This document shows, one piece after another, positions 1 through 64,000 of a stretch of 64,000 bases of DNA. Numbering within the stretch: the first letter of the stretch is position 1; every line of letters begins with the position of its first letter. This DNA is from Egicoccus halophilus. Its GTDB lineage: Bacteria; Actinomycetota; Nitriliruptoria; Nitriliruptorales; Nitriliruptoraceae. Position numbers and translations under genes: made by a program. The notes under the pieces were generated by a model, which worked only from the letters and a program-made list of their open reading frames with translations, was not told the DNA's origin and ran no database searches. The DNA is taken from positions 1,364,001-1,428,000 of the forward strand of contig NZ_CP036250.1 in NCBI RefSeq assembly GCF_004300825.1, read 5' to 3'.

Positions 1-15
1 CACGAGGGAGCGGGC

Positions 16-534
16 ATGGGCGTCACCGGTACCACGGGCACCGCCGCGGTGATCGCGGCCGGGACCTGGAGCGCGGGTACGCCCGGTGGCCAGGTCGCCC
101 TGCTCCCCGCATGCCGGGCATGCGATCCGACGACCTACGTCCCCGGTGGACCCGAGCGGACGGTCGTCGACCGTCCGGAGGTCGCCGCCGACCTGCTCGT
201 CCCCGAGCTCGCCCGGCGCGACCGCGAGCGCTGTGTCGCCGCGTTCCTCGACACCAAGCACCGCCTGTTGCGGATCGCGACGGTCAGCATCGGCTCCATC
301 GACCACACGTTCATGGCCCCCCGCGAGGTGTTCCGCGAGGCCCTGCTCGTCAACGCCTCGGCGCTCGTGCTCGCGCACAACCATCCCTCGGGTGATGCCA
401 CCCCCTCCGGCGACGACGAGGCGGTCACCCGCCGCCTGGCGCGGGCCGGGGAGCTGATCGGCGTGGAGCTGCTCGACCACCTCGTGGTGGGGGGCCGCCA
501 CTGGGTCAGCCTCGCCCGGCGTGGGGTGTGGTGA
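16..534 (+). CDS. radC: RadC-like JAB/MPN domain protein
   Basis: This 172-residue protein carries the RadC-type metal-binding motif: HNHPSG at residues 121-126, followed by PSGDD with the third ligand Asp near residue 134. RadC-family JAB/MPN+ proteins are associated with DNA repair by name, but their biochemical role is unsettled. Full RadC proteins are usually about 220 residues with an N-terminal helix-hairpin-helix part. Here the first 45 residues are Gly/Ala/Thr-rich and no HhH is evident, so this is a short form or a 5'-partial one. The frame is open to the window edge. I chose the ATG at 16 because GGGAG lies a few bases upstream, but an upstream start cannot be excluded. It precedes the mre operon, as radC often does. 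Confidence 0.8.
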
Positions 535-615
535 GCGAGCCGACCGACGACTCGAGGGGTCCGCCGCATCGTGTCGGGACGGCCACCCTCGGACGCGGGT
601 CCGGGGCCCAAGTGT

Positions 616-621
616 TAGCAT
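616..621 (+). promoter_or_regulatory. Candidate -10 box upstream of mreB
   Basis: TAGCAT matches the actinobacterial TANNNT -10 pattern and lies about 127 bases before the mreB GTG. The 214-base gap between radC and mreB holds no other gene. No convincing TTGACA-type -35 is visible, so this is a weak call. Confidence 0.35.
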
Positions 622-748
622 CGCCGCGGCCCGTGGGGGGACGCGTTCGCGTCGGACGCCCCACCCGGTGCGGCACTCGCCTCCAGCCCCTCGACGGCGT
701 CAGCGGGGGTCGCGTTTCCTCCTTTCCCCGAGCCCGGCAGGTCGTCCC

Positions 749-1792
749 GTGGCTGCGAATCTCGGCAACACCTTCCAGTTCCTCGGCCGCGACATGGCCG
801 TGGACCTCGGCACCGCGAACACGCTCGTCTACGTGCGCGGGCGCGGCATCGTCCTCAACGAGCCGTCGGTCGTGGCCATCAACACCAAGAACGGCGCGAT
901 CCTCGCGGTCGGCGCCGAGGCCAAGCGCATGATCGGCCGTACCCCGGGCCACATCATGGCGATCCGGCCGCTCAGGGACGGTGTCATCGCCGACTTCGAC
1001 GTGACCGAGAAGATGCTGCGCTACTTCATCCAGGCCGTGCACAAGCGCCGGTTCCTGGCCAAGCCGCGCGTCGTCGTCTGCGTCCCCTCCGGCATCACCG
1101 GGGTCGAACAGCGCGCCGTCGAGGACGCCACGATCCAGGCCGGCGCCCGCGCGGCCTACATCATCGAGGAGCCCATGGCCGCGGCCATCGGCTCCGGTCT
1201 GCCGGTCCACGAGCCGGCCGGCAACATGGTGGTCGACATCGGTGGCGGCACCACGGAGGTCGCCGTCATCTCGCTCGGTGGCATCGTCACCAGCCAGTCG
1301 ATCCGCATCGGGGGTGACGAACTCGACGACTCGATCATCTCCTACATCAAGAAGGAGTACTCGCTGATGCTCGGCGAGCGCACCGCCGAGGAGATCAAGA
1401 TGGCGATCGGCTCGGCGTTCCCGCTGGCCGACGAGCCCCATGCCGAGATCCGCGGTCGTGACCTGGTCTCCGGGCTGCCCAAGACGATCATCGTCAGCGC
1501 CGACGAGATCCGCAAGGCCATCGAGGAGCCGGTCAACGCGGTCATCGACGCGGTCAAGAACACCCTCGACAAGACGCCGCCGGAGCTCGCCGCCGACATC
1601 ATGGACAAGGGCATCGTGCTGACCGGCGGCGGCGGCCTGCTGCGCGGCCTCGACGAGCGGCTCAAGCACGAGACGGGCATGCCGATCCACATCACCGAGA
1701 ACCCGCTGTCGTCGGTCGCGATCGGCTCGGGCAAGTGCCTCGAGGAGTTCGAAGCCCTCAAGAAGGTGCTGATCTCCTCCTCGCGTCACTGA
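749..1792 (+). CDS. mreB: Rod shape-determining protein MreB
   Basis: This actin-like ATPase of 347 residues polymerises on the inner membrane face and positions the elongasome for sidewall peptidoglycan synthesis. It shows the phosphate-1 loop DLGTANT (residues 19-25), the phosphate-2 stretch [11 protein letters not shown] and the late [11 protein letters not shown] adenosine-site motif. The open frame continues upstream to 521, but that part is low-complexity. The GTG at 749 gives the usual MreB length and an N-terminus that reaches GRDMAVDLG within 20 residues. It is the first gene of mreB-mreC-mreD-mrdA-rodA. mreC follows after 9 bases. Confidence 0.97.
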
Positions 1793-1801
1793 CCACCGGC
1801 G

Positions 1802-2782
1802 GTGTTCCAGCGTCGACGCGCGCGCGTGCTGCTCGTCGCTCTCGTCCTGCTGTCGCTGGTGCTGGTCACGATCGACTTCCGTTCCGAGGGCGACGGCCCG
1901 CTCGACCGTCTCCGAGGCGGCATCACGACCGTCTTCCGGCCCGTGCAGGACGGGCTGCTGACGGTCGTGCGGCCCATCGGTGACGCGTTCGGCGGCGTGC
2001 GCGACGTGTTCCGGACCCGCGCGGAGAACCAGCGCCTGCGCGACGAGGTCGCCGCGCTGCGGGGCCGGCAGCGCTCCGTGATCGACATCCAGCGCGAGAA
2101 CGCGGAACTGCGGGAACTGCTCGATCTCCGCGACGACACCGGGGTGGACGCCGTCGCCGCGCGCGTGGTCGCCCTCGGGCCCACCGGTTTCGAGTGGACG
2201 GTGGTCATCGACGTCGGCAGTGCGGACGGGCTCCGACGCGACATGCCGGTCGTCAACGGCGACGGGCTGGTCGGACGGGTCATCCAGGTCGAACCGAACG
2301 CGGCGCGGGTGCTGTTGGCCATCGACCCCAACTTCGGCGCTCCCGCCAGGCACGCGGCCAACGGCGAGACGGGCACCGTCGTCGGCCGGGGCGGCGACCC
2401 GATGCTGTTCCAGCCGTTCGACCCGGAGGCCGAGATCGAGGTCGGTGACGAGATCGTCACCTCCGCCTACCAGTCGGGGGCCTTCCCCGGTGGCATCCCG
2501 ATCGGCTCGGTCGCCACCGTCGGTGACGTGTCCGCCGGTCTGGTCCTCGACGTCCAGGTGCAGCCGTTCGTCGACTTCACCCGGATCCACCACGTGCTGG
2601 TGGTGACCAGCGAACCCGTGGCGGAGCTGGCCCCCTTCGAGGACGCACCCGATCCCGAGTTCATCCCGCCGCCCGGTCCGGCCATCGTCGACCAGGACGA
2701 GGAGGCAGCGGGCGACGAGGCAGCCGACGGCGAGGCAGCCGACGGTGGCGCCGCCGAGCCGGACGACGGGGGCGAGCCGTGA
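1802..2782 (+). CDS. mreC: Rod shape-determining protein MreC
   Basis: This 326-residue bitopic membrane protein starts with a short basic stretch and a hydrophobic helix (residues about 8-23). A coiled-coil region follows (ENQRLRDEVAALR around residue 77), then the beta-rich MreC periplasmic-type domain with GLVGRVIQVEPNAARVLL. It scaffolds PBP2 and RodA with MreB and MreD. The last 50 residues are an unusual acidic Pro/Ala/Asp/Glu tail with GDEAADGEAADGG-like repeats that the core family does not need. The GTG start lies just after mreB. The stop overlaps the mreD start (GTGA), which suggests translational coupling. Confidence 0.95.
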   Translation: MFQRRRARVLLVALVLLSLVLVTIDFRSEGDGPLDRLRGGITTVFRPVQDGLLTVVRPIGDAFGGVRDVFRTRAENQRLRDEVAALRGRQRSVIDIQRENAELRELLDLRDDTGVDAVAARVVALGPTGFEWTVVIDVGSADGLRRDMPVVNGDGLVGRVIQVEPNAARVLLAIDPNFGAPARHAANGETGTVVGRGGDPMLFQPFDPEAEIEVGDEIVTSAYQSGAFPGGIPIGSVATVGDVSAGLVLDVQVQPFVDFTRIHHVLVVTSEPVAELAPFEDAPDPEFIPPPGPAIVDQDEEAAGDEAADGEAADGGAAEPDDGGEP

Positions 2783-3294
2783 TCGTGCGCGTGCTGGCCG
2801 TCGGGCTGCTGCTCGTGACCGGCGCCCTGCTGCAGACCGCCCTGTTCCCGCTCGTCACGATCGGCGGCTTCCGGCCCGACCTGCTGCTGCTGGTCACCGT
2901 CGCCGTCGCCCTGCGTGACGGCCCCCTGTCCGGCCTGCGGGTGGGCTTCGCCGCCGGCCTGCTCACCGATCTGCTCGTCAGCCAGTCGCCGGTCGGGCTC
3001 GCCGCACTGGTGTTCACCGTCGTCGGTCTCGCCGTCGGCCTCGCCCGGCCCTATCTCGCCCTCGAGTCGCTCACGGCGCCCCTCATCGTCGCCTTCCTGT
3101 CCGGACTGCTCGGTACGGCCGGGTACGGGCTGCTGTCCCTGCTGCTGGGTGAGGACCGCATGACGCCGACGCTCCTCGTCCAGGGGTCCGTCGCCGTCGC
3201 GCTCTACAACACCCTGCTCGCCCCGGCCGTCCTCGCCCTCGTACGCCCCCTGTCCCACCACTTCCCGCTGTCGGGACCCGGCACGCTGGACTGA
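2779..3294 (+). CDS. mreD: Rod shape-determining protein MreD
   Basis: This is a small polytopic membrane protein (171 residues) with about five hydrophobic segments and the family-typical early pattern GGFRPDLLLLVTVAVALRDG. MreD works with MreC in the elongasome. The GTG start overlaps the mreC stop by four bases. A short GC hairpin follows the stop, and a gap of about 260 bases separates it from mrdA, so mrdA may have its own promoter as well as read-through from mreB. Confidence 0.93.
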   Translation: MIVRVLAVGLLLVTGALLQTALFPLVTIGGFRPDLLLLVTVAVALRDGPLSGLRVGFAAGLLTDLLVSQSPVGLAALVFTVVGLAVGLARPYLALESLTAPLIVAFLSGLLGTAGYGLLSLLLGEDRMTPTLLVQGSVAVALYNTLLAPAVLALVRPLSHHFPLSGPGTLD

Positions 3295-3306
3295 ACCCGG
3301 GGCCGG

Positions 3307-3328
3307 GACCGGCGGGGGCGCCGGTCTT
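3307..3328 (+). terminator. Possible weak terminator after mreD
   Basis: GACCGGC (3307-3313) pairs with GCCGGTC (3320-3326) across a 6-base loop and is followed by TTCC. The stem is only 7 bp, so it may be a partial terminator or mere GC-rich symmetry. The rest of the gap to mrdA holds nothing clear beyond a possible -10-like TACCGT near 3450. Confidence 0.3.
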
Positions 3329-3560
3329 CCGGCGTGCGAGCGGATCCCGGGGCAGCGTTGCGGAGAGGGGGCAGGCGACGTCAGGAGGGCGGGGTAACTG
3401 CGGGTGGTGGTGGGAACACGGTGGGCTGCGGGCGCGTGCTCGCGGCACTGGTACCGTTCGCCTCCGTCCCTCCACCGCGAAGGACGTCCGGCGAACCGCC
3501 GGTCGTGGCCACTGCGGCCAGCCAGACCCTGCACGCCCTTCGCACCCCCTGGTGAGTGGC

Positions 3561-5606
3561 ATGGCGAACGCCGATACCTCGCCCGCACTGCGCCTGACGT
3601 TCCTGACCGTCCTGGTCCTCGCGTTGTTCGTGGCCCTCTTCTCGCGCCTGTGGTTCCTGCAGGTGCTCGCCGGCGACCGCTTCGCCGAACTCGCCGACAC
3701 CAACCGGCTGCGCACCGTCTTCGTCGATGCTCCCCGTGGGCGCATGCTCGGCGACGACGGCACCGAACTGGTCCGCAACCGCCCGTCGCTCACCATCAGC
3801 GCCGACCGGCAGCTGCTGCTCGACGGTGCCGGCCGGCCCACCGACGAGACCGCCGAGAAGGTCCTCGACCGGCTCGGCGCCCTGCTCCAGCTCGAGCGTG
3901 ACGACGTCGTCGAGCGCCTGACGAGCCAGCACTACAGCCCGCTCGGACACGTGCCCGTTGCCTTCGACGTCACCCAGGAGGTGGTGTTCGCCGTCCGGAG
4001 CCAGCAGGAGTTGTTCCCCGGCGTCATCGCCGAGGTGCTGCCCGTGCGCACCTATCCGCACGGCGACCTCGCCGCGCACCTCGTCGGCTACCTCAACCAG
4101 ATCAGCCAGGACGAGCTCGCCGATCCGGCGTTCGCGGAGTACCGCGGCGGGGAGCAGGTGGGACGCACCGGCCTGGAGAACGTCTACGAGTCGGACCTGC
4201 GGGGCCGGCCGGGACGGCGCACCCTGCAGGTCACGGCCCGCAACACCGTCGTCGACGTCGTGGGGGAGACCGAGCCCCAACCCGGCAACGACCTGGTCAC
4301 CTCCCTCGACCTGGATCTGCAGCGGGCGGTGGAGACGCTGCTGGAGGCGGGCATCGTCGCCAGCCGCGACGAGCTGCACACCGTCAGTGGCCGCAACCTG
4401 CCCTCGCCGGCCGGTTCGGCGATCGTGCTCGACGTGACCGACGGTCGGGTCAAGGCCATGGCGTCGTATCCGACCTTCGATCCGAGCGAGTTCGTCGGGG
4501 GACTGTCCACCGACTACGCGCGCTACCTGTTCCCGAACCTCGAGGCCGGCGACGAGGACACCCACGCGCCGATGCTCAACCGGGCCATCCAGGGCGAGTA
4601 CCCGCCCGGGTCCGTCTTCAAGACGGTGACCGGGGCGGGCTTCATGGAGGCAGGCCTGGTCGGTCCGTACACCGCGATGCCCTGTCCCGGCTCCTGGGAG
4701 CTCGGCGGGATCACCTTCCGCAACTGGAACCCGGCCGACGAGGGCGCCATGGGGATCGCCGAGGCCCTGCGCCGCTCCTGCGACACGTACTTCTACGAGT
4801 TGGCCCACCGACAGTGGCAGCGCGAACAGAGCCAGGACGACGTCGAGGAGATCCTTCCGACGATCTCCGAGCGGATGGGGTTCGGTCGACGGCTGGGCAT
4901 CGACCTGCCCTCGGAGCTCGCCGGGCACATCCCCAGCCGCGAGGACAAGTACAACACCTGGCTCGAGCGGCGCGACCTGTGGTGCGCGCAGGCCGAGGCG
5001 GCGGACCCCGGCTCCTACCGTCGGGCCGTGCTGGAGGACAACTGCGCGACCGGTGGGACCTGGCGCGGTGGCGACGCGGTCAACACCTCGATCGGTCAGG
5101 GCGAGATCCTCACGACACCCCTGCAGGTGGCGGCGCACTACGCGGCGATCGCCAACGGCGGCACGCTCCACCAGCCGTTGATCGGTCAGCGCGTGGTCGC
5201 CCCCGACGGCGAGGTGGTGCGCGAGATCGAGCCCGAGGTGATCGGCGAGCTCGGGCTCGACGACGCCGAGCTCGGGGAGATCCAGCGCGGCCTGCGCGAG
5301 GTCGTGATGCACGAGCGCGGCACGGCCTACGGCGCCTTCCGGCGTGGGGAGCCGTTCCCGCTCGGGGAGTACCCGGTGGCCGGCAAGACGGGCACCGCCG
5401 AGCTCAAGCCCAAGGTGCCCTACGCCTGGTTCGCGGCCTACGCCCCGGCCGACGACCCCCGCTACGTCGTAGTCGTCAACGTCGAGGAGGGCGGTGGCGG
5501 CTCCCAGACCGCGGCACCCATCGCCCGCAACATCTTCGAGCACCTGTTCGGCATCGTGGACGCCGCGGACAACGAGTTCGTCACCGGCGACGCGATCTAC
5601 GACTGA
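3561..5606 (+). CDS. mrdA: Penicillin-binding protein 2 (elongasome transpeptidase)
   Basis: This class B PBP of about 681 residues has an N-terminal membrane helix (residues about 8-28), the dimerisation/pedestal region with GRMLGDDG, and the transpeptidase domain. The active-site triad is visible: GSVFK (SxxK, nucleophile Ser), SCD (SxN-equivalent position, common in this family) and KTGTAE (KTG). It cross-links peptidoglycan made by RodA. I prefer the ATG at 3561 with GGTGAG four bases upstream. A GTG at 3552 is an in-frame alternative with no ribosome site. rodA follows after 73 bases. Confidence 0.95.
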   Translation: MANADTSPALRLTFLTVLVLALFVALFSRLWFLQVLAGDRFAELADTNRLRTVFVDAPRGRMLGDDGTELVRNRPSLTISADRQLLLDGAGRPTDETAEKVLDRLGALLQLERDDVVERLTSQHYSPLGHVPVAFDVTQEVVFAVRSQQELFPGVIAEVLPVRTYPHGDLAAHLVGYLNQISQDELADPAFAEYRGGEQVGRTGLENVYESDLRGRPGRRTLQVTARNTVVDVVGETEPQPGNDLVTSLDLDLQRAVETLLEAGIVASRDELHTVSGRNLPSPAGSAIVLDVTDGRVKAMASYPTFDPSEFVGGLSTDYARYLFPNLEAGDEDTHAPMLNRAIQGEYPPGSVFKTVTGAGFMEAGLVGPYTAMPCPGSWELGGITFRNWNPADEGAMGIAEALRRSCDTYFYELAHRQWQREQSQDDVEEILPTISERMGFGRRLGIDLPSELAGHIPSREDKYNTWLERRDLWCAQAEAADPGSYRRAVLEDNCATGGTWRGGDAVNTSIGQGEILTTPLQVAAHYAAIANGGTLHQPLIGQRVVAPDGEVVREIEPEVIGELGLDDAELGEIQRGLREVVMHERGTAYGAFRRGEPFPLGEYPVAGKTGTAELKPKVPYAWFAAYAPADDPRYVVVVNVEEGGGGSQTAAPIARNIFEHLFGIVDAADNEFVTGDAIYD

Positions 5607-5679
5607 GCGCAGGTTCGTTGTGCCCGGCCGCCGGCCGGGTCGTCGGCACCGTCGAGCGCGCACGACAAGGAGGTGGAGG

Positions 5680-6858
5680 ATGGAGGTCGGCTACGGGCAG
5701 GACCGCACCCAGCGGTTGATGCGTGAGCGGGTCCAGGACCGGTGGATGGACGCCTACGCCCCGGTCAAGCACCTCGACCCCATCCTGGTGCTGACGGGCC
5801 TGGCGCTGACGGGCGTCGGCATCGTGATGATCTACAGCGCCAAGCTCGCGGCACTGACCCAACAGGGCCTGCCGCCGACGCTCTACGTCAGCCGCCAGCT
5901 GATCGCGCTCGTGATCGGCGTCGTGGTGCTCGTCGCCGCGGCCGTGATCGACTACCGGCACCTGCGCAGCTACACCGCGGTGCTGTATGCGGGTTCCCTG
6001 GCGTTCCTGGTGCTCGTACTGACCCCGCTGGGCACCGCCCGTGGCGGTTCCCAACGCTGGATCGTGCTGGGCGGTTTCCAGCTGCAGCCCTCCGAGGTCG
6101 CCAAGGTCGCCGTGCTGATCACGCTGGCCGCCTGGCTCCACGAGCGCAAGGGCGAGCCCTGGCCGCCGACGCTCGGCATCGCCCTGGGGCTGACCGTCCT
6201 GCCGATGGGCCTGGTGTTCCTGCAGCCCGACCTCGGGACCTCGTTGGTCTTCCTGTGGCTGCTCGCGGTGCTGCTGCTCGTGGCCAACCTGCCCGCCCGC
6301 TACCTGGTCGGGCTCGGGATCGCCGGCGTCGGCGCGGTCGTGTTCGCCCTGACCCAGGACGTGCTCGACCAGTACCAGCTCAACCGGCTCACGGCGTTCG
6401 CCCGGGCGGGTGACCCGAGCCTGGACCGCACGTTGCGGTTCCAGACCGAGCAGTCCGAGATCGCCATCGGCTCGGGACAGATGTTCGGCAAGGGCCTGTT
6501 CCAGGGCACCCAGACCGCGCTCGCGTTCGTGCCGGAGAACCACACCGACTTCATCTTCACCGTCGTCGGCGAGGAGTTCGGCTTCCTCGGCGCCGGAGCG
6601 GTGCTCGCGCTGTTCCTCGTGCTGATCTGGCGCGGCCTGCGGATCGCGGTGCTGGCCAAGGACCTGTTCGGCACCCTGCTGGCCGCCGGCGTCGTGGCCA
6701 TGTTGGCGATGCAGGTGTTCATCAACGTGGGCATGAACGTCGGGATCATGCCGGTCACCGGCATCCCCCTGCCGTTCGTCAGCTACGGCGGTACCTCCCT
6801 GATCGTGTGGTTCGGCCTGATGGGGCTGCTCCTCAACGTCCACATGCGCCGGTTCTGA
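5680..6858 (+). CDS. rodA: RodA, SEDS peptidoglycan glycosyltransferase
   Basis: This 392-residue SEDS protein has about ten membrane segments. It polymerises lipid II during elongation, partnered with the PBP2 encoded just upstream. Family signatures are visible: GGSQRWIVLGGFQLQPSEVAKVA, FLQPDLGTS, the loop with GSGQMFGKGLFQGTQ, FVPENHTDFIFTVVGEEFG and the C-terminal PFVSYGGTSL. The ATG at 5680 is fixed by a near-perfect AAGGAGG ribosome site at 5667-5673 with 6-base spacing. The open frame extends upstream to 5494 but that part is an overlap with mrdA and is not credible. Confidence 0.96.
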   Translation: MEVGYGQDRTQRLMRERVQDRWMDAYAPVKHLDPILVLTGLALTGVGIVMIYSAKLAALTQQGLPPTLYVSRQLIALVIGVVVLVAAAVIDYRHLRSYTAVLYAGSLAFLVLVLTPLGTARGGSQRWIVLGGFQLQPSEVAKVAVLITLAAWLHERKGEPWPPTLGIALGLTVLPMGLVFLQPDLGTSLVFLWLLAVLLLVANLPARYLVGLGIAGVGAVVFALTQDVLDQYQLNRLTAFARAGDPSLDRTLRFQTEQSEIAIGSGQMFGKGLFQGTQTALAFVPENHTDFIFTVVGEEFGFLGAGAVLALFLVLIWRGLRIAVLAKDLFGTLLAAGVVAMLAMQVFINVGMNVGIMPVTGIPLPFVSYGGTSLIVWFGLMGLLLNVHMRRF

Positions 6859-6862
6859 GTCG

Positions 6863-8008
6863 ATGACGACCACCTCCGACCCGGCCGAGGCGACCGGCTT
6901 CCGCCTCTCGCGCCTCGCGTTCGTCGGCGGCTTCCTCGGCTTCTTCGTCTCGGGTGGGGTCGCCTCGCTCTACGGTCCTGCCGCGCCGACCTTCCGCCGC
7001 CTGTTCGACGTCAGCGAGTTCGTCTCCGGCCTGCCGGCGACCGTGCACCCGTTCACGTCGCTGTTCGGGATCCTGCTGTGGGCCTGGGCCGCCAGGCGGG
7101 CCGGGTCGGGTCGCTGGTTGGCCATCGGGGTGGCGGTGCTGGGCCTGGGGGCCCTGGCCGTGGCCGTGGCCCCCTCCATGGCGTTGGTGCTGCTCACCGC
7201 GGCCGGACTGGGTGTCGGCTTCGGCCTGCTGTCCAACGGCATGAACTCGGTCTACCCGCTCGACACCGGTCCACGGTCGGCCACGATCGTCGCCTGCATG
7301 CACGGGGTCTTCGGCCTCGGGGCGGTGACCCTGCCGCTGGTGCTCTCGGTCGCCGGCCACCGGGTCGCGTTCCTGCTGGTCGGCGCGGTCGCGCTGGCCG
7401 CGATCCCGCTCATGCGCACCACCGCCACGCCGCCGCGACCGGCGATCGACCTCGGTCGACGGCCACCGCCGCGGTCGCACGTGATCGCGTTCTCGCTGGT
7501 CTTCGGGACCTACGTGGCCGCGGAGGCCGCGACCGCGACCTGGCTGGCCACCTACGTGGAGTTCCGCGGCTGGCAGGCCGACGCCGCCGCCCGCTGGACG
7601 TCGGGGTTCTGGCTGGCCATCACCGGTGGGCGGTTCCTGTTCGCGTTCGTGCTCGCGCGCGTGCAGCCGGGGCGCCTGATCCAGGCGGTCCTCCCGGTCG
7701 CGGCCCTCGCCCTGGCTGCCGCGAGCGTGCCGGCGTTCGCGCCCTACGCGCTGGTCGTGGCCGGGTTGTGCTTCGCGCCGGTGTTCCCCACCGCCATGGT
7801 CTGGTTGCCGCGGGCCCTGCCCGATGCCCGTGGCGCGACGACGGCGGCGGTGCTCGCGGCGATCACCGGCGCGACGATCTCGCCGTTCCTGGTCGGCCTG
7901 ATCGGGACCGTCGCCGGGCTGGCGACCATCCCGGTCGCCCTCGCCTGCCTCGCGGTCCTGGCCAGTGCCGTGGCGATCCTCCTCGGCCGGCGTTTCGGCA
8001 ACGGGTGA
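6863..8008 (+). CDS. MFS transporter
   Basis: This 381-residue integral membrane protein has about twelve hydrophobic segments in two halves separated by a Pro/Arg-rich loop near residue 190. It resembles sugar/aromatic-type major facilitator carriers of the FucP/YbjJ-like class, but no substrate motif is clear. It starts 4 bases after rodA and so probably rides on the shape operon transcript, though a functional link to cell wall synthesis is not evident. Substrate unknown. Confidence 0.85.
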   Translation: MTTTSDPAEATGFRLSRLAFVGGFLGFFVSGGVASLYGPAAPTFRRLFDVSEFVSGLPATVHPFTSLFGILLWAWAARRAGSGRWLAIGVAVLGLGALAVAVAPSMALVLLTAAGLGVGFGLLSNGMNSVYPLDTGPRSATIVACMHGVFGLGAVTLPLVLSVAGHRVAFLLVGAVALAAIPLMRTTATPPRPAIDLGRRPPPRSHVIAFSLVFGTYVAAEAATATWLATYVEFRGWQADAAARWTSGFWLAITGGRFLFAFVLARVQPGRLIQAVLPVAALALAAASVPAFAPYALVVAGLCFAPVFPTAMVWLPRALPDARGATTAAVLAAITGATISPFLVGLIGTVAGLATIPVALACLAVLASAVAILLGRRFGNG

Positions 8009-8256
8009 GCTCCGGCGCCGGTCGCCCCCCGCGTGCGGGTGCAGAGGGCGTTGGTACGCTCGTCGCGACCTGGAACCGGTCCGTGGCGCGGTGCGCCCGA
8101 CGTCGCGCCAGGGCGTGCGGTGCCTCGCCGTCCGCGCCCGCACGTCGCTCGCTCCCGACCCTCGCTCGCCCGTGACCGCCGTTGCGACGGCCGGGCACCG
8201 TCGAGGTCCCGCCGTCCGGTTCCCGGCCACGCCTGCCCAACGGCTTCGGAGGATCC

Positions 8257-10290
8257 ATGCTCGGCACTGCGCCGACGACGTCCGTTCCCGCCACGCCGCC
8301 CCGCGGCGCGCGCGGTGAGTTCCGCCTCCCCGGTGAGGCGGCCACGGTGCCGCCCGGATACTACGAGGCGCTCGAGCCCCTGCTGCCGCGGGTGCGCAAG
8401 CCCGCCCAGTACGTGGGCGGGGAGCACAACCAGGTGGTCACCTCGTGGCGGGCCGTGCAGACCCGTTGGCTGCTGTGCTACCCGGACACCTACGAGGTGG
8501 GCCAGCCCAACCAGGGCATCCAGATCCTCTACGAGCTGCTCAACGAGCGCGCCACCTCGATGGCGGAGCGCGCGTACGCACCCTGGATCGACCTCGAGGA
8601 ACTGCTGCGTGAGCGCGGCATCCCGGCGTTCTCCCTCGAGGCGCACCGACCGCTGTGGGCCTTCGACGTCTTCGGGGTCTCGCTCCCGCACGAGCTCGGG
8701 CACACCAACCTGCTCAACCTGCTCGACCTCGGTGCCGTGCCGATCCACGCCGACCAGCGCAGCGTCGAGGACCCGATCGTGCTCGTCGGCGGCCACGCCG
8801 CCTACAACCCCGAGCCGCTGGCACCGTTCATCGACGCCGCGGTCATGGGGGACGGCGAGCAGGTCACCCTCGAGGTCGACGACGCCGTGCGCGCCTTCAA
8901 GGCCACCGGATCGACCGACCGCCGGGAACTGCTGCGCCGCCTGGCGGCGGTCGAGGGCGTCTACGTCCCGGCCTTCTACACCCCGCGCTACACCGACGAC
9001 GGCCGGCTGAAGCAGACCGTTCCGACCGAAGCGGGCGCTCCCGCCATCGTCCCCAAGCGCACCATCCAGGACCTCGAGGAGTGGCAGTACCCGAAGCAGC
9101 AGATCGTCCCGATGACCGAGACGGTCCACGAGCGCTTCAGCGTCGAGATCTTCCGCGGTTGCACCCGAGGGTGCCGCTTCTGCCAGGCCGGCATGATCAC
9201 CCGGCCGGTCCGTGAACGGCGGCCCGAGACCATCCAGAAGCTGGTGGAGGAGGGCGTGCGCAACACCGGCTTCGAGGAGGTCGGCCTGTTGTCGCTGTCC
9301 TCGGCGGACCACTCCGCAATCGGCCCGGTGGCGCGCGATCTCGCCGACGCCTACGAGGGCACGGTCACGTCGCTCTCGCTGCCCTCGACGCGTGTCGACG
9401 CCTTCAACGTGACGCTGTCCAACGAGTTGTCGCGCAACGGCCGTCGGACCGGCCTGACCTTCGCCCCCGAGGCGGGCTCCGAGCGCATGCGCGCGGTCAT
9501 CAACAAGATGGTCTCCGAGGCCGACCTGCTGCGTACGGCCGAGGTCGCCTTCAGCGAGGGCTGGCGGCACATCAAGCTCTACTTCATGGTCGGACTTCCC
9601 ACCGAGACCGACGAGGACGTGCTGGCCATCGCCGACCTCGGGATCCGGACCTACGAGATCGCGCGCAAGCACGGCCGTGCCAACAAGGTCACGATCTCGG
9701 TCGGTGGCTTCGTCCCCAAGCCGCACACGCCGTTCCAGTGGGCGCCGCAGGACCCGCCCGAGGAGATCCGGCGCAAGCTGTCGATGATCCGTCACGCCAT
9801 CAAGGACCACGGTGGCCTGAAGCTGCGCACCAACGACCCCGAGGAGGGGGTCATCGAGGGGCTGCTCGCCCGCGGTGACCGGCGGGTGGCACCTGCCGTC
9901 GAGCGGGCCTGGCGCCTCGGCGCCCGCTTCGACGGCTGGCACGAGATGCCCACGCTCGACACCTGGCGGCAGGCCATGGACGAGACCGGTGTCTCGCTGG
10001 ACTGGTTCAGCTACCGCGAGCGCGACGAGAAGGAAGCGCTGCCCTGGGACCACCTCGACAGTGGGCTCGAGAAGAGCTGGCTGTGGGAGGACTGGGAGGA
10101 CGCCCGGTCCGACAAGCAGCTCGACGACTGCCGCTGGTCGCCCTGCTACGACTGCGGCGTGTGCCCCGGTCTGTCGATCGAGCACGACACCGGCTACAGC
10201 GGCGGGTTCTCGCTGCCGGTCCTGCCCTCGAACCTCGGCGGCAAGGACACGCTGCCGACCACGCCCGAACGCTACGCCGCCGGCGGGTAG
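8257..10290 (+). CDS. TIGR03960-family B12-binding radical SAM protein
   Basis: This 677-residue protein has an N-terminal B12-binding-like half and a radical SAM core with the 4Fe-4S motif CTRGCRFCQAG (CxxxCxxC, near residue 305). A Cys-rich tail, CYDCGVCPG, lies near residue 630. Family members pair with a TIGR03936/DUF2344 protein, and the two are fused in some bacteria. Their substrate is not established. The ATG at 8257 is supported by CGGAGGA directly upstream. The 248-base gap before it contains a TACGCT -10-like box at 8055-8060 and no other gene. The partner gene follows after 68 bases. Confidence 0.9.
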   Translation: MLGTAPTTSVPATPPRGARGEFRLPGEAATVPPGYYEALEPLLPRVRKPAQYVGGEHNQVVTSWRAVQTRWLLCYPDTYEVGQPNQGIQILYELLNERATSMAERAYAPWIDLEELLRERGIPAFSLEAHRPLWAFDVFGVSLPHELGHTNLLNLLDLGAVPIHADQRSVEDPIVLVGGHAAYNPEPLAPFIDAAVMGDGEQVTLEVDDAVRAFKATGSTDRRELLRRLAAVEGVYVPAFYTPRYTDDGRLKQTVPTEAGAPAIVPKRTIQDLEEWQYPKQQIVPMTETVHERFSVEIFRGCTRGCRFCQAGMITRPVRERRPETIQKLVEEGVRNTGFEEVGLLSLSSADHSAIGPVARDLADAYEGTVTSLSLPSTRVDAFNVTLSNELSRNGRRTGLTFAPEAGSERMRAVINKMVSEADLLRTAEVAFSEGWRHIKLYFMVGLPTETDEDVLAIADLGIRTYEIARKHGRANKVTISVGGFVPKPHTPFQWAPQDPPEEIRRKLSMIRHAIKDHGGLKLRTNDPEEGVIEGLLARGDRRVAPAVERAWRLGARFDGWHEMPTLDTWRQAMDETGVSLDWFSYRERDEKEALPWDHLDSGLEKSWLWEDWEDARSDKQLDDCRWSPCYDCGVCPGLSIEHDTGYSGGFSLPVLPSNLGGKDTLPTTPERYAAGG

Positions 10291-10358
10291 GGTTCGCCCA
10301 CCGACCGACGGTCGCCCCCGGACGGCCTCCGCCGTCCCGACCGCCACCTGGAGGACCC

Positions 10359-11123
10359 GTGCAGCAGCAACGGATCCGCATCCGATGGACCAAACAGGGC
10401 CGCACGCGCTTCGTCTCGGCGCGTGACCTGACGTCCGTCTGGGAGCGGGCGCTGCGCCGGGCCGACCTGCCGATCGCGTACTCGGAAGGCTTCACCCCGC
10501 ACGCCAAGGTGTCCTTCCCCGATGCCCTGTCGGTGGGGTACGAGTCCACCGGCGAGTACGCCGAGTTGACCTTCGCCGTGCCCATCGCCCCGGCCGGTGA
10601 TCTCGCACGGCTGTCCGCGACCCTTCCCGAGGGCATGGACATCACGACCTACCTGGAAGTGCCCGACGGCGCGCCGAAGTTGGCGCGCATGCTGCGGGCC
10701 ACCCTCTGGGAGCAGGAGTGGCCCAGCGCCGATGCCGCCGCCCTGGCGGACCTGCTCCGGCGACGCAGCGACGCGTTGCTCGCGGCGGACCGCGCCGAGG
10801 TCGTCCGACACCGCCCCGACGGCGACCGGACGATCGACGTGCGCCCCGCGATCCTCGCCCTCGCCGTGTCGTACCGCGCCGGCAGTGGTGGCGGCGACGC
10901 CACCACCGACGGCGCGCGCACCGTCCTACGCGCGGTGCTCCGCAACGACGGCCCGACCGTTCGACCGCACGACCTCAAGGCCGCACTGTCCCACGACGAC
11001 GTCGCCGACCCACCGATCACCCGCCGGGTGGCCCAGGGCGAGCACGTCGAGCAGGGACTGCGCGAGGCCCTCAGTGGCCAGGTCGAACCGCTGGTGCTCG
11101 ACGTCGACGCGGAGGCCGCCTGA
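10359..11123 (+). CDS. TIGR03936-family radical SAM-associated protein (DUF2344)
   Basis: This 254-residue protein opens with IRIRWTKQGRTRFVSARDL and contains YSEGFTPHAKVSF, both characteristic of DUF2344. It has no iron-sulphur motif of its own and is the usual partner of the TIGR03960 protein directly upstream. The GTG at 10359 has GGAGG (10350-10354) at good spacing. The RNase E/G gene begins 16 bases downstream, an arrangement common in actinobacteria. A role in RNA or translation-linked modification is sometimes guessed from this context but is unproven. Confidence 0.88.
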   Translation: MQQQRIRIRWTKQGRTRFVSARDLTSVWERALRRADLPIAYSEGFTPHAKVSFPDALSVGYESTGEYAELTFAVPIAPAGDLARLSATLPEGMDITTYLEVPDGAPKLARMLRATLWEQEWPSADAAALADLLRRRSDALLAADRAEVVRHRPDGDRTIDVRPAILALAVSYRAGSGGGDATTDGARTVLRAVLRNDGPTVRPHDLKAALSHDDVADPPITRRVAQGEHVEQGLREALSGQVEPLVLDVDAEAA

Positions 11124-11139
11124 CCAAGCGAGTCCTTCA

Positions 11140-13809
11140 GTGACCGACCCGACGACGCCCGACAACCCCGAGAACGAGGAGCGCACCTCCAGCACCGACG
11201 AGGCCCCGTCGACCCGCCGCCGTGAGCGGTCGAGGTCCGGCAGCGCGTCGGGCACCACGCGTACCCGCAGCCGCAGCCGCCGTGCCCCGGCCGACGACAC
11301 ACCCGCCGAGGCGTCGACCGACGCCGCGCCTGACGAGGCCGTCGACGAGGTGCCCGCGGAGGTCTCCTCCGGCGAGGCGGCCGCCCGGGAGGCCGCCTCG
11401 CCGGACGACGTCGACCCCTCGTCGGCCGCGAGCGGCGACGAGGTGGTCGACGCCTCGGAGGGCGGGGACGTCGAACCGGCCGCCGGCGGACGCAGTCGCT
11501 CCACGCGCAGCCGCAAGACCGCGGGGCGCAAGACCACCTCGCGCAAGACGGCGGCGAAGAAGACCTCCCGCAAGACGGCGGGGAAGAGGACCGCGGACAC
11601 CACGTCGGCGGACGCCGGGCCGGACGATGCGGCCACGGCCACGGCCGCGGACGTCGACCCGTCCGACCCGGACGTGGCGGCGGCCTCGCGCGGCACGGAC
11701 GATGCCGAGGACGCGGTCGCCGTCGCCCCGGACGCCGACACGGACGAGGACGTCGAGACGTCGGCGACGTCCACCGGCGCCGATCCGGCCGCATCCACGG
11801 ACACCGAGGCGCGCGACGCCGCGTCCGAGGCGTCGACCCCGGACGAGGACGAGGACGGCGAGGGCGGTGGCCGTCGCCGTCGCCGTCGTGGCCGGCGAGG
11901 GCGCGGCGGTCGTGGTCGTGGTCGTGGGGGCAAGGGCCGGTCCGAAGGGGCCGGTGGCGACGACGACGCATCCGGTCGCGACGACGCATCCGGTCGCGAC
12001 GACGGCACCTCCGGCGGTGCCGCCGGCAAGGGCGACGCCGACGGCAAGGGTGGCGACGCCGACGGCAAGGGCGGCACGAAGCACCAGGACCGGGGCAAGG
12101 GCGAGGGCCGGGAGGCCGCCGCGGACGCCGACGGCGGGCAGGACGCCGACGACGACGTCGAGGCGGCGATGGCCAAGGGCGGCACCCGGCTGGCGGCCAA
12201 GCGTGGTCGACGCAACGGTGGCAACGGTGGTTCCCGCAACGGCGGCAGTGGCGGTCGTGGGCGCCAGCAGCGGCCCGGCGGGGTCTCCGAGGAGGTCCGC
12301 CGCGCCATACTCGAGGGCCCGCCACGCACGATGCTCGTGACCGCCCGTGAGGACCGCACGCAGATCGCGGTGCTCGAGGACCGCACCGTCGTGGAGCACT
12401 ACGTCACCCGCAAGGAGGACGTCACCTTCGTCGGCAACATCTACATGGCGCGGGTGCAGAACGTCCTGCCGGGCATGGAGGCCGCATTCCTCGACATCGG
12501 CAAGGGCCGCAACGGCGTGTTGTACGCCGGCGAGGTGCTCTACGACGAGCTCGACCTGGAGGAGGGCGCCGAGGAACGGATCGAGAACGTCCTCAAGCCG
12601 GGCCAGAAGGTGCTGGTGCAGGTCACCAAGGACCCGATGGGTTCGAAGGGGCCGCGCCTGACGATGCACCTGTCGCTGGCCGGCCGCTACATGGTGCTCG
12701 CCCCGAACTCCGACCTGTTCGGCATCAGCCGCAAGCTGACCGACCGGGAACGCGACCGTCTTCGCAAGGTGGTCAAGAAGGTCAAGCCGTCCGAGCACGG
12801 GGTGATCGTCCGCACGGCGGCGGAAGGTGCCAGCGACGACCAGCTCACCGCCGACCTCGAGCGCCTGCTCGCGAAGTGGCGACGGGTCGAGGAGGCCGCC
12901 GACGGGGCCAAGGCCCTGACACCGGTCTACGAGGAACCGCCGCTCGTCGTCAAGGTCATCCGTGACAACTTCGGTCCGGAGTTCGAGCGCTGCATCGTCG
13001 ACGAGGAGGACCTCTACCACCAGGTCCGCGACTACCTCGACGAGGTGGCCCCGGAGCTGCTCGACAAGGTCGAGCTCTACGGGGCACCGACCACCGACGC
13101 CCGCTCCAAGGCGGCCGGTGCTCCCTCGGCCGACGGCAGCACCCCGGCCGACGACGCCGTGGCCGAGGCGACGCCGGTCGCGACGGACGCGGACGGCCAC
13201 GACACGCCCGACGACGGTGACGGTGACGGCGACGCGAGCAGCCAGGGCGAGCGGGTCACCGACCCGCAGGTGCAGGCCGAGCTCGACTCGGGAACGGTCG
13301 ACCTCGAGGCCGCCCGGGAACGACGCAAGGACCTGCCGGCGCTGTTCGACGCCTACGACGTCTCCGACCAGCTCCGCAAGGCCATGGGCAGGAAGGTCTG
13401 GTTGCCCTCCGGCGGGTACCTGATCATCGAGACCACCGAGGCGATGAAGGTCATCGACGTCAACACCGGCAAGTTCACCGGCAACGGTGACACCAACCTC
13501 GAGGAGGTGGTCCTCAAGACCAACCTGGAGGCCGCCGACGAGATCGTTCGTCAGCTGCGTCTGCGGGACATGGGCGGGATCATCGTCATCGACTTCATCG
13601 ACATGCTGCTGAAGTCGAACCAGGAGCAGGTCGTGCGACGGCTCAAGCGTGAACTGCTGCGCGACCGCACCAAGACCCGCGTCTCGGACGTCTCCAAGCT
13701 CGGCCTGGTGCAGATGACGCGCAAGAACGTCAGTCAGGGGCTGGTCGAGTCCTTCAGCCACACCTGCCAGGAGTGCGACGGCCGCGGGCTGGTCAGCGAG
13801 ATCGACTGA
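11140..13809 (+). CDS. rne: Ribonuclease E/G family protein
   Basis: This 889-residue endoribonuclease acts in rRNA maturation and mRNA decay. The N-terminal 390 residues are low-complexity: acidic Asp/Ala/Glu stretches, a Lys/Arg run with repeated RKTA units (near residues 120-150) and Gly/Arg-rich blocks. The catalytic part follows, with the S1 domain (FVGNIYMARVQNVLPGMEAAFLDIG near residue 430), the metal-binding Asp residues in VIDVNTGKF (near 770) and IVIDFIDM (near 815), and the zinc-link CQECDG near 876. An acidic insert of about 60 residues (about 650-710) interrupts the catalytic region. The GTG at 11140 is chosen because upstream sequence overlaps the DUF2344 gene. A strong hairpin follows. 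Confidence 0.93.
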   Translation: MTDPTTPDNPENEERTSSTDEAPSTRRRERSRSGSASGTTRTRSRSRRAPADDTPAEASTDAAPDEAVDEVPAEVSSGEAAAREAASPDDVDPSSAASGDEVVDASEGGDVEPAAGGRSRSTRSRKTAGRKTTSRKTAAKKTSRKTAGKRTADTTSADAGPDDAATATAADVDPSDPDVAAASRGTDDAEDAVAVAPDADTDEDVETSATSTGADPAASTDTEARDAASEASTPDEDEDGEGGGRRRRRRGRRGRGGRGRGRGGKGRSEGAGGDDDASGRDDASGRDDGTSGGAAGKGDADGKGGDADGKGGTKHQDRGKGEGREAAADADGGQDADDDVEAAMAKGGTRLAAKRGRRNGGNGGSRNGGSGGRGRQQRPGGVSEEVRRAILEGPPRTMLVTAREDRTQIAVLEDRTVVEHYVTRKEDVTFVGNIYMARVQNVLPGMEAAFLDIGKGRNGVLYAGEVLYDELDLEEGAEERIENVLKPGQKVLVQVTKDPMGSKGPRLTMHLSLAGRYMVLAPNSDLFGISRKLTDRERDRLRKVVKKVKPSEHGVIVRTAAEGASDDQLTADLERLLAKWRRVEEAADGAKALTPVYEEPPLVVKVIRDNFGPEFERCIVDEEDLYHQVRDYLDEVAPELLDKVELYGAPTTDARSKAAGAPSADGSTPADDAVAEATPVATDADGHDTPDDGDGDGDASSQGERVTDPQVQAELDSGTVDLEAARERRKDLPALFDAYDVSDQLRKAMGRKVWLPSGGYLIIETTEAMKVIDVNTGKFTGNGDTNLEEVVLKTNLEAADEIVRQLRLRDMGGIIVIDFIDMLLKSNQEQVVRRLKRELLRDRTKTRVSDVSKLGLVQMTRKNVSQGLVESFSHTCQECDGRGLVSEID

Positions 13810-13842
13810 CCTCGCCCCTTGCGTGGGCCCGCGAGGTCGTGC

Positions 13843-13878
13843 CCGACGCCCCGCCGCTGTCGGCGGGGCGTCGGCGTT
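13843..13878 (+). terminator. Intrinsic terminator of rne
   Basis: CCGACGCCCCGCCG (13843-13856) pairs perfectly with CGGCGGGGCGTCGG (13861-13874) around a CTGT loop. CGTTT follows. It lies 34 bases after the rne stop and just ahead of the AT-rich palindromes. Confidence 0.8.
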
Positions 13879-13937
13879 TGTATCGAATGCTTGACACAAA
13901 CCCGGACGTTGGTTTGTATCAATCTCTTGACACAAAC
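13876..13937. promoter_or_regulatory. Two tandem palindromic operators, probable GntR sites
   Basis: Two 26-bp imperfect palindromes, at 13876-13901 and 13912-13937, share the pattern GTTTGTATC-N6-TTGACACAAAC. Their centres are 36 bp apart. The left half matches the reverse complement of the right half at about 10 of 13 positions. Both are far richer in A/T than their surroundings. The TTGACA inside the first copy is followed 17 bases later by TTGTAT inside the second, so the sites could overlay a promoter. They precede an operon encoding a membrane protein and a YtrA-like GntR repressor. Autoregulation by that repressor is the simplest inference. Confidence 0.6.
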
Positions 13938-13951
13938 CAAGGGGCCGGGGC

Positions 13952-15250
13952 ATGAACAGGCAGGACGTCGGCACGCACGAGTCGATCGGGACCGGCGACG
14001 GGTCGCCCGGCGGGAGCGACGGGCGCGGAGAGCGTCGCGGTGGTCGCGGCGCCGTTCTCGTCGCGGTCGGGCTGGCGGTCGCCGGCCTCGTGCCGCTCGG
14101 GCTGGTGGCGCAACCGTCGTCGGACCCAGCGTCGGCGGGATGGCCGTGGGCGCTCACCGGCGCGCTGGTGCTGCTGCTCGCCGCGGCACTGTGGGTCCCG
14201 GCCGCGCGGTGGGTGCGGTGGCCGGCGGCGGACCGCCGTGCGTCCGTGCGCGCCGTCGCCGGTGCCGTGCCGCTCGCCCTGGTGGTGATCGCGGTGGCGA
14301 CGGTCGTCGCGGTCGCCCTCGTGCTGCTCGTCGACCTGCCGAACGCGGCGATGTTCGCCGCACTGTGGCAGGTGCCGCTGCGGCCGACGGCCCTGCAGGT
14401 CGTCGTCCCGGGAGTCGTCGCCCTGGTCTACGCCGGCCGACGCGTGACACCGCTCGCCGCCGAGGTGTGGGCCGCCCGCCGGCACCTGCCGCCGGCCACC
14501 GCCCCCCTCGTGCGGACGGAACTGCGGCGCCTGCGCCTGTGGCGGACGGTGCCGGCGGTCACCGGCGCCGCGTTCGCGGTCGCACCGTCGATCGCCTACG
14601 ACCTCGCCCTGGACGTGCTGGGCACGCCACCGAGCGACCAGGTGATGGCGCTGCTCGACCGCTACAACGTCTGGCCCCTCGACCCGCTCACGCTCGCGCT
14701 GGCGGGCTATCTGCTGGGTGCGACGGTGGGCGAGGCGACCCGGCGTCGGCCGGCACCCGGTCCTGACGGCAGTGCGTCGCTCGAGGTCCGGACCCCGGCC
14801 GCCTACCTCACCGGCTGGGCGCGCTGGCTGGCGCCCGCCTTCGCCGCGGTCGCCGTCGTCGCGGGGTTGGTGGCCTGGGCACGGTTCGGCGTCCTGCCCG
14901 ATGCACCGCTGGCGGTCGCCGTCGTCCTCGCGGCCGGGGTCGCCGGCATCCAACGCTGGGTGGTGCGTCGCCCGCAGCGCGGCCTGGACGGCGGACGCCT
15001 CCTCCTCGACGACGTCCTGCGCTCCTCGGCCGCCCATGCCACGGCCGGGGCCGCCGGGGCGCTGCTGCTGGTCCTCGCGATCGCCTCGGTGCAGCGGGCG
15101 GTGATGGGACCCGAGGCGCTCGGTGGTGGCGTGCTCGGCCTGGTGCTCGGCCTGGCGGCGATCTTCGGGGTCATCGCGCTCTGGCTCGGGTACGGCTCGG
15201 GGCATCGCGGTCGGGTGCCCGCCCGGCCGGCCGCGTCGGTGCGCCGATGA
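13952..15250 (+). CDS. Polytopic membrane protein of unknown function
   Basis: This 432-residue protein starts with a hydrophilic Gly/Ser/Arg-rich stretch of about 30 residues. About ten hydrophobic segments follow, and the C-terminus is short and basic. I recognise no family motif. There is no ATPase, channel or transporter signature. It begins 14 bases after the second palindrome and is followed after 37 bases by a GntR-family regulator. In the YtrA type of operon such regulators commonly control membrane or ABC transport proteins. Function unknown. Confidence 0.75.
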   Translation: MNRQDVGTHESIGTGDGSPGGSDGRGERRGGRGAVLVAVGLAVAGLVPLGLVAQPSSDPASAGWPWALTGALVLLLAAALWVPAARWVRWPAADRRASVRAVAGAVPLALVVIAVATVVAVALVLLVDLPNAAMFAALWQVPLRPTALQVVVPGVVALVYAGRRVTPLAAEVWAARRHLPPATAPLVRTELRRLRLWRTVPAVTGAAFAVAPSIAYDLALDVLGTPPSDQVMALLDRYNVWPLDPLTLALAGYLLGATVGEATRRRPAPGPDGSASLEVRTPAAYLTGWARWLAPAFAAVAVVAGLVAWARFGVLPDAPLAVAVVLAAGVAGIQRWVVRRPQRGLDGGRLLLDDVLRSSAAHATAGAAGALLLVLAIASVQRAVMGPEALGGGVLGLVLGLAAIFGVIALWLGYGSGHRGRVPARPAASVRR

Positions 15251-15287
15251 CGGCCGTCACCCCGCGCACGGCCACCGGGAGCCCGAC

Positions 15288-15761
15288 ATGAGAGTCGCCG
15301 TCGAAGCGGGTTCGCCCGTACCTCCCTACGAGCAGCTGCGGGCCCAGATCGCGGGACTGGTCGCCAGCGGCGGCCTGCCCGCCGGCCGCCGGCTGCCACC
15401 GATCCGGCAGCTCGCGGCCGACCTGGCGATCGCCCCGGGAACCGTCGCCCGGGCCTACCGCGAACTCGAGCAGGCCGGTCTCGTCGTCAGTCGCGGTCGG
15501 CGCGGCACCCGCGTCGTCGATCACCCGCCCGTCGAGGTCCCGCCCGACACGCGCGGGCGCCTGCAGGCCGCGGCCGAACGCTTCGCCGCGACCGCGCAGC
15601 AGTTGGGTGCCGCACCCGAGGACGCACTCGCGCTCGTGCGTCACGCCCTCGAGGAGGGGGCCGCCGTCGGTGCGCCCGTCGAGGCCGCGGACCGCGCTCC
15701 CGCCGCGCCGAACGGGACGGCACCGTACGGTGATGGTGAGCGTCCGGCGACCACGGGCTGA
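15288..15761 (+). CDS. GntR-family transcriptional regulator, YtrA-like
   Basis: This is a short 157-residue regulator. The N-terminal winged helix-turn-helix is typical of the family: VPPYEQLRAQIAGLVASG, LPPIRQLAADLAIAPGTVARAYRELEQAGLV and GRRGTRV. There is only a short helical C-terminal part and no large ligand-binding domain, which is the YtrA architecture. The ATG at 15288 follows a CGGGAG ribosome-like site. It probably binds the two palindromes upstream of the preceding membrane-protein gene, which would make the operon self-controlled. It also lies directly upstream of the ABC exporter pair and might influence it. Confidence 0.88.
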   Translation: MRVAVEAGSPVPPYEQLRAQIAGLVASGGLPAGRRLPPIRQLAADLAIAPGTVARAYRELEQAGLVVSRGRRGTRVVDHPPVEVPPDTRGRLQAAAERFAATAQQLGAAPEDALALVRHALEEGAAVGAPVEAADRAPAAPNGTAPYGDGERPATTG

Positions 15762-15859
15762 GGGCGCGCGTTCGGCCGCACCGGGCCGGACGACGGACCG
15801 GCATTCGAAGCTTGCCGAACCTCGCGGCGCCCCCGTCGAGAGGTGTCGAATCGAGGCGG

Positions 15860-15865
15860 TAGTCT
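15860..15865 (+). promoter_or_regulatory. -10 box for a leaderless ABC exporter transcript
   Basis: TAGTCT lies 7 bases before the ATG at 15873. That spacing places transcription start at or next to the start codon, as in leaderless actinobacterial mRNAs. No ribosome site precedes the ATG, which agrees. Confidence 0.5.
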
Positions 15866-15872
15866 CGGCACG

Positions 15873-17825
15873 ATGAGCGCCGTGAACTCCCGCCCCACGC
15901 CACGCGCCCGCGACGGCATCGTCCGGCGTGGCGCCGTCGTCGTCGCCCAGGCCCTGCGGTCGGCCCCTCGACCGTTCGCCTGGGGCATGGCCGGTGCGAC
16001 CCTGTACGCCGGCATGACCGTCGCCTCGTCGCTCGTGCTCGGCTGGGTGACCGACGAGGTCATCCTCCCCGCCTTCGACGACGGGGCGTACGACCGCGGG
16101 CTGCTCGCGCTCGGGCTGGCCGGCATCGTCGGCGTCGCCACGCTCAAGTCGATCGGGGTGTTCGGCCGCCGCTACGGCGCCTACGTCGCCCAGTACGGGC
16201 TCCAGGCGGACTACCGGCGCCAGGTCACCCGCCGCTATCTGCAGCTGCCGATCTCCTGGCACCGACGCCACCCGACCGGCGAACTGCTGTCCAACGCCAA
16301 CGCGGACGTCGAGTCGGCGTTCTTCGTCGCGGCCCCGCTGCCGATGGCGTTCGGGGCCACGCTGTTGCTGCTGATCACCGGGTTCCTGCTCGTGGCCACC
16401 GATCCGTTCCTGGCCGCCATCGGCTTCTCCGTCGGCCCCCTGCTCGGCCTGGCGAACTGGTACTACCAACGCAAGATGCGCCATGCCGCGACGGTGGCAC
16501 AACAGGCGCGGGCCGAGGTGTCCGAGGTCGCCCACGAGTCGTTCGACGCCGCGCTGGTCGTCAAGACCATGGGGCGCGAGGCCGCCGAGGCCGGCCGGTT
16601 CCGGGGCATCTCCGAGGACCTGCGCGACAAGATGATCGTGGTCGGGCGTCTGCGGGCGTTCTTCGACCCGGTCATCGAGGCCCTGCCCAACATCGGGATC
16701 CTGCTGATCCTGCTCGTCGGTGCCATGCGGGTGCGCGACGGTGCCCTCAACGCCGGGGCGTTGGTGACCTTCGCCTACCTGTTCCGTCTGGTCGCCCTGC
16801 CGATACGCGTGTTCGGGTGGTTGCTCGGCGAGCTGCCCCGCGCGATCGTCGGCTGGGACCGCGTGCAGCGCGTCCTGACCGCGGTCGGTGACATGGTCTA
16901 CGGGCGCCACCGCGACACGCGCGACGGCGGCGCCGAGACCGGGCTCGAGGAGGTCGGCTACCTCCACCCGAGCAGCGACCGTGAGGACCTCTCGGCGGGC
17001 AGTCCCGACCTCGCCGTCGGACGACCGGAAGCCGAGCCGGTGGCCGGTCAGGCGCCACGCGCCCACACGGGCGCCGACGCCGGCGTGCCCGCGCCCCGCG
17101 GGGTGACCGGCCTGACCTTCGACGTCGAGGCGGGCCGCACCATCGCGCTGGTCGGGCCGACCGGATCGGGCAAGTCCACCGTCGCGGCGTTGCTGGTGCG
17201 GCTCTACGACCCCGACACGGGCGTCGTCACCTTCGACGGCCGCGACGTGCGCGAACTGGACCGCGACCGGCTCGCCGCCGACGTCGCCATCGTGTTCCAG
17301 GAGGCGTTCCTCTTCGACGACACCATCCGGGAGAACATCACCCTCGGGGCCGACCACACCGACGAGGAGGTCGAGGCAGCCGCGAGGCTCGCGCAGGCGC
17401 ACGACTTCGTCTCCAGCCTGCCCGACGGCTACGACACCGAGGTCGGCGAGCGCGGTGCCAGCCTCTCGGGCGGGCAACGCCAACGCATCGCGCTGGCGCG
17501 GGCCCTGATCCGCAAACCCCGACTGCTGGTGCTCGACGACGCCACCTCGGCCGTCGACCCGTCGGTCGAGTCCGCCATCCTGCGCGGCCTGTCGGACGCC
17601 GCCCTGCCCTCCACGGTGGTCGTCGTCGCCTACCGGCGCGGATCGATCGCCCTCGCCGACGAGGTGGTGTTCGTCCGTGACGGCCGCATCGCCGGCCGCG
17701 GTGCGCACGTGGACCTGGTCCGCGACGTACCCGCCTACGCCGCGCTGGTCACCGCCTACGAGGAGCAGGCGCGAGAGGCGGATGCCGAACGGCGCGCCCA
17801 CGCCGGGGGAGGGACACGGCGATGA
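15873..17825 (+). CDS. ABC exporter half, degenerate catalytic site (subunit 1)
   Basis: This 650-residue protein has six membrane helices and a C-terminal nucleotide-binding domain. Walker A is GPTGSGKST (near 430) and the signature is LSGGQRQR (near 531). Walker B LLVLDDATSAVD has Asp in place of the catalytic Glu, and the H-loop His is Tyr (VVVVAYRRG). It is therefore the non-catalytic half of a heterodimeric exporter of the TM287/TM288 or BmrCD kind. Between the A-loop-like VGYLHP and RGVTGLTF there is an insert of about 45 hydrophilic residues. The stop overlaps the partner's ATG. An upstream GTG at 15843 is less likely. Substrate unknown. Confidence 0.92.
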   Translation: MSAVNSRPTPRARDGIVRRGAVVVAQALRSAPRPFAWGMAGATLYAGMTVASSLVLGWVTDEVILPAFDDGAYDRGLLALGLAGIVGVATLKSIGVFGRRYGAYVAQYGLQADYRRQVTRRYLQLPISWHRRHPTGELLSNANADVESAFFVAAPLPMAFGATLLLLITGFLLVATDPFLAAIGFSVGPLLGLANWYYQRKMRHAATVAQQARAEVSEVAHESFDAALVVKTMGREAAEAGRFRGISEDLRDKMIVVGRLRAFFDPVIEALPNIGILLILLVGAMRVRDGALNAGALVTFAYLFRLVALPIRVFGWLLGELPRAIVGWDRVQRVLTAVGDMVYGRHRDTRDGGAETGLEEVGYLHPSSDREDLSAGSPDLAVGRPEAEPVAGQAPRAHTGADAGVPAPRGVTGLTFDVEAGRTIALVGPTGSGKSTVAALLVRLYDPDTGVVTFDGRDVRELDRDRLAADVAIVFQEAFLFDDTIRENITLGADHTDEEVEAAARLAQAHDFVSSLPDGYDTEVGERGASLSGGQRQRIALARALIRKPRLLVLDDATSAVDPSVESAILRGLSDAALPSTVVVVAYRRGSIALADEVVFVRDGRIAGRGAHVDLVRDVPAYAALVTAYEEQAREADAERRAHAGGGTRR

Positions 17826-19651
17826 GCGCGACCACCACCTCGTCGACGGTCACGCCGACGCCACCGGAAGGGGCGTGGCGGACGTTGGTCCGCGGGATCT
17901 CGCTGAGCCCCGAGCTGCGCACGGGTCTGCCCGCCACCCTGCTGCTCGCCCTGCTCGCCACGGCCGGTCGCGCCATCGTGCCCATCGCGGTGCAGCGGAC
18001 CATCGACGACGGCCTCGGCGGTGCCGGTGGCGGCGTCGACCTCGGGGCGGTCACCACCGCCGTCGTCCTGGCCGGGATCGCGGTGCTGATCACCGCCGCG
18101 GCCAGCGGCTGGATGAACTGGCGGTTGGCCACGGTCGTGGAGACCGCGCTGTCCAATCTCCGGGTGCGGGCGTTCCGGCACATCCACGACCTGTCGATGC
18201 TCCACCAGGCCACGCAGCAGCGCGGATCGCTCACCGCCCGGGTCACCAGCGACATCGACGAGATCAGCCGGTTCATGCAGTGGGCCGGGCTCAACCTCAT
18301 CACCGCCACCGGGCAGTTGACCGTCTCCTTGCTGGTGATGCTGTACTACTCCTGGCAGCTGACCCTGGTCGTGCTGGTCGTCTTCCTGCCGTTCCTGTTC
18401 GTCGCCCGGGCGTTCCAGGTCCGCCTCACCGCCGCCTACCTCGCCGTGCGTGAGCGGGTCGGCCACCTGCTCGGTGCACTGGCCGAGACGGTCGTCGGTG
18501 CGCCGGTCGTGCGGGCCTACGGCATCGAGCGCCGCACCCAGCGGCGACTCGACGGGCGCATCGAGGACCACCGCAGCGCCGCCATCCGGGCCGGCAGGCT
18601 CTCGGCGCTGTTCTCCGGCAGCGGTGAGGTCTTCGCCGGCGTGGCGACCGCCGGCGCGGTCGCCACGGGGGTCTTCCTCGGCATCGACGGCGATCTCACG
18701 CCCGGCACGGTCCTGGCGTTCCTGTTCCTGATCGCCCTGTTCGTCGAGCCGGTCCTGATGGCGACGGAGGTCATCAACGAGGGGCAGACCGCCGTGGCCG
18801 GCTGGCGCCGCGTCCTCGACGTCCTCGACCTCGATCCCGACGTCGCCGACCCCGCCGACGACGGTGTCGACCTGCCCGACGGTCCGATCGGCGTCACCTT
18901 CGACCACGTCGCCTTCCGCTACCCGCGGGTGGGCGAGTCGGGCCGTGACGCGTCCGGGCCGCTGGTGCTGCGCGACGTCCACCTCGACATCGTCCCGCAG
19001 ACGCGGGTCGCCGTGGTGGGGGAGACCGGATCCGGCAAGACCACCTTCGCCAAGCTGCTCACCCGCCTGATGGACCCCAGCGAGGGCCGCGTGCTGCTGG
19101 CCGGCACCGACCTGCGACGGGTGCGCTTCGACTCGCTGCGCCGACGCGTGGTCATGGTGCCCCAGGACGGGATGCTGTTCGACGGCACCATCGCCTCCAA
19201 CGTCCGTCAGGGGCAGCCCTCCATCGACGACGACGACCTCGAGCTGGCGATGGTCGAGCTCGGCCTGGCCGACTGGGTCGCCGAGCTGCCCCAGGGGCTC
19301 CAGACGCGCGTGGGGGAGCGGGGCAACGCCCTGTCGGCCGGGGAGCGACAGCTGGTCGCCCTCGCCCGTGCCTACGTCGCCAACCCCGACCTGCTCGTGC
19401 TCGACGAGGCGACCTCCGCGGTCGATCCCGCCACCGAGGTCCGCCTGCAGCGGGCACTGGTCGGGCTCACCAGCGGGCGCACGACCATCACCATCGCCCA
19501 CCGGTTGTCGACCGCCGAGGCCGCCGACGAGGTACTCGTCTTCGACGGCGGCGAGCTCGTCGAACGCGGTCCCCACGGCGACCTGGTCGACGGCGGCGGC
19601 ATCTACGCCGGCCTGCACGCCAGCTGGCGTGCCGGCACGCACAGTCGGTGA
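17822..19651 (+). CDS. ABC exporter half, consensus catalytic residues (subunit 2)
   Basis: This 609-residue transmembrane/ATPase half-transporter starts by an ATGA overlap with its partner. Walker A is GETGSGKTT (near 401), Walker B LLVLDEATSAVD keeps the catalytic Glu (near 527), and the H-loop is canonical (TITIAHRLS). Its own signature motif is altered to LSAGERQ. Combined with subunit 1, whose signature is intact but whose Walker B is not, one composite site is fully consensus and the other fully degenerate. This is the expected pattern for an asymmetric heterodimeric exporter of drugs, lipids or peptides. The substrate cannot be read from sequence. Confidence 0.92.
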   Translation: MSATTTSSTVTPTPPEGAWRTLVRGISLSPELRTGLPATLLLALLATAGRAIVPIAVQRTIDDGLGGAGGGVDLGAVTTAVVLAGIAVLITAAASGWMNWRLATVVETALSNLRVRAFRHIHDLSMLHQATQQRGSLTARVTSDIDEISRFMQWAGLNLITATGQLTVSLLVMLYYSWQLTLVVLVVFLPFLFVARAFQVRLTAAYLAVRERVGHLLGALAETVVGAPVVRAYGIERRTQRRLDGRIEDHRSAAIRAGRLSALFSGSGEVFAGVATAGAVATGVFLGIDGDLTPGTVLAFLFLIALFVEPVLMATEVINEGQTAVAGWRRVLDVLDLDPDVADPADDGVDLPDGPIGVTFDHVAFRYPRVGESGRDASGPLVLRDVHLDIVPQTRVAVVGETGSGKTTFAKLLTRLMDPSEGRVLLAGTDLRRVRFDSLRRRVVMVPQDGMLFDGTIASNVRQGQPSIDDDDLELAMVELGLADWVAELPQGLQTRVGERGNALSAGERQLVALARAYVANPDLLVLDEATSAVDPATEVRLQRALVGLTSGRTTITIAHRLSTAEAADEVLVFDGGELVERGPHGDLVDGGGIYAGLHASWRAGTHSR

Positions 19652-19697
19652 CCCGGCTCCTCGTCCGGCGACCGGGCGAGCGCGGGGCGGCGCTGGC

Positions 19698-19703
19698 TAC
19701 CCT
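19698..19703 (+). promoter_or_regulatory. -10 box upstream of the aldehyde dehydrogenase
   Basis: TACCCT at 19698-19703 would start a transcript near 19710, giving a leader of about 40 bases that ends in the AGGAGG ribosome site of the gene at 19751. Confidence 0.4.
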
Positions 19704-19750
19704 CGGCGCGTGTGCGCACCGGCGTGGGGTCGGCGTCGCGAGGAGGCAGC

Positions 19751-21511
19751 ATGACGGCGAGCTGGACGGGGACCCTGGCCATCCCGGAACCGGGTGACGG
19801 CATCCCGCCCACGGCACCCGAGGCCATCGACGCGGCCTTGGCGACGCTGCGTGAACGGGCCCCGGTCTGGATCGACACGGACGTCCCCGCACGCCTCGCG
19901 CTGCTCGAGGAGCTCGTCGACGACACGCTCGCCTCGGCACCCGCCTGGGCGACGGCTGCGGCTGCGGCCAAGGGCATCCGCAGCGACTCGCCGCTGATGG
20001 GGGAGGACTGGATCTCCGGTCCGGTCATGGTGCTGCGCAACCTCCGCCTGCTGCAACGCAGCCTCGGCCAGATCGTCGAGACCGGCCGTCCGCAGCCACC
20101 GTCGCTCGAGGTCGCGGCCAACGGGCAGGTCGTGGCGCGCGTGTTCCCGTCCGACACCGTCGACCAGCTGATGTTCCCCCAGTTCACCGGGGAGATCCGC
20201 CTGCGTCCCGACGTCCCACTCGACCGGGCCGAGGCGCGCATCGGTCGGATCCATCGCGAAGGGACCGTCAGCGAGCCGACGGTGGCACTCGTGCTCGGCG
20301 CCGGCAACGTCTCCTCGATCGGGCCGATGGACGCCCTCTACGAGCTGTTCGCGCGCAACCGCGTCGTGCTGCTCAAGATGAACCCGGTCAACGCCCACCT
20401 CGGCCCGCACGTCGCCGCCGCGTTCCAGCCGTTGGTGCGCGAGGGCTTCCTGCGCATCGTCTACGGCGGTGCCGAGGTCGGTCGCCACCTGACCGATCAC
20501 CCGGAGGTCGACACCATCCACGTCACCGGGTCGGACAAGACCTACGACGCGATCGTGTTCGGCACCGGGGAAGCGGGCGCGCGCCGCAAGGCCGCCGGTG
20601 AACGCCGTCTCGACAAGCCGGTCACGGCAGAGCTCGGCAACGTCAGCCCCGTCATCGTCGTCCCCGGTCCCTGGAACGACAAGGACCTCGCCTTCCACGG
20701 CGACAACATCGCCTCCATGCTGGTCAACAACGGCGGGTTCAACTGCATCGCTGCACGCGTGGTCGTCCAGCACCGGCAGTGGGCCAAACGGCGCAAGCTG
20801 CTCGACGCCGTGCGCGACTCCCTGCGAGGCGCGGAGCCGCGCGTGCCCTACTACCCGGGCGCGGTCGACCGGTGGCGGCAGTTCACCGACGCGCACCCGA
20901 GCGCCGAATGGTTCGGGGACGCCCCCGACGACGACCACCCCGACCGTTTGCCGTTCACGTTGATCCCGGACCTCGACGCGCACACGATCGACGACGTCGC
21001 CTTCACGACCGAGGCCTTCTGCGGCGTCTTCGGCGAGGTGGCACTCGACGCCCCGCGCTCGGTCGCGGACTACCTCGAAGCCGCGGTCGCGTTCTGCAAC
21101 GACACGCTGTGGGGAACCCTGTCGGCATCGCTCCTGGTGCACCCGGACTCGCTCAAGGACCCGGAGATCGCCAACGCCGTGGAGCGGGCCATCGACCGGC
21201 TGCGTTACGGCTCGGTGGTGGTCAACCACTGGTCCGCCGTGCCCTACGGCATGGTGTCCACCACCTGGGGCGCCTACCCGGGCGCCGAGCCGACCGACAT
21301 CCAGTCGGGCACCGGGGTGGTGCACAACACCTACCTGCTCGAGGACGTGGAGAAGACGGTCGTCCGTGGCCCGTTCCGCCCCCCGATGAAGCCGGTGTGG
21401 TTCCACACCCACCGGGGCGCCGCGAAGCTCGCTCCCAAGCTGGCACGTCTGGTCGCCACCGGTGAGCGCCGCCAGGTGCCGGGCATCCTGTGGCAGGCCG
21501 TGCGCGGGTGA
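19751..21511 (+). CDS. Aldehyde dehydrogenase family protein
   Basis: This 586-residue NAD(P)-dependent dehydrogenase has the catalytic Cys in NNGGFNCIA and the general-base Glu in TAELGNVSP. A nucleotide-binding stretch, HVTGSDKTYDAIVFG, sits just before the latter. It is longer than the usual 480-500 residue aldehyde dehydrogenase, with an N-terminal extension of about 90 residues. The ATG at 19751 is fixed by AGGAGG at 19741-19746. GTG codons at 19710/19712 are alternatives. It stands alone between the exporter and the ribosomal protein genes. The aldehyde substrate is unknown. Confidence 0.88.
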   Translation: MTASWTGTLAIPEPGDGIPPTAPEAIDAALATLRERAPVWIDTDVPARLALLEELVDDTLASAPAWATAAAAAKGIRSDSPLMGEDWISGPVMVLRNLRLLQRSLGQIVETGRPQPPSLEVAANGQVVARVFPSDTVDQLMFPQFTGEIRLRPDVPLDRAEARIGRIHREGTVSEPTVALVLGAGNVSSIGPMDALYELFARNRVVLLKMNPVNAHLGPHVAAAFQPLVREGFLRIVYGGAEVGRHLTDHPEVDTIHVTGSDKTYDAIVFGTGEAGARRKAAGERRLDKPVTAELGNVSPVIVVPGPWNDKDLAFHGDNIASMLVNNGGFNCIAARVVVQHRQWAKRRKLLDAVRDSLRGAEPRVPYYPGAVDRWRQFTDAHPSAEWFGDAPDDDHPDRLPFTLIPDLDAHTIDDVAFTTEAFCGVFGEVALDAPRSVADYLEAAVAFCNDTLWGTLSASLLVHPDSLKDPEIANAVERAIDRLRYGSVVVNHWSAVPYGMVSTTWGAYPGAEPTDIQSGTGVVHNTYLLEDVEKTVVRGPFRPPMKPVWFHTHRGAAKLAPKLARLVATGERRQVPGILWQAVRG

Positions 21512-21567
21512 TCACTGCCCGGCCCCCGGTGCCGACGAGCGGTCCGACGGACGGGCCGCGGCGCCGG

Positions 21568-21597
21568 TTGACCGGTCCGGGCCCCCGCCGGTACCTT
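21568..21597 (+). promoter_or_regulatory. Putative promoter of rplU-rpmA
   Basis: TTGACC (21568-21573) and TACCTT (21592-21597) are separated by 18 bases. A leader of about 190 bases follows before rplU. I see no clear L21-binding structure in the leader, but its length would allow autogenous control. Confidence 0.45.
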
Positions 21598-21794
21598 CCC
21601 CGGACGCGCGTGGCCCTACGCGGCCTTTCGCGCGCTCGTCTCGCCCTTCGCCCGACGCCCCGGTCCTCGAACGACCGACTCGCCACGCCCCGTGCGCTGG
21701 CACACGGCCGGAACGGCACCGGGACCGGGACGGATCAGCGACCTATCACGTGACGCCTCGGCATGCGGGGCGCCGGCAGACCGAGGAGGCCACC

Positions 21795-22097
21795 GTGTAC
21801 GCGGTCATCGCGACGGGCGGCAAGCAGTACCGGGTGCAGCCCGGTCAGGAAGTCACGATCGAGAAGCTGACCGGTGAGGTCGGTGACGCCGTCGAACTCG
21901 TACCCGTGCTGGTCGTGGGTGACGAGGGCGACGTGACCGCGGGTGGTGACCTCGAGGGGCGCGCCGTGCGTGCGACCATCACCGGTCACGACAAGGGTCA
22001 GCGCATCCGGGTGTTCACCTACAAGAACAAGTCCCGGCAGCACAAGCGGCGGGGCCACCGCCAGCACCGGACGACCGTCCGCATCGAGGAGATCTGA
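21795..22097 (+). CDS. rplU: 50S ribosomal protein L21
   Basis: This 100-residue protein opens with [17 protein letters not shown] and ends in the basic [17 protein letters not shown] region, the full L21 pattern. It binds 23S rRNA in the large subunit. The GTG at 21795 has GAGGAGG eight bases upstream. rpmA begins immediately after the stop with no spacer, and the pair continues to obgE, as in most bacteria. Confidence 0.97.
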
Positions 22098-22098
22098 C

Positions 22099-22356
22099 AT
22101 GGCGCACAAGAAGGGCGGCGGCTCGTCCAACAACGGCCGCGATTCCAACGCGAAGCGCCTCGGCGTGAAGAAGTACGGCGGCGAGACCATCCGTGCCGGC
22201 GGCATCATCGTCCGTCAGCGTGGCACCAAGGTGCACCCGGGTGAGAACGTCGGCCGTGGCGGCGACGACACGCTGTTCGCGCTCGCCGACGGTGCCGTCA
22301 GCTTCCACAAGACGCGCACCCGCACCACCGTCTCGGTCCTGCCGACCCAGGACTGA
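22099..22356 (+). CDS. rpmA: 50S ribosomal protein L27
   Basis: This 85-residue protein begins [20 protein letters not shown], the flexible N-terminal tail that reaches the peptidyl transferase centre. It has no Firmicutes-type cleavable extension. [15 protein letters not shown] is the core. The start follows rplU by one base. A strong hairpin closes the two-gene unit. Confidence 0.97.
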
Positions 22357-22373
22357 CGACGACGAACGACTCC

Positions 22374-22414
22374 ACGTCGAGGGCGGCCCGCACGGGCCGC
22401 CCTCGACGTCGTTC
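22374..22414 (+). terminator. Terminator after rpmA
   Basis: ACGTCGAGGGCGGCCCG (22374-22390) pairs perfectly with CGGGCCGCCCTCGACGT (22393-22409). The stem is 17 bp with a tiny loop, followed by CGTTCC. Confidence 0.8.
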
Positions 22415-22470
22415 CTGACGGCCCGTCCCCCGGTCGGCGGCGCGGTGCGGCCACGATCTCCGCCGGCGCC

Positions 22471-22476
22471 TAGGCT
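22471..22476 (+). promoter_or_regulatory. -10 box upstream of obgE
   Basis: TAGGCT lies 49 bases before the obgE GTG and after the rpmA terminator. It suggests that obgE-proB is transcribed from its own promoter. Confidence 0.4.
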
Positions 22477-22525
22477 TCGACGAGCGCTTCCCCGGCCGAC
22501 CGTTCCCCAGCTTCGGAGCACACGC

Positions 22526-23995
22526 GTGGACACCCCGAGCTTCGTCGACGAGTGCACGGTGCACGTGCGCGGCGGTGACGGCGGCAACGGCTCGGTGTCG
22601 ATGCGCCGGGAGGCCCACGTGCCCCGCGGCGGCCCCGACGGCGGTGACGGTGGACGTGGAGGCGACGTGGTGCTGGTCGCCGACCGCAACACCACCTCGC
22701 TGCTCGACCTGCATCGCACGCCCCACCGGCGCGGTGGCAACGGCGGCCACGGCTCCGGACAGAACCGCACCGGCGCAGAAGGGCGCGACGAGGTCATCCC
22801 GGTCCCGTTGGGCACCGTGGTCCGTGAACGGGACACCGGGGTGGTCCTCGCCGACCTGGTCACCGACGGGCAGCGCTGGGTGGCCGGACGGGGCGGTCGC
22901 GGCGGCCGTGGCAATGCGGCGTTCGCGACCCGCTACCGCCGGCTGCCACGCTTCGCCGAGCGGGGGGAGAAGGTCACCGACCGTTCCCTGCGGCTCGAGC
23001 TGAAGGTGATCGCCGACGTCGGCCTGGTCGGCTTCCCGTCCGCCGGCAAGTCCTCGTTGGTGTCGCGCCTGTCCTCGGCGCGCCCCCGCATCGAGGCGTG
23101 GCCGTTCACCACGCTCACGCCCCACCTCGGCGTGATGCGGGCCGGATCGGACGCCGAGGGGCAGCCGATCGACGTGGTGCTCGCCGACGTGCCGGGCCTG
23201 ATCGAGGGCGCCGCGGAGGGCAAGGGCCTCGGGATCCAGTTCCTGCGCCACATCGAGCGCTGCCTGGTGCTGCTGCACGTGCTCGACGCCGTGCCGATGG
23301 AGCCGGATCGCGACCCGGTGCGCGACCTCGCGGTCCTGCGCGAGGAGTTGCGTCGCCACGACCCGACGCTGCTCGAACGCCCCCAGCTGGTCGTGCTCAA
23401 CAAGCTCGACCTTCCCGACGGCGAGGCGATGGCGGACCTGGTCCTCGAGCAGCTCACGGGCGCCGGCGAGGAGGTGCTGACGGTGTCGGCGATCTCCGGC
23501 GTCGGCCTCGACGCGTTGCGCTACCGGCTCGGGGCCCTGGTCGCCGCGGAGCGCGAGGTGCGCGGTGACGTGCTCGTCGAGACCGTCCCGTCCACCGACG
23601 AGGAGGTCGTGCTGCGGCTGAGCTCGGCCGGTGAGCGGGACTTCACGGTCACGCCGAGCGACGAGGGCTACGTCGTCACGGGGGAGCGCATGGCCCGGTG
23701 GGTGCAGATGCTGCCGCTCGAGGACTGGGAGGCCGTGCGCTACCTGCAGGGGCGGCTGCGACGGGCCGGGGTCGAGAAGGCGTTGGTCGACGCCGGTGCC
23801 CGCAAGGGCGACGAGGTCGTCATCGGCGACCTGGTGTTCGACTTCGACCCGGACCTCGACGACCTGCCCGCCGAGGAGCGCGAGGCGATCCTCGCCGGCG
23901 AGCACGACCCCGAGGACGTCGGCGACGACGGGCTGTCCGACGACGGTGCCTCCGAGGAGGAGGAGCGCGGGGACGAGCCCGAGGTGGGAGCGTGA
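22526..23995 (+). CDS. obgE: GTPase Obg/CgtA
   Basis: This 489-residue essential GTPase acts in large-subunit assembly and stress control. The glycine-rich Obg fold fills residues 1-157 (VRGGDGGNGSVSMRRE, GGRGGRGNAAF). The G domain follows with GFPSAGKSS, the switch/G3 region DVPGLIEGA and NKLD. A C-terminal OCT domain (residues about 340-425) precedes an acidic tail. The GTG at 22526 fits the family N-terminus DTPSFVDECTVHV. The stop overlaps the proB GTG. Confidence 0.96.
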   Translation: MDTPSFVDECTVHVRGGDGGNGSVSMRREAHVPRGGPDGGDGGRGGDVVLVADRNTTSLLDLHRTPHRRGGNGGHGSGQNRTGAEGRDEVIPVPLGTVVRERDTGVVLADLVTDGQRWVAGRGGRGGRGNAAFATRYRRLPRFAERGEKVTDRSLRLELKVIADVGLVGFPSAGKSSLVSRLSSARPRIEAWPFTTLTPHLGVMRAGSDAEGQPIDVVLADVPGLIEGAAEGKGLGIQFLRHIERCLVLLHVLDAVPMEPDRDPVRDLAVLREELRRHDPTLLERPQLVVLNKLDLPDGEAMADLVLEQLTGAGEEVLTVSAISGVGLDALRYRLGALVAAEREVRGDVLVETVPSTDEEVVLRLSSAGERDFTVTPSDEGYVVTGERMARWVQMLPLEDWEAVRYLQGRLRRAGVEKALVDAGARKGDEVVIGDLVFDFDPDLDDLPAEEREAILAGEHDPEDVGDDGLSDDGASEEEERGDEPEVGA

Positions 23996-25122
23996 CCGAC
24001 GGGTCGGCACGCCGCTTCGCGCGCCCCGCGTTGTGCGTGGTGAAGGTGGGCTCGTCGTCGTTGCGCGGGCACGACGGTCGGCTCGACCGCGGGCAGGTCG
24101 CCAACATCGCCGAGCAACTGGTGGCCGCCCAGCAGGCGGGCACGCGGGTGGTGCTCGTGTCGTCGGGTGCCGTCGCTGCCGGCATGGGCCTGCTCGGCCT
24201 CGAGCGGCGTCCGACCGACCTGCCGACCCTCCAGGCATGCGCGGCGGTGGGGCAGGGGGAGCTGATCCACGAGTACCAGCAGGTGTTGGCCCGCTCGGGT
24301 CGGGCGGCCGCACAGATCCTGCTCAGCCAGGACGACTTCGTGCGCCGGGGCCGCTACCTCAATGCGCGCACCACGCTGCGGCGGCTGCTGGAGCTCGGGG
24401 CGATGCCGATCATCAACGAGAACGACGCGGTGGCCACCGAGGAGCTCGCCTACGGTGACAACGACCACCTCGCCGCGCTGGTCGCCTCGATGCTCGACGC
24501 GCAGCTGCTGGTGCTGCTCAGCGACGTCGAGGGGCTCTACGACGCCGATCCGCGCACGTCCGCCGAGGTCGGACTGATCGAACGGGTCGACGACGTCGAC
24601 GCACTCGACGACGCCTCCATCGGCGGGGTCGGGTCCTACGTCGGCTCCGGCGGGATGCGGACCAAGGTCGGCTCGGCCCGCGTCGCGGTGCGCTCGGCCA
24701 CGCACACGGTCGTGGCCGACGCCCGGCGGCCGGGCGTGCTCGCCGAGGTCGTCGAGGGCGGCGCGGTCGGTACCTGGTTCGTGGCGCAGCCGCAGCGGCT
24801 CGAGGCCCGACGCCTGTGGATCGGCTTCGCGCTGCGCGCCCACGGGCAGGTCCATGTCAACGACGGGGCCGTTCACGCGCTGCGGGTCGGGGGCGCCTCG
24901 CTGCTGTCGGTCGGCGTCGTGCACGCCGACGGCGAGTTCGCGTCCGGCGACGCCGTCGAGGTGCGCGGTCCAGACGGTCGGCTGGTCGCCCGGGGCCTGA
25001 GCAACTACTCGGTCGACGACCTGCGCCGGATCGCGGGACGGTCCACCAGCGACGCGGCCGAGGCGTTCGGGTCCGGGTTCGCCCGCGAGGTCGTGCACCG
25101 CGACGACCTCGTGCTCCTCTGA
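23992..25122 (+). CDS. proB: Glutamate 5-kinase
   Basis: This 376-residue enzyme catalyses the first step of proline synthesis, glutamate to gamma-glutamyl phosphate. It has an N-terminal amino-acid kinase domain (VVKVGSSSL, VSSGAVAAGMGLL, INENDAVAT, LLSDVEGLYDADP, GSGGMRTKVGSARVA) and a C-terminal PUA domain from about residue 285. The GTG start overlaps the obgE stop (GTGA). proA, often next in order, is not in this window. A perfect hairpin follows. Confidence 0.96.
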   Translation: MTDGSARRFARPALCVVKVGSSSLRGHDGRLDRGQVANIAEQLVAAQQAGTRVVLVSSGAVAAGMGLLGLERRPTDLPTLQACAAVGQGELIHEYQQVLARSGRAAAQILLSQDDFVRRGRYLNARTTLRRLLELGAMPIINENDAVATEELAYGDNDHLAALVASMLDAQLLVLLSDVEGLYDADPRTSAEVGLIERVDDVDALDDASIGGVGSYVGSGGMRTKVGSARVAVRSATHTVVADARRPGVLAEVVEGGAVGTWFVAQPQRLEARRLWIGFALRAHGQVHVNDGAVHALRVGGASLLSVGVVHADGEFASGDAVEVRGPDGRLVARGLSNYSVDDLRRIAGRSTSDAAEAFGSGFAREVVHRDDLVLL

Positions 25123-25140
25123 CCCCTCGGCACACCGACG

Positions 25141-25174
25141 ACGGCGGGCCGCCCCTCTCGGGGCGGCCCGCCGT
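25141..25174. terminator. Bidirectional terminator between proB and LVIVD gene 1
   Basis: ACGGCGGGCCGCCCC (25141-25155) pairs perfectly with its complement at 25160-25174 around TCTC. It sits between two convergent genes and can serve both. Confidence 0.75.
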
Positions 25175-25218
25175 GTTGCCGCGGACGACGGGTCACCGCG
25201 GTGACCCGTCGTCGGTGC

Positions 25219-27084
25219 TCAGTCGGCCAGCTCGTCGGCCAGCTCGAGCAGGGCCTGCTTGAGGTCCTGCTCGACGTCGCTGGAGCCGAGCTGGTTGCTG
25301 ACGGCGCGCAGCTGCGCGACGTCGTTGTTGCGCTGCTTGCTGTTGCTGGCGTTGGCCGCCAGCTCGGCACGGTCGATGAACCGGGTCAGGTTCCGGTCGA
25401 CGTTGCTGGCCAGGACCCCCTGGCGCTGCGCGGCGGCGTGCCACGCCCGCACCGTGGTGAACGACGCCGGCCAGGTGAAGCGGGTCTGCGCCTGGGGGTT
25501 GAACTCATCCAGCTGGACCTGCTCCATGGCCGCCAGCTCGACCTCGCTCAGGTCGGCGCTCGGCGTGAGCTTCCACGAGTCGAAGCCGAGGAAGATCTCG
25601 TTGCCGTAGATGTGGCCGTTGTACCAGTAGATCGACCAGTAACCGCCCTGGTGGAACGTCGGCTGCGGGGCGTAGGGCCCGCGGTCGAAGTAGGCGATCT
25701 CCACCGGGTTGGCCGAGTCGGTGAAGTCGAACACCGACGCGCCGCCCTCGTACCAGGCCTGCACCATGATGTCGCGGCCCGGCACCGGGACCAGCGAGCC
25801 GTTGTGGGCCACGCAGGTCTCGTTGGTGTTCTGGACGTTGGGGATCTTGTAGTAGCTGGCGAACTCGAGCTTGCCGTCGACGAGGTCGAAGATGGCGTTG
25901 GCGCCCCAGTTGTCCGGGTCGGTGGTCCGGCAACGCGCGCCGACCCCGCCGCCCCACTCGTCGGTGAACACGACCTTGGTGCCGTCGTTGCTGAAGGTCG
26001 CGGAGTGCCAGTAGGCGAAGTTCGGGTCGAGTACCTCGTCGATCCGCTGGGGGTCGGCCGGGTCGGAGATGTCGATCAGGAGGCCGTTGCCCTCGCAGGC
26101 GCCGGCGGCCAGGCCGATCTCGGGGTAGGCCGTGATGTCGTGGCAGGCGTCGGTCGCCGCCGTCGACTGTGTCCCCTCACCGTGGTTGCCACCGGGCCAC
26201 AGGCCGGCCGGGCTCCCGGTCGCCTCGTCGGCCATCAGCCGGGCCTCGTTGACGACCGCGGCATCCGCAGGCGTCGCGAGCGGCACCTTGATGACCTCGA
26301 CCAGGAACCGCGAGGTGGAGATCGGGTCGCCGTTGGCGTCGAGGTGCGCCGCGAGCGTGTTCGCGTTGGTCGGATTGGTGCAGCCGGCGAGCTGTGCCGC
26401 GGAGCGGACCCCGGCGGTGCCGGACACGTAGACGTAGACGTTCGCCGGGTCGCTCGGGTCCTCGACGATCGTGTGGGTGTGCGACCCGCGGCAGGTCTGG
26501 ACACCGGCGATGTACTGCGGGTTGGCGAGGTCGCTGATGTCGAAGATGCGCACGCCGCGGAACACCGGCGAGGCGGTGCTGGTCGAGCAGTCGGTGCGGC
26601 CGGCCGTCGACTCCACCGACATGAACAGCAGGTCGCCGTACACCGACACGTCACCCTGGCCGCCGGGACAGTTCACCGTGGTGGTGAGCACCGGCGCCGC
26701 GGGGTCGGAGATGTCGTAGACGCCGAAGCCGCGGTAGTTGCCGCTGATGGCGTGGTCGCCGGTGAAGGCCAGGTCGGAGCCGATGTTGCTGTAGTTGAAG
26801 GCGCCCGCCGCGGAGTCCTGCCCGGCGGCGTTCGTCCACCGCGGCTTGGGGCGGTTGGCGAGGTGCTCCATGTTGGACGCGACGGTCTCCGCGTCGGCGT
26901 TGGGCACCGTGAACGCGTTGCCGTCGGCCTCGACGTCGGTCCCCGGGGCGAGGTTGCCGCGCGGGTCCGCCTCCTGGGCGACGGCCGCGGTGGACAGCGA
27001 GGTGGCCAGCAGGGCCGCGCAGGTCGCTGCGGTCAACCCCCGTCTCGTCCGTCCCCCGATCGAGTGGTGGGTGCGTCGGTTCAC
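25219..27084 (-). CDS. Secreted LVIVD-repeat protein (copy 1)
   Basis: This 621-residue exported protein has a basic N-terminus, a hydrophobic stretch and a signal-peptidase site near AVAQEA. The body carries LVIVD-type propeller repeats (GFGVYDISDPAAPVL, GVRIFDISDLANP, FDFTDSANPVEIAYFDRGP) and conserved blocks GSHTHTIVED, FTDEWGGG and CVAHNGSLVPVPGRDIMVQ. The last 60 residues are helical (RNNDVAQLRAVSNQL). The GTG at 27084 is set by AAGGAGAG six bases upstream. It is a paralogue of the next gene. Such proteins may be extracellular binding platforms, but the ligand is unknown. Confidence 0.88.
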   Translation of the reverse strand: MNRRTHHSIGGRTRRGLTAATCAALLATSLSTAAVAQEADPRGNLAPGTDVEADGNAFTVPNADAETVASNMEHLANRPKPRWTNAAGQDSAAGAFNYSNIGSDLAFTGDHAISGNYRGFGVYDISDPAAPVLTTTVNCPGGQGDVSVYGDLLFMSVESTAGRTDCSTSTASPVFRGVRIFDISDLANPQYIAGVQTCRGSHTHTIVEDPSDPANVYVYVSGTAGVRSAAQLAGCTNPTNANTLAAHLDANGDPISTSRFLVEVIKVPLATPADAAVVNEARLMADEATGSPAGLWPGGNHGEGTQSTAATDACHDITAYPEIGLAAGACEGNGLLIDISDPADPQRIDEVLDPNFAYWHSATFSNDGTKVVFTDEWGGGVGARCRTTDPDNWGANAIFDLVDGKLEFASYYKIPNVQNTNETCVAHNGSLVPVPGRDIMVQAWYEGGASVFDFTDSANPVEIAYFDRGPYAPQPTFHQGGYWSIYWYNGHIYGNEIFLGFDSWKLTPSADLSEVELAAMEQVQLDEFNPQAQTRFTWPASFTTVRAWHAAAQRQGVLASNVDRNLTRFIDRAELAANASNSKQRNNDVAQLRAVSNQLGSSDVEQDLKQALLELADELAD

Positions 27085-27294
27085 ACGACTCTCTCCTTGC
27101 AGCATGCTGCTGCGGATGTCCGGCGCCCGGTCGGGGCCTGTCCCGTCGACGAGGTCCTCTGCGAGCACGTCACTGTCCCGTCTCCCAACGGACGGTGACC
27201 GCGGCGAACCTACCCCCCACGTCCGACGATGCCACGCGGTCGGGGGCGAGAAGCGCGCGCCGTGCCCGTCGTTGGCCGCGAAACCGGGTCGAAA

Positions 27295-27338
27295 CACGCC
27301 GGTGGGCCGTCCTCGGTCGAGGACGGCCCACCGGCGTG
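27295..27338 (-). terminator. Terminator of LVIVD gene 2
   Basis: A perfect 21-bp stem has arms at 27295-27315 and 27318-27338. In the minus direction it is followed by GTTTCG. Between it and the stop codon lies a second perfect palindrome at 27351-27381 (15-bp arms). Confidence 0.8.
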
Positions 27339-27350
27339 TCGGTGTCACCG

Positions 27351-27381
27351 CCGGCGCCCGTGACCAGGTCACGGGCGCCGG
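27351..27381 (-). terminator. Second hairpin just after the LVIVD gene 2 stop
   Basis: CCGGCGCCCGTGACC (27351-27365) and its complement (27367-27381) form a 15-bp palindrome around one base, only 7 bases after the stop of the minus-strand gene. With the larger stem at 27295-27338 it makes a tandem termination region. Confidence 0.6.
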
Positions 27382-27388
27382 ACGCGAC

Positions 27389-29302
27389 TCACTTGCTCAG
27401 CGTGTCGGCGAGCTCGTGCAGCGCGGCCTTCAGGCCCTGCTCCACGTCGCTGTCGCCGAGCTGGTTGCTGACCGCGCGCAGCTGCGCGACGTCGTTGTTG
27501 CGCTGCTTGGCGTTGTTGGCGCCGGCCGCCTGCTCGGCGCGGTCGACGAACTTCGTCACCTGGGCGTCGAGGTCGGCGCCGATCGCGCCCTGGTGCTTGG
27601 CGGAGGCCTGCCACCCACGCACGGTGGTGAAGGTCGCCGGCCAGGTCAGCTCCTGCTGGCCCTGGACGTTGTACTCGTCGAAGGTGACCTGCTTGGCGGC
27701 GGCGATCTCCGCGGCGCTGAGGAACTCGGACGGGGTGAGGTCGAAGACGTCGAACCCGCGCGCGATCTCGTTGCCGTACAGGTAGCCGTTGTGCCAGTAG
27801 GTCGACCAGAAGCCACCGGTCTGCAGCTGCGTCGGGTGGTTCGGGCCACGGTCGAAGTAGGCGATCTCCACCGGGTTCTTCGAGTCGGTGAAGTCGAAGA
27901 CCGTGGTGCCGCCCTGATACCAGGCCTGCACCATGATGTCACGGCCGGGGACCGGGATCAGCGAGCCGTTGTGGGCGACGCAGTTCTCCTGGTTGGTCTG
28001 GACCATCGGCAGCTTGAAGTAGGAGGCGAACTCCATCTTCGGGCCGTCCTCGGTCTGGACCACGTCGAAGATGGCGTTGGCGCCCCAGGTCAGCGGGTCG
28101 GTCGCACGGCAGCGCGCACCCGAGCCGCCGCCCCACTCGTCGGTGAAGACGACCGTGGTGCCGTCGTTGTTGAACGTCGCCGAGTGCCAGTAGGCGAAGT
28201 TGTAGTCCTCGACGGCGTCGATGCGGCTGGGGTTGGCCGGGTCGGTGATGTCGAGCAGCAGGCCGCGTCCCTGGCAGGCGCCGGCCGCGAGCCCGATCTC
28301 CGGGTAGGCGGTGATGTCGTGGCACTGGTAGGTCTGCGAGACGCTCTGACCACCGGGCGCGCGCGGGGAGTCCTCCGGGTAGGTGGGCTGACGACCCGAG
28401 CCGGGGAGCCCGTTGAGCGAGCCCTCGGCGTGCTGGTCCTCGCAGGAGTTGTCACCACAGGTCGAGAAGATGCGCGCGTTGCGGTTGACGATCGCCGCGG
28501 TCTCGGGCGCGTCGAGCGGCACCTTGATCACGGTGATCGAGAAGTGCGAGGTGTTCGGGTCGACCAGCGTGCTGCCCGTGGAGCAGATGTCGAGCTCCGC
28601 GGTCGAGCGGACGCCGGCCGTGCCCGACACGTAGATGTAGACGTTGTCGGGGTCGTTGGGGTCCTCGACCACCGTGTGGGTGTGCGAGCCCTTGCAGGTC
28701 TGCACACCGGGCAGGAGAACGGGGTTCTCGATGTCGCTGATGTCGAAGATGCGCACGCCGCGGAACCGGTTCTCCGAGGTGACGCCGCCGCTGGTGCAGT
28801 CGATCTTGCCGGCCGTCGACTCCACGGACAGGAACAGCAGGTCGCCGTAGACCGAGACGTCGTTCTGGCTGCCGGGGCAGATGACCGAGGTGGTCAGCTG
28901 CGGGTCCGACGGGTCGGACACGTCGTAGACGTTGAACCCGTTGTAGTTGCCCGAGACCACGTAGTCGCCCGTGAAGGCGAGGTCCGAGTTCGTGCTGGCG
29001 CCGGGCGCCATGGGCAGGCTCGCGAGCTTCTCGAGGTTGCTGATGGCCTCGCCGGCGGTGTCGCCGGCGCCCGGCTCGAGCCCCACGCGCGGGTCGTCGG
29101 TCGTCGGGTACCCGGGTGCGTCGGCGGACTCCGCCGCGAAGCTCTCGAGCCCGATCTCCTCGCTGCCCTCCGGCAGCGAGTCGGTCGGCAGCGTGGCTGC
29201 CGAGGCCGGCAGCGCGCCGGCCAGCAGCGCGGTCGCGGCAAGTGCCGCGAACGCGGAACGTCCTGCGCGTCGACGCGCAGGACGGGTCAGGAATTTCTTC
29301 AT
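27389..29302 (-). CDS. Secreted LVIVD-repeat protein (copy 2)
   Basis: This 637-residue exported paralogue of the preceding gene has a Lys/Arg start, a hydrophobic core and a cleavage site near ASAATLP. It shares the same ordered blocks: NVYDVSDPSDPQL, GVRIFDISDIENP, GSHTHTVVEDPNDPD, FTDEWGGGSGARCRATDP, CVAHNGSLIPVPGRDIMVQAW and the RNNDVAQLRAVSNQLGDSDVEQ helix at the end. An extra Cys-rich segment (CGDNSCEDQHAEG) near residue 290 is absent from copy 1. The ATG at 29302 is preceded by GGGAGGG at slightly long spacing. It is divergent from the DUF305 lipoprotein gene. Confidence 0.88.
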   Translation of the reverse strand: MKKFLTRPARRRAGRSAFAALAATALLAGALPASAATLPTDSLPEGSEEIGLESFAAESADAPGYPTTDDPRVGLEPGAGDTAGEAISNLEKLASLPMAPGASTNSDLAFTGDYVVSGNYNGFNVYDVSDPSDPQLTTSVICPGSQNDVSVYGDLLFLSVESTAGKIDCTSGGVTSENRFRGVRIFDISDIENPVLLPGVQTCKGSHTHTVVEDPNDPDNVYIYVSGTAGVRSTAELDICSTGSTLVDPNTSHFSITVIKVPLDAPETAAIVNRNARIFSTCGDNSCEDQHAEGSLNGLPGSGRQPTYPEDSPRAPGGQSVSQTYQCHDITAYPEIGLAAGACQGRGLLLDITDPANPSRIDAVEDYNFAYWHSATFNNDGTTVVFTDEWGGGSGARCRATDPLTWGANAIFDVVQTEDGPKMEFASYFKLPMVQTNQENCVAHNGSLIPVPGRDIMVQAWYQGGTTVFDFTDSKNPVEIAYFDRGPNHPTQLQTGGFWSTYWHNGYLYGNEIARGFDVFDLTPSEFLSAAEIAAAKQVTFDEYNVQGQQELTWPATFTTVRGWQASAKHQGAIGADLDAQVTKFVDRAEQAAGANNAKQRNNDVAQLRAVSNQLGDSDVEQGLKAALHELADTLSK

Positions 29303-29415
29303 GTTGTGCACACCCTCCCGAGTGTTGCCCCGTGTTGGCTCCCGCTTGCTCCCGTCGTCGTGCGGCCGGCGCGCCGGTTCCCCGTCATGCCGCTCGCGCG
29401 ACGACGGTCGGAAGC

Positions 29416-29421
29416 TACTCT
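29416..29421 (+). promoter_or_regulatory. -10 box upstream of the DUF305 gene
   Basis: TACTCT lies in the 186-base divergent gap between LVIVD gene 2 and the DUF305 gene. The same gap must hold the promoter for the minus-strand gene. No operator is obvious. Confidence 0.4.
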
Positions 29422-29488
29422 GAACCCGGCGCGCCGAGGCCGCAGGTCTCCGGGAGCAGGCAGCCAGCGCACACGCGGGGAGCAGTGC

Positions 29489-30160
29489 ATGAAGCGAGTT
29501 TCGTTGATCTCGATGGCCGTGGTCGTCGGCGTCGTCGCGGCCGGGTGCACCGGCGGCACCGCCGAGGAGGAGCCGGCGGCGGCGTCGTCCGAGCCGCGCA
29601 TCATCCAGCCGGGGGCGCCGGGCGAGCCCAGCCGCGAGCTGACCCCGGAGGAGGCGGCCGAGGCCGTCGAGCCGCCGAGCGCCACCGATGCCGACGTGGC
29701 GTTCATGCAGGGCATGATCCCGCACCACGCGCAGGCGCTGCGCATGACCCGCCTGGTCGAGGACCGCACCGAACGCGAGGACCTGCCGCTGTTCGCCGAG
29801 CGCATGGACATCTCGCAGGAGGACGAGATCGACCTCATGCGGCGCTGGCTCGAGGAGCGCGACGAGGAGGTCCCGAGCCTGCTCGCCGAGCACGAGGGCC
29901 ACGAGGGCGAACTGATGCCGGGCATGCTCACCGAGGAGGAGTTCGCCGAGCTCGAGGCCGCCGAGGGCGAGACGTTCGACCGGCTGTTCCTCGAGTCGAT
30001 GATGCGCCACCACGCCGGGGCCCTGCAGATGGTCGAGGAGCTGTTCGCGGCCGAGGGCGGCCAGGAGCCGGAGATCAGCCAGTTCGCGATGCACATCGTC
30101 TCCGACCAGGAGATCGAGATGAGCCGCATGCAGCAGATGCTCGCGGACCTCGACGGCTGA
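29489..30160 (+). CDS. DUF305 lipoprotein
   Basis: This 223-residue protein has a lipoprotein signal (hydrophobic stretch ending VVAAGC, so Cys near residue 19 is probably lipidated) and a Pro/Glu linker. The ferritin-like four-helix DUF305 domain shows the repeated motif FMQGMIPHHAQALRM and FLESMMRHHAGALQM. The paired His residues suggest metal binding, and some relatives are linked to copper or metal handling. The ATG at 29489 follows GGGGAG. The gene is divergent from the two LVIVD genes, and joint function at the cell surface is an inference from position. Confidence 0.9.
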   Translation: MKRVSLISMAVVVGVVAAGCTGGTAEEEPAAASSEPRIIQPGAPGEPSRELTPEEAAEAVEPPSATDADVAFMQGMIPHHAQALRMTRLVEDRTEREDLPLFAERMDISQEDEIDLMRRWLEERDEEVPSLLAEHEGHEGELMPGMLTEEEFAELEAAEGETFDRLFLESMMRHHAGALQMVEELFAAEGGQEPEISQFAMHIVSDQEIEMSRMQQMLADLDG

Positions 30161-30188
30161 GGCCGACGCGGACGCGGACACGAACCAT

Positions 30189-30214
30189 GACGGGCGGCCT
30201 ACGGGCCGCCCGTC
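30189..30214. terminator. Bidirectional terminator after the DUF305 gene
   Basis: GACGGGCGGCC (30189-30199) and GGCCGCCCGTC (30204-30214) enclose TACG. The stem lies between the DUF305 stop and the stop of the convergent gene at 30221. Confidence 0.7.
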
Positions 30215-30220
30215 GTCGTG

Positions 30221-31849
30221 TCAGCCGGTGAACACGTCGCGGGCCGTGACGGCGTCGGGTGCGATGGCGAGCCGGACCGTGTCGGCCTCGCAACGCAGGC
30301 GGGCGTGCCGGTCGGGTCCGGTGAACTCGTGCACGTCGGCGGACGTCACGACCGTCGCGTCCGGGAAGGCGGCGGCGTACCAGGCGGCGAGGTCGTCGCA
30401 CAGGGTCCCGGTGCCGTCGCCGAGGACCAGCCCCACGGCCGTCGCCGGTCCGTCGGCGAACACGCCCACGCGACCGCCGGCCCACGCCGCGGCCGCAGCG
30501 GCCGGGGCGGGCAGGGCGGCTGCCTCGTCGCCGCCGGGTGCCTCGAACAACCACTGCAGCGGGGCGGCGCCGAACTCGTCGGCAAGCACCTCCTCGTAGC
30601 CGTCGGGGACGGTCGGGCCGTCGAGGCTCCGGCCGGCGTGGGCGGCGACGCCGAACAGGATCTCGGCGGTGGTCGACGGCGGGTCGGCGTACGCGGCGTC
30701 GACGGCCTCCCAGCCACCCTCGCGCCAGCGGTCGCAGACCCAGTCCAGCCCTTCGGTGTAGGGGAACAGCAGCTCCCGTCGCAGGTGCGCCGGGACACCG
30801 TCGAGGCCCGCCTGCGCGCGGGCGGCCTCCTCACCGCCGGCCGCGGCGAGCTGGTCGGCCAGCGGGACGTGCGCCAGCGCCCAGCGGTGCATGAACAGCG
30901 TGGCATCGCCCTCGACCACCGCCTGCGCCGCCAGGAGCCGGTCGCTGCCGGCCTCGGCCAACGCCTCGAGGTCGGGCAGCCCGAGGGTCTGGTCGGCCAG
31001 CGCGTGCTGCAGTTCATGGGCGAGCGTGATCCGGTCGAGGGTACCGATCCGGCCGTCCTCGGGCACCCGGACGACCAGTTCCCCGGTCTCGGGCACGTAG
31101 AAGCCGGCCACCTGGTCGTCGAGCAGCTGCCGGCGCACCGTCGCGAGATCGAGCTCGGCCGGGATCGCCCCGAGGGCGCTCAGCAGACGCTCGGCGGCCT
31201 CGTCGGCGGCCGGATCGACGTCCTCGGCGAGCAGCGCGTCGAGCCGGTCGGACAGTTCGGCCGGCGTCAGGAAGTCCACCTCGACGGGATCGGTCCAGGC
31301 CAGCTGCCGTTCGGCGGCGACCTGGGGCACCAGCGTCGAGACCAGCGCATCCGGGTCGTCGGGCAGCGCATCGGTGCCGGTGTCCTCGAAAGGCGTGAAC
31401 CGTTCCCCGAGCAGGCCTCCGAGCGCGTCCTGGTCGAGCAGGTCACCGAGCGTGCCGTCCCCGAGTGGGCCGTCGCCGAGCAACCCGCCGAGACCGCCGG
31501 CGCCGTCCGGGGTCAGGCAGGCCGCACCCGGCGCGGCACTCGGTGTCCCCGTCGGCGCGCGCCCGTCCGGGTCGAACAGCTCGCCGAGCAGCCCACCGAG
31601 CCCACCGAGACCGGCATCCCCGTCGAGCAGCCCCTCGAGCAGGTCGCGCAGGCCTCCGGTGGCGTCGGACGCGCCGCCGGCCTCGAGCTCGTGCACCCGG
31701 TCGCGCAACTGCTCGACCTGGACGGCCAGCGCCTCGGCACGGGCCTCCGCCTCCGACGCGCGCCGCGTCTGGACGACCAGGCCGACGCTGGTCGCCAGCA
31801 ACGCCACCGCGGTGACGCCGGTGGCCAGGGGCAGGATCCAGGGGCGCAT
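30221..31849 (-). CDS. Membrane-anchored predicted zinc metallopeptidase
   Basis: This 542-residue protein has one N-terminal membrane helix (residues about 4-26), a coiled-coil segment (ASEAEARAEALAVQVEQLRDRVHELE) and a Gly/Leu/Asp-rich linker. The C-terminal domain contains ITLAHELQHALADQ, an HExxH zinc motif. A downstream VVEGDAT Glu could be the third ligand. The active part would face outside the membrane. The family is not one I can name with certainty. The ATG at 31849 has no ribosome site, and a -10 box sits 8 bases upstream, so the mRNA is probably leaderless. Confidence 0.7.
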   Translation of the reverse strand: MRPWILPLATGVTAVALLATSVGLVVQTRRASEAEARAEALAVQVEQLRDRVHELEAGGASDATGGLRDLLEGLLDGDAGLGGLGGLLGELFDPDGRAPTGTPSAAPGAACLTPDGAGGLGGLLGDGPLGDGTLGDLLDQDALGGLLGERFTPFEDTGTDALPDDPDALVSTLVPQVAAERQLAWTDPVEVDFLTPAELSDRLDALLAEDVDPAADEAAERLLSALGAIPAELDLATVRRQLLDDQVAGFYVPETGELVVRVPEDGRIGTLDRITLAHELQHALADQTLGLPDLEALAEAGSDRLLAAQAVVEGDATLFMHRWALAHVPLADQLAAAGGEEAARAQAGLDGVPAHLRRELLFPYTEGLDWVCDRWREGGWEAVDAAYADPPSTTAEILFGVAAHAGRSLDGPTVPDGYEEVLADEFGAAPLQWLFEAPGGDEAAALPAPAAAAAAWAGGRVGVFADGPATAVGLVLGDGTGTLCDDLAAWYAAAFPDATVVTSADVHEFTGPDRHARLRCEADTVRLAIAPDAVTARDVFTG

Positions 31850-31857
31850 GACCGCAG

Positions 31858-31863
31858 AGGGTA
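31858..31863 (-). promoter_or_regulatory. -10 box of a leaderless metallopeptidase gene
   Basis: Read on the minus strand, TACCCT ends 8 bases before the ATG at 31849. Confidence 0.45.
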
Positions 31864-31977
31864 GCCCTCGCTGCTGCCCCGCAGACCGGGGCGCGACCGG
31901 TTCGTTCCCGCTCAGGTGTCGACGCTGTCGACGGTGTCGGGACGTGAGTGCGCCGATGCCGAGGCTCGCTGCGGCGG

Positions 31978-32232
31978 TCACCATCGAGGCGACCTGCCAG
32001 CGGCGTGCGGCGTCCATGCGCTCGCCGCGCTCGACGCGCTCGTGGGCGAGTCGGTCGGGTCGGACGTCGCCGTGGGCACCGGCTCGCCGAGACGCTCCTC
32101 GACCTGCAGCTCGATCGCCTCCGGCGCGGCATCAGGGCCGGCCACGGCGGAGCTCAGGCCGAAGGCACCGGCCGCGACCGCGGCGGTCGCGGCGGTGGCG
32201 GTGGCGGTCTTCCAACGCGGGAGGTGCTTCAT
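31978..32232 (-). CDS. Small secreted protein, 84 residues
   Basis: This hypothetical protein has a basic start, an Ala-rich hydrophobic stretch and a possible signal-peptidase site near SSAVAG. A Ser/Thr/Pro/Ala-rich tail follows. AGGAG stands eight bases before the ATG, which is the main reason to accept it. No conserved domain is visible. The end could be displaced by a frameshift, since the tail looks random. It lies between the metallopeptidase and the DUF2332 gene. Confidence 0.45.
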   Translation of the reverse strand: MKHLPRWKTATATAATAAVAAGAFGLSSAVAGPDAAPEAIELQVEERLGEPVPTATSDPTDSPTSASSAASAWTPHAAGRSPRW

Positions 32233-32426
32233 GGATCAGGCTCCTAGGTGGTTCGGCGTCCAGCCTGCCGGGTCGACCTGAGCCGCCACTGGGTCTGAGC
32301 TGAGAGCGGTCTCAGCCGCCGCCGTGGCGTCCGGGCTTGTTCCCGACGTCGGACAGCGTGCGGGAGCGACCTGGGACGGTCGTGAACCGTCGATGAGGGT
32401 TCGCCGAGCTGCAGCTGAGCCGGTTC

Positions 32427-33560
32427 TCAGGCCCCGGCGGCTGCTGCGCCGTCCACGGGGCGCGGCCGCCACCGCAGCCAGCGGCCGTGGTCGTCGACCG
32501 TTCCCAGGACCTGGTCGCGGCGCCGGCCGCCGTGCCAGCTGGTACGGCCCAGGAAGCTGCGCGAGACCCCGTCGCGTCGGGTGCCCGGCAGCAGGCCCCC
32601 GTCCTCCATCCCGATGCGCTCGACGTCCCGCTCCGCTCCGAGCGCCGCCAGGGCCGCGTCGAACGCCTGGCGTGCGGCGGCGTCGAGGTAGGCCAGCACC
32701 CAGGTGTGGGTGACCACCAGCGTCGCGTCCGCCGGCGCAGCTGCGGCCGCGTCGGCGAGGTCGGTGACCGCATCGCCGGCCGTCACGGGCACCGGGACGT
32801 CGACGGCCACCTGCAGCGCGGCCCGCAGGCGCGCCAACCGGTCGGTCTGCTCGGGCCACACGCACGCCTGCAGCCACCGGCGTGCGTCGTCGTCGGTGAG
32901 GTCGACCGGGGCCGCGTCCAGGCCGGCGCGCCAGGCCAGCGACGGCAACCGGTCGGCCGGCGGGTCCCCGCCGACCCGGCACGTGAGGCGCACGGTCGCG
33001 TCGGCCGGTCCGAGCACGGCCGCCGAGGCCGGTCCGTCGTCGCCGACCAGCGCGTGACGGAACCGGTCGGCGCGCAGGGTCAGGCCGGCGGACGTGCCGA
33101 CGTCGAGCCAGGCGAGTGGGCGCCCGACCTGCTGCTCGACCGCCCGCAGCGCGAGCAGCAGGGCCGACGAGCGGCCGACCTCGTTGGTCTGGGTGCGTCG
33201 GGTCCGGATGCGGTGCTCGACCTCCGACCGCTGGCCCAACGAGGTGGCCCGGAAGATCGGCCACGGGTCCCCGTCGGTGGTCGTGCGTGTCCCGCCGACG
33301 CTCGGGTACCACGCGGCCAGCGCGGGAGCCGCGCCGAGGAGCACCAGGTCGTGCACGGCGGCGAACAGCAGGGTCGGATGGCCCAGGGGTGCGCTCGGCG
33401 CGGCCGTCAGCAACCCGGCCACGTCCGGGTCGTCCGCCGCGGACCGGGCCAGGTGCGCGTACAGCGGCGAGCGGTCCTCGCAGGCGGAGGCGAACCGCCG
33501 CAGGCGCTCCCCGGCGGCCAGCGCGTCGTGGCCGAGGCCCTCGTCGCTCGGCCCGCCCAT
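32427..33560 (-). CDS. DUF2332 family protein
   Basis: This 377-residue protein matches the DUF2332 pattern: SPLYAHLARSAADDPDVAGLL near the start, GHPTLLFAAVHDLVLLG, TNEVGRSSALLLALRAVEQQVGRPLAWLDVGTSAGLTL and VVTHTWVLAYL. GTSAGL resembles a small nucleotide-binding turn, but no activity is established for the family. The ATG at 33560 overlaps no neighbour. The quinone oxidoreductase gene ends 30 bases upstream in transcription order. The 194 bases between its stop and the small secreted gene hold no clear element. Confidence 0.85.
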   Translation of the reverse strand: MGGPSDEGLGHDALAAGERLRRFASACEDRSPLYAHLARSAADDPDVAGLLTAAPSAPLGHPTLLFAAVHDLVLLGAAPALAAWYPSVGGTRTTTDGDPWPIFRATSLGQRSEVEHRIRTRRTQTNEVGRSSALLLALRAVEQQVGRPLAWLDVGTSAGLTLRADRFRHALVGDDGPASAAVLGPADATVRLTCRVGGDPPADRLPSLAWRAGLDAAPVDLTDDDARRWLQACVWPEQTDRLARLRAALQVAVDVPVPVTAGDAVTDLADAAAAAPADATLVVTHTWVLAYLDAAARQAFDAALAALGAERDVERIGMEDGGLLPGTRRDGVSRSFLGRTSWHGGRRRDQVLGTVDDHGRWLRWRPRPVDGAAAAGA

Positions 33561-33590
33561 GTGTCCGCCCCTCCTCGGGACCGTGCCCGA

Positions 33591-34550
33591 TCAGCGTCCC
33601 GGGTCGAGCCACACCTTGCCGACCGTCCGCCGTTCACGCAGGTCGCGGTGCGCCTGCGCCGCGTCGGAGAGCGCGTAGGTCCCGCCGACGACCGGCCGCA
33701 GGTCACCGGCCGCGGTCAGGGAGAACAGTTCCCGCATCGGCTCGGCCAACAGCCGGTCGGGGTCACGCATCGCGTGTGCCAGCCAGAACCCGATCACGCC
33801 CTGCGACCGGCTCATCAGCGCGGCTGGCGCGACCGGGGTCGGCGGCCGACGCGACGCCATCCCGTAGAACACCAGCCGCCCGAAGGGCGCGAGCGCGGCC
33901 AGGCTCGCGTCGGTCGTCGGGCCGCCGACCATCTCCAGCACGACGTCCACCCGCCGGCCGCCGTTGGCGTCCCGCAGGGCGGACGCGAGGTCGTCGACGC
34001 CGGCGTCCACCGCCACGTCCGCCCCCAGCTCACGCGCCAGCTCGCGCTTCTCCTCGCTGGAGGCGACGGCCACGATCCGGCCGGCGCCCCACCGTCGTGC
34101 CAGCTGCACCGCCAGGGTTCCCACCCCGCCGGCGGCGGCGTGCACGACCACCGACTCGCCCGCCTGGAGCCGGGCCGAGGTCCGCAGCAGGTGCCAGGCG
34201 GTCGTGCCCTGAAGCACCAGCGCCAGTGCCTGTCCGTCGTCGACCTCGTCGGGGACCGCGAAGGTCAGGGCCTCAGCCGCGACGGCTCGCTCGGCGTAGC
34301 CGCCGCCGGCGAGCAGCGCGACGACCCGACGGCCGTCGGGCGTGGTGCCCACCGCCTCGGCGCCCGGGACCAGCGGCAGCGACGACGGTGCCAGATAGGA
34401 GTTCTCGGCCTGATGGGTGTCGGCGTAGTTGCAGCCGGCGGCCGACACCTCGAGCAGCACCTCGCCGTCGCCGGCGGTGGGTTCCGCCTCGTCGTCGACG
34501 AACTGCAGGACCTCGGGGCCTCCGAACTCGGTGATACGGATCGCGCGCAC
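33591..34550 (-). CDS. Zinc-independent quinone oxidoreductase (MDR family)
   Basis: This 319-residue medium-chain dehydrogenase/reductase resembles NADPH:quinone reductases. The N-terminal GroES-like part contains AAGCNYADTHQ and the Rossmann part has VHAAAGGVGTLAVQLARRWGA. No structural-zinc Cys cluster is present, as in the QOR class. The GTG at 34550 has GGAGGAACC directly upstream. It follows ybaK after 33 bases on the minus strand and is a distant paralogue of the gene at 35805. Confidence 0.88.
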   Translation of the reverse strand: MRAIRITEFGGPEVLQFVDDEAEPTAGDGEVLLEVSAAGCNYADTHQAENSYLAPSSLPLVPGAEAVGTTPDGRRVVALLAGGGYAERAVAAEALTFAVPDEVDDGQALALVLQGTTAWHLLRTSARLQAGESVVVHAAAGGVGTLAVQLARRWGAGRIVAVASSEEKRELARELGADVAVDAGVDDLASALRDANGGRRVDVVLEMVGGPTTDASLAALAPFGRLVFYGMASRRPPTPVAPAALMSRSQGVIGFWLAHAMRDPDRLLAEPMRELFSLTAAGDLRPVVGGTYALSDAAQAHRDLRERRTVGKVWLDPGR

Positions 34551-34583
34551 GGTTCCTCCGGTGCTCGTGGGTCGTTCGGGCGG

Positions 34584-35060
34584 TCAGCCGGCCCGGGTCA
34601 CGTCGACGACGGCGGCATCGACGGCCGCGACCAGGTCGGCGGGGGACAGCAGCAGCGACACGCCGTGCGCGCCACCCCCGACGGCGATGCGCTCGGCAGC
34701 GGCGGCCTCGGCGTCGACGACCACCGGCAGGGGTCGCACCGTCCCCAGCGGGGTGATCGTCCCGCGCTCGTAGCCGGTCGCCGCGCGGGCCTCGTCGGCG
34801 TCGGGCAACGACAGCCGGGAGACGCCGAGGTGGGCCCGCAGCTTGGGCCAGTCGAGCTGCCGTGAGCCGGGCACGACCACCAGCAGGTGCTCGCCCTCGG
34901 CACGCCGCACGACCAGCGTCTTGCACAGCCGGTCGACCGGCACGCCGAGGCGGTCGGCGGCCTCCTCGAGGCTGCCGGCCCGTTCGATGACCCGGACCTC
35001 GTGGTCGATGCCGAGTTCCTCGGCCGCCTCCACGGCCCGGGTGCGCGGTGGCGTGGTCAC
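34584..35060 (-). CDS. YbaK/EbsC-family aminoacyl-tRNA deacylase
   Basis: This 158-residue editing-domain protein has CKTLVVRR, the conserved Lys-containing motif of the YbaK/ProX group, and the late GGGAHGVSLLLSPADL motif. Members hydrolyse mischarged tRNA such as Cys-tRNA(Pro) or Ala-tRNA(Pro). The exact substrate is not readable. The GTG start overlaps the stop of the ion-channel gene, so translation is probably coupled. Confidence 0.87.
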   Translation of the reverse strand: MTTPPRTRAVEAAEELGIDHEVRVIERAGSLEEAADRLGVPVDRLCKTLVVRRAEGEHLLVVVPGSRQLDWPKLRAHLGVSRLSLPDADEARAATGYERGTITPLGTVRPLPVVVDAEAAAAERIAVGGGAHGVSLLLSPADLVAAVDAAVVDVTRAG

Positions 35061-35788
35061 GGGTCGTCTCCTTCCTCCTCGAGGGTGGCGCGCTCCTGGC
35101 GGGACTCGACGAAGAACGCGCCCAACGTTCCCGCCAGGGACGCGAACACGATGATCGCGTACACGGTCAGGACCAGGCTCAGCAGCCGGCCGGCCAACGT
35201 CACCGGCGTGTGCACGAGGTTCGAGGCGATCGCGAGGTTGGCCGACCAGTACAGCGCATCACCGAGCGAGGCGACGGCTCCGTCGCGGCCGCGCTCGAGC
35301 ACGTACAGCAGCTGCCCACCGCCCAGCGCCACGATCCCGGTCGTGACCGCGAGGAACTGCAGCCGGCCGGCCGCCAGCCCGCGCGCCGTCCCCACGGCGC
35401 GGTAGGACGAACCGACCACCCGGGCGGCCGGGAGCACCCGCACCACCCGCAGCGCCCGGGCGATGCGCAGCACCCGCAGGACCGGCAGCACCAGGAACAA
35501 CAGCGAGGGCCACCGACGGCGCAGGAACCGGCCGGGGTGCCCCGACACGGCCAGCTTCACCACGAACTCGACCACGAACACGATCCAGATCACGTTGCCG
35601 GCCGTGGCCAGTACCGGACGCTGCTCGCCGGGGGCCACCAGTTCGTAGGCGACCAGTGCGGCCCACACGACCGCGAGGACGGCCATGGGCACGTCCAGGC
35701 GGCGCTCGAGCACCGCGGCCAGCCGCTCCCGCGGCGAGAACTCGTCGTCCGGGTCCGGATCGAGGGTGGAAGCGGCGTCGTCGTTCAC
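35057..35788 (-). CDS. Voltage-sensor ion-channel-like protein with atypical filter
   Basis: This 243-residue protein has the S1-S4 sensor layout. S4 is arginine-rich (RVLRIARALRVVRVLPAARVV, Arg every third residue). A pore-helix region (ALYWSANLAIASNLV) and a final S6-like helix follow. Potassium channels carry T-V-G-Y-G at the filter, but the aligned stretch here is I-A-S-N-L-V before HTPVTLAGR, which is otherwise conserved. It may be a non-selective or anion-type channel, or non-conducting. The GTG at 35788 begins a minus-strand cluster with ybaK and the quinone oxidoreductase. Confidence 0.82.
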   Translation of the reverse strand: MNDDAASTLDPDPDDEFSPRERLAAVLERRLDVPMAVLAVVWAALVAYELVAPGEQRPVLATAGNVIWIVFVVEFVVKLAVSGHPGRFLRRRWPSLLFLVLPVLRVLRIARALRVVRVLPAARVVGSSYRAVGTARGLAAGRLQFLAVTTGIVALGGGQLLYVLERGRDGAVASLGDALYWSANLAIASNLVHTPVTLAGRLLSLVLTVYAIIVFASLAGTLGAFFVESRQERATLEEEGDDP

Positions 35789-35804
35789 ACCGGGCCAGCG
35801 ACGG

Positions 35805-36773
35805 TCACGGCTGCAGCAGCAGCTTGCCGGCGGTCTGCCCGGACTCGAGGTCCCGATGGGCCTGCGCCACCTCGTCGAGGGCGTGGCGTGCGTGCACGTG
35901 CACCTCGAGTTGCTCCTGCGAGACCAGCTCGAACAGGGCGTTGGCCCGCCACTCGAGCGCGTCCGACGTCGCGACGTAGTCGTGCAGCGACGGACGCGTG
36001 AGGTACAGCGACCCCTTGGCGTTGAGCACCTGCGGGTCGAGCGGTTCGACCTTGCCCGACGACGCGCCGTAGAGGACGAGCATGCCGCGCGGGTGCAGGG
36101 CGTCGAGCGAGGCGGCGAACGTGTCGCGCCCCACCGAGTCGTAGGCCACGTCGACGCCCTGACCGTCGGTGTGCTCCCGCACCGCGGCGACCAGGTCGAC
36201 GTCGCGATACCGGATCACCTCGTCGGCACCCAGCCGGCGGACCTCCGCCTCCTTGTCGTCGGTGGACGTGCAGGCCAGTACGCGTGCGCCGCGCCGCTTG
36301 GCCAGCTGCACCAACAGGCGACCGACCCCACCGGCCGCGGCGTACACCAGCGCCGTGTCGTCGCTGCCCAGCTTGTAGGTGGAACTGGTCAGGTAGTGGG
36401 CGGTGAGGCCCTGCAGCATCAGCGCGGCGGCCAGATCCGGCTCGACCCCCTCGGGGACCAGCACGGTGCGATCGGCGGCGACACTCGTCAGCTGCGCGTA
36501 CGAGCCGAGCTGGTCGGCCCAGGCCACCCGGTCGCCCTCACGTCGATGCTCGACGCCCTCGCCGACGGCGCGAACGACGCCGGCGCCCTCGAGCCCCAGG
36601 CCGCTGGGGAGCTCGAGCGGGTAGGCACCGCTGCGCTGGTAGGTGTCGACGAAGTTGACGCCCGCCGCGAGCACCTCGACGACGAGCTCGCCGGGGCCCG
36701 GACGCGGCTCGTCGGCATCCTCGACCCGCAGTACCTCGGGCCCACCGTTCTCGTGGAATCGCACGGCACGCAC
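35805..36773 (-). CDS. qor: NADPH:quinone reductase
   Basis: This 322-residue MDR enzyme closely follows the bacterial Qor pattern: [54 protein letters not shown] and [16 protein letters not shown]. The last of these is the NADPH-binding loop. It reduces quinones by single- or two-electron transfer. The GTG at 36773 has GGAG upstream. It lies 16 bases before the channel gene and may lead the operon. A 137-base gap separates it from the divergent mgsA. Confidence 0.92.
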
Positions 36774-36875
36774 GGCGCTCGGTCTCCTCGTCGGCTGCCG
36801 ACCACGCTAGTGGCGTGCAGCGACGCGTCCGCAGCCGCCGACCCCGTCCGGTGGTCGTCGTCGGCCGCCCGTGGC

Positions 36876-36881
36876 TAGGGT
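36876..36881 (+). promoter_or_regulatory. -10 box upstream of mgsA
   Basis: TAGGGT lies about 29 bases before the GTG, leaving a short leader that contains AGGAG. Confidence 0.45.
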
Positions 36882-36910
36882 GCCGCCGCCGAACGGGACA
36901 GGAGACGGCC

Positions 36911-37327
36911 GTGGCGAGTCCGCAACCGGGCGCCGCGCTGGCGTTGATCGCCCACGACGCCCGCAAGGACGAGCTGGTGGCGTTCTGTGAGCGTCGTCGC
37001 GACGAGCTGGCCTGCTTCCGGCTGCTGGCGACCGGCACGACCGGTGGGCGCATCGCCGAGGCGACCGGCCTGGAGGTCGAGCGGGTGCTCTCGGGGCCCG
37101 TCGGCGGCGACGTGCAGATCGGCGCGCGACTGGTCGACGGCGACGTGCTCGCCGTGTTGTTCCTGCGCGACCCGATGACCGCCCATCCCCACGAGCCCGA
37201 CATCCAGGCCCTGCTCAAGCTGTGCGACATCCACGCCGTACCGCTCGCCACCAATCTCGTGACCGCCGAACTGGTGCTCGACGCCCTCGTCGACCACGCC
37301 GGGACGGGGGAGGGCACGGACGCATGA
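36911..37327 (+). CDS. mgsA: Methylglyoxal synthase
   Basis: This 138-residue enzyme converts dihydroxyacetone phosphate to methylglyoxal and phosphate. The family motifs are present: [35 protein letters not shown] (catalytic Asp) and [32 protein letters not shown]. The GTG at 36911 is preceded by AGGAG at normal spacing. Its stop overlaps the next gene's ATG (ATGA), so the hydrolase downstream is co-translated. The pathway relieves phosphate starvation and supplies a toxic aldehyde that must be detoxified elsewhere. Confidence 0.95.
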
Positions 37328-38262
37328 CGCTGCAGGCCACCTACGGGAGCTTCGCCGGGCCGCTCGAGGGCACCCCGGTGACGGTCGGGGACCACGACGG
37401 CACCCCGGTCGTCCTCGACGTGGTCGTCGACGGGCCGGCCGACGGGGAGCCGGTGCTGCTCGCCGCCGGCCTCGGCATGCAGCGCACCGGTTGGTCGCCG
37501 CGACTGCTCGACGGGCTGCACGCCGCCGGCTACCGCACCGTCACCGCCGACAACCGTGACGTCGGTCGCGCCACCGTGCTGCCCGGTGAGGTCGCCGACC
37601 TCCCGCGTGGTGCCGACGGCTGGCCGGTCGCGCCCTACGGGCTCGCCGACCTGGCCGCGGACCTGGTCACGGTGCTCGACCAGGTCGGGGTGGACGGTCG
37701 CTGCCACGTGGTCGGGATCTCCATGGGCGGCATGATCGCCCAGCACGTCGCCCTGGGCACGCCCCGACGGGTCGCCTCGTTGACGTCGCTGATGTCGATG
37801 ACCGGCGCGGCCGACACGGGGCAGACGCACGCGTCGGTCCGCTGGGTGCTCACCACGCCGGCGCCGGTCGCCGACCCGGATGCGTACGTCGAGCACGCCC
37901 TCGCCGTCGCTCGGGCCGTGGGCAGCCCCGGCCGGGTCGACGAGGACGCCGTGCGGGCCCGCGCGGCGGTCGAGTTCGCGCGCGGGGTGCACCCGCAGGG
38001 CACCGCCCGGCAACTGCTCGCCATCCGGGGCGACGGCGACCGTACGGCCCGGCTCGGCGCCGTCGCCGCACCGACGTTGGTCGTGCACGGTGACCGCGAC
38101 CCGTTGATCGACGTCTCCGGTGGTGCGGCGACCGCGGCCGCCATCGCCGGCTCCCGGCTCGAGGTGGTCGCCGGTCTGGGGCACGACCTGCCCGACGCGT
38201 TCGTCGACGCGCGGGTGCTGCCGTTGCTCGTCGACCACCTGCGTGCCGCGCCGATCGCCTGA
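37324..38262 (+). CDS. Alpha/beta hydrolase
   Basis: This 312-residue alpha/beta-fold hydrolase has the nucleophile elbow GISMGG (Ser), a strand-loop [12 protein letters not shown] near the oxyanion hole, the acid region [11 protein letters not shown] and a late catalytic His in GLGHDLP. It resembles esterases of the TesA/PldB-like class, but its substrate is unknown. The start overlaps mgsA by four bases. A link to methylglyoxal handling is only positional. Confidence 0.88.
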
Positions 38263-38442
38263 CCGGCTCGTTGCACGACGCCGAACCGTGTCGCGTGTCC
38301 GGAAGGCCACGGCGGAGCCATCGGGCACCGGTTGGTCGCCGGGGCACGACCTGCCGTAGCCTCCCGGCCGGCGTCCTGCGGCCGCCGACGTGGTCCCGGC
38401 ACCGGCCCGCGCCCGTCCCGCCCTCCGGCGAAAGCACCCGGC

Positions 38443-39348
38443 GTGTCCAGCAACCCCAGCGAGTTCGGCGGTGTGGTCGACGTCCGCGAACGTCTGTCCG
38501 CGGTCGGGTACCTCCCCGACGCGTCGATCGAGACCGTCACCTACCTCGCCGAGCGGCTGCACAAGCCGGTGCTCGTCGAGGGGCCCGCCGGTGTCGGCAA
38601 GACCGAATTGGCCAAGGCCGTCGCCGCCGCCCGCGGGGCGGAGCTGATCCGCCTGCAGTGCTACGAGGGGCTCGACGAGGCCAAGGCGCTCTACGAGTGG
38701 AACTACAAGAAGCAGTTGCTCCGCATCACGCACGCCCGTGGCGGGGACACCGCCGGCGGCGAGAGCTGGGACGCGGTCGAGGACGACCTGTTCGGCGAGG
38801 ACTACCTGCTCGAGCGGCCACTGCTGCGGGCGCTGCGCCACCCCGGTGACGTGGTCCTGCTCATCGACGAGGTCGACAAGGTCGACTTCGAGTTCGAGGC
38901 GTTGCTGCTCGAGATCCTGTCCGACTTCCAGGTCACCATCCCGGAGCTCGGCACCGTGCGGGGCAGCCGGCACCCGTTCGTGGTGTTGACCTCGAACAAC
39001 ACCCGGGAGCTGTCCGAGGCCCTCAAGCGTCGCTGCCTGTACCTCCACCTCGACTATCCGTCGGTCGAGCGGGAGAAGCAGATCGTGCTCTCCCGGGTGC
39101 CCGAGGCGCCGGAGGCGCTCGCCGACCAGCTCGTGCGCATCGTGCGCTCCCTGCGCCAGCTCGAGTTGAAGAAGCCACCGTCGATCTCCGAGACGCTCGA
39201 CTGGGCACGCACCCTGCTCGAGCTCGGGTTCGACGCCGTCGACGAGGGCGTGGCGCGCAGCACCCTGAACGTGCTGCTGAAGTACCAGCAGGACGTCGAG
39301 AAGGCCGCGGCGCACCTCAAGCTGCCGCCGCGCCCCGAGATGAACTGA
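38443..39348 (+). CDS. MoxR-family AAA ATPase
   Basis: This 301-residue AAA+ ATPase has Walker A GPAGVGKTE, Walker B LLIDEVDKVD and the sensor LTSNNTREL. It is a MoxR chaperone of the APE2220/CGN type rather than a two-component helicase, and these usually act with VWA-domain proteins on protein assembly. A VWA gene of CoxE type lies convergently 1.6 kb away. A -10-like TAGCCT lies at 38357-38362. The GTG at 38443 is chosen as the first codon giving a normal N-terminus, since no strong ribosome site is visible. Confidence 0.9.
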   Translation: MSSNPSEFGGVVDVRERLSAVGYLPDASIETVTYLAERLHKPVLVEGPAGVGKTELAKAVAAARGAELIRLQCYEGLDEAKALYEWNYKKQLLRITHARGGDTAGGESWDAVEDDLFGEDYLLERPLLRALRHPGDVVLLIDEVDKVDFEFEALLLEILSDFQVTIPELGTVRGSRHPFVVLTSNNTRELSEALKRRCLYLHLDYPSVEREKQIVLSRVPEAPEALADQLVRIVRSLRQLELKKPPSISETLDWARTLLELGFDAVDEGVARSTLNVLLKYQQDVEKAAAHLKLPPRPEMN

Positions 39349-39361
39349 CGAGCGCCGTCCA

Positions 39362-40783
39362 GTGAGCGATCCCACGGTCCCCGAGGACCTCGACCCGGTG
39401 CGGGGGACCAGCGACGACCCGCTGTCCGCCGACCGGCGTGTGCTCGCCATCGGTGCCCTCGCGATGGTGCTGCTGATCGTCGTCGGCGTCGTCGCGGCCT
39501 CCGTGTTCACCCGTTCGGCCTGCGCGGACATCGCCGTCGACACCGTGCCGGCCGGCACCGCCGGCGACCTCGAGACGGTGCTCACGGACGGCCTCGGCGA
39601 CCTGTTCGACGACGAGCGTCAGGTCCTGCTCGACTTCCTGACCGGCATCCTGCCCGACCGCCTCGGGCCGGTGACCGGTGCCGTCGACGTGCTCGGGGCC
39701 GAGGGTCTGACCCCGGTCGGGACGGCCGGCGAGCGTCTGGTGGCGGCCACCGGCACGACCACCACCGTGATCGACGTCGCCGCCGTCGAGGCCGCCGGTG
39801 CGGTCGACGTCGGCAGCGGAACGGTCGTGGGGAGCGGCCCGAGCCTGTACGACCTCGCGCTGATCAACCCCGGCACCGGACAGACCGACGCGTTCCTGCC
39901 GCTCGACGCCCGCCTCGACGCCGGTGACTGCCTCGACACCGCCACGGTCGGTACGTCCTTCGCCTTCTTCCTCGACGCCGCGGACGGCCAGCTGCTGCTG
40001 TTCCGGGTCGAGGAGGACGGCGAGTTCCCCGAGCTCGAGCTGCGCGACGCCCACCAGGGACAGATCTGGGCGTCGCACCTCGACGTGCCGGAGATCCCGC
40101 CCGGCATCACCGGGGAGCGGCTCGACGCGCAGATCGGGGACGACCTGGTCGTCGTCGGGCGTCGGACCACCGTCGAGGACGAGACCCCGATCGTGAGCGC
40201 GTTCACGCGCGACACCGGTGCCGGCGTCTGGAGCCTCGAGCTTCCCGCGCTGCTCGACGCCGCCCCCGCGGGCGACACGCCGGTGTGGGTCGACGTGCTC
40301 GACGTCGACACGGACACGACGTTGCTGGGCCTCTCGCGCGAGGACCGGCAGGGCGAGGCGAGCCTGGTCGCGCTCGACAGTGCCGACGGATCGCTGCGCT
40401 GGGCGGACGACCTCGATGCCGCCGTGCCGGTGACCGCTTCGCTCGCCGGCGACACGGCCACCGTCGTGGTCGACACCGGCACGGACGTCGAGGTGCGCCT
40501 CGTCGACCTCGCCGAGGGCGCCACGCGCCAGCGGGCCTCACGCCCCGACCCCGCCGGTGAGGCGTTCGACGGACGGGTCGGCATCGTGCCCCTGGACGAC
40601 GCCACGCTCGTGGTCGCAGGAACCTCGAGCTTCGTCGTCGGGCCGGGGGAGCAGGGCGCGTCCGGCTACCGCCCCGAAGCGTCGCAGGCGCGCCTGGTCG
40701 ATGCCGTACGCGTCGGGAACGCCACCGTCGTGCTCGTCACCAGCGAGGACGGCGCCGTCGCCGTCGTCTACGGCGACGCCTGA
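39362..40783 (+). CDS. Membrane-anchored beta-propeller-like protein
   Basis: This 473-residue protein has one hydrophobic helix near residues 28-46 with a cytoplasmic N-terminus and a large extracytoplasmic part. The part resembles PQQ/WD40-type propeller blades (SLVALDSADGSLRWADDLDAAV, TVVVDTGTDVEVRLVDLAEG). No enzyme motif is visible, and the Cys residues near 51 and 191 could pair. It starts 13 bases after the MoxR gene and probably shares its transcript. Function unknown. Confidence 0.75.
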   Translation: MSDPTVPEDLDPVRGTSDDPLSADRRVLAIGALAMVLLIVVGVVAASVFTRSACADIAVDTVPAGTAGDLETVLTDGLGDLFDDERQVLLDFLTGILPDRLGPVTGAVDVLGAEGLTPVGTAGERLVAATGTTTTVIDVAAVEAAGAVDVGSGTVVGSGPSLYDLALINPGTGQTDAFLPLDARLDAGDCLDTATVGTSFAFFLDAADGQLLLFRVEEDGEFPELELRDAHQGQIWASHLDVPEIPPGITGERLDAQIGDDLVVVGRRTTVEDETPIVSAFTRDTGAGVWSLELPALLDAAPAGDTPVWVDVLDVDTDTTLLGLSREDRQGEASLVALDSADGSLRWADDLDAAVPVTASLAGDTATVVVDTGTDVEVRLVDLAEGATRQRASRPDPAGEAFDGRVGIVPLDDATLVVAGTSSFVVGPGEQGASGYRPEASQARLVDAVRVGNATVVLVTSEDGAVAVVYGDA

Positions 40784-40792
40784 GTGGATCGG

Positions 40793-40982
40793 TACCTCGC
40801 GATGCGCTCGTGATTCCTGCGTGCTCTCGCTACGCGATGCGCTCACTTCTTCGGGCGTGCTCTCGCTACGCGATGCGCTCGTGATTCCTGCGTGCTCTCG
40901 CTACGCGATGCGCTCGTGATTCCTGCGTGCTCTCGCTACGCGATGCGCTCGTGATTCCTGCGTGCTCTCGCTACGCGATGCG
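40793..40982. repeat. Tandem 35-bp repeat at the 3' end of the VWA gene
   Basis: The array has four exact copies of a 35-bp unit (40807-40841, 40878-40912, 40913-40947, 40948-40982), one diverged 36-bp copy (40842-40877) and a partial copy at the left end. The unit begins CTCGTGATTCCTGCG and ends in CGCTACGCGATGCG. On the minus strand each copy contains the codons E-R-I-A-stop, the last codons of the VWA gene. It is not CRISPR: there are no unique spacers. Confidence 0.9.
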
Positions 40983-42392
40983 CTCGACGAACGTCGCGAG
41001 CTGCTTGAGGTTGCGGACCTCGACCATGTCCTCGACGAAGCGGGCGTAGGACGACGAGATCGAGTCGCCGGTGTCCCAGAACTGGATCGGCTCCGGATTC
41101 AACCAGTACACGCGTCGGGCACGTCGGGCCAGGTCCTGCAGCACCCAGGCATTGGCCTGCCGATAGTTGTTGCGGGCGTCGCCGAGGATGAGCACGGTCG
41201 AACGCGGCGTCAGGTCGCGGGCGTAGCGGGTGTGGAACCGCTCGAGCGAGTGGCCGTAGTCGGAGTGGCCGTCGAGCCAGACGAGCTCCGCCTCGGCGAG
41301 CATCCGCTGCATCGCGTCGGTGGGGTCCCCTCGCTCGAACAGCCGTGTGACCTCGTCCAGCGTGTCGATGAAGGCGAACGAGCGCACCTTGCTGAACTGC
41401 TCCTGCAGCGCGTGCACGAGCAGCAGCGTGAACCGGGCGAACGAGGCCACCGACCCCGACACGTCACAGATGACGAACAGCTCCGGCTTGTGGGGACGGC
41501 GGGGGCGGAAGTGGGGATCGAACGGCACGCCACCGGTCGACAACGACTCGCGCACGGTGCGTCGTACGTCGAGGCGTCCGTCCTTGCCCTGTCGGCGCTT
41601 GACCGACACGCGCGAGGCCAGCTTGCGGGCCAGGGGCCGGATCTGTGCCCGCAGGGCCGCCTGGTCCTCGACCGACAGGTGGAAGAAGTCGAGTTCCTCG
41701 ACGGGCGGCCGGGTCATGCGGTCGGCGACCTGCTCCAGTCCCCGATCGGCCGCCGCGCGACGCCGGATCTCCGCCTCGACCTCCTGCCGGAATGCCCGCA
41801 GCCGCGCCTCGAACTCGTCGCGGTGCAGCCGCTCCTGCAGCGGAGTGAGCTGCTCGGCGTCGTCGACGGTTCGTCCCAGCATGTCGCGCAGCAGTTGCTG
41901 CAGGTCGACGGCGCGAAAGACCTTGTACTGGAAGTACGAGACCCCGCCGTCACGGCCCTCGACGCGGCCGAACTGGTCGACGGCGAGCCGGGCCATCTGC
42001 CGGATCGTCTCCTCGTCACCCTCCATCAGCCGGTCGAGCAGTTCGTCGAGGTAGGACTCGGGGTCGAGCTCGCCGTCGCCGTCGCCGGCGTCCTCGACGG
42101 CGCGGTCGCTGCCGTCACCGGCGGGACGGGCGGGGAAGTAGAGCGCGAACAGGTCGTCGAACGCGCGGCGATGGGTCACCGAGGTGACCGTCACCGCCGC
42201 CAACGCCTCGCGCAGCTGGGTGCGGTCGAGCAGGTCCAGGTGCGGGAGCGTGCGGACCGCGTCGATCGCCTCGGACTGGGTGGGTCCCACCCCGGCACGT
42301 CGCAATGCCTGCACGAAGTCGAGCACCCGCTGCAGCAACCCGTTGACCGGTGGCGGCCCCTCGGCCAGCACGTCGGCCACCCGCTCGTCCAC
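40971..42392 (-). CDS. VWA-domain protein, CoxE-like
   Basis: This 473-residue protein ends in a von Willebrand factor A domain with the MIDAS motif DVSGS (near residue 325) and the Thr/Asp positions expected downstream. The N-terminal half is helical and charged (FEARLRAFRQEVEAEIRRR). CoxE/MoxR pairs act as metal-cluster or protein-assembly chaperones, so it probably partners the MoxR ATPase at 38443 even though it lies on the other strand. The GTG at 42392 is preceded by GAGGAGG. The final codons lie inside the 35-bp tandem repeat. Confidence 0.88.
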   Translation of the reverse strand: MDERVADVLAEGPPPVNGLLQRVLDFVQALRRAGVGPTQSEAIDAVRTLPHLDLLDRTQLREALAAVTVTSVTHRRAFDDLFALYFPARPAGDGSDRAVEDAGDGDGELDPESYLDELLDRLMEGDEETIRQMARLAVDQFGRVEGRDGGVSYFQYKVFRAVDLQQLLRDMLGRTVDDAEQLTPLQERLHRDEFEARLRAFRQEVEAEIRRRAAADRGLEQVADRMTRPPVEELDFFHLSVEDQAALRAQIRPLARKLASRVSVKRRQGKDGRLDVRRTVRESLSTGGVPFDPHFRPRRPHKPELFVICDVSGSVASFARFTLLLVHALQEQFSKVRSFAFIDTLDEVTRLFERGDPTDAMQRMLAEAELVWLDGHSDYGHSLERFHTRYARDLTPRSTVLILGDARNNYRQANAWVLQDLARRARRVYWLNPEPIQFWDTGDSISSSYARFVEDMVEVRNLKQLATFVERIA

Positions 42393-42481
42393 GGCCGCCT
42401 CCTCGTCGTCGCCGCCAGCCTACGGTGAACCGGAGCAGGGACGGTGACGAACCCGACTCGGCTGCGGAACAGGAGCAGGCC

Positions 42482-42598
42482 GTGGACCTGATGGTGCTGG
42501 TGGCGGAGGTCGACGTGCCGGGCTGGCTGCGGGTGGTGCTCGCCGGTGTCGCCGTCGCGTCCATCGTCGGCATCACCGCCACCCTCGGCCGGGACTGA
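42482..42598 (+). CDS. Small single-pass membrane protein, 38 residues
   Basis: A GTG at 42482 is preceded by AGGAG at 6-base spacing. It opens a 38-residue frame with one hydrophobic helix, WLRVVLAGVAVASIVGITATL. It lies in the gap between the VWA gene and kynA. A -10-like TACGGT is at 42421-42426. Small membrane proteins of this size are easily missed. There is no homology evidence, so it is a candidate only. Confidence 0.4.
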   Translation: MDLMVLVAEVDVPGWLRVVLAGVAVASIVGITATLGRD

Positions 42599-42718
42599 AG
42601 CCGGCGGTGTCGGCAGCCGGTCGCCGCCCCGGCGCGCGCCACCGTCGGTGGCCGAGGCTGGAACCGGCGCGCGCGGCCGATAGCGTGCGCGGCAGGTCGC
42701 GGGTGCGGAGGTCGGCGG

Positions 42719-43807
42719 GTGCAACGGGTGCGCTACTACTGGGACTATCTGGGTCTGGACGAGGTGCTCGCTGCGCAGCGGCTCGCCTCCAGCGAGGACG
42801 GCGGTGACCCGGCGCACGACGAGTTGCTGTTCATCGTCACTCATCAGGCGTTCGAACTGTGGTTCAAGCAGATCCTGTGGGAGCTCGACGCGGTCATCGG
42901 CACCCTGTCGCAGGCACCGGTCGACGAGCGCGACATGGGCCAGGTGCTGCACCGGCTCGAGCGGATCAACGAGATCCAGCCGCTGCTCGTCCAGCAGTTC
43001 GCGGTGCTCGAGACCATGACGCCGCTGGACTTCCTCGACTTCCGTGATCAGCTGATCCCGGCCAGCGGGTTCCAGTCGCTGCAGTTCCGGTTGATCGAGA
43101 ACCGGCTCGGTCTCGATCCGGCCAAGCGGATGAAGATCCAGGGATCCCACTACACCTCACGGCTCTCGCGCGAGCACGCGGCCCGGGTCGAGGCGTCCGA
43201 GTCGGAGCCGACCCTGCTCGGCGCGCTCGACGCCTGGCTGGCACGAACGCCGTTCCTGCGCTTCGGCGCCTTCGACTTCTGGGCCGCCTACCGGGACGCC
43301 GTCACGACCATGATCGAACGCGACCGACAGATCGTGGCCACCAACGCGAACCTCGACGAGGTCAGTCGTCAGCAGCAGCTCGACGCGTTCGAGACCACGG
43401 TGGAGACGTTCGCGACGCTGTTCGACCGCGAGCGGTGGGAACAGCTGCGGGCCCAGGGCCGCCGACGGCTGTCGCACGAGGCCTTCCTCGCCGCGCTGCT
43501 GATCAGCCTCTACCGCGACGAGCCGGCGTTCCACACGCCCCACCGGATGCTGCGCACGCTGGTCGACCTCGACATCGGCTTCCACGCCTTCCGCAACGCC
43601 CACGCCCAGCTGGTCCACCGCACCATCGGCGGGCGCATCGGCACCGGCGGGACCGCCGGGCACGAGTACCTCGAGGCCGCCGCCCGCCGGCACCGGGTGT
43701 TCACCGACCTGTTCGACCTGGCCACCTACTCGGTGCCGCGCGACGAGCTGCCCGAGCTGCCCGACGACGTGCGCGACCAGCTCCGCTTCCGCTTCCAGCC
43801 GAGCTGA
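42719..43807 (+). CDS. kynA: Tryptophan 2,3-dioxygenase
   Basis: This 362-residue haem enzyme opens tryptophan to N-formylkynurenine. The family blocks are visible: DELLFIVTHQAFELWFKQILWEL (proximal region), LIPASGFQSLQFRLIE, GSHYTSRLSREHA and the later THQ/HRM-type His residues with GRIGTGGTAGHEYL. The GTG at 42719 has GGAGG upstream at normal spacing, and a GTG at 42728 is possible. nadD begins 2 bases after the stop, so the pair is co-transcribed. A -10-like TAGCGT is at 42681-42686. Confidence 0.95.
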   Translation: MQRVRYYWDYLGLDEVLAAQRLASSEDGGDPAHDELLFIVTHQAFELWFKQILWELDAVIGTLSQAPVDERDMGQVLHRLERINEIQPLLVQQFAVLETMTPLDFLDFRDQLIPASGFQSLQFRLIENRLGLDPAKRMKIQGSHYTSRLSREHAARVEASESEPTLLGALDAWLARTPFLRFGAFDFWAAYRDAVTTMIERDRQIVATNANLDEVSRQQQLDAFETTVETFATLFDRERWEQLRAQGRRRLSHEAFLAALLISLYRDEPAFHTPHRMLRTLVDLDIGFHAFRNAHAQLVHRTIGGRIGTGGTAGHEYLEAAARRHRVFTDLFDLATYSVPRDELPELPDDVRDQLRFRFQPS

Positions 43808-43809
43808 GC

Positions 43810-44388
43810 GTGCCCGCCCGGGTCGGCCTGCTCGGTGGGACCTTCGACCCGCCGCACCTCGGCCACCTCGTGGTCGCCGAGTCCGCGCGGGTCGACCTCG
43901 GGCTCGACGAGGTCCGGCTGCTCGTCGCCGGTGACCCCTGGATGAAGCGCACGGTGGGCGCCCCGGCGCACCGGGTGGCGATGACCCGCGCCGCCGTGGC
44001 CGAGGACCCGCACCTGTCGGTCGACGTCCGTGAGACCGCACGTGACGGGCCGACCTACACCGCGCAGACGCTGGCCGACCTGCACGCCGACGAGCCGGGG
44101 ACCCGGTGGACGTTCCTGCTCGGGGCGGACGCCGTCGCCGCTCTGGAGCAGTGGCACCGCCCCGACGACGCGCTCGCCGCGGCAGCGTTCGTGGCCGTCA
44201 CCCGTCCGGGCCACGAGTTGCACGTCGCCCCGCGTTTCGCCGACCGGGTCGAGCGCCTCGAGGTCCCACGTCTGGAGATCTCGTCGACCGACCTGCGGGC
44301 CCGCTACGCATCGGGACGATCGACCCGTTACCTCGTGCCCGAAGCGGTCGACCGGTACGTCCGAGATCATCGGCTGTACGTGGAGTGA
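43810..44388 (+). CDS. nadD: Nicotinate-nucleotide adenylyltransferase
   Basis: This 192-residue nucleotidyltransferase has GGTFDPPHLGHL (HxGH active site) and the C-terminal ISSTDLRARY motif. It adenylates nicotinate mononucleotide in NAD synthesis. The GTG at 43810 follows kynA by two bases. It begins the usual actinobacterial unit nadD - LytR_C protein - rsfS - phosphatase. Confidence 0.95.
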   Translation: MPARVGLLGGTFDPPHLGHLVVAESARVDLGLDEVRLLVAGDPWMKRTVGAPAHRVAMTRAAVAEDPHLSVDVRETARDGPTYTAQTLADLHADEPGTRWTFLLGADAVAALEQWHRPDDALAAAAFVAVTRPGHELHVAPRFADRVERLEVPRLEISSTDLRARYASGRSTRYLVPEAVDRYVRDHRLYVE

Positions 44389-44391
44389 GCA

Positions 44392-44913
44392 GTGGACCGC
44401 GACGGAGCAGGGTGGACGCACCGGACGGCGTCCGCGGCGCAGCGGCGACGCCTGCGCCGGCGGGCGCGTCGACCGGGGTCCTCGCTGCTGCGTGCCCTGG
44501 CGAAGGTCGCCGGCCTGGCCGCGCTGGGCACGCTTGCCGCGACGGCGATCGGCGCCACCTCGCTCGGACCCGTCACGCTGCCCGTGGTCGACCTCGACCC
44601 CTCGGGAGTCGCCACACCGGCGGCGGTCGCGTCCCGTGAACCGATCGTGCGGCTGGTCACCGGGGACGTCCACGCGACGGACGCCACGACGCTGCGCGAC
44701 GCCGGGTTCACCGTCTTCACCGTCGACGCGACCGCCCAGCCCGGGTCCGTGACGCGGATCCTGGTGCACCGGGACGGTGCGGACGCGCTCGTCGTGGCCG
44801 CCGACCTGCGTGACGTGCTGCGCCGCGGGGTGATCGAGCGCGGCGAGAACCTCGGCGACGGGGTGGATCTGACGGTCGTCCTGGGGGCCGACGACCGCGA
44901 CGGGCGTCGCTGA
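44392..44913 (+). CDS. LytR C-terminal-domain-like membrane protein
   Basis: This 173-residue protein has a very basic N-terminus, one membrane helix (residues about 33-52) and an extracytoplasmic part resembling the LytR_C domain. It begins three bases after nadD. The position between nadD and rsfS is where a LytR_C protein is often found. The domain is too short to be sure from sequence alone, and a role in envelope polymer attachment is only inferred. Confidence 0.65.
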   Translation: MDRDGAGWTHRTASAAQRRRLRRRARRPGSSLLRALAKVAGLAALGTLAATAIGATSLGPVTLPVVDLDPSGVATPAAVASREPIVRLVTGDVHATDATTLRDAGFTVFTVDATAQPGSVTRILVHRDGADALVVAADLRDVLRRGVIERGENLGDGVDLTVVLGADDRDGRR

Positions 44914-45113
44914 CGGGTGGCGACGGTCGTCCCCCGGTGCCGCCGTGGGCGACGGCACGGACAGCGGTGAGCAGTGTGACGGGGCGACGCTGCTGCGGCG
45001 CTCGAGCGCCGAGCCCGACCTCCCACGCACGCCCGCGTCGTCGTCTCGCGCCCGTCGGGCGGCTGTGGTTCCCTGGCTCGACACGATCCGTCCATCGACG
45101 AACGAGCCTGCCC

Positions 45114-45536
45114 GTGCCCGCCACCGACGAAGCCGTCGCGCTCGCCGTCGCCGCTGCCGATGCGGCCGACGACACGAAGGCCACCGACCTCACCATCCTC
45201 GAGGTCGCCGACCTGCTCGCCCTGGTGGACGTGTTCCTCCTGGCCACGACCGCGAGCGATCGACAGCTGAAGGCGACCGCCGAGTCGGTCGAGGAGCGCC
45301 TCCAGCGTGAGCACGGACGCAAGCCGCTGCGTCGTGAGGGCACCGCCGAGGGCGGCTGGCTGGTCCTCGACTACGGCGACCTGGTCTGCCACCTGTTCTC
45401 GACCGAGGAACGCGAGTTCTACGCGCTCGAACGGCTGTGGGCCGATGTTCCGCGGCGCGACGTGCGGACCGGCGAGCCCGTGGGTGCGAGCCCGGCGCGG
45501 CTCGGTACGGACCGCTCCCTCGAGGCCGACGCATGA
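45114..45536 (+). CDS. rsfS: Ribosomal silencing factor RsfS
   Basis: This 140-residue Iojap/RsfS family protein binds L14 and blocks subunit joining in poor growth. Blocks are visible: ATDLTILEVADLLALVDVFLLATTASDRQLKA and EGTAEGGWLVLDYGDLVCHLFSTEEREFYALERLWAD. The GTG at 45114 is the likely start, and the 200-base gap upstream holds no gene that I trust. The last 25 residues are a non-family tail. The stop overlaps the next ATG (ATGA). Confidence 0.93.
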   Translation: MPATDEAVALAVAAADAADDTKATDLTILEVADLLALVDVFLLATTASDRQLKATAESVEERLQREHGRKPLRREGTAEGGWLVLDYGDLVCHLFSTEEREFYALERLWADVPRRDVRTGEPVGASPARLGTDRSLEADA

Positions 45537-46183
45537 GGCGCCTGGTGCTGGTGCGCCACGGTGAGTCGATCTGGAACGCCACCGGTCGCATCCAGGGTCA
45601 GCAGTGCGCCGGCTTGTCGGACACCGGCTCGGCCCAGGCACGGGCCACCGGTGCGGCGCTCGCCGAGGGACACCCCGATGCCCGGGTGGTGGTCTCGGAC
45701 CTGTTGCGCTGTCAGCAGACGGCGCAGCCGTTGCTCGACGCGCTCGGGGGCGAGCCGGTCACCGACGCCAGGCTGCGCGAACGCAGCTTCGGCGCCTGGG
45801 AGGGGTTGACGCGCGACGAGGTCGCGGAGCGCGACGCCGAGCGTTGGCGGCGGTGGCGCGAACGCGACGACGAGGTCGTGGCCGAGATCGACGGGGAGAC
45901 CGACGCGGTCTTCGTCGCCCGAATCGTCCCGGTGCTGCGCGAACTGCTGGCGGACACGCCGCAGGACGGGGTGACCGTGGCGGTCACCCATGGGGGCCCG
46001 ATCTGGCACGGGACGCACGCCCTGCTCGGGTTGCCGCCGGCGACGCTGGGCACGGTCCACAACGCGTCGGTGACCGAGCTGGTGTCCACCGACGGCGGAT
46101 CGCCGGCGCTCGAGCGCTACAACGAGATCGCCCACCTGCCCCGCGAACTGCGTGTCGGCCGGCAGCCGGCCGTGGTCGCCTGA
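45533..46183 (+). CDS. Histidine phosphatase family protein
   Basis: This 216-residue phosphoglycerate-mutase-like phosphatase has the active-site LVRHGESIWNATGRIQG (RHG), ERSFGAWEGLT and the second His in VAVTHGGPIWHG. In actinobacteria a member sits beside rsfS. It may dephosphorylate a small sugar or nucleotide. The start overlaps rsfS. It is convergent with the UPF0316 gene 40 bases away. Confidence 0.9.
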   Translation: MRRLVLVRHGESIWNATGRIQGQQCAGLSDTGSAQARATGAALAEGHPDARVVVSDLLRCQQTAQPLLDALGGEPVTDARLRERSFGAWEGLTRDEVAERDAERWRRWRERDDEVVAEIDGETDAVFVARIVPVLRELLADTPQDGVTVAVTHGGPIWHGTHALLGLPPATLGTVHNASVTELVSTDGGSPALERYNEIAHLPRELRVGRQPAVVA

Positions 46184-46223
46184 GGCGGCTGCACGCGCAC
46201 CGTCGAGGTCGGACGAGGCGTTC

Positions 46224-46835
46224 CTAGACGCGGCCGGCGGGGGTGACCCCGGGCACGGGCGCGGGATGGACGGCGTTGTCGATGGCCGCGAAGGACTGCT
46301 CGTCGACCGCACGGGCGATGGCCAGCACCCGGTCGGCGTCGCGGCGGCGGACCGTCGCCAGGACCATGTCGACGTCGCCCTTGTAGCCGGTGCCCCGGAA
46401 CACGGTCGCGCCGAACCCGGCCGCGTGGATGGCCCGGGCGATGCCGTGACCGAGATCCAGGGGTCGCCCGACCTCGTCACAGCGGGTGGCGTCGGCGTAG
46501 ACCCGCACCGTGGCCATGCCCAGTCGCAGGCGCCCGGTGAGCTGCACGCCGACGAAGGTGCCGGCGGCGACGCCGACGACGAACCCCGCCGTGCGCAGCG
46601 GGGTCATGTCGGCGAAGACGATCCCGGCCGCGGCGAGCCACGTGCCGGCCTCCAGACCGGACGTCGTCGCCGCCAGCCAGCGTCGTTGCTGGACCACGAA
46701 CACGGTCTTGAACACGTTGAGGGACACGTCGCCGATGCGGAGCAGGGCGATGGCCACCGCCGGCCACAGCAGTTGCCAGAGGTCGGTGGCGTCGGCGAGA
46801 GCGGCGTCGGCGATTGCGGGGTCGAACACGAACAC
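46224..46835 (-). CDS. UPF0316 (DUF2179/DUF5698) membrane protein
   Basis: This membrane protein of about 203 residues has the UPF0316 pattern LRIGDVSLNVFKTVFVVQQRRWLAA, a second membrane pair and the cytoplasmic DUF2179 domain with GFGATVFRGTGYKGDVDMVLATVRRRD. Function unknown. The start is uncertain: GTG codons at 46835 and 46829 lie near the first hydrophobic segment but lack a ribosome site. The frame stays open upstream to 47051 through unlikely Arg/Pro-rich sequence. Confidence 0.8.
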   Translation of the reverse strand: MFVFDPAIADAALADATDLWQLLWPAVAIALLRIGDVSLNVFKTVFVVQQRRWLAATTSGLEAGTWLAAAGIVFADMTPLRTAGFVVGVAAGTFVGVQLTGRLRLGMATVRVYADATRCDEVGRPLDLGHGIARAIHAAGFGATVFRGTGYKGDVDMVLATVRRRDADRVLAIARAVDEQSFAAIDNAVHPAPVPGVTPAGRV

Positions 46836-46995
46836 ATCCGAGACGTGGGGGAGCGGCGTCGGTGCCGCGGACGAGGGCGGTTTCGAACGGGTCCATCGGC
46901 CGCCCCTGCGCCCACTGCAGTGGTTCGGCGTCGCGCGGCCCGTCGGCGCGGCGCTCCCGGCCCCTCGGGGCTGGCTTCGCTGCCTCGGATCGGGT

Positions 46996-47035
46996 CGGAT
47001 TCGCCCCGATCCGCACGGATCCGCCCCGATCCGTC
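46996..47035. repeat. Two 20-bp tandem palindromic units
   Basis: Two units (46996-47015, 47016-47035; 17 of 20 bases equal) each have the form CGGAT-N8-ATCCG, palindromic at the ends. A further CGGATC lies at 46986. They stand in the gap of about 500 bases between two divergent genes, where an operator could work. No promoter is clear there. No other gene is seen in 46836-47337. Confidence 0.55.
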
Positions 47036-47337
47036 CGCGATCCACGCCCACACGTCCTGCTCAGCTGGACCAAGTCGGCAAGCGCCTGACCATTGCCCGG
47101 TCAACTGCCGCTGCGTGCCCCCGGAAACGGGGTTTCGCGCAATTCCTCGGAGGCGGGACTGGTCCTCCGACCACCTCGTTGCGCCCGGACGGCCGCCGGC
47201 CGCGGCCACCGGTGGGGCGGTGTCATGGACCTGGGACCAGCCTCCCCTGTCCGCGAACGGCTGTCGACCCCGTTTGCTGTGTTCCCCGGCCGATGCGCGC
47301 CCAGAGGCGTCGGCCGCCCCAAGACGGAGGGAACGAC

Positions 47338-48135
47338 GTGGCACAGCCACAGACGTACGGGACCACCAGCAACCAGGACGACAACGACACCGTGGACCTC
47401 GGCAAGCAAGAGGGTCGCGAGGTCGCCGAGGACGCCAAGCAGCAGGCCAGCGAGGTGGCCGGGACCGCCAAGTCCCAGGCCGGCAACGTGGCCAACGAGG
47501 CCATGGGCCACGCCCAGGACCTGGCGCAGGACGCCAAGCAGCAGCTGCACCGGCAGGCCCGTCAGCAGACGGACGCCTTCGGGGAGGTCATCGGGACGCT
47601 CGGTTCCCGGGTGCACGCCCTCGCCGACGGCAACGTCGAGGAGGCCGGTCCGGTCGGTGACTACGCGCAGCGGCTGGCCGGACAGGTCGACCAGCTCGCG
47701 GGCCGGGTCGACCAGCTCGGCTTCGACGGCATGATCGACGAGGTCCAGCGCTACGCCCGACGCAAGCCCGGGGTGTTCCTCCTCGGCGCCGCCGTCGCCG
47801 GCTTCGCCGCCTCGCGGCTCGCTCGTGGCGCACAGGCCGCCCAGGAGCACGAAGGCAACGGGTCCGCCGGCGGCACCTCGTCGCGCCGCACCGGTTCGCC
47901 CTCGGGTCTGAGCTCGCCCACGTCCGCCGGTACCGGCGGCATGGCGACCGGCACCGGCGGCACCGCCGGTATCCCCGGTGGGACCTCCGGCACGACCGGC
48001 GCCGCCGGGAGTTCCGGCACCACGCCGCCGCCGTTGCCCAGTGCCGGTAGCCCGACCGGTGGGGTCGTCCCGCCGCCGACGTCCGCGCCCAGCGCGCTGC
48101 CCGGCACCGACACGCCCGGAGGGAGCCCCCGATGA
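47338..48135 (+). CDS. LEA/CsbD-like stress repeat protein
   Basis: This 265-residue protein has an N-terminal half with repeated Ala/Gln/Lys/Asp units (EVAEDAKQQASEVAGTAKSQAGNVA). A single membrane-like segment (residues about 145-160, VFLLGAAVAGFAASRLA) and a long Ser/Gly/Thr/Pro-rich tail follow. No enzyme motif is visible. The GTG at 47338 follows GGAGGG. It starts an overlapping four-gene run with a holin-X protein, DUF3618 and YihY, typical of actinobacterial envelope stress. Confidence 0.7.
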   Translation: MAQPQTYGTTSNQDDNDTVDLGKQEGREVAEDAKQQASEVAGTAKSQAGNVANEAMGHAQDLAQDAKQQLHRQARQQTDAFGEVIGTLGSRVHALADGNVEEAGPVGDYAQRLAGQVDQLAGRVDQLGFDGMIDEVQRYARRKPGVFLLGAAVAGFAASRLARGAQAAQEHEGNGSAGGTSSRRTGSPSGLSSPTSAGTGGMATGTGGTAGIPGGTSGTTGAAGSSGTTPPPLPSAGSPTGGVVPPPTSAPSALPGTDTPGGSPR

Positions 48136-48593
48136 GCAGCACCCCCACTCCGCACGGCTCCGAGGCGGTCGACGACCTGCGGGTCGACACCGCCTCGGCC
48201 CCGCCGCCAGGCCCCAACGCCTCGCTGAGTGACCTCGTCAGCCGACTCGGTGACGACGTCACCCTGCTGTTCCGGCAGGAGGTCGAGCTCGCCAAGATCG
48301 AGATCAAGCGCGAGGCGACCACCGCCGCCAAGGCCAGCGGCATGTTCGTCGTCGCCGGCCTGCTCGGCCTGGTGACCGTGTTCCTGCTCGCCTGGGCCGC
48401 AGCCTGGGGTCTCGCCGCCGTGATGCCCACCGGTCTGGCCTTCCTGATCGTCGGCATCGTCTTCGGTATCGCCGCCGCCGTGATCGGCATGGCCGGCAAG
48501 AAGCGGTTCGAGCAGGTCGACTTCACCCCCCACGAGACCGTCGAGACCCTGCAAGAGGACAAGCAGGTCGTCCAGGATCGGATGAGTTCATGA
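48132..48593 (+). CDS. Phage-holin-X family protein (PF07332)
   Basis: This 153-residue protein has two membrane helices (GMFVVAGLLGLVTVFLLAWAAAW and LAFLIVGIVFGIAAAVIGMA) after an amphipathic region (SLSDLVSRLGDDVTLLFRQEVELAKIEIKREA). It is a chromosomal member of the putative actinobacterial holin-X family, not a phage lysis gene. The start overlaps the previous gene by four bases (ATGA), and its stop overlaps the next start. Confidence 0.85.
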   Translation: MSSTPTPHGSEAVDDLRVDTASAPPPGPNASLSDLVSRLGDDVTLLFRQEVELAKIEIKREATTAAKASGMFVVAGLLGLVTVFLLAWAAAWGLAAVMPTGLAFLIVGIVFGIAAAVIGMAGKKRFEQVDFTPHETVETLQEDKQVVQDRMSS

Positions 48594-49291
48594 GTCAGTA
48601 CGCGACCACCGACACGCCCCAGGACCCCGAGCAGCTCAAGCGCGAGATCGCGCGCACGCGGTCGGACATGGACCGCACGCTGGCCGAGCTCGAGGACCGG
48701 GTCAGCCCGCAACGCATCAAGGAGCGGCAGACCGAGAAGGTTCGGGGCAAGTTCCAGCGCGCGAAGGATGCCGTCATGGGCAACACGCCCGACAGCGACG
48801 AGGTGAAGGGCCGTGCCCAGGGCATGGCCGACGACGCCAAGGACCGCGCGCAGGGCATGGCCGACGACGCCAAGGGCCGGGCGCAGGGGCTGGCCGACAG
48901 TGCCAGCGGCACGCTGCACGACGCCTCGGAGGCGATCCAGCAGAGCCCGCAGCGCGTGGAGCAGGCCACCCGCGGCAACCCGCTCGCGGCCGGACTGATC
49001 GCGTTCGGTGCCGGAGCGCTCCTCGGCTCGCTGCTCCCGGCCACCCGTGCCGAGGAGGAGCTCGCAGGAGAACTCCGCGACACCTTCGAGGACCCCGTCA
49101 GGCAGCAGCTGCAGGGTGCCGGCCAGGAGATGAAGGACGACCTCCAGGAGCACGCGCAGCAGGCGGTCGAGGACACCAAGCAGTCCGCGCAGCAGGCGGT
49201 CGACCGCACCAAGTCGCAGGCCCAGGGCGCTGCCGACCAGGTGCAGGGCCACGCGAAGGACTCGGCGCAGACGGTCAAGGACCAGCGCTGA
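48590..49291 (+). CDS. DUF3618 repeat protein
   Basis: This 233-residue protein begins with the DUF3618 block DPEQLKREIARTRSDMDRTLAELEDRVSP. Three near-identical 11-residue units RAQGMADDAKD/G follow, then a hydrophobic stretch (NPLAAGLIAFGAGALLGSLLPA) and a long Gln/Ala/Asp/Lys helix. The composition resembles LEA proteins. The function is unknown, but position with holin-X and YihY points to the cell envelope. Confidence 0.85.
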   Translation: MSQYATTDTPQDPEQLKREIARTRSDMDRTLAELEDRVSPQRIKERQTEKVRGKFQRAKDAVMGNTPDSDEVKGRAQGMADDAKDRAQGMADDAKGRAQGLADSASGTLHDASEAIQQSPQRVEQATRGNPLAAGLIAFGAGALLGSLLPATRAEEELAGELRDTFEDPVRQQLQGAGQEMKDDLQEHAQQAVEDTKQSAQQAVDRTKSQAQGAADQVQGHAKDSAQTVKDQR

Positions 49292-49306
49292 CCGCGACCG
49301 ACGTGC

Positions 49307-49339
49307 GTGTCGGGCCCGTCATCGCGACGGGCCCGACAC
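49307..49339 (+). terminator. Hairpin between DUF3618 and YihY genes
   Basis: GTGTCGGGCCCGTC (49307-49320) pairs perfectly with its complement (49326-49339) around ATCGC. No T-run follows, so it may attenuate rather than stop transcription. Confidence 0.5.
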
Positions 49340-49366
49340 CGCGACGAACCAGAGAGGAGCGAGACC

Positions 49367-50467
49367 GTGGGGCTCACCGACCGCAACTCCGCCAGCGGGC
49401 AGACCGCTGCCGGATCGAGCCGGCAGGACGAGGTCATCGACGTCCGCAACGCTGACGAGCGCGCCGACGAGGCGCGCCGCGACCAGGGCGGCGACCAGGG
49501 CGGCGACCAGGCGGACGACGGCCGGGGCGCGCAGTCCCCGACCGACATCCCGGCAGGCGGCTGGAAGGCCGTCGGCAAGCGCGTCGTCACGGAACTGAAG
49601 AACGACCACGTCTCGCTGCTCGCGGCGGGTGTCGCCTTCAAGGCGCTGCTCGCGCTGTTCCCGACCATCATCGCCGCCATCACCATCTGGGGGCTGGTCG
49701 CGGACCCGGAGCAGATCGAGCAGCAGGTCGACCAGTTCGCCGGCTACCTGCCTGACGACATCTCCGGGATCATCACCGACCAGATGTCTGCCGTGGCCGA
49801 GGGCGGCACCGGGGCGCTGTCGTTCGCGCTGGTCATCTCGCTCGCGTTGGCACTGTGGAGCGCCTCGGGCGGCATGGCCGGCCTGATGGAGGGTGTCAAC
49901 GCCGCCTACAACGAGGTCGACCGGCGCAAGTTCCCGATCAAGCGCGGCCTCGCGCTGGCGCTGACGCTCGGCGGCATCGTGTTCCTGCTGCTGACGCTCG
50001 GTCTGATCGCGGTCCTCCCGGCCGCCCTCGGCGAGCTCGGTCTGGGTCAGGCGGGCGAGACGGCCATCCGGATCCTGCAGTGGCCGGTACTCGCCCTGCT
50101 GGTCATCGGCTCGCTCGGCATCATCTACAAGGTCGCGCCCGACCGGGACAACCCCGGATTCAAGTGGGTCAGCATCGGTGCCGTCGTCGCGACGGTGCTG
50201 TGGCTGCTCGGCTCGGCCGCTTTCACGCTCTACGTGGAGAACTTCGGCAACTTCGGCGAGACCTACGGCGCGTTCGCCGGCGTCATCGTGCTGATGCTGT
50301 GGCTGCTGCTGACGGGCTTCGTCGTGCTGCTCGGCGCGGAGATCAACGCCGAGCAGGAGCGGCAGACCCAACGTGACACCACCGTCGGCGAACCCGAGCC
50401 GCTCGGCACCCGTGGGGCCAACGCGGCCGACACGACCCCCGAGCAGTACGAGGGTCGCCAGGAATGA
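49367..50467 (+). CDS. YihY/BrkB family membrane protein
   Basis: This 366-residue protein has a hydrophilic Asp/Arg-rich lead (about 60 residues, including GGDQGGDQ repeats) and about six membrane helices matching the YihY pattern (HVSLLAAGVAFKALLALFPTIIAAITIWGL, WSASGGMAGLMEGVNAAYNE, LMLWLLLTGFVVLLGAEINAE). The older name ribonuclease BN is a misassignment for the family. The GTG at 49367 follows GAGAGGAGC. It ends the four-gene run and is followed by a terminator. Confidence 0.92.
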   Translation: MGLTDRNSASGQTAAGSSRQDEVIDVRNADERADEARRDQGGDQGGDQADDGRGAQSPTDIPAGGWKAVGKRVVTELKNDHVSLLAAGVAFKALLALFPTIIAAITIWGLVADPEQIEQQVDQFAGYLPDDISGIITDQMSAVAEGGTGALSFALVISLALALWSASGGMAGLMEGVNAAYNEVDRRKFPIKRGLALALTLGGIVFLLLTLGLIAVLPAALGELGLGQAGETAIRILQWPVLALLVIGSLGIIYKVAPDRDNPGFKWVSIGAVVATVLWLLGSAAFTLYVENFGNFGETYGAFAGVIVLMLWLLLTGFVVLLGAEINAEQERQTQRDTTVGEPEPLGTRGANAADTTPEQYEGRQE

Positions 50468-50530
50468 CCGTCTGCGCCGGCCGTGGGTCCGTGCCCGGAC
50501 CCCGCCAGCGCGACGGCGCGACAGACGTGA

Positions 50531-50564
50531 GGGCCCCGTCGGCTCCAGCCGACGGGGTCCTTTC
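50531..50564 (+). terminator. Terminator after the YihY gene
   Basis: GGGCCCCGTCGGCT (50531-50544) pairs with AGCCGACGGGGTCC (50547-50560) with one G-T pair. TTTC follows. Confidence 0.75.
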
Positions 50565-50599
50565 GGTGCGCAGACGACGACGCGCATGGTGCCGCCCGA

Positions 50600-51433
50600 T
50601 CCAACGGCGCTGCGGGTCGTGCTTGCGGCCCCGATGGCCGCACGTGGCCTGCTGGACGCGGCGTCGGACGTCGTCGATCGCGGCGTTGGCGAGCTTGACG
50701 ACGTGGAAGCAGTCCGCGACCAGCCGGGCGTTGTCGAACCCGACCTGCGGGTCGGTGGCCGCGGTGCGGTAGCCGGCGTGCGGGTCGAGCGCCACGGTGG
50801 CGACCTGGGCCCGCCAGACAGGATCCTGCTGCTCGAGCCAGCCGTGACCGCAGCCGCGTGGCGGCCCTCGACGACGTCGATCACGCGGTGACGGTCGAGG
50901 TCGACGAACACGGTTACGGAGCGGCGGCGGGTGTGCGAACGGGACGGGTTCATCACGGTCTCGTCGAGGCCGAACGCGACCACGCACTGACCATCGTGCT
51001 CGGCCAGCACGGTCTCGGCGTCGTCGCGCACCGCCCGCATCACGGTGTCCCACGACACCCCGAACGTGGCGGCGACCGAAGCGATCGAGCGGTTCTCGCC
51101 CGAGACCAGCCGGACCGCCTCGGCACGGGCACGCATGGTCAGGCACGCCCGTGGCTCGATCGTGGCCGCCCGTTCCCGGAACGTGCCGCACCCCTCGGCA
51201 CAGACCAGCACGCGCTTGGCCCACAGCAGCACGACCGGACGACCGGCCACGGGCAGGTCACGAACGCGGTGCACGGCTCGGTCGTGGACACGGTGCAGGG
51301 CGAGCACGCCGCAACGGGTGCACGGACGCTCGCTGCGGGGCATCACGATGCGGACGATGGTCTCCTCGACGAACTCCCAGACGTCGGCGATCTCGAACTC
51401 GGGCAGGGCAAGCAGACAGGTAGCGTGGGTCAC
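50600..51433 (-). pseudogene. Truncated, frameshifted ISL3-family transposase
   Basis: The first 170 or so residues form an intact ISL3-type N-terminus: a zinc-ribbon-like CTRCGVLALHRVHDR ... CAEGCGTF, a helix-turn-helix (SIASVAATFGVSWDTVMRAV) and the first catalytic Asp region VVAFGLDETVMNPSRSHTRR. A frameshift near 50841-50852 shifts the frame. The second frame then continues with VALDPHAGYRTAATDP and ADCFHVVKLANAAIDDVRRRVQQAT. The gene stops abruptly after GHRGRKHDP near 50613, so the last third including the final Glu is lost. The GTG at 51433 is the start. No full pair of ends is visible, so the element is a remnant. Confidence 0.85.
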
Positions 51434-51485
51434 GTAGGGCCTCGTGGATGGGTGGCGTAGACACCTCCATCCTCGCGGGCCCTAC
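51434..51485. repeat. Inverted repeat upstream of the transposase remnant
   Basis: GTAGGGCC (51434-51441) is repeated inverted as GGCCCTAC (51478-51485). The outer arm may be part of the element's end, but no matching opposite end exists and the boundary is a guess. Confidence 0.4.
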
Positions 51486-51517
51486 ACCCCTCTCACGGCA
51501 TCCCCGGCAGCGGCCCA

Positions 51518-51620
51518 CCCACGTTCATCTCGAAGGGCCGGCTCGAGCAGGTGGATCACGACGCGTCGGCCGTAGGCGCCGGTGGCGCCGGTGATCAGGA
51601 TGGACATGGGAAAACGTGGG
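51518..51620. repeat. 8-bp inverted repeat bounding an inverted segment
   Basis: CCCACGTT (51518-51525) and AACGTGGG (51613-51620) frame 87 bp. The enclosed DNA encodes MSILITGATGAYGRRVV on the minus strand, while the downstream rest of that protein is on the plus strand. Reading the segment in the opposite orientation joins the two parts in one frame. Confidence 0.8.
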
Positions 51621-52401
51621 GTCCGGCCCGAGGAGATCGTGGCCGGCGGCCGGGACGAGCAGCGGCTCGCGGCCCTGGCCGACCGAGGCGTGCGCACCGC
51701 CCGGATCGACTTCGACGACCCGGCCACGTTCGACGCGGTCCTGCAGGCGGGCGACCGGCTGCTGCTCGTCTCCGCCACGGAGGAAGGCCGACGCATCGCG
51801 CAGCACCACCACGTGATCGAGGCTGCCGTCCGCGCCGGTGTGGAGCTGATGGTCTACACCAGCCTGCTGAACGCCGAGGACAGCCCCGTGTCGCTGGCCG
51901 TGGACCACCGCGTCACCGAGGCGTCGCTCGCCGCGTCCGGACTGCCGACGGTCGTGCTCCGCAACGACTGGTACCTCGAGAACTACACCGGACAGCTGGC
52001 GACGTACCAGCAGACCGGCGCCGTGCTCAGCGCCGCCGGTGACGGCCGCGTCGCCGGTGCCACCCGTGCGGATTCGCGAGGCAGCGGCGGTCGTGCTGAC
52101 CGACGGCGACCACGCCGGCCGGGTGTACGAGCTCGACGGCGAGGCGTTCACCCAGGCCGAGCTCGCCGAGGCGGTCGCCGCGGCGACCGGCCAGGACATC
52201 GCCCACCACGACGTGTCCCTGGCCGACTTCCGGCAGACGATGCTCCAGGCCGGACTGCCGACGCCGTTGGTGGCGATGCTGGTCGGCGCCGAGGCAGCGA
52301 TCGCGGCCGGTGCGCTCGACACCACCTCCACCGACCTCGCCGACCTCCTCGGGCGGCGACCGACGACGCTGCGGGACGCACTGACCGCAACGGCGAGCTG
52401 A
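51526..52401 (+). pseudogene. Broken SDR/NmrA-like NAD(P)-binding oxidoreductase
   Basis: The plus strand from 51615 encodes RGVRPEEIVAGGRDEQRLAALAD, VYTSLLNAED and VVLRNDWYLENYTGQL, typical of NAD(P)-binding NmrA/QOR2-like proteins. The N-terminus with the glycine-rich GATGAYG motif is inverted (51526-51612). A second lesion near 52070-52080 (net loss of two bases near GATTCGCGAGG) shifts the frame, after which EAAAVVLTDGDHAGRVYELDG and later residues continue to a stop at 52401. In the present state only an ATG at 51606 is available, without the cofactor loop. It is non-functional as sequenced. Confidence 0.85.
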
Positions 52402-52508
52402 CCCTCTGGAAGCACGAACGTCGCTGACGGAATCGAGGGCAGGCAGCCCGTCGACAGCATGTCAGCAGCGGCGATCGGGAGTCTCTCCATCAGCAGGAGC
52501 GAAGGCTC

Positions 52509-52554
52509 GAGAAACGACGAAGCCCCGCTGGGACGTCCCAGCGGGGCTTCGTCG
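52509..52554 (-). terminator. Terminator of tRNA-Ala
   Basis: A perfect 20-bp palindrome has arms at 52515-52534 and 52535-52554. In the minus direction it is followed by TTTC. It lies 4 bases beyond the tRNA 3' end. Confidence 0.8.
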
Positions 52555-52558
52555 AGGG

Positions 52559-52632
52559 TGGACCGGATGGGATTTGAACCCACGACCCCCTCCATGCCAT
52601 GGAGGTGCGCTGCCGGACTGCGCTACCGGCCC
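52559..52632 (-). tRNA. tRNA-Ala (anticodon GGC)
   Basis: A full cloverleaf reads on the minus strand. The acceptor arm GGGCCGG pairs with CCGGTCC and contains the G3-U70 pair, the alanine identity element. The anticodon stem CCTCC/GGAGG encloses ATGGCAT, anticodon GGC, with the A32-U38 pair known for bacterial tRNA-Ala(GGC). The T arm has GTTCAAATC. The 3' CCA is not encoded. The next gene, leuS, is divergent. Confidence 0.95.
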
Positions 52633-52765
52633 GTGTTTCGCCTGCCACGCGCTGCGTGCCGTGCGGCGGCGCAATGTACACGGTGGTGGCGGATGGGTCG
52701 AACCGGGCGTCGGGCAGCACCTCGCGGCGGCCTGCGGTCCGACCGGGGGAGGTGCCCCTGGCGGC

Positions 52766-52771
52766 TACGCT
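52766..52771 (+). promoter_or_regulatory. -10 box upstream of leuS
   Basis: TACGCT lies 69 bases before the leuS start. No T-box leader is visible in the gap of about 200 bases after the tRNA. Confidence 0.4.
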
Positions 52772-52840
52772 CCCGCGGACGTCCATGTGGCGTGATGTGG
52801 CGCGGTGCGCACACCGCTGATCGACTGCGAAGGAGTGTCC

Positions 52841-55378
52841 GTGAGCGACGGGCAGGCGACCCCCGCGACCGAGGTCGAGCGTTACGAGCCGCTCGCGTTC
52901 GAGCCCGCCCTGGCGGCGCGCTGGCACGACGAGCGCACCTACTCGCTCCCGCTCGAGGCGAACGCCGATGCGGACGGCTTCTACGCCCTGACGATGTTCC
53001 CGTACCCCAGCGGCGACCTGCACATGGGGCACGCGGAGATCTTCTCGATCCACGACACGTTGGTGCGTCACCTACGCATGCAGGGTCGCAACGTGCTCAA
53101 CCCGATCGGCTGGGACGCGTTCGGTTTGCCGGCCGAGAACGCCGCCCGCAACCGCGGCGCCGACCCGGCGAAGTGGACCTACGACAACATCGCCGAGCAG
53201 CGCGCCACCATCGCCCGCCTCGGCTACTCGTTCGACTGGGACCGGGTGCTGCACACCTGCGACCCGGAGTACTACCGCTGGACCCAGTGGCTGTTCCTGC
53301 AGCTGTTCGACGCCGGCCTCGCCCACCGCCGCGCCGCCGCCGTCAACTGGTGCGAGGGCTGCCAGACCGTGCTCGCCAACGAGCAGGTCGTCGACGGTGC
53401 CTGCGAGCGCTGCGGCACCGTGGTGGTCCGCAAGCCCCTGACCCAGTGGTTCTTCCGCATCACCGACTACGCCGACGAACTGCTCGACGCGCTGCCGTCG
53501 CTCGACTGGCCCGAACGGGTCAAGACCCTGCAGCGCAACTGGATCGGGCGCTCCGAGGGCGCCGAGGTCACCTTCCGTACCGCAGAACCGGACGCCGACG
53601 GGCACGAGGCGGACGCCGACGAGCGGGTCGTGGTCTACACGACCCGTCCCGACACCCTCTACGGCGCGACCTACTTCGTGTTCGCACCCGAGCACCCGCT
53701 CGTCGAGGCCCGCATGGGCGACGACGCCGACTACCGGGCGTTCATGGACGAGGTCTCGCGCAAGTCGGAGATCGAACGACAGGCGGGCTTCGAGGCGACG
53801 GCGTCGGAGAAGGGCGCCGGCCGGGCCAAGCGCGGCCTGCGCCTGAACTTCGACATGCGCAACCCGGCCACGGGCGAGGCGATCCCGGCCTACGCCGCCG
53901 ACTACGTGCTGATGGACTACGGGACCGGCGCGATCATGGCCGTGCCCGCCCACGACCAGCGTGACTTCGACTTCGCCCGGCAGGAGGGCCTCGAGGTCCG
54001 GGTCGTGGTCGCCCCCGACGACGGCACCGCCCTGGACGGTGCCACCATGACCGGGGCGTACGCCGGCGACGGTCACACGGTCAACTCGGCCGACTACGAC
54101 GGGCTCGACTGGCGTGAGACCAAGCGGCGCATCACCGCCGACCTCGAACAGCGTGGTATCGCCAAGGCGACCGTCAACTACCGCCTGCGCGACTGGCTGA
54201 TCTCCCGGCAGCGTTCGTGGGGTGCACCGATCCCGATCCTGCACTGCCCCTCGTGCGGCGAGGTCGCCGTACCGGAGGACCAGCTGCCGGTCCGCCTGCC
54301 CGACGACCTCGACTTCTCGGTCGCCGGCTCGCCGCTGGCGATGCACCCCACCTGGAAGCACGAGGTGGCCTGCCCGCAGTGCGGGTCCGACGACGCCGTC
54401 CGCGACACGGACACGATGGACACGTTCGTCGACTCGTCGTGGTACTTCCTGCGCTACCTCGACCCCCGCAGTGACACGCAGGCCTGGCCCGTCGACGCCG
54501 CCGGCCGGTGGCTGCCGGCCGACCAGTACACCGGTGGTGTCGAGCACGCCGTGCTGCACCTGCTCTACGCCCGGTTCGTGGTCAAGGCCATGCGCGACCG
54601 TGGCCTGGTCGCCGCCGACGAGCCGTTCCAGGCGCTGCTCAGCCAGGGACAGGTCATCCTCGGCGGCGCGGCGATGTCGAAGTCGAAGGGCAACCTCGTC
54701 GTGCCGGGGGAGGTGTACGAGACCTACGGCGCCGACGTCCTGCGTGGCACGATGCTGTTCGCCTCGCCGCCCGAGGACGACATCGACTGGGCCGACGTGT
54801 CACCCGGCGGCATGCACAAGTGGCTCTCGCGCGTGTGGCGCCTGAGCCTCGAACAGATCGCCCGTGAGGAGGCCGGACTGGGCGAGCCCGGCGAGTCCGA
54901 CGCCGTCGCGGCGCTGCGCAAGGCGACCGCCGAGGCCATCGTCGGGGCGAGCGAGGACTACACGGCGCGCAAGTACAACACCGTCATCGCCAAGCTGATG
55001 ACGCTGACCAACGCCGTGCTCGACGCGACGCGCAAGGAAGCCCACGGTCCGGCGGTCCGCGACGCGCTCGAGACGCTGCTGACACTGCTCGCGCCGATCT
55101 GCCCGTTCATCACCGAGGAGCTGTGGCGACGGTTCGGCCACAGCGACTCGGTCCACGAACAGCGGTGGCCGCAGGCCGACACCTCGCTGCTCGTCGAGGA
55201 CGAGGTCACCATCGTCGTGCAGGTCAACGGCAAGCTGCGTGCGCGCGTGAGGGTGGCCGCCGACGCCGACCGGGAGACCACCGAGGCCGCCGCCCGCGCC
55301 GCGGTCGCCGACCAGGTCACCGACGAACCCCGGAAGGTCGTCGTCGTGCCCGGCAGGCTCGTCAACCTCGTCGTCTGA
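52841..55378 (+). CDS. leuS: Leucyl-tRNA synthetase
   Basis: This 845-residue class I synthetase charges tRNA-Leu. It has the HIGH-type motif [11 protein letters not shown] (near residue 50), a zinc-binding-like [22 protein letters not shown], the editing domain with [12 protein letters not shown], and the KMSKS loop [10 protein letters not shown] (near 610). An anticodon-binding region and a C-terminal tail follow. The GTG at 52841 is set by AAGGAG at good spacing, and the frame upstream to 52805 is not needed. A perfect hairpin follows the stop. Confidence 0.97.
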
Positions 55379-55389
55379 CCTCCGGCGAT

Positions 55390-55416
55390 CCGGCGCGGCC
55401 ACCGTGGCCGCGCCGG
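55390..55416. terminator. Bidirectional terminator after leuS
   Basis: CCGGCGCGGCCAC (55390-55402) and GTGGCCGCGCCGG (55404-55416) form a 13-bp stem around one base. It lies between convergent genes. Confidence 0.6.
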
Positions 55417-55495
55417 TCCCGGCGAAGGTGTCTGCCGTCGTTCCTGGCGTGGCGCTGCCGACCGCAGCGCCGCAGGACGTGCCTCGGCGTGGCGG

Positions 55496-56452
55496 TCAGG
55501 GAAGTGCCGGGCGGACCTTCTGGGTGAACCAGTCCTGGAACCGCTCGGTGCGCTCGGGACCGACCTGCACCACGGCGACGTGGTCGTAACCGGTCTCGAC
55601 CGCCTGCTGGATCTTCTCGACGAGGGGCGCCGGGTCGTTGCCGGTGACCACCAGTTCCTGGATGGCGTCGTCGTCGACGAGCGCGGCGGTCGCGTCGAAG
55701 CCCGGGATGTTGGGCAGCTCGGACATCACCTTCCAGCCGGTCGCACCGAACGCGAAGTGGTGGGCGTGGTCGAGGGCGGTGTCGACGTCCTCGTCGTAGG
55801 CGACCGGGATCTGCGCGTAGGCGCGCCCGTCCGACTTCTGCGCCTTGAAGCCTCCGACGACGTCGGGGTCGGGCGAGTCGCAGACGATGTCGTCGCCGAA
55901 CTCGACGGCGAGCTCGATCGACTGCGGACCCGAGGCGGCGAGCGCGATGCGCGGTGCCTGTTCGGGAAGGGTGTGCAGCTTGGCGTCCTGCGCGGTGAGG
56001 TGCTCGCCGCGGTAGGTGACCCAACCGCCCTCCCAGAGCTCGCGGATGATCTCGACCGACTCCTCGAACATCTCGTGCCGGACGTCCACGGCCGGCCAGC
56101 CCCGTCCGACGATGTGCTCGGAGAGGTTCTCGCCGGCGCCGAGCCCGAGCGTGAAGCGGTTGTCGGACAGGATCTGCACCGTCGCCGCGGCCTGCGCGAT
56201 GATGGTGGGGTGGTAGCGCAGGAACGGGCAGGTCACGAGCGTCACCAGCTCGAGCCGTTCGGTTGCGGTGGCCACCGCACCCAGTGCGGTCCAGGCGAAG
56301 GGGCTGTCGGTGTGGCGGCTGAGCCACGGGTGGAAGTGGTCGGACATGCCGAGGAAGTCGATCCCACCGGCCTGCTCGGCGGCGACGGCCTGCGCGACCA
56401 TCTCCTTGGGTCCGTTGAGCTCCGAGAAGAGGGTGAAGCCGTACTTCGCCAC
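55496..56452 (-). CDS. F420-dependent LLM-class oxidoreductase (TIGR03557 type)
   Basis: This 318-residue luciferase-like TIM-barrel enzyme uses deazaflavin F420. Typical blocks are visible: YGFTLFSELNGPKEMVAQAVAAEQAG, SDHFHPWLSRHTDSPFAW, TALGAVATATERLELVTLVTCPFLRYHPTIIAQAAATVQILSDNRFTLGLGAGENLSEH and AASGPQSIELAVEFGDDIV. It is related to F420-dependent glucose-6-phosphate dehydrogenase, but the substrate is not determinable. The GTG at 56452 gives the family N-terminus. It is divergent from the hydrolase at 56683. Confidence 0.92.
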   Translation of the reverse strand: MAKYGFTLFSELNGPKEMVAQAVAAEQAGGIDFLGMSDHFHPWLSRHTDSPFAWTALGAVATATERLELVTLVTCPFLRYHPTIIAQAAATVQILSDNRFTLGLGAGENLSEHIVGRGWPAVDVRHEMFEESVEIIRELWEGGWVTYRGEHLTAQDAKLHTLPEQAPRIALAASGPQSIELAVEFGDDIVCDSPDPDVVGGFKAQKSDGRAYAQIPVAYDEDVDTALDHAHHFAFGATGWKVMSELPNIPGFDATAALVDDDAIQELVVTGNDPAPLVEKIQQAVETGYDHVAVVQVGPERTERFQDWFTQKVRPALP

Positions 56453-56639
56453 GGGACGTCCTTCGTGTGGGCCGCGGGAGCGGCGCTGCGGGCGGATCGG
56501 TCCACCGGATCACCGGCGTCACCGCCGGGGTGCCGGGCCCGTCCAGCGGGTCCGGCGGCGGCGTATCGGTCCTGACTATGCGAGCCGGCCCCGGGCGCGG
56601 GATCGCCTCCTTCCGTCCGGTCGGTCGCGGCCGGAGGGG

Positions 56640-56645
56640 TAGTTT
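56640..56645 (+). promoter_or_regulatory. -10 box upstream of the epoxide-hydrolase-like gene
   Basis: TAGTTT lies about 37 bases before the GTG start. Confidence 0.35.
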
Positions 56646-56682
56646 CGGGTCACCACGCACGGCCGGACAGGGAGAAGCCACG

Positions 56683-57570
56683 GTGACCGCACGCTTCGTG
56701 CGCGCCAACGGGCTGCGCTTCGCCTACCGCGAGCAGGGGCCCGCCGACGGCCCCCTGGCACTGTGCCTGCACGGCTTCCCGGACACGCCGGCCACCTTCC
56801 GCCACCTGCTCCCCGCCCTGGCGGATGCCGGGTTCCACGCCGTCGCGCCATGGTCGCGTGGGTACCCGCCGACCGACGTCCCGGCCGACAAGCGCATCGA
56901 CCCCGACACGCTCACCGCCGACGTCAACGCCCTGCACCGCGCGTTCGGCGGCAGTCGCGACGCGGTGCTGGTCGGACACGACTGGGGGGCGATCGCCGCG
57001 ATGCGGGCGGCCGCGGCCGCGCCGGAGCGGTGGCGCCGGTTGGTGACGCTCGCGGTCCCCCCCGAGCGGGTGCTCGCCGGGGTGGCCGGTGACGGTCGCC
57101 AGTTGGCGCGCTCGCGTTACGCGCTGGCGGCCCTGGTACCGGGGGCCGACCACCGCCTCGCCGCCGGCGACGCCGCCGGGTACGTCCGGCTCTGGAAGCG
57201 CTGGTCGCCCGGGTACGAGCCGACCGAGGACGATCTCGCGCCACTGAAGGCCGCGGTGCGCAGCCCGGGCGCGGGACGGGCCATGGTCGCCTACTACCGG
57301 GGGTTCGCGCCGGCGGTGCTGCGCCGCCGGGCGCTCTCGCCGCGGGTGACGCTGCCGCCCCAACCGCATCTCGTGCTGCACGGTCGGCAGGACGGCTGCA
57401 TCGGGGTCGAGTGGGCGGAGCGGGCGGAGGGCCGGCTGCCGCATCCCGCGTCACGGACGGTGATCATCGACGACGCCGGCCACTTCCTGCACCTCGAGCA
57501 GCCCGAGCGGGTCGCACGGTTGACCCTGGGCCATCTGCTGGCCCGCGGGACCGCGGCAGCGGTCGACTGA
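56683..57570 (+). CDS. Epoxide hydrolase-like alpha/beta hydrolase
   Basis: This 295-residue alpha/beta hydrolase has Asp at the nucleophile elbow (VGHDWGA), as in epoxide hydrolases and haloalkane dehalogenases rather than esterases. The oxyanion turn HGFPDTP, the second acidic region in LHGRQDGCIG and the late catalytic His in DDAGHFLHLEQPE are present. The GTG at 56683 has GGGAGAAG upstream. It precedes degV by 87 bases. Substrate unknown. Confidence 0.88.
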   Translation: MTARFVRANGLRFAYREQGPADGPLALCLHGFPDTPATFRHLLPALADAGFHAVAPWSRGYPPTDVPADKRIDPDTLTADVNALHRAFGGSRDAVLVGHDWGAIAAMRAAAAAPERWRRLVTLAVPPERVLAGVAGDGRQLARSRYALAALVPGADHRLAAGDAAGYVRLWKRWSPGYEPTEDDLAPLKAAVRSPGAGRAMVAYYRGFAPAVLRRRALSPRVTLPPQPHLVLHGRQDGCIGVEWAERAEGRLPHPASRTVIIDDAGHFLHLEQPERVARLTLGHLLARGTAAAVD

Positions 57571-57628
57571 GGTCGTGGACGGTGACGTGGCCACCGCCAG
57601 GCCGTCGGGACCGGGCCCGGGTCGGCGT

Positions 57629-57634
57629 TAGGCT
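57629..57634 (+). promoter_or_regulatory. -10 box upstream of degV
   Basis: TAGGCT lies 23 bases before the GTG, with AGGAGAG between them as ribosome site. Confidence 0.45.
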
Positions 57635-57657
57635 GCGGGCGCACAGGAGAGTGCCGG

Positions 57658-58506
57658 GTGGGACAACGCGTCGCGGTGGTGACCGACTCGACCTGTGACC
57701 TGCCGGTCGAGCTCGTCGAGCGGCTCGGGATCCGGGTCGTGCCGCTGTCGGTGGCGTTCGGGGACGAGGTGCTGGTCTCCGGGGTCACGGTCTCCGACGA
57801 GCAGTTCTACACCCGTCTCGCCACCGCCTCACGGCTGCCGACGACCTCGCAGCCGGCACCGGTGTGGTTCGAGGAGGCCTACGCCGACTGCGCCGACGAC
57901 GGCCACGACGCGGTGGTCTCACTGCACGTGTCGTCGTCGTTGTCGGGAACGGTCGAGCTGGCCCGGCAGCGTGCCGCCCGCGCCGGCCTGCCGGTCGAGG
58001 TGGTGGACACCCGTCTCGTCGGCGGGGCGCTCGGGCTGGCGGTGTTGCGTGCCCACGAGGTGGCGGCAGGGGGCGGCAGCGTCGCCCAGGTCGTCGCCGC
58101 GGCCCGGCAGGCCAGTGCGGGCACCTGCAGCCTGTTGGTCGTCGACGACCTGGCCCACCTGAAGCGGGGAGGGCGGTTGACCGGCGCACAGGCAGCCGTG
58201 GGCAACGTCCTGCGGGTCAAGCCGGTGCTCGAGGTCGCCGACGGGCGGGTCGAGGTCCGCGAGCGCACCCGGACCTGGCAGCGGGCGCTGGACCGAGTCG
58301 CCGAACGGCTCGCGCAGCGGACGGCGGGTCGCCCCGTCGACGTGGTGGTCGCCCACGCGGTGGCGCCCGAACGGGCCGCGTCGGTGTGGGAGCGGCTCGA
58401 GGACCGGATCGAGGTGGTCGACCGCCTCGAGACGCTGATGGGCCCGATCGTCGGCACCCACGTCGGACCGGGCGCCGTCGGCGTCGCCGTCGCCCCCCGT
58501 CCGTAG
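57658..58506 (+). CDS. DegV family fatty-acid-binding protein
   Basis: This 282-residue protein has the DegV pattern: VAVVTDSTCDLP, PLSVAFGDEVL, TTSQPAP and AVVSLHVSSSLSGTVE. FakB-type relatives bind fatty acids for phosphorylation. The GTG at 57658 is preceded by AGGAGAG. It commonly precedes the comEA region in actinobacteria. Confidence 0.92.
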   Translation: MGQRVAVVTDSTCDLPVELVERLGIRVVPLSVAFGDEVLVSGVTVSDEQFYTRLATASRLPTTSQPAPVWFEEAYADCADDGHDAVVSLHVSSSLSGTVELARQRAARAGLPVEVVDTRLVGGALGLAVLRAHEVAAGGGSVAQVVAAARQASAGTCSLLVVDDLAHLKRGGRLTGAQAAVGNVLRVKPVLEVADGRVEVRERTRTWQRALDRVAERLAQRTAGRPVDVVVAHAVAPERAASVWERLEDRIEVVDRLETLMGPIVGTHVGPGAVGVAVAPRP

Positions 58507-58526
58507 CGGCAGCGGGCGGCGCACGT

Positions 58527-58582
58527 CGCGGTGTCGGTTCGTCGTCCACAGCGCCCGCGCGGTTCGCGGTGTCGGTTCGTCG
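58527..58582 (+). repeat. 18-bp direct repeat between degV and comEA
   Basis: CGCGGTGTCGGTTCGTCG occurs at 58527-58544 and again at 58565-58582, 38 bases apart, in the 98-base gap before comEA. It could be a regulator site or a chance duplication. Confidence 0.6.
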
Positions 58583-58604
58583 GACGACGGGCAGGCTGCG
58601 TGCC

Positions 58605-59477
58605 ATGGACGACACCTCGACGAGTGACTGGCGGGGGCGGACGCGCGGGTGGTTGCAGGCGACTCCCGCCGAGGCCGCCGGTCTCGTCCTGCTGCTGCTC
58701 GGGGCGGTCGCCGCAACCGGTCTGTTCGTGTGGCAGGCCGCGCAGCGGCCCGAGGGACCCGCGAACGCCGCGGCCGGCCTGCCCGGGGACGCTGCCGATG
58801 GCCTGCCCGGTGAGCCGTCTGCCGGACCGCTGGGCCCGGGCGGTGACGGGCCGACCGGCGCGTCAGCAGGTCTCGCGGGGAACGGGCAGGCGGCGTCCCA
58901 CGACCGGGCCCACCAGGACACGCAGGGTCTCCGGCACGGTGTCGACGCCGATCCCGGTGCGTCGCGACCGGGAGCCGGTGGCGACACGGCCGGCCCGGAG
59001 CCGGCCGAGCTGGTCGTGCACGTCACCGGCGCGGTGCAGACGCCTGGGGTGGTCACCCTGCGCGGCGGTGCCCGTGTCGCGGACGCCGTCCGGGCGGCCG
59101 GCGGGGCGAGCGACGACGCCGCGCTGGAGCACCTCAACCTCGCCCGGGTCCTGCACGACGGTGAGCACGTCCACCTCCCACGACAGGGCGAGGACCCGCC
59201 GCCCGCCACGGTCGCGCCGCCCGGGGAGGCGGGTACGGCACCGCCGCGGTCGGACGGCGCAGGCGAGGGGACGGCCGCGGACGGACGGGTCGACCTCAAC
59301 CACGCCACCGAGGAGCTGCTCCAGAGCCTGCCGGGAATCGGGCCGAGCAAGTCGGCCGCGATCGTGCGTCACCGCGAGGAGCACGGGCCCTTCGCCGTGC
59401 CGGGGGACCTGCGCGACGTGCCCGGCATCGGGGAGAAGACCTTCCAGCAGCTCGCCGACCGCGTCACGGTGTCGTGA
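58605..59477 (+). CDS. comEA: ComEA-like DNA-binding membrane protein
   Basis: This 290-residue protein has one membrane helix (residues about 22-42), a long Gly/Pro/Ala linker, an SLBB domain (LVVHVTGAVQTPGVVTLRGGARVADAVRAAGG) and a C-terminal pair of helix-hairpin-helix motifs (VDLNHATEELLQSLPGIGPSKSAAIV, FAVPGDLRDVPGIGEKTFQQL). ComEA binds incoming DNA outside the membrane. The ATG at 58605 is the first good start. The stop overlaps the comEC GTG. Confidence 0.93.
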   Translation: MDDTSTSDWRGRTRGWLQATPAEAAGLVLLLLGAVAATGLFVWQAAQRPEGPANAAAGLPGDAADGLPGEPSAGPLGPGGDGPTGASAGLAGNGQAASHDRAHQDTQGLRHGVDADPGASRPGAGGDTAGPEPAELVVHVTGAVQTPGVVTLRGGARVADAVRAAGGASDDAALEHLNLARVLHDGEHVHLPRQGEDPPPATVAPPGEAGTAPPRSDGAGEGTAADGRVDLNHATEELLQSLPGIGPSKSAAIVRHREEHGPFAVPGDLRDVPGIGEKTFQQLADRVTVS

Positions 59478-62400
59478 GCGACGCCGAGGAGGCCGCCTGG
59501 CGTCGACCACCGACCGGCGAGGTGCTCGGCCCGCTGCCGCTGTGGGCGGTCGCGCTGGTCCTCGGGGCGGCGATCGGGGAGCACCTCGGGGCGGCACCGC
59601 ACCCGTGGGCGTGGGTCACGTTCACCGCCGTGCTGGCCGTCGGTGCGGCCGTGACCGCCGGACGCGCCCTGCGCCACGACACGCGTCCCGCCCGACGGGC
59701 CGGTGCGGGCACCCGTGGGTCGCCGATCGTCGGGGCGTACACGCCGGGTGCCGCGGCGGTCGGTGGGTGGCTGCTCGTGACGGTGCTCGCCGTGGGGGTC
59801 GCGACGAGCGCCGCGCGCGTGGCGACGGCGCCGTGGGGGCTGTTGCCGGCGCTGGCGGACCAGGGCGGCCAGGCGGAGCTGACCGGCGCGGTCGTGCACG
59901 AACCACGCCGGATCGCGACCGGTTGGCACGTCGTCGTCCGTGTCACGGGCGTCGATGGGACCGTCACCCGCGAGCGGGCGACCACCACGTTGGAGACCGA
60001 CGACCCGCCGGCCCTCGGCTCGCGGTTCGCCGCCCGGGCGACGGCCCGCCCGCTCCCCGACGGCGGGTACGGCCGGTGGCTGGCCCGCCAGCACGCCACC
60101 GTCGCGCTCGACGTCCGCCGCTGGGACGAGCTCGGTGGCGGTGGAGTGTGGGCGCGGGTCAGCGAACACGTCCGCGACCGGGTTCGGCGTGCCGCTGCCG
60201 GGCGCACGCCGCCGTCGGTCGGAGGACTGCTCGCCGGCCTGGCCACCGGGGACACCCGTGAACTGCCCGAGGTCGACCGCGCGGCGATGCAGGCAACCTC
60301 CCTCACCCACCTCACGGCGGTGTCGGGGACCCATGTCGCGCTGGTGACCGCCGGGGTGCTCGGGACGTGTCTCGTGCTGCGCCTGCCGGCCCCGCTGCGA
60401 CGGGTCGTGCTGGCGACGACCCTGGCGTGGTTCGCGTTCCTCACCCGCTTCGAGCCCTCCGTGCTGCGGGCGGGCGCCATGGCCGGGATCGTCCTGCTCG
60501 CCGGGGCGCGTGGTCATGCGCGCGACGCCCGTCATGCACTCGCGGGCGCCGCGGTGCTGTTGGTGCTGCTCGACCCGCGGCTGGCCGGCTCGCTCGGACT
60601 GCTGCTGTCGGCGACCGCCACCGCGGGAGTCCTCGTCGTCGCGCCCCTCGTCCGGCGGCGCCTGCGGCGGATGCCGGGCCGGGTCGCGGACCTGCTGGCG
60701 GTCACGCTGGGGGCGCAGATCGCCGTCGTGCCGCTGTTGCTGACCACCTTCGGCACGGTGCCGCTCGCCTCCGTGCCGGCCAACCTGCTCGCCGTCCCGG
60801 TCGCGGCACTCGCGGCGTCGATCGGCTTCGTGGCGGCGGTGGTCGCCGCCGTCCACCTCGAGGCGGGGACGTGGGTCTTCGCACTGGCCGGCTGGCCAGC
60901 CCGGGGCGTGCTGGCCGTGGCGCACACCTTCGCGGGACGCGGCGGCGGTGCGGAGCTCGCCCGGCCCCTGACGGTCGCGGCGTTGCTGGCCGGCTGCGCG
61001 GCCCTGGTCCTGCCGCCCCGCACGCGTGCCGCCCGCGGTACGGCGCTCGCGACACTGGTCCTGTTCGCGGCCTCACTGGCGCCCGCCGCCGTGGGGGGCC
61101 GTGCGCCCGCAAGCCTGGTCGTCACCGCCATCGACGTCGGCCAGGGGGACGCCTTCCTCGTCGAGTCACCCGAGGCCCGGGTGCTGGTCGATGCGGGGGA
61201 GGACGGTCGCGCCGCCGACTGGCTGCACAGCAACGGCCGGCGCACGCTCGACCTGTTGGTCGTCACCCATCCGCACGCCGACCACGTCGGCGGGGCCGCC
61301 GAGGTGGTGCGCCGTGTCCGGGTCGGTGCGATCTGGTTGCGCACCGTGGGCGCCGACTCGCCACACCTCGCCGCGCTGGTGTCGACCGCCGGGTCGCGGG
61401 GCGTGCCGATCCGTGGGCCGGCGACCGGTGACCGCGTCACGCTCGGTGACCTCGGGCTGGAGGTGCTCGGCCCGGACCCGGGTCGCCCCTACCGACATGC
61501 GCCCTCGGAGCTCAACGACAGCTCGATCGTGTTGCGCGTGACCTGGCAGGACCGCCGGGCGCTGTTCGCGGGGGACACCGAACAGGCCGCGCAACGCGAC
61601 CTGTTGGAGCGTGCGGAACAGGACCGTCGTCCGGCGCCGCTCGCAGCGGACCTGCTCGCCGTTCCCCACCACGGCGCGGCGACCACCGATCCGGCGTTCC
61701 TGCGGGCGGTCGCACCACAGGTGGCGGTCATCGGCGTCGGTGTGGACAACACCTACGGCCACCCGTCACCATCGACGAGGCGGGTGCTGGCCGAGCTCGG
61801 CACGGAGGTGCACCGCACCGACGTCGACGGCACGGTGCGGGTGCCGGTCCCCGCGCCGGCGCGGGAGCGGGCGCGGACCGAGCGGCCCCGACGGGGCACC
61901 GGGGCGCACACGGCGCCGGCCGCGTCCCGTGGCCGCTGCCGGGCGTCGGTAGGCTGCCGGCATGACTCCCGTGCTGCTGCTCGTCGGCGACGACGACCTG
62001 CTCCTGCACCGCGAACTCGAGCGCGTGCTGACCGACCTGCGCGAGCAGGACCCCGAGCTCGCGGTCGAGACCTGCGACGTGCAGGAGACCGACCATCTGC
62101 CCGAACTGCGGACCGCATCCCTGTTCGGCGGCCGGACCTGTGTCGTGGTGCGCGGTGCGGAGGGCATCTCGGGGCAGCTCAAGGCCGAGGTGGAGGCCTA
62201 CGTCGCCGCGCCGACCGACGAGGCGGTCCTGGTCCTCGTGGCCCGCGGTGCCGGCAAGATCCAGAAGGTCGCCAAGCTCGTCAAGGAGCACGGGGAACGC
62301 CTCGACGTCAAGACCCCGCCCGACTGGGACGACCGGGGCTGGCAGCGCCTGGTCGGGGAGGAGTTCCGGCGGCTGCGACGCAAGGCGGACGCGACCGCGA

Positions 62401-63013
62401 TCACGGCGCTGCTCGCCCATGCCGGCAACGACCCCGGCACGATCGCCTCGAAGGTCGGTTCGGTCTGTGCCACCCACAGTGGTGTGGCGACGCTGACCGC
62501 CGAGCACGTCGAGTCGTCCGTCGAAGGGCACGGGCGCCGCTCCGGGTTCGCGATCGCCGACGCGGTCGCCGAACGGGATCCCGCGGCAGCGCTGGTCGCC
62601 GTACGCGGGTCGCTGGAGTCGGGGGAGGCCCCCCTGGCCATCCTCGGTGCGCTCACCTTCCGGATGCGGCAGTTGTTGCGGGTGCGCAGCGGCGCCGGCC
62701 CGAAGGACGCCGGCGTGTCCCCCGGACAGCACCGCCGGCTGCAGGCGCTCGCCGGCGCGTTCAACCCGGGCGAGCTCGCCTGGTGTCACGACCGGCTCGC
62801 CCAACTCGACGTCGACCTCAAGGGCGCCGACCTGCCCGACCACCTACTCCTCGAACTCGCCATCCTCGAGGTCGCCACCCCCCGCCACGTCGGCCGCCCC
62901 TTTCATCCCCTCGCCCCCGCCTGACGAGCCAGGTCCGGTCGACGAGCCGACGGCTCCGCGCCCGTCGCACCCGGACCGTTCGCTCCGGGAGGCGACGGGC
63001 GAGCGCGACCTAG
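59474..63013 (+). CDS. comEC: ComEC DNA-uptake channel, frame without a normal stop
   Basis: This is the inner-membrane DNA transporter. Its N-terminal OB-like region (about 190 residues) is followed by the Competence domain with many membrane helices (TSLTHLTAVSGTHVAL, SVLRAGAMAGIVLLAGARG) and a metallo-beta-lactamase domain (DVGQGDAFLVES, THPHADHVGG, AVPHHGAATTD). Its recognisable part ends near 61858, about 795 residues. The frame then stays open to 63013, adding about 385 Arg/Pro-rich residues that are a shadow of holA. A frameshift or lost stop near 61860-61960 is likely. GTG 59474 overlaps comEA. Confidence 0.85.
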   Translation: MSDAEEAAWRRPPTGEVLGPLPLWAVALVLGAAIGEHLGAAPHPWAWVTFTAVLAVGAAVTAGRALRHDTRPARRAGAGTRGSPIVGAYTPGAAAVGGWLLVTVLAVGVATSAARVATAPWGLLPALADQGGQAELTGAVVHEPRRIATGWHVVVRVTGVDGTVTRERATTTLETDDPPALGSRFAARATARPLPDGGYGRWLARQHATVALDVRRWDELGGGGVWARVSEHVRDRVRRAAAGRTPPSVGGLLAGLATGDTRELPEVDRAAMQATSLTHLTAVSGTHVALVTAGVLGTCLVLRLPAPLRRVVLATTLAWFAFLTRFEPSVLRAGAMAGIVLLAGARGHARDARHALAGAAVLLVLLDPRLAGSLGLLLSATATAGVLVVAPLVRRRLRRMPGRVADLLAVTLGAQIAVVPLLLTTFGTVPLASVPANLLAVPVAALAASIGFVAAVVAAVHLEAGTWVFALAGWPARGVLAVAHTFAGRGGGAELARPLTVAALLAGCAALVLPPRTRAARGTALATLVLFAASLAPAAVGGRAPASLVVTAIDVGQGDAFLVESPEARVLVDAGEDGRAADWLHSNGRRTLDLLVVTHPHADHVGGAAEVVRRVRVGAIWLRTVGADSPHLAALVSTAGSRGVPIRGPATGDRVTLGDLGLEVLGPDPGRPYRHAPSELNDSSIVLRVTWQDRRALFAGDTEQAAQRDLLERAEQDRRPAPLAADLLAVPHHGAATTDPAFLRAVAPQVAVIGVGVDNTYGHPSPSTRRVLAELGTEVHRTDVDGTVRVPVPAPARERARTERPRRGTGAHTAPAASRGRCRASVGCRHDSRAAARRRRRPAPAPRTRARADRPARAGPRARGRDLRRAGDRPSARTADRIPVRRPDLCRGARCGGHLGAAQGRGGGLRRRADRRGGPGPRGPRCRQDPEGRQARQGARGTPRRQDPARLGRPGLAAPGRGGVPAAATQGGRDRDHGAARPCRQRPRHDRLEGRFGLCHPQWCGDADRRARRVVRRRARAPLRVRDRRRGRRTGSRGSAGRRTRVAGVGGGPPGHPRCAHLPDAAVVAGAQRRRPEGRRRVPRTAPPAAGARRRVQPGRARLVSRPARPTRRRPQGRRPARPPTPRTRHPRGRHPPPRRPPLSSPRPRLTSQVRSTSRRLRARRTRTVRSGRRRASAT
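61950..61955 (+). promoter_or_regulatory. -10 box of a leaderless holA transcript
   Basis: TAGGCT ends 6 bases before the holA ATG, and no ribosome site is present. Confidence 0.5.
61962..62924 (+). CDS. holA: DNA polymerase III subunit delta
   Basis: This 320-residue clamp-loader subunit opens beta clamps. Sequence blocks VLLLVGDDDLLLHRELERVL, VLVARGAGKIQKVAKLVKEHG and the helical DIII region with AIADAVAERDPAAALVAVRGSLESGEAPLAILGALTFRMRQLLRV match HolA. The codon pattern and the sensible protein show that this frame, not the overlapping comEC frame, is coding here. The ATG at 61962 lacks a ribosome site, and the close -10 box suggests a leaderless mRNA. Confidence 0.92.
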   Translation: MTPVLLLVGDDDLLLHRELERVLTDLREQDPELAVETCDVQETDHLPELRTASLFGGRTCVVVRGAEGISGQLKAEVEAYVAAPTDEAVLVLVARGAGKIQKVAKLVKEHGERLDVKTPPDWDDRGWQRLVGEEFRRLRRKADATAITALLAHAGNDPGTIASKVGSVCATHSGVATLTAEHVESSVEGHGRRSGFAIADAVAERDPAAALVAVRGSLESGEAPLAILGALTFRMRQLLRVRSGAGPKDAGVSPGQHRRLQALAGAFNPGELAWCHDRLAQLDVDLKGADLPDHLLLELAILEVATPRHVGRPFHPLAPA

Positions 63014-64000
63014 GCCCCCCGGTCGATGGCGTCGCGGATGGTCCGGGCCGCAACGGCGATCGCGTCGAGACTCTGATGGTCCTGGTTGTCGGCGGCGCGC
63101 ACGAGCGTCGAGACACGCTCGAGTGCATCCGGACGTTCGTCGAGGAACCGGCGGACCGCGGTGGCCTCGTCGTCGTCCGGGAACCGTTCGAGGGCGGCGT
63201 GCGCGGCCTCCCGCCGCAGCCGGCGCAGGTCGTTGGCCAGGCCACCGCGCTGTCGACGGGCCCAGGGCGTGAGGACCTGTGCGCGCTCGAGCGCCTGCTC
63301 GATGCGGTCGATCCCGAGCGTCTCGCCCAGACGCAGGAACGCGTCGGCGACGTCGGACGCGCCGCGCTTGCCCGGGGCGCGGGCCAGCACGTAGGCCACG
63401 TCGGGGATCATGGCGAGGTCACCGGCGCACGCCAGGAAGCGCGCCAGATCCGGATGCACGAGGTCGTCGACGAGCCACCGGGCGTGGGCGACGCGGGCCC
63501 GGCGCTGGGCCGGGGTCCCCAGCGTGAGCATGTTGGCGCGGAGCTCCTCCGCGACGGGACGGTCGCGGTCGAGCAGCGACGCAGGATCGCGCAGCAACGG
63601 GTCGAGCAGCACCGTCGAGGAGATCCGTGCCACGAGTCGGTCGACGAGCTGTTCGAGCTCCAGCGCCCGCTGCGGGTCGTGCAGGGACTGGGCGGCCTCG
63701 AGCTGGTCCCACCAGTGTGGCGCGTCGACCTCCTCGCGGGCCACGACGTAGGCGAGCACGACGTCGGTGACCGGCACGCCGGCCGCGTCGGCGAGCGAGG
63801 TCGGGAACGTCACGCCCATCCGGTCGACGACGTCGTTCGCGGCCATCGTCGCGATCAGCTCCCGGCGCAGCCGGTGCCGCGGGAGCAGATCGGCGAAGGA
63901 CTCGGTCACCCGGTCGGGGAAGTAGTCGGCCAGCAGCGGTTGCAGCAGGTCCTGGTCGGGCACGGGCGAGGCGAGCAGCTGCTCCTTGACGTCCCGTTTG
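63010..64000 (-). CDS. NAD-glutamate dehydrogenase, C-terminal end (partial)
   Basis: The frame is open to the right edge. It encodes the C-terminal region of the large (about 1600-residue) NAD-dependent glutamate dehydrogenase: DYFPDRVTESFADLLPRHRLRRELIATMAANDVVDRMGVTF, then a helical tail. The enzyme converts glutamate to 2-oxoglutarate. The catalytic part lies outside the window. An internal ATG/GTG at 63963 is not the true start. The stop overlaps the end of the open comEC frame. Confidence 0.85.
   Translation of the reverse strand, partial: KRDVKEQLLASPVPDQDLLQPLLADYFPDRVTESFADLLPRHRLRRELIATMAANDVVDRMGVTFPTSLADAAGVPVTDVVLAYVVAREEVDAPHWWDQLEAAQSLHDPQRALELEQLVDRLVARISSTVLLDPLLRDPASLLDRDRPVAEELRANMLTLGTPAQRRARVAHARWLVDDLVHPDLARFLACAGDLAMIPDVAYVLARAPGKRGASDVADAFLRLGETLGIDRIEQALERAQVLTPWARRQRGGLANDLRRLRREAAHAALERFPDDDEATAVRRFLDERPDALERVSTLVRAADNQDHQSLDAIAVAARTIRDAIDRGA

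Follow-up and report, generated by a model that had tools for sequence, protein, structure and literature searches.

A family of voltage-sensor channel-like proteins in Nitriliruptoria with a replaced potassium-channel filter

What does a voltage-gated channel protein do once its filter, the element that defines the potassium channel family and is best conserved in it, has been replaced? The question is raised by a reading frame in the window studied here, a whole stretch of 64,000 nucleotides from Egicoccus halophilus. A sequence-only reading had described positions 35057-35788 as encoding a voltage-sensor channel-like protein. Coordinates and strand were borne out, and the product is a six-segment voltage-gated-channel-like protein scoring 33.7 bits against Pfam PF00520 (Ion_trans), for which the curated cut-off is 25. 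Its match to Ion_trans_2 is weak (11.4 against 22.5), and the Pfam search found no further domain within its 243 amino acids. The protein and its segments, with conservation counted over its orthologous family (family A, 23 aligned rows), are as follows.

35057..35788, minus strand: channel-like protein of family A, 243 aa, GTG start at 35788
35537..35605, minus strand: S2, residues 62-84; F71, E74 and K78 invariant in 23/23 family A rows
35420..35476, minus strand: S4, residues 105-123; arginines 105, 108, 111, 114, 117 and 123
35366..35419, minus strand: S4-S5 linker, residues 124-141; mean pairwise identity 0.87, the most conserved segment of family A
35291..35365, minus strand: S5, residues 142-166; helix 135-165 in the AF2 model
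35231..35257, minus strand: pore helix, residues 178-186; helix 175-185 in the AF2 model; N184 in 23/23 rows
35204..35230, minus strand: filter position, residues 187-195, IASNLVHTP for the TVGYG region, placed by KcsA alignments
35099..35203, minus strand: S6, residues 196-230, beginning VTLAGR as in potassium channels

The pore of the window protein reads DALYWSANLAIASNLVHTPVTLAGR, with IASNLV starting at residue 187 and HTPVTLAGR at residue 193, so that AIASNLV-H occupies the place of TTVGYGD. Alignment with the KcsA pore (E=2.5e-6 with the window protein, 1.8e-9 with the family profile) matches the flanks well and sets AIASNLVH, shorter by one residue, opposite the KcsA filter; what we take to be the position of KcsA E71 is an invariant N in family A. 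The filter is therefore replaced within an otherwise potassium-channel-like pore, as the sequence-only reading had proposed. That reading had named two ways in which it might fail, a canonical filter elsewhere in the protein or a sequencing error in the pore. No other GYG occurs in the 243 residues, and since all 23 aligned family members lack GYG (a TxGYG-type filter is found in 0/23 rows), the change is due neither to chance nor to a sequencing error. Other known filter types were also looked for. BacNav channels carry a TLExW-type filter, and none was found after the pore helix of the window protein, where the sequence reads SANLAIASNLVHTP; T-[IV]-G, as in the CNG/NaK-type T-[IV]-G-[DE], does not occur at the filter of any of the 23 rows. 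What the family does have is a pore loop of a single length in all 23 rows, invariant N184, P195, G200 and R201, and a filter pattern of [AGSV]-[IVL]-[AST]-[SAG]-[NTS]-[LIMV]-[VI]. The residue preceding P195 is acidic (E or D) in 20 of the 23 rows and T in the window protein; a glycine is present in the filter of four rows and absent from that of the window protein.

Structure prediction gave a further view of this pore. In a profile comparison, canonical 6TM channels were matched from before S1 to beyond S6 (probability 99.7, E 7e-26). An AF2 model built from nine sequences (the window protein and eight close relatives) reached a pLDDT of 54.8 and was set aside; a second one used 29 sequences, of which 20 came from viral contigs and are related to canonical channels, and its pLDDT was 76.4. 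The second model has the S5-pore helix-loop-S6 arrangement (helices 135-165, 175-185 for the pore helix and 198-240 for S6), and many KcsA entries can be superposed on its residues 136-236, at 2.2-2.5 A over ~100 residues and with Z about 10. Because the alignment held canonical channels, this superposition is partly built in and the loop conformation is not to be trusted. Whole-chain matches were to KCNQ, Kv2, Kv4 and the bacterial cyclic-nucleotide regulated channel 3beh, but the rmsd exceeded 11 A, which means that sensor and pore are placed differently from those channels; prediction is poor in the S4 region, where residues 106-129 fall below pLDDT 50. The KcsA-like pore, with 30-34% identity to KcsA over about 100 residues of structural alignment, is what speaks for potassium-selective conduction through an unusual filter. 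We regard this as highly improbable: the window filter has none of the glycine, tyrosine or threonine of TVGYG, and family A has no fixed filter sequence.

In the sensor half, the regular spacing of S4 arginines noted in the sequence-only reading is present, basic residues recurring in steps of three; R105, R108, R114, R117 and R123 are invariant in family A, and R111 is nearly so. F71 and E74 of S2, which we take from Kv channels to form the charge-transfer centre, are likewise invariant. Voltage sensors are expected to carry an acid in S3, and family A has no acidic residue at the usual place (WPSLLFLVLP).

We searched 150 related genomes, 51 of which had matches at E<=1e-10. Family A consists of 23 orthologous sequences including the window protein, the other 22 at 65-83% identity, and its gene is found in 23 of the 66 genomes of the class (window included). 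Ion_trans matched all 23 members at E<=0.01; in a search at the DNA level, the member in genome G002 scored 21.9 for Ion_trans, under the cut-off. Among 396 genomes sampled from the phylum, matches at the level of family A (E below 1e-90) occurred in 13, all within the class. One genome per species was scanned with a pattern that detects close relatives only and is silent on wider absence; this yielded eight relatives, seven in Nitriliruptoraceae MAGs and one in a contig of a Proteobacteria MAG. The last (L038, JAHWKC010000187.1) belongs to family A and comes from a contig of low coverage, and its Proteobacteria label may be a binning error. No family A relatives were found by the method in viral contigs or plasmids. 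Two soda-lake metagenome papers connected with Nitriliruptor give no more than a hint of habitat.

Could the gene simply be decaying and heading for loss? Some copies are. One in genome G062 (L134), beyond the 23 genomes counted above, is damaged and lacks S2-S5, and an extra fragment in G024 (L137) shares its contig with an intact copy; both are family A copies in decay. The frame of L023 shifts after residue 216 (another member, L022, ends at a contig edge). Against decay as the general explanation stand whole-gene omega values of 0.13-0.21 across three groups of closely related sequences and the presence of copies in 23/66 genomes, some at only 65% identity, and we give it hardly any credence.

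The wider set of relatives, 98 distinct sequences, falls into four main filter types: A (as in A-I-A-S-N-L-V); B, [AT]-[IV]-[TSA]-G-[EQ] followed mostly by P ('ATITGEP'); C (TTVGSELYP, TTVSSELYP, TTIGSEYWP); and K, the canonical TVGYG. Thirteen short rows, KcsA among them, were dropped before any tree was built. The careful tree, of 81 rows, excluded the filter columns and the long-branch rows L042, L051, L061, L125 and L130. Family A forms one clade in it (100/99), as does family B (100/99), and the two together with an odd row, L081, form another (98/95); canonical K lies on one side of a branch (100/97), apart from A and B. Since the filter columns were left out, the grouping of A and B is independent of the filter sequence. 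The position of C relative to A+B has a support of only 36/15.

The 'ATITGEP' family thus identified in the present analysis by sequence comparison is sister to family A (L024-L030, L080, L083, L084, L087, L090, L094 and other loci, with filter ATITGEP/Q). Both lack GYG and in neither is the filter specially conserved; family B differs in having a glycine in 22/22 rows, then mostly E or Q, and a loop of variable length after the glycine, whereas the loop of family A is fixed. Counted by genome, A occurs in 23 and B in 11 of 66 and none has both (p=0.005 if genomes are independent); counted by genus, they occur in 14 and 10 of 35, with two shared (p=0.13). Such mutual exclusion as a sign of the same job is a hint only. 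Type C (L046, L086, L089, L092 and 13 other loci) comprises 6TM proteins with a well conserved filter lacking GYG, which resembles the CNG type and may be non-selective. Single oddities also occur. L081 (G410), a lone relative of family A, carries another odd filter in its loop, TVVAMQGDPVPETAPGR; L044 (G109), a Kv-like 6TM protein, has AVTPIDFGLKPVT at the filter place; and L039 (G101), a BacNav-like protein for which a TLESW-type filter would be expected, has TLENLPENVDM there. No description of these filters was found in the open-licence PMC literature, in which filters are possibly printed in figures alone.

Constraint on the filter was compared between the types. Rows L053 and L115 were dropped from C and L042 from K for the constraint counts, and L022 and L023 also from A for the residue-class and rate analyses. 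Within the core of K, conservation peaks at the filter (identity 0.81 vs 0.37; 99th percentile of windows), and in C it ranks high (0.84 vs 0.71; 91st percentile). In B it stands at 0.43 vs 0.50 (25th percentile), and in A at 0.51 vs 0.72, the 6th percentile of 9-column windows. Model rates for filter and core are 0.40/0.89 in K, 0.43/0.68 in C, 1.01/0.75 in B and 0.74/0.58 in A, where 74% of windows are slower than the filter, the same direction as identity, but milder. The A filter is also nearer to its core when residues are grouped by class (0.85 vs 0.88; 25th percentile) and stands at the 15th percentile by BLOSUM. Of twelve segments, the filter has the highest omega both in the genus of the window (0.53) and in L006/L009/L017 (0.34); in L007/L011/L012/L014, where the filter is unchanged, it is 0. 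We read this as the loss of the potassium filter in family A with retention of a loop of set length and character. Because the filter has gone from a whole set of orthologues and the segment no longer stands out by its conservation, selective potassium conduction is unlikely, as had been suggested from the window alone, and the family probably has a job different from that of ordinary potassium channels.

Two readings of that job come first, and sequence alone does not tell them apart. The one we favour, if tentatively and as falling somewhat short of probable, is a voltage-responsive tetrameric pore without potassium selectivity. The scaffold is a four-helix voltage sensor joined to a potassium-channel-type pore, the filter of which is replaced by a fixed-length loop of small and branched residues; the assembly is probably a homotetramer. 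Depolarisation of the membrane would move S4, the highly conserved S4-S5 linker would relay this motion to S6, and the opened pore would pass cations with little or no selectivity for potassium, most likely serving as a voltage-triggered leak or relief pathway. A continuing need for an organised pore would account for the fixed loop length and for the retention of N184, P195 and the GR of S6. The low filter identity is odd for a conducting segment, and the T before P195 in the window protein, the lack of a filter glycine and of an S3 acid, and the poor S4 model also count against this reading.

The main rival is a non-conducting voltage sensor, in which the pore scaffold would keep the tetramer assembled while S4 motion would be relayed either to the cytoplasmic ends or to a partner. 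Constraint is lost at the filter, the lowest segment at 0.51, while S1 (0.83), S3 (0.78), the S4-S5 linker (0.87) and the pore helix (0.78) are conserved, and the contrast in rates with canonical channels points the same way. Yet the loop retains its length and residue classes, and the loss of constraint is moderate by the rate model, so that we hold this possible but somewhat doubtful. A broader version, that A and B are both voltage-sensing pseudo-channels, receptors of membrane potential without ion flow that keep the whole pore and use the S4-S5 linker and S6 as mechanical readout, seems to us rather unlikely.

The gene neighbourhood in the window consists of the following.

35805..36773, minus strand: zinc-type (quinone-oxidoreductase-like) dehydrogenase (PF00107/PF08240), upstream, 16 bases before the channel gene
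34584..35060, minus strand: YbaK-like tRNA_edit protein (PF04073, 114.8 bits), downstream
33591-34550, minus strand: further dehydrogenase, after the tRNA_edit gene

The sequence-only reading had the channel translationally coupled to a YbaK tRNA deacylase. The overlap is real, the TGA stop of the channel and the GTG start of the next gene sharing GTGA, and the tRNA_edit domain is present; the protein scores 106.1 vs a cut-off of 153.25 in the NCBI equivalog model for YbaK/EbsC Cys-tRNA(Pro) deacylase, so 'YbaK-like' is the safer name. A ybaK-like gene lies downstream in only seven of the 23 family A loci (four in the window's genus, plus L010, L013 and L020); at the remaining 16, none was found within flanks of about 1.5 kb, less at contig ends. 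This indicates no shared function. The dehydrogenase lies upstream in eight loci, window included. The window's gene order recurs in three congeners (L002-L004) and in L020. Both ybaK and the upstream dehydrogenase are present at L010 and L013, only the dehydrogenase at L016, and 15 of the 23 loci (L001-L023) have none of these neighbours within the same flanks. With the order kept in so few loci, the translational overlap is a local feature. Conserved neighbours were rejected as a functional clue: outside dehydrogenase-channel-ybaK, only shadow ORFs of the channel recurred widely. An acyl-CoA-synthetase-like gene recurs near the channel in one small clade, as judged by eye, and a promoter/terminator scan gave nothing beyond chance. 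The lack of a conserved neighbour, together with that of an extra domain, weighs against the non-conducting sensor.

A partner could instead be encoded elsewhere, family A acting as a silent or modulatory subunit of a canonical voltage-gated potassium channel of the same cell. The window genome does have a canonical 6TM TVGYG channel (L047/L139; G000:C1:3055368-3056126) and other Ion_trans_2 matches. A silent subunit should travel with such a channel, and 15 of the 23 family A genomes, some of them incomplete, have no match to it at E<=1e-12; they include the 98% complete G002 and G003. In one further genome, G015, the match falls on the family A gene itself. An obligate 6TM TVGYG partner is therefore disfavoured, and identity between the window protein and the aligned canonical channels is just 18-28%; we judge the subunit role improbable. 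About 36 kb from the canonical channel lies a fragment (G000:C1:3092519-3092641) 85% identical to its first 41 residues.

Whether family A is a non-selective pore, as we favour, or is silent, the relatives offer a natural series, TVGYG -> TVGSE -> TITGE -> ASNLV, built on a shared scaffold and voltage sensor, and hence material to ask what conduction and selection demand of a filter. Should family A prove silent, a voltage sensor and a whole pore domain can persist for signalling alone.

Among known systems, the canonical 6TM bacterial Kv channels (PF00520, TVGYG) share with family A the S1-S6 layout, the S4 arginines, the ALWW pore helix and the PVTxxGR start of S6. They have TVGYG, and have it as their most conserved segment, whereas family A has neither, and lacks the S3 acid. 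KcsA, a pore only, has TTVGYGD where family A has a non-GYG filter one residue shorter. NaKTs of Tsukamurella paurometabola is a 2TM channel with a proline-rich LPMGNGPLSP filter, and has been shown to conduct cations non-selectively and to bind Ca2+ (PMC5052707). It and family A are both actinobacterial relatives of potassium channels with a non-canonical filter, and NaKTs has no voltage sensor; it shows that non-selective conduction is possible for an actinobacterial potassium-type pore whose filter is unusual (PMC5052707). The CNG and NaK filters, TIGETPPP and TVGDGN, are altered potassium-type filters with non-selective conduction (PMC5052707, PMC9822992). Both retain T-[IV]-G, which family A does not, and family C, with TTVGSELYP, comes nearer to them.
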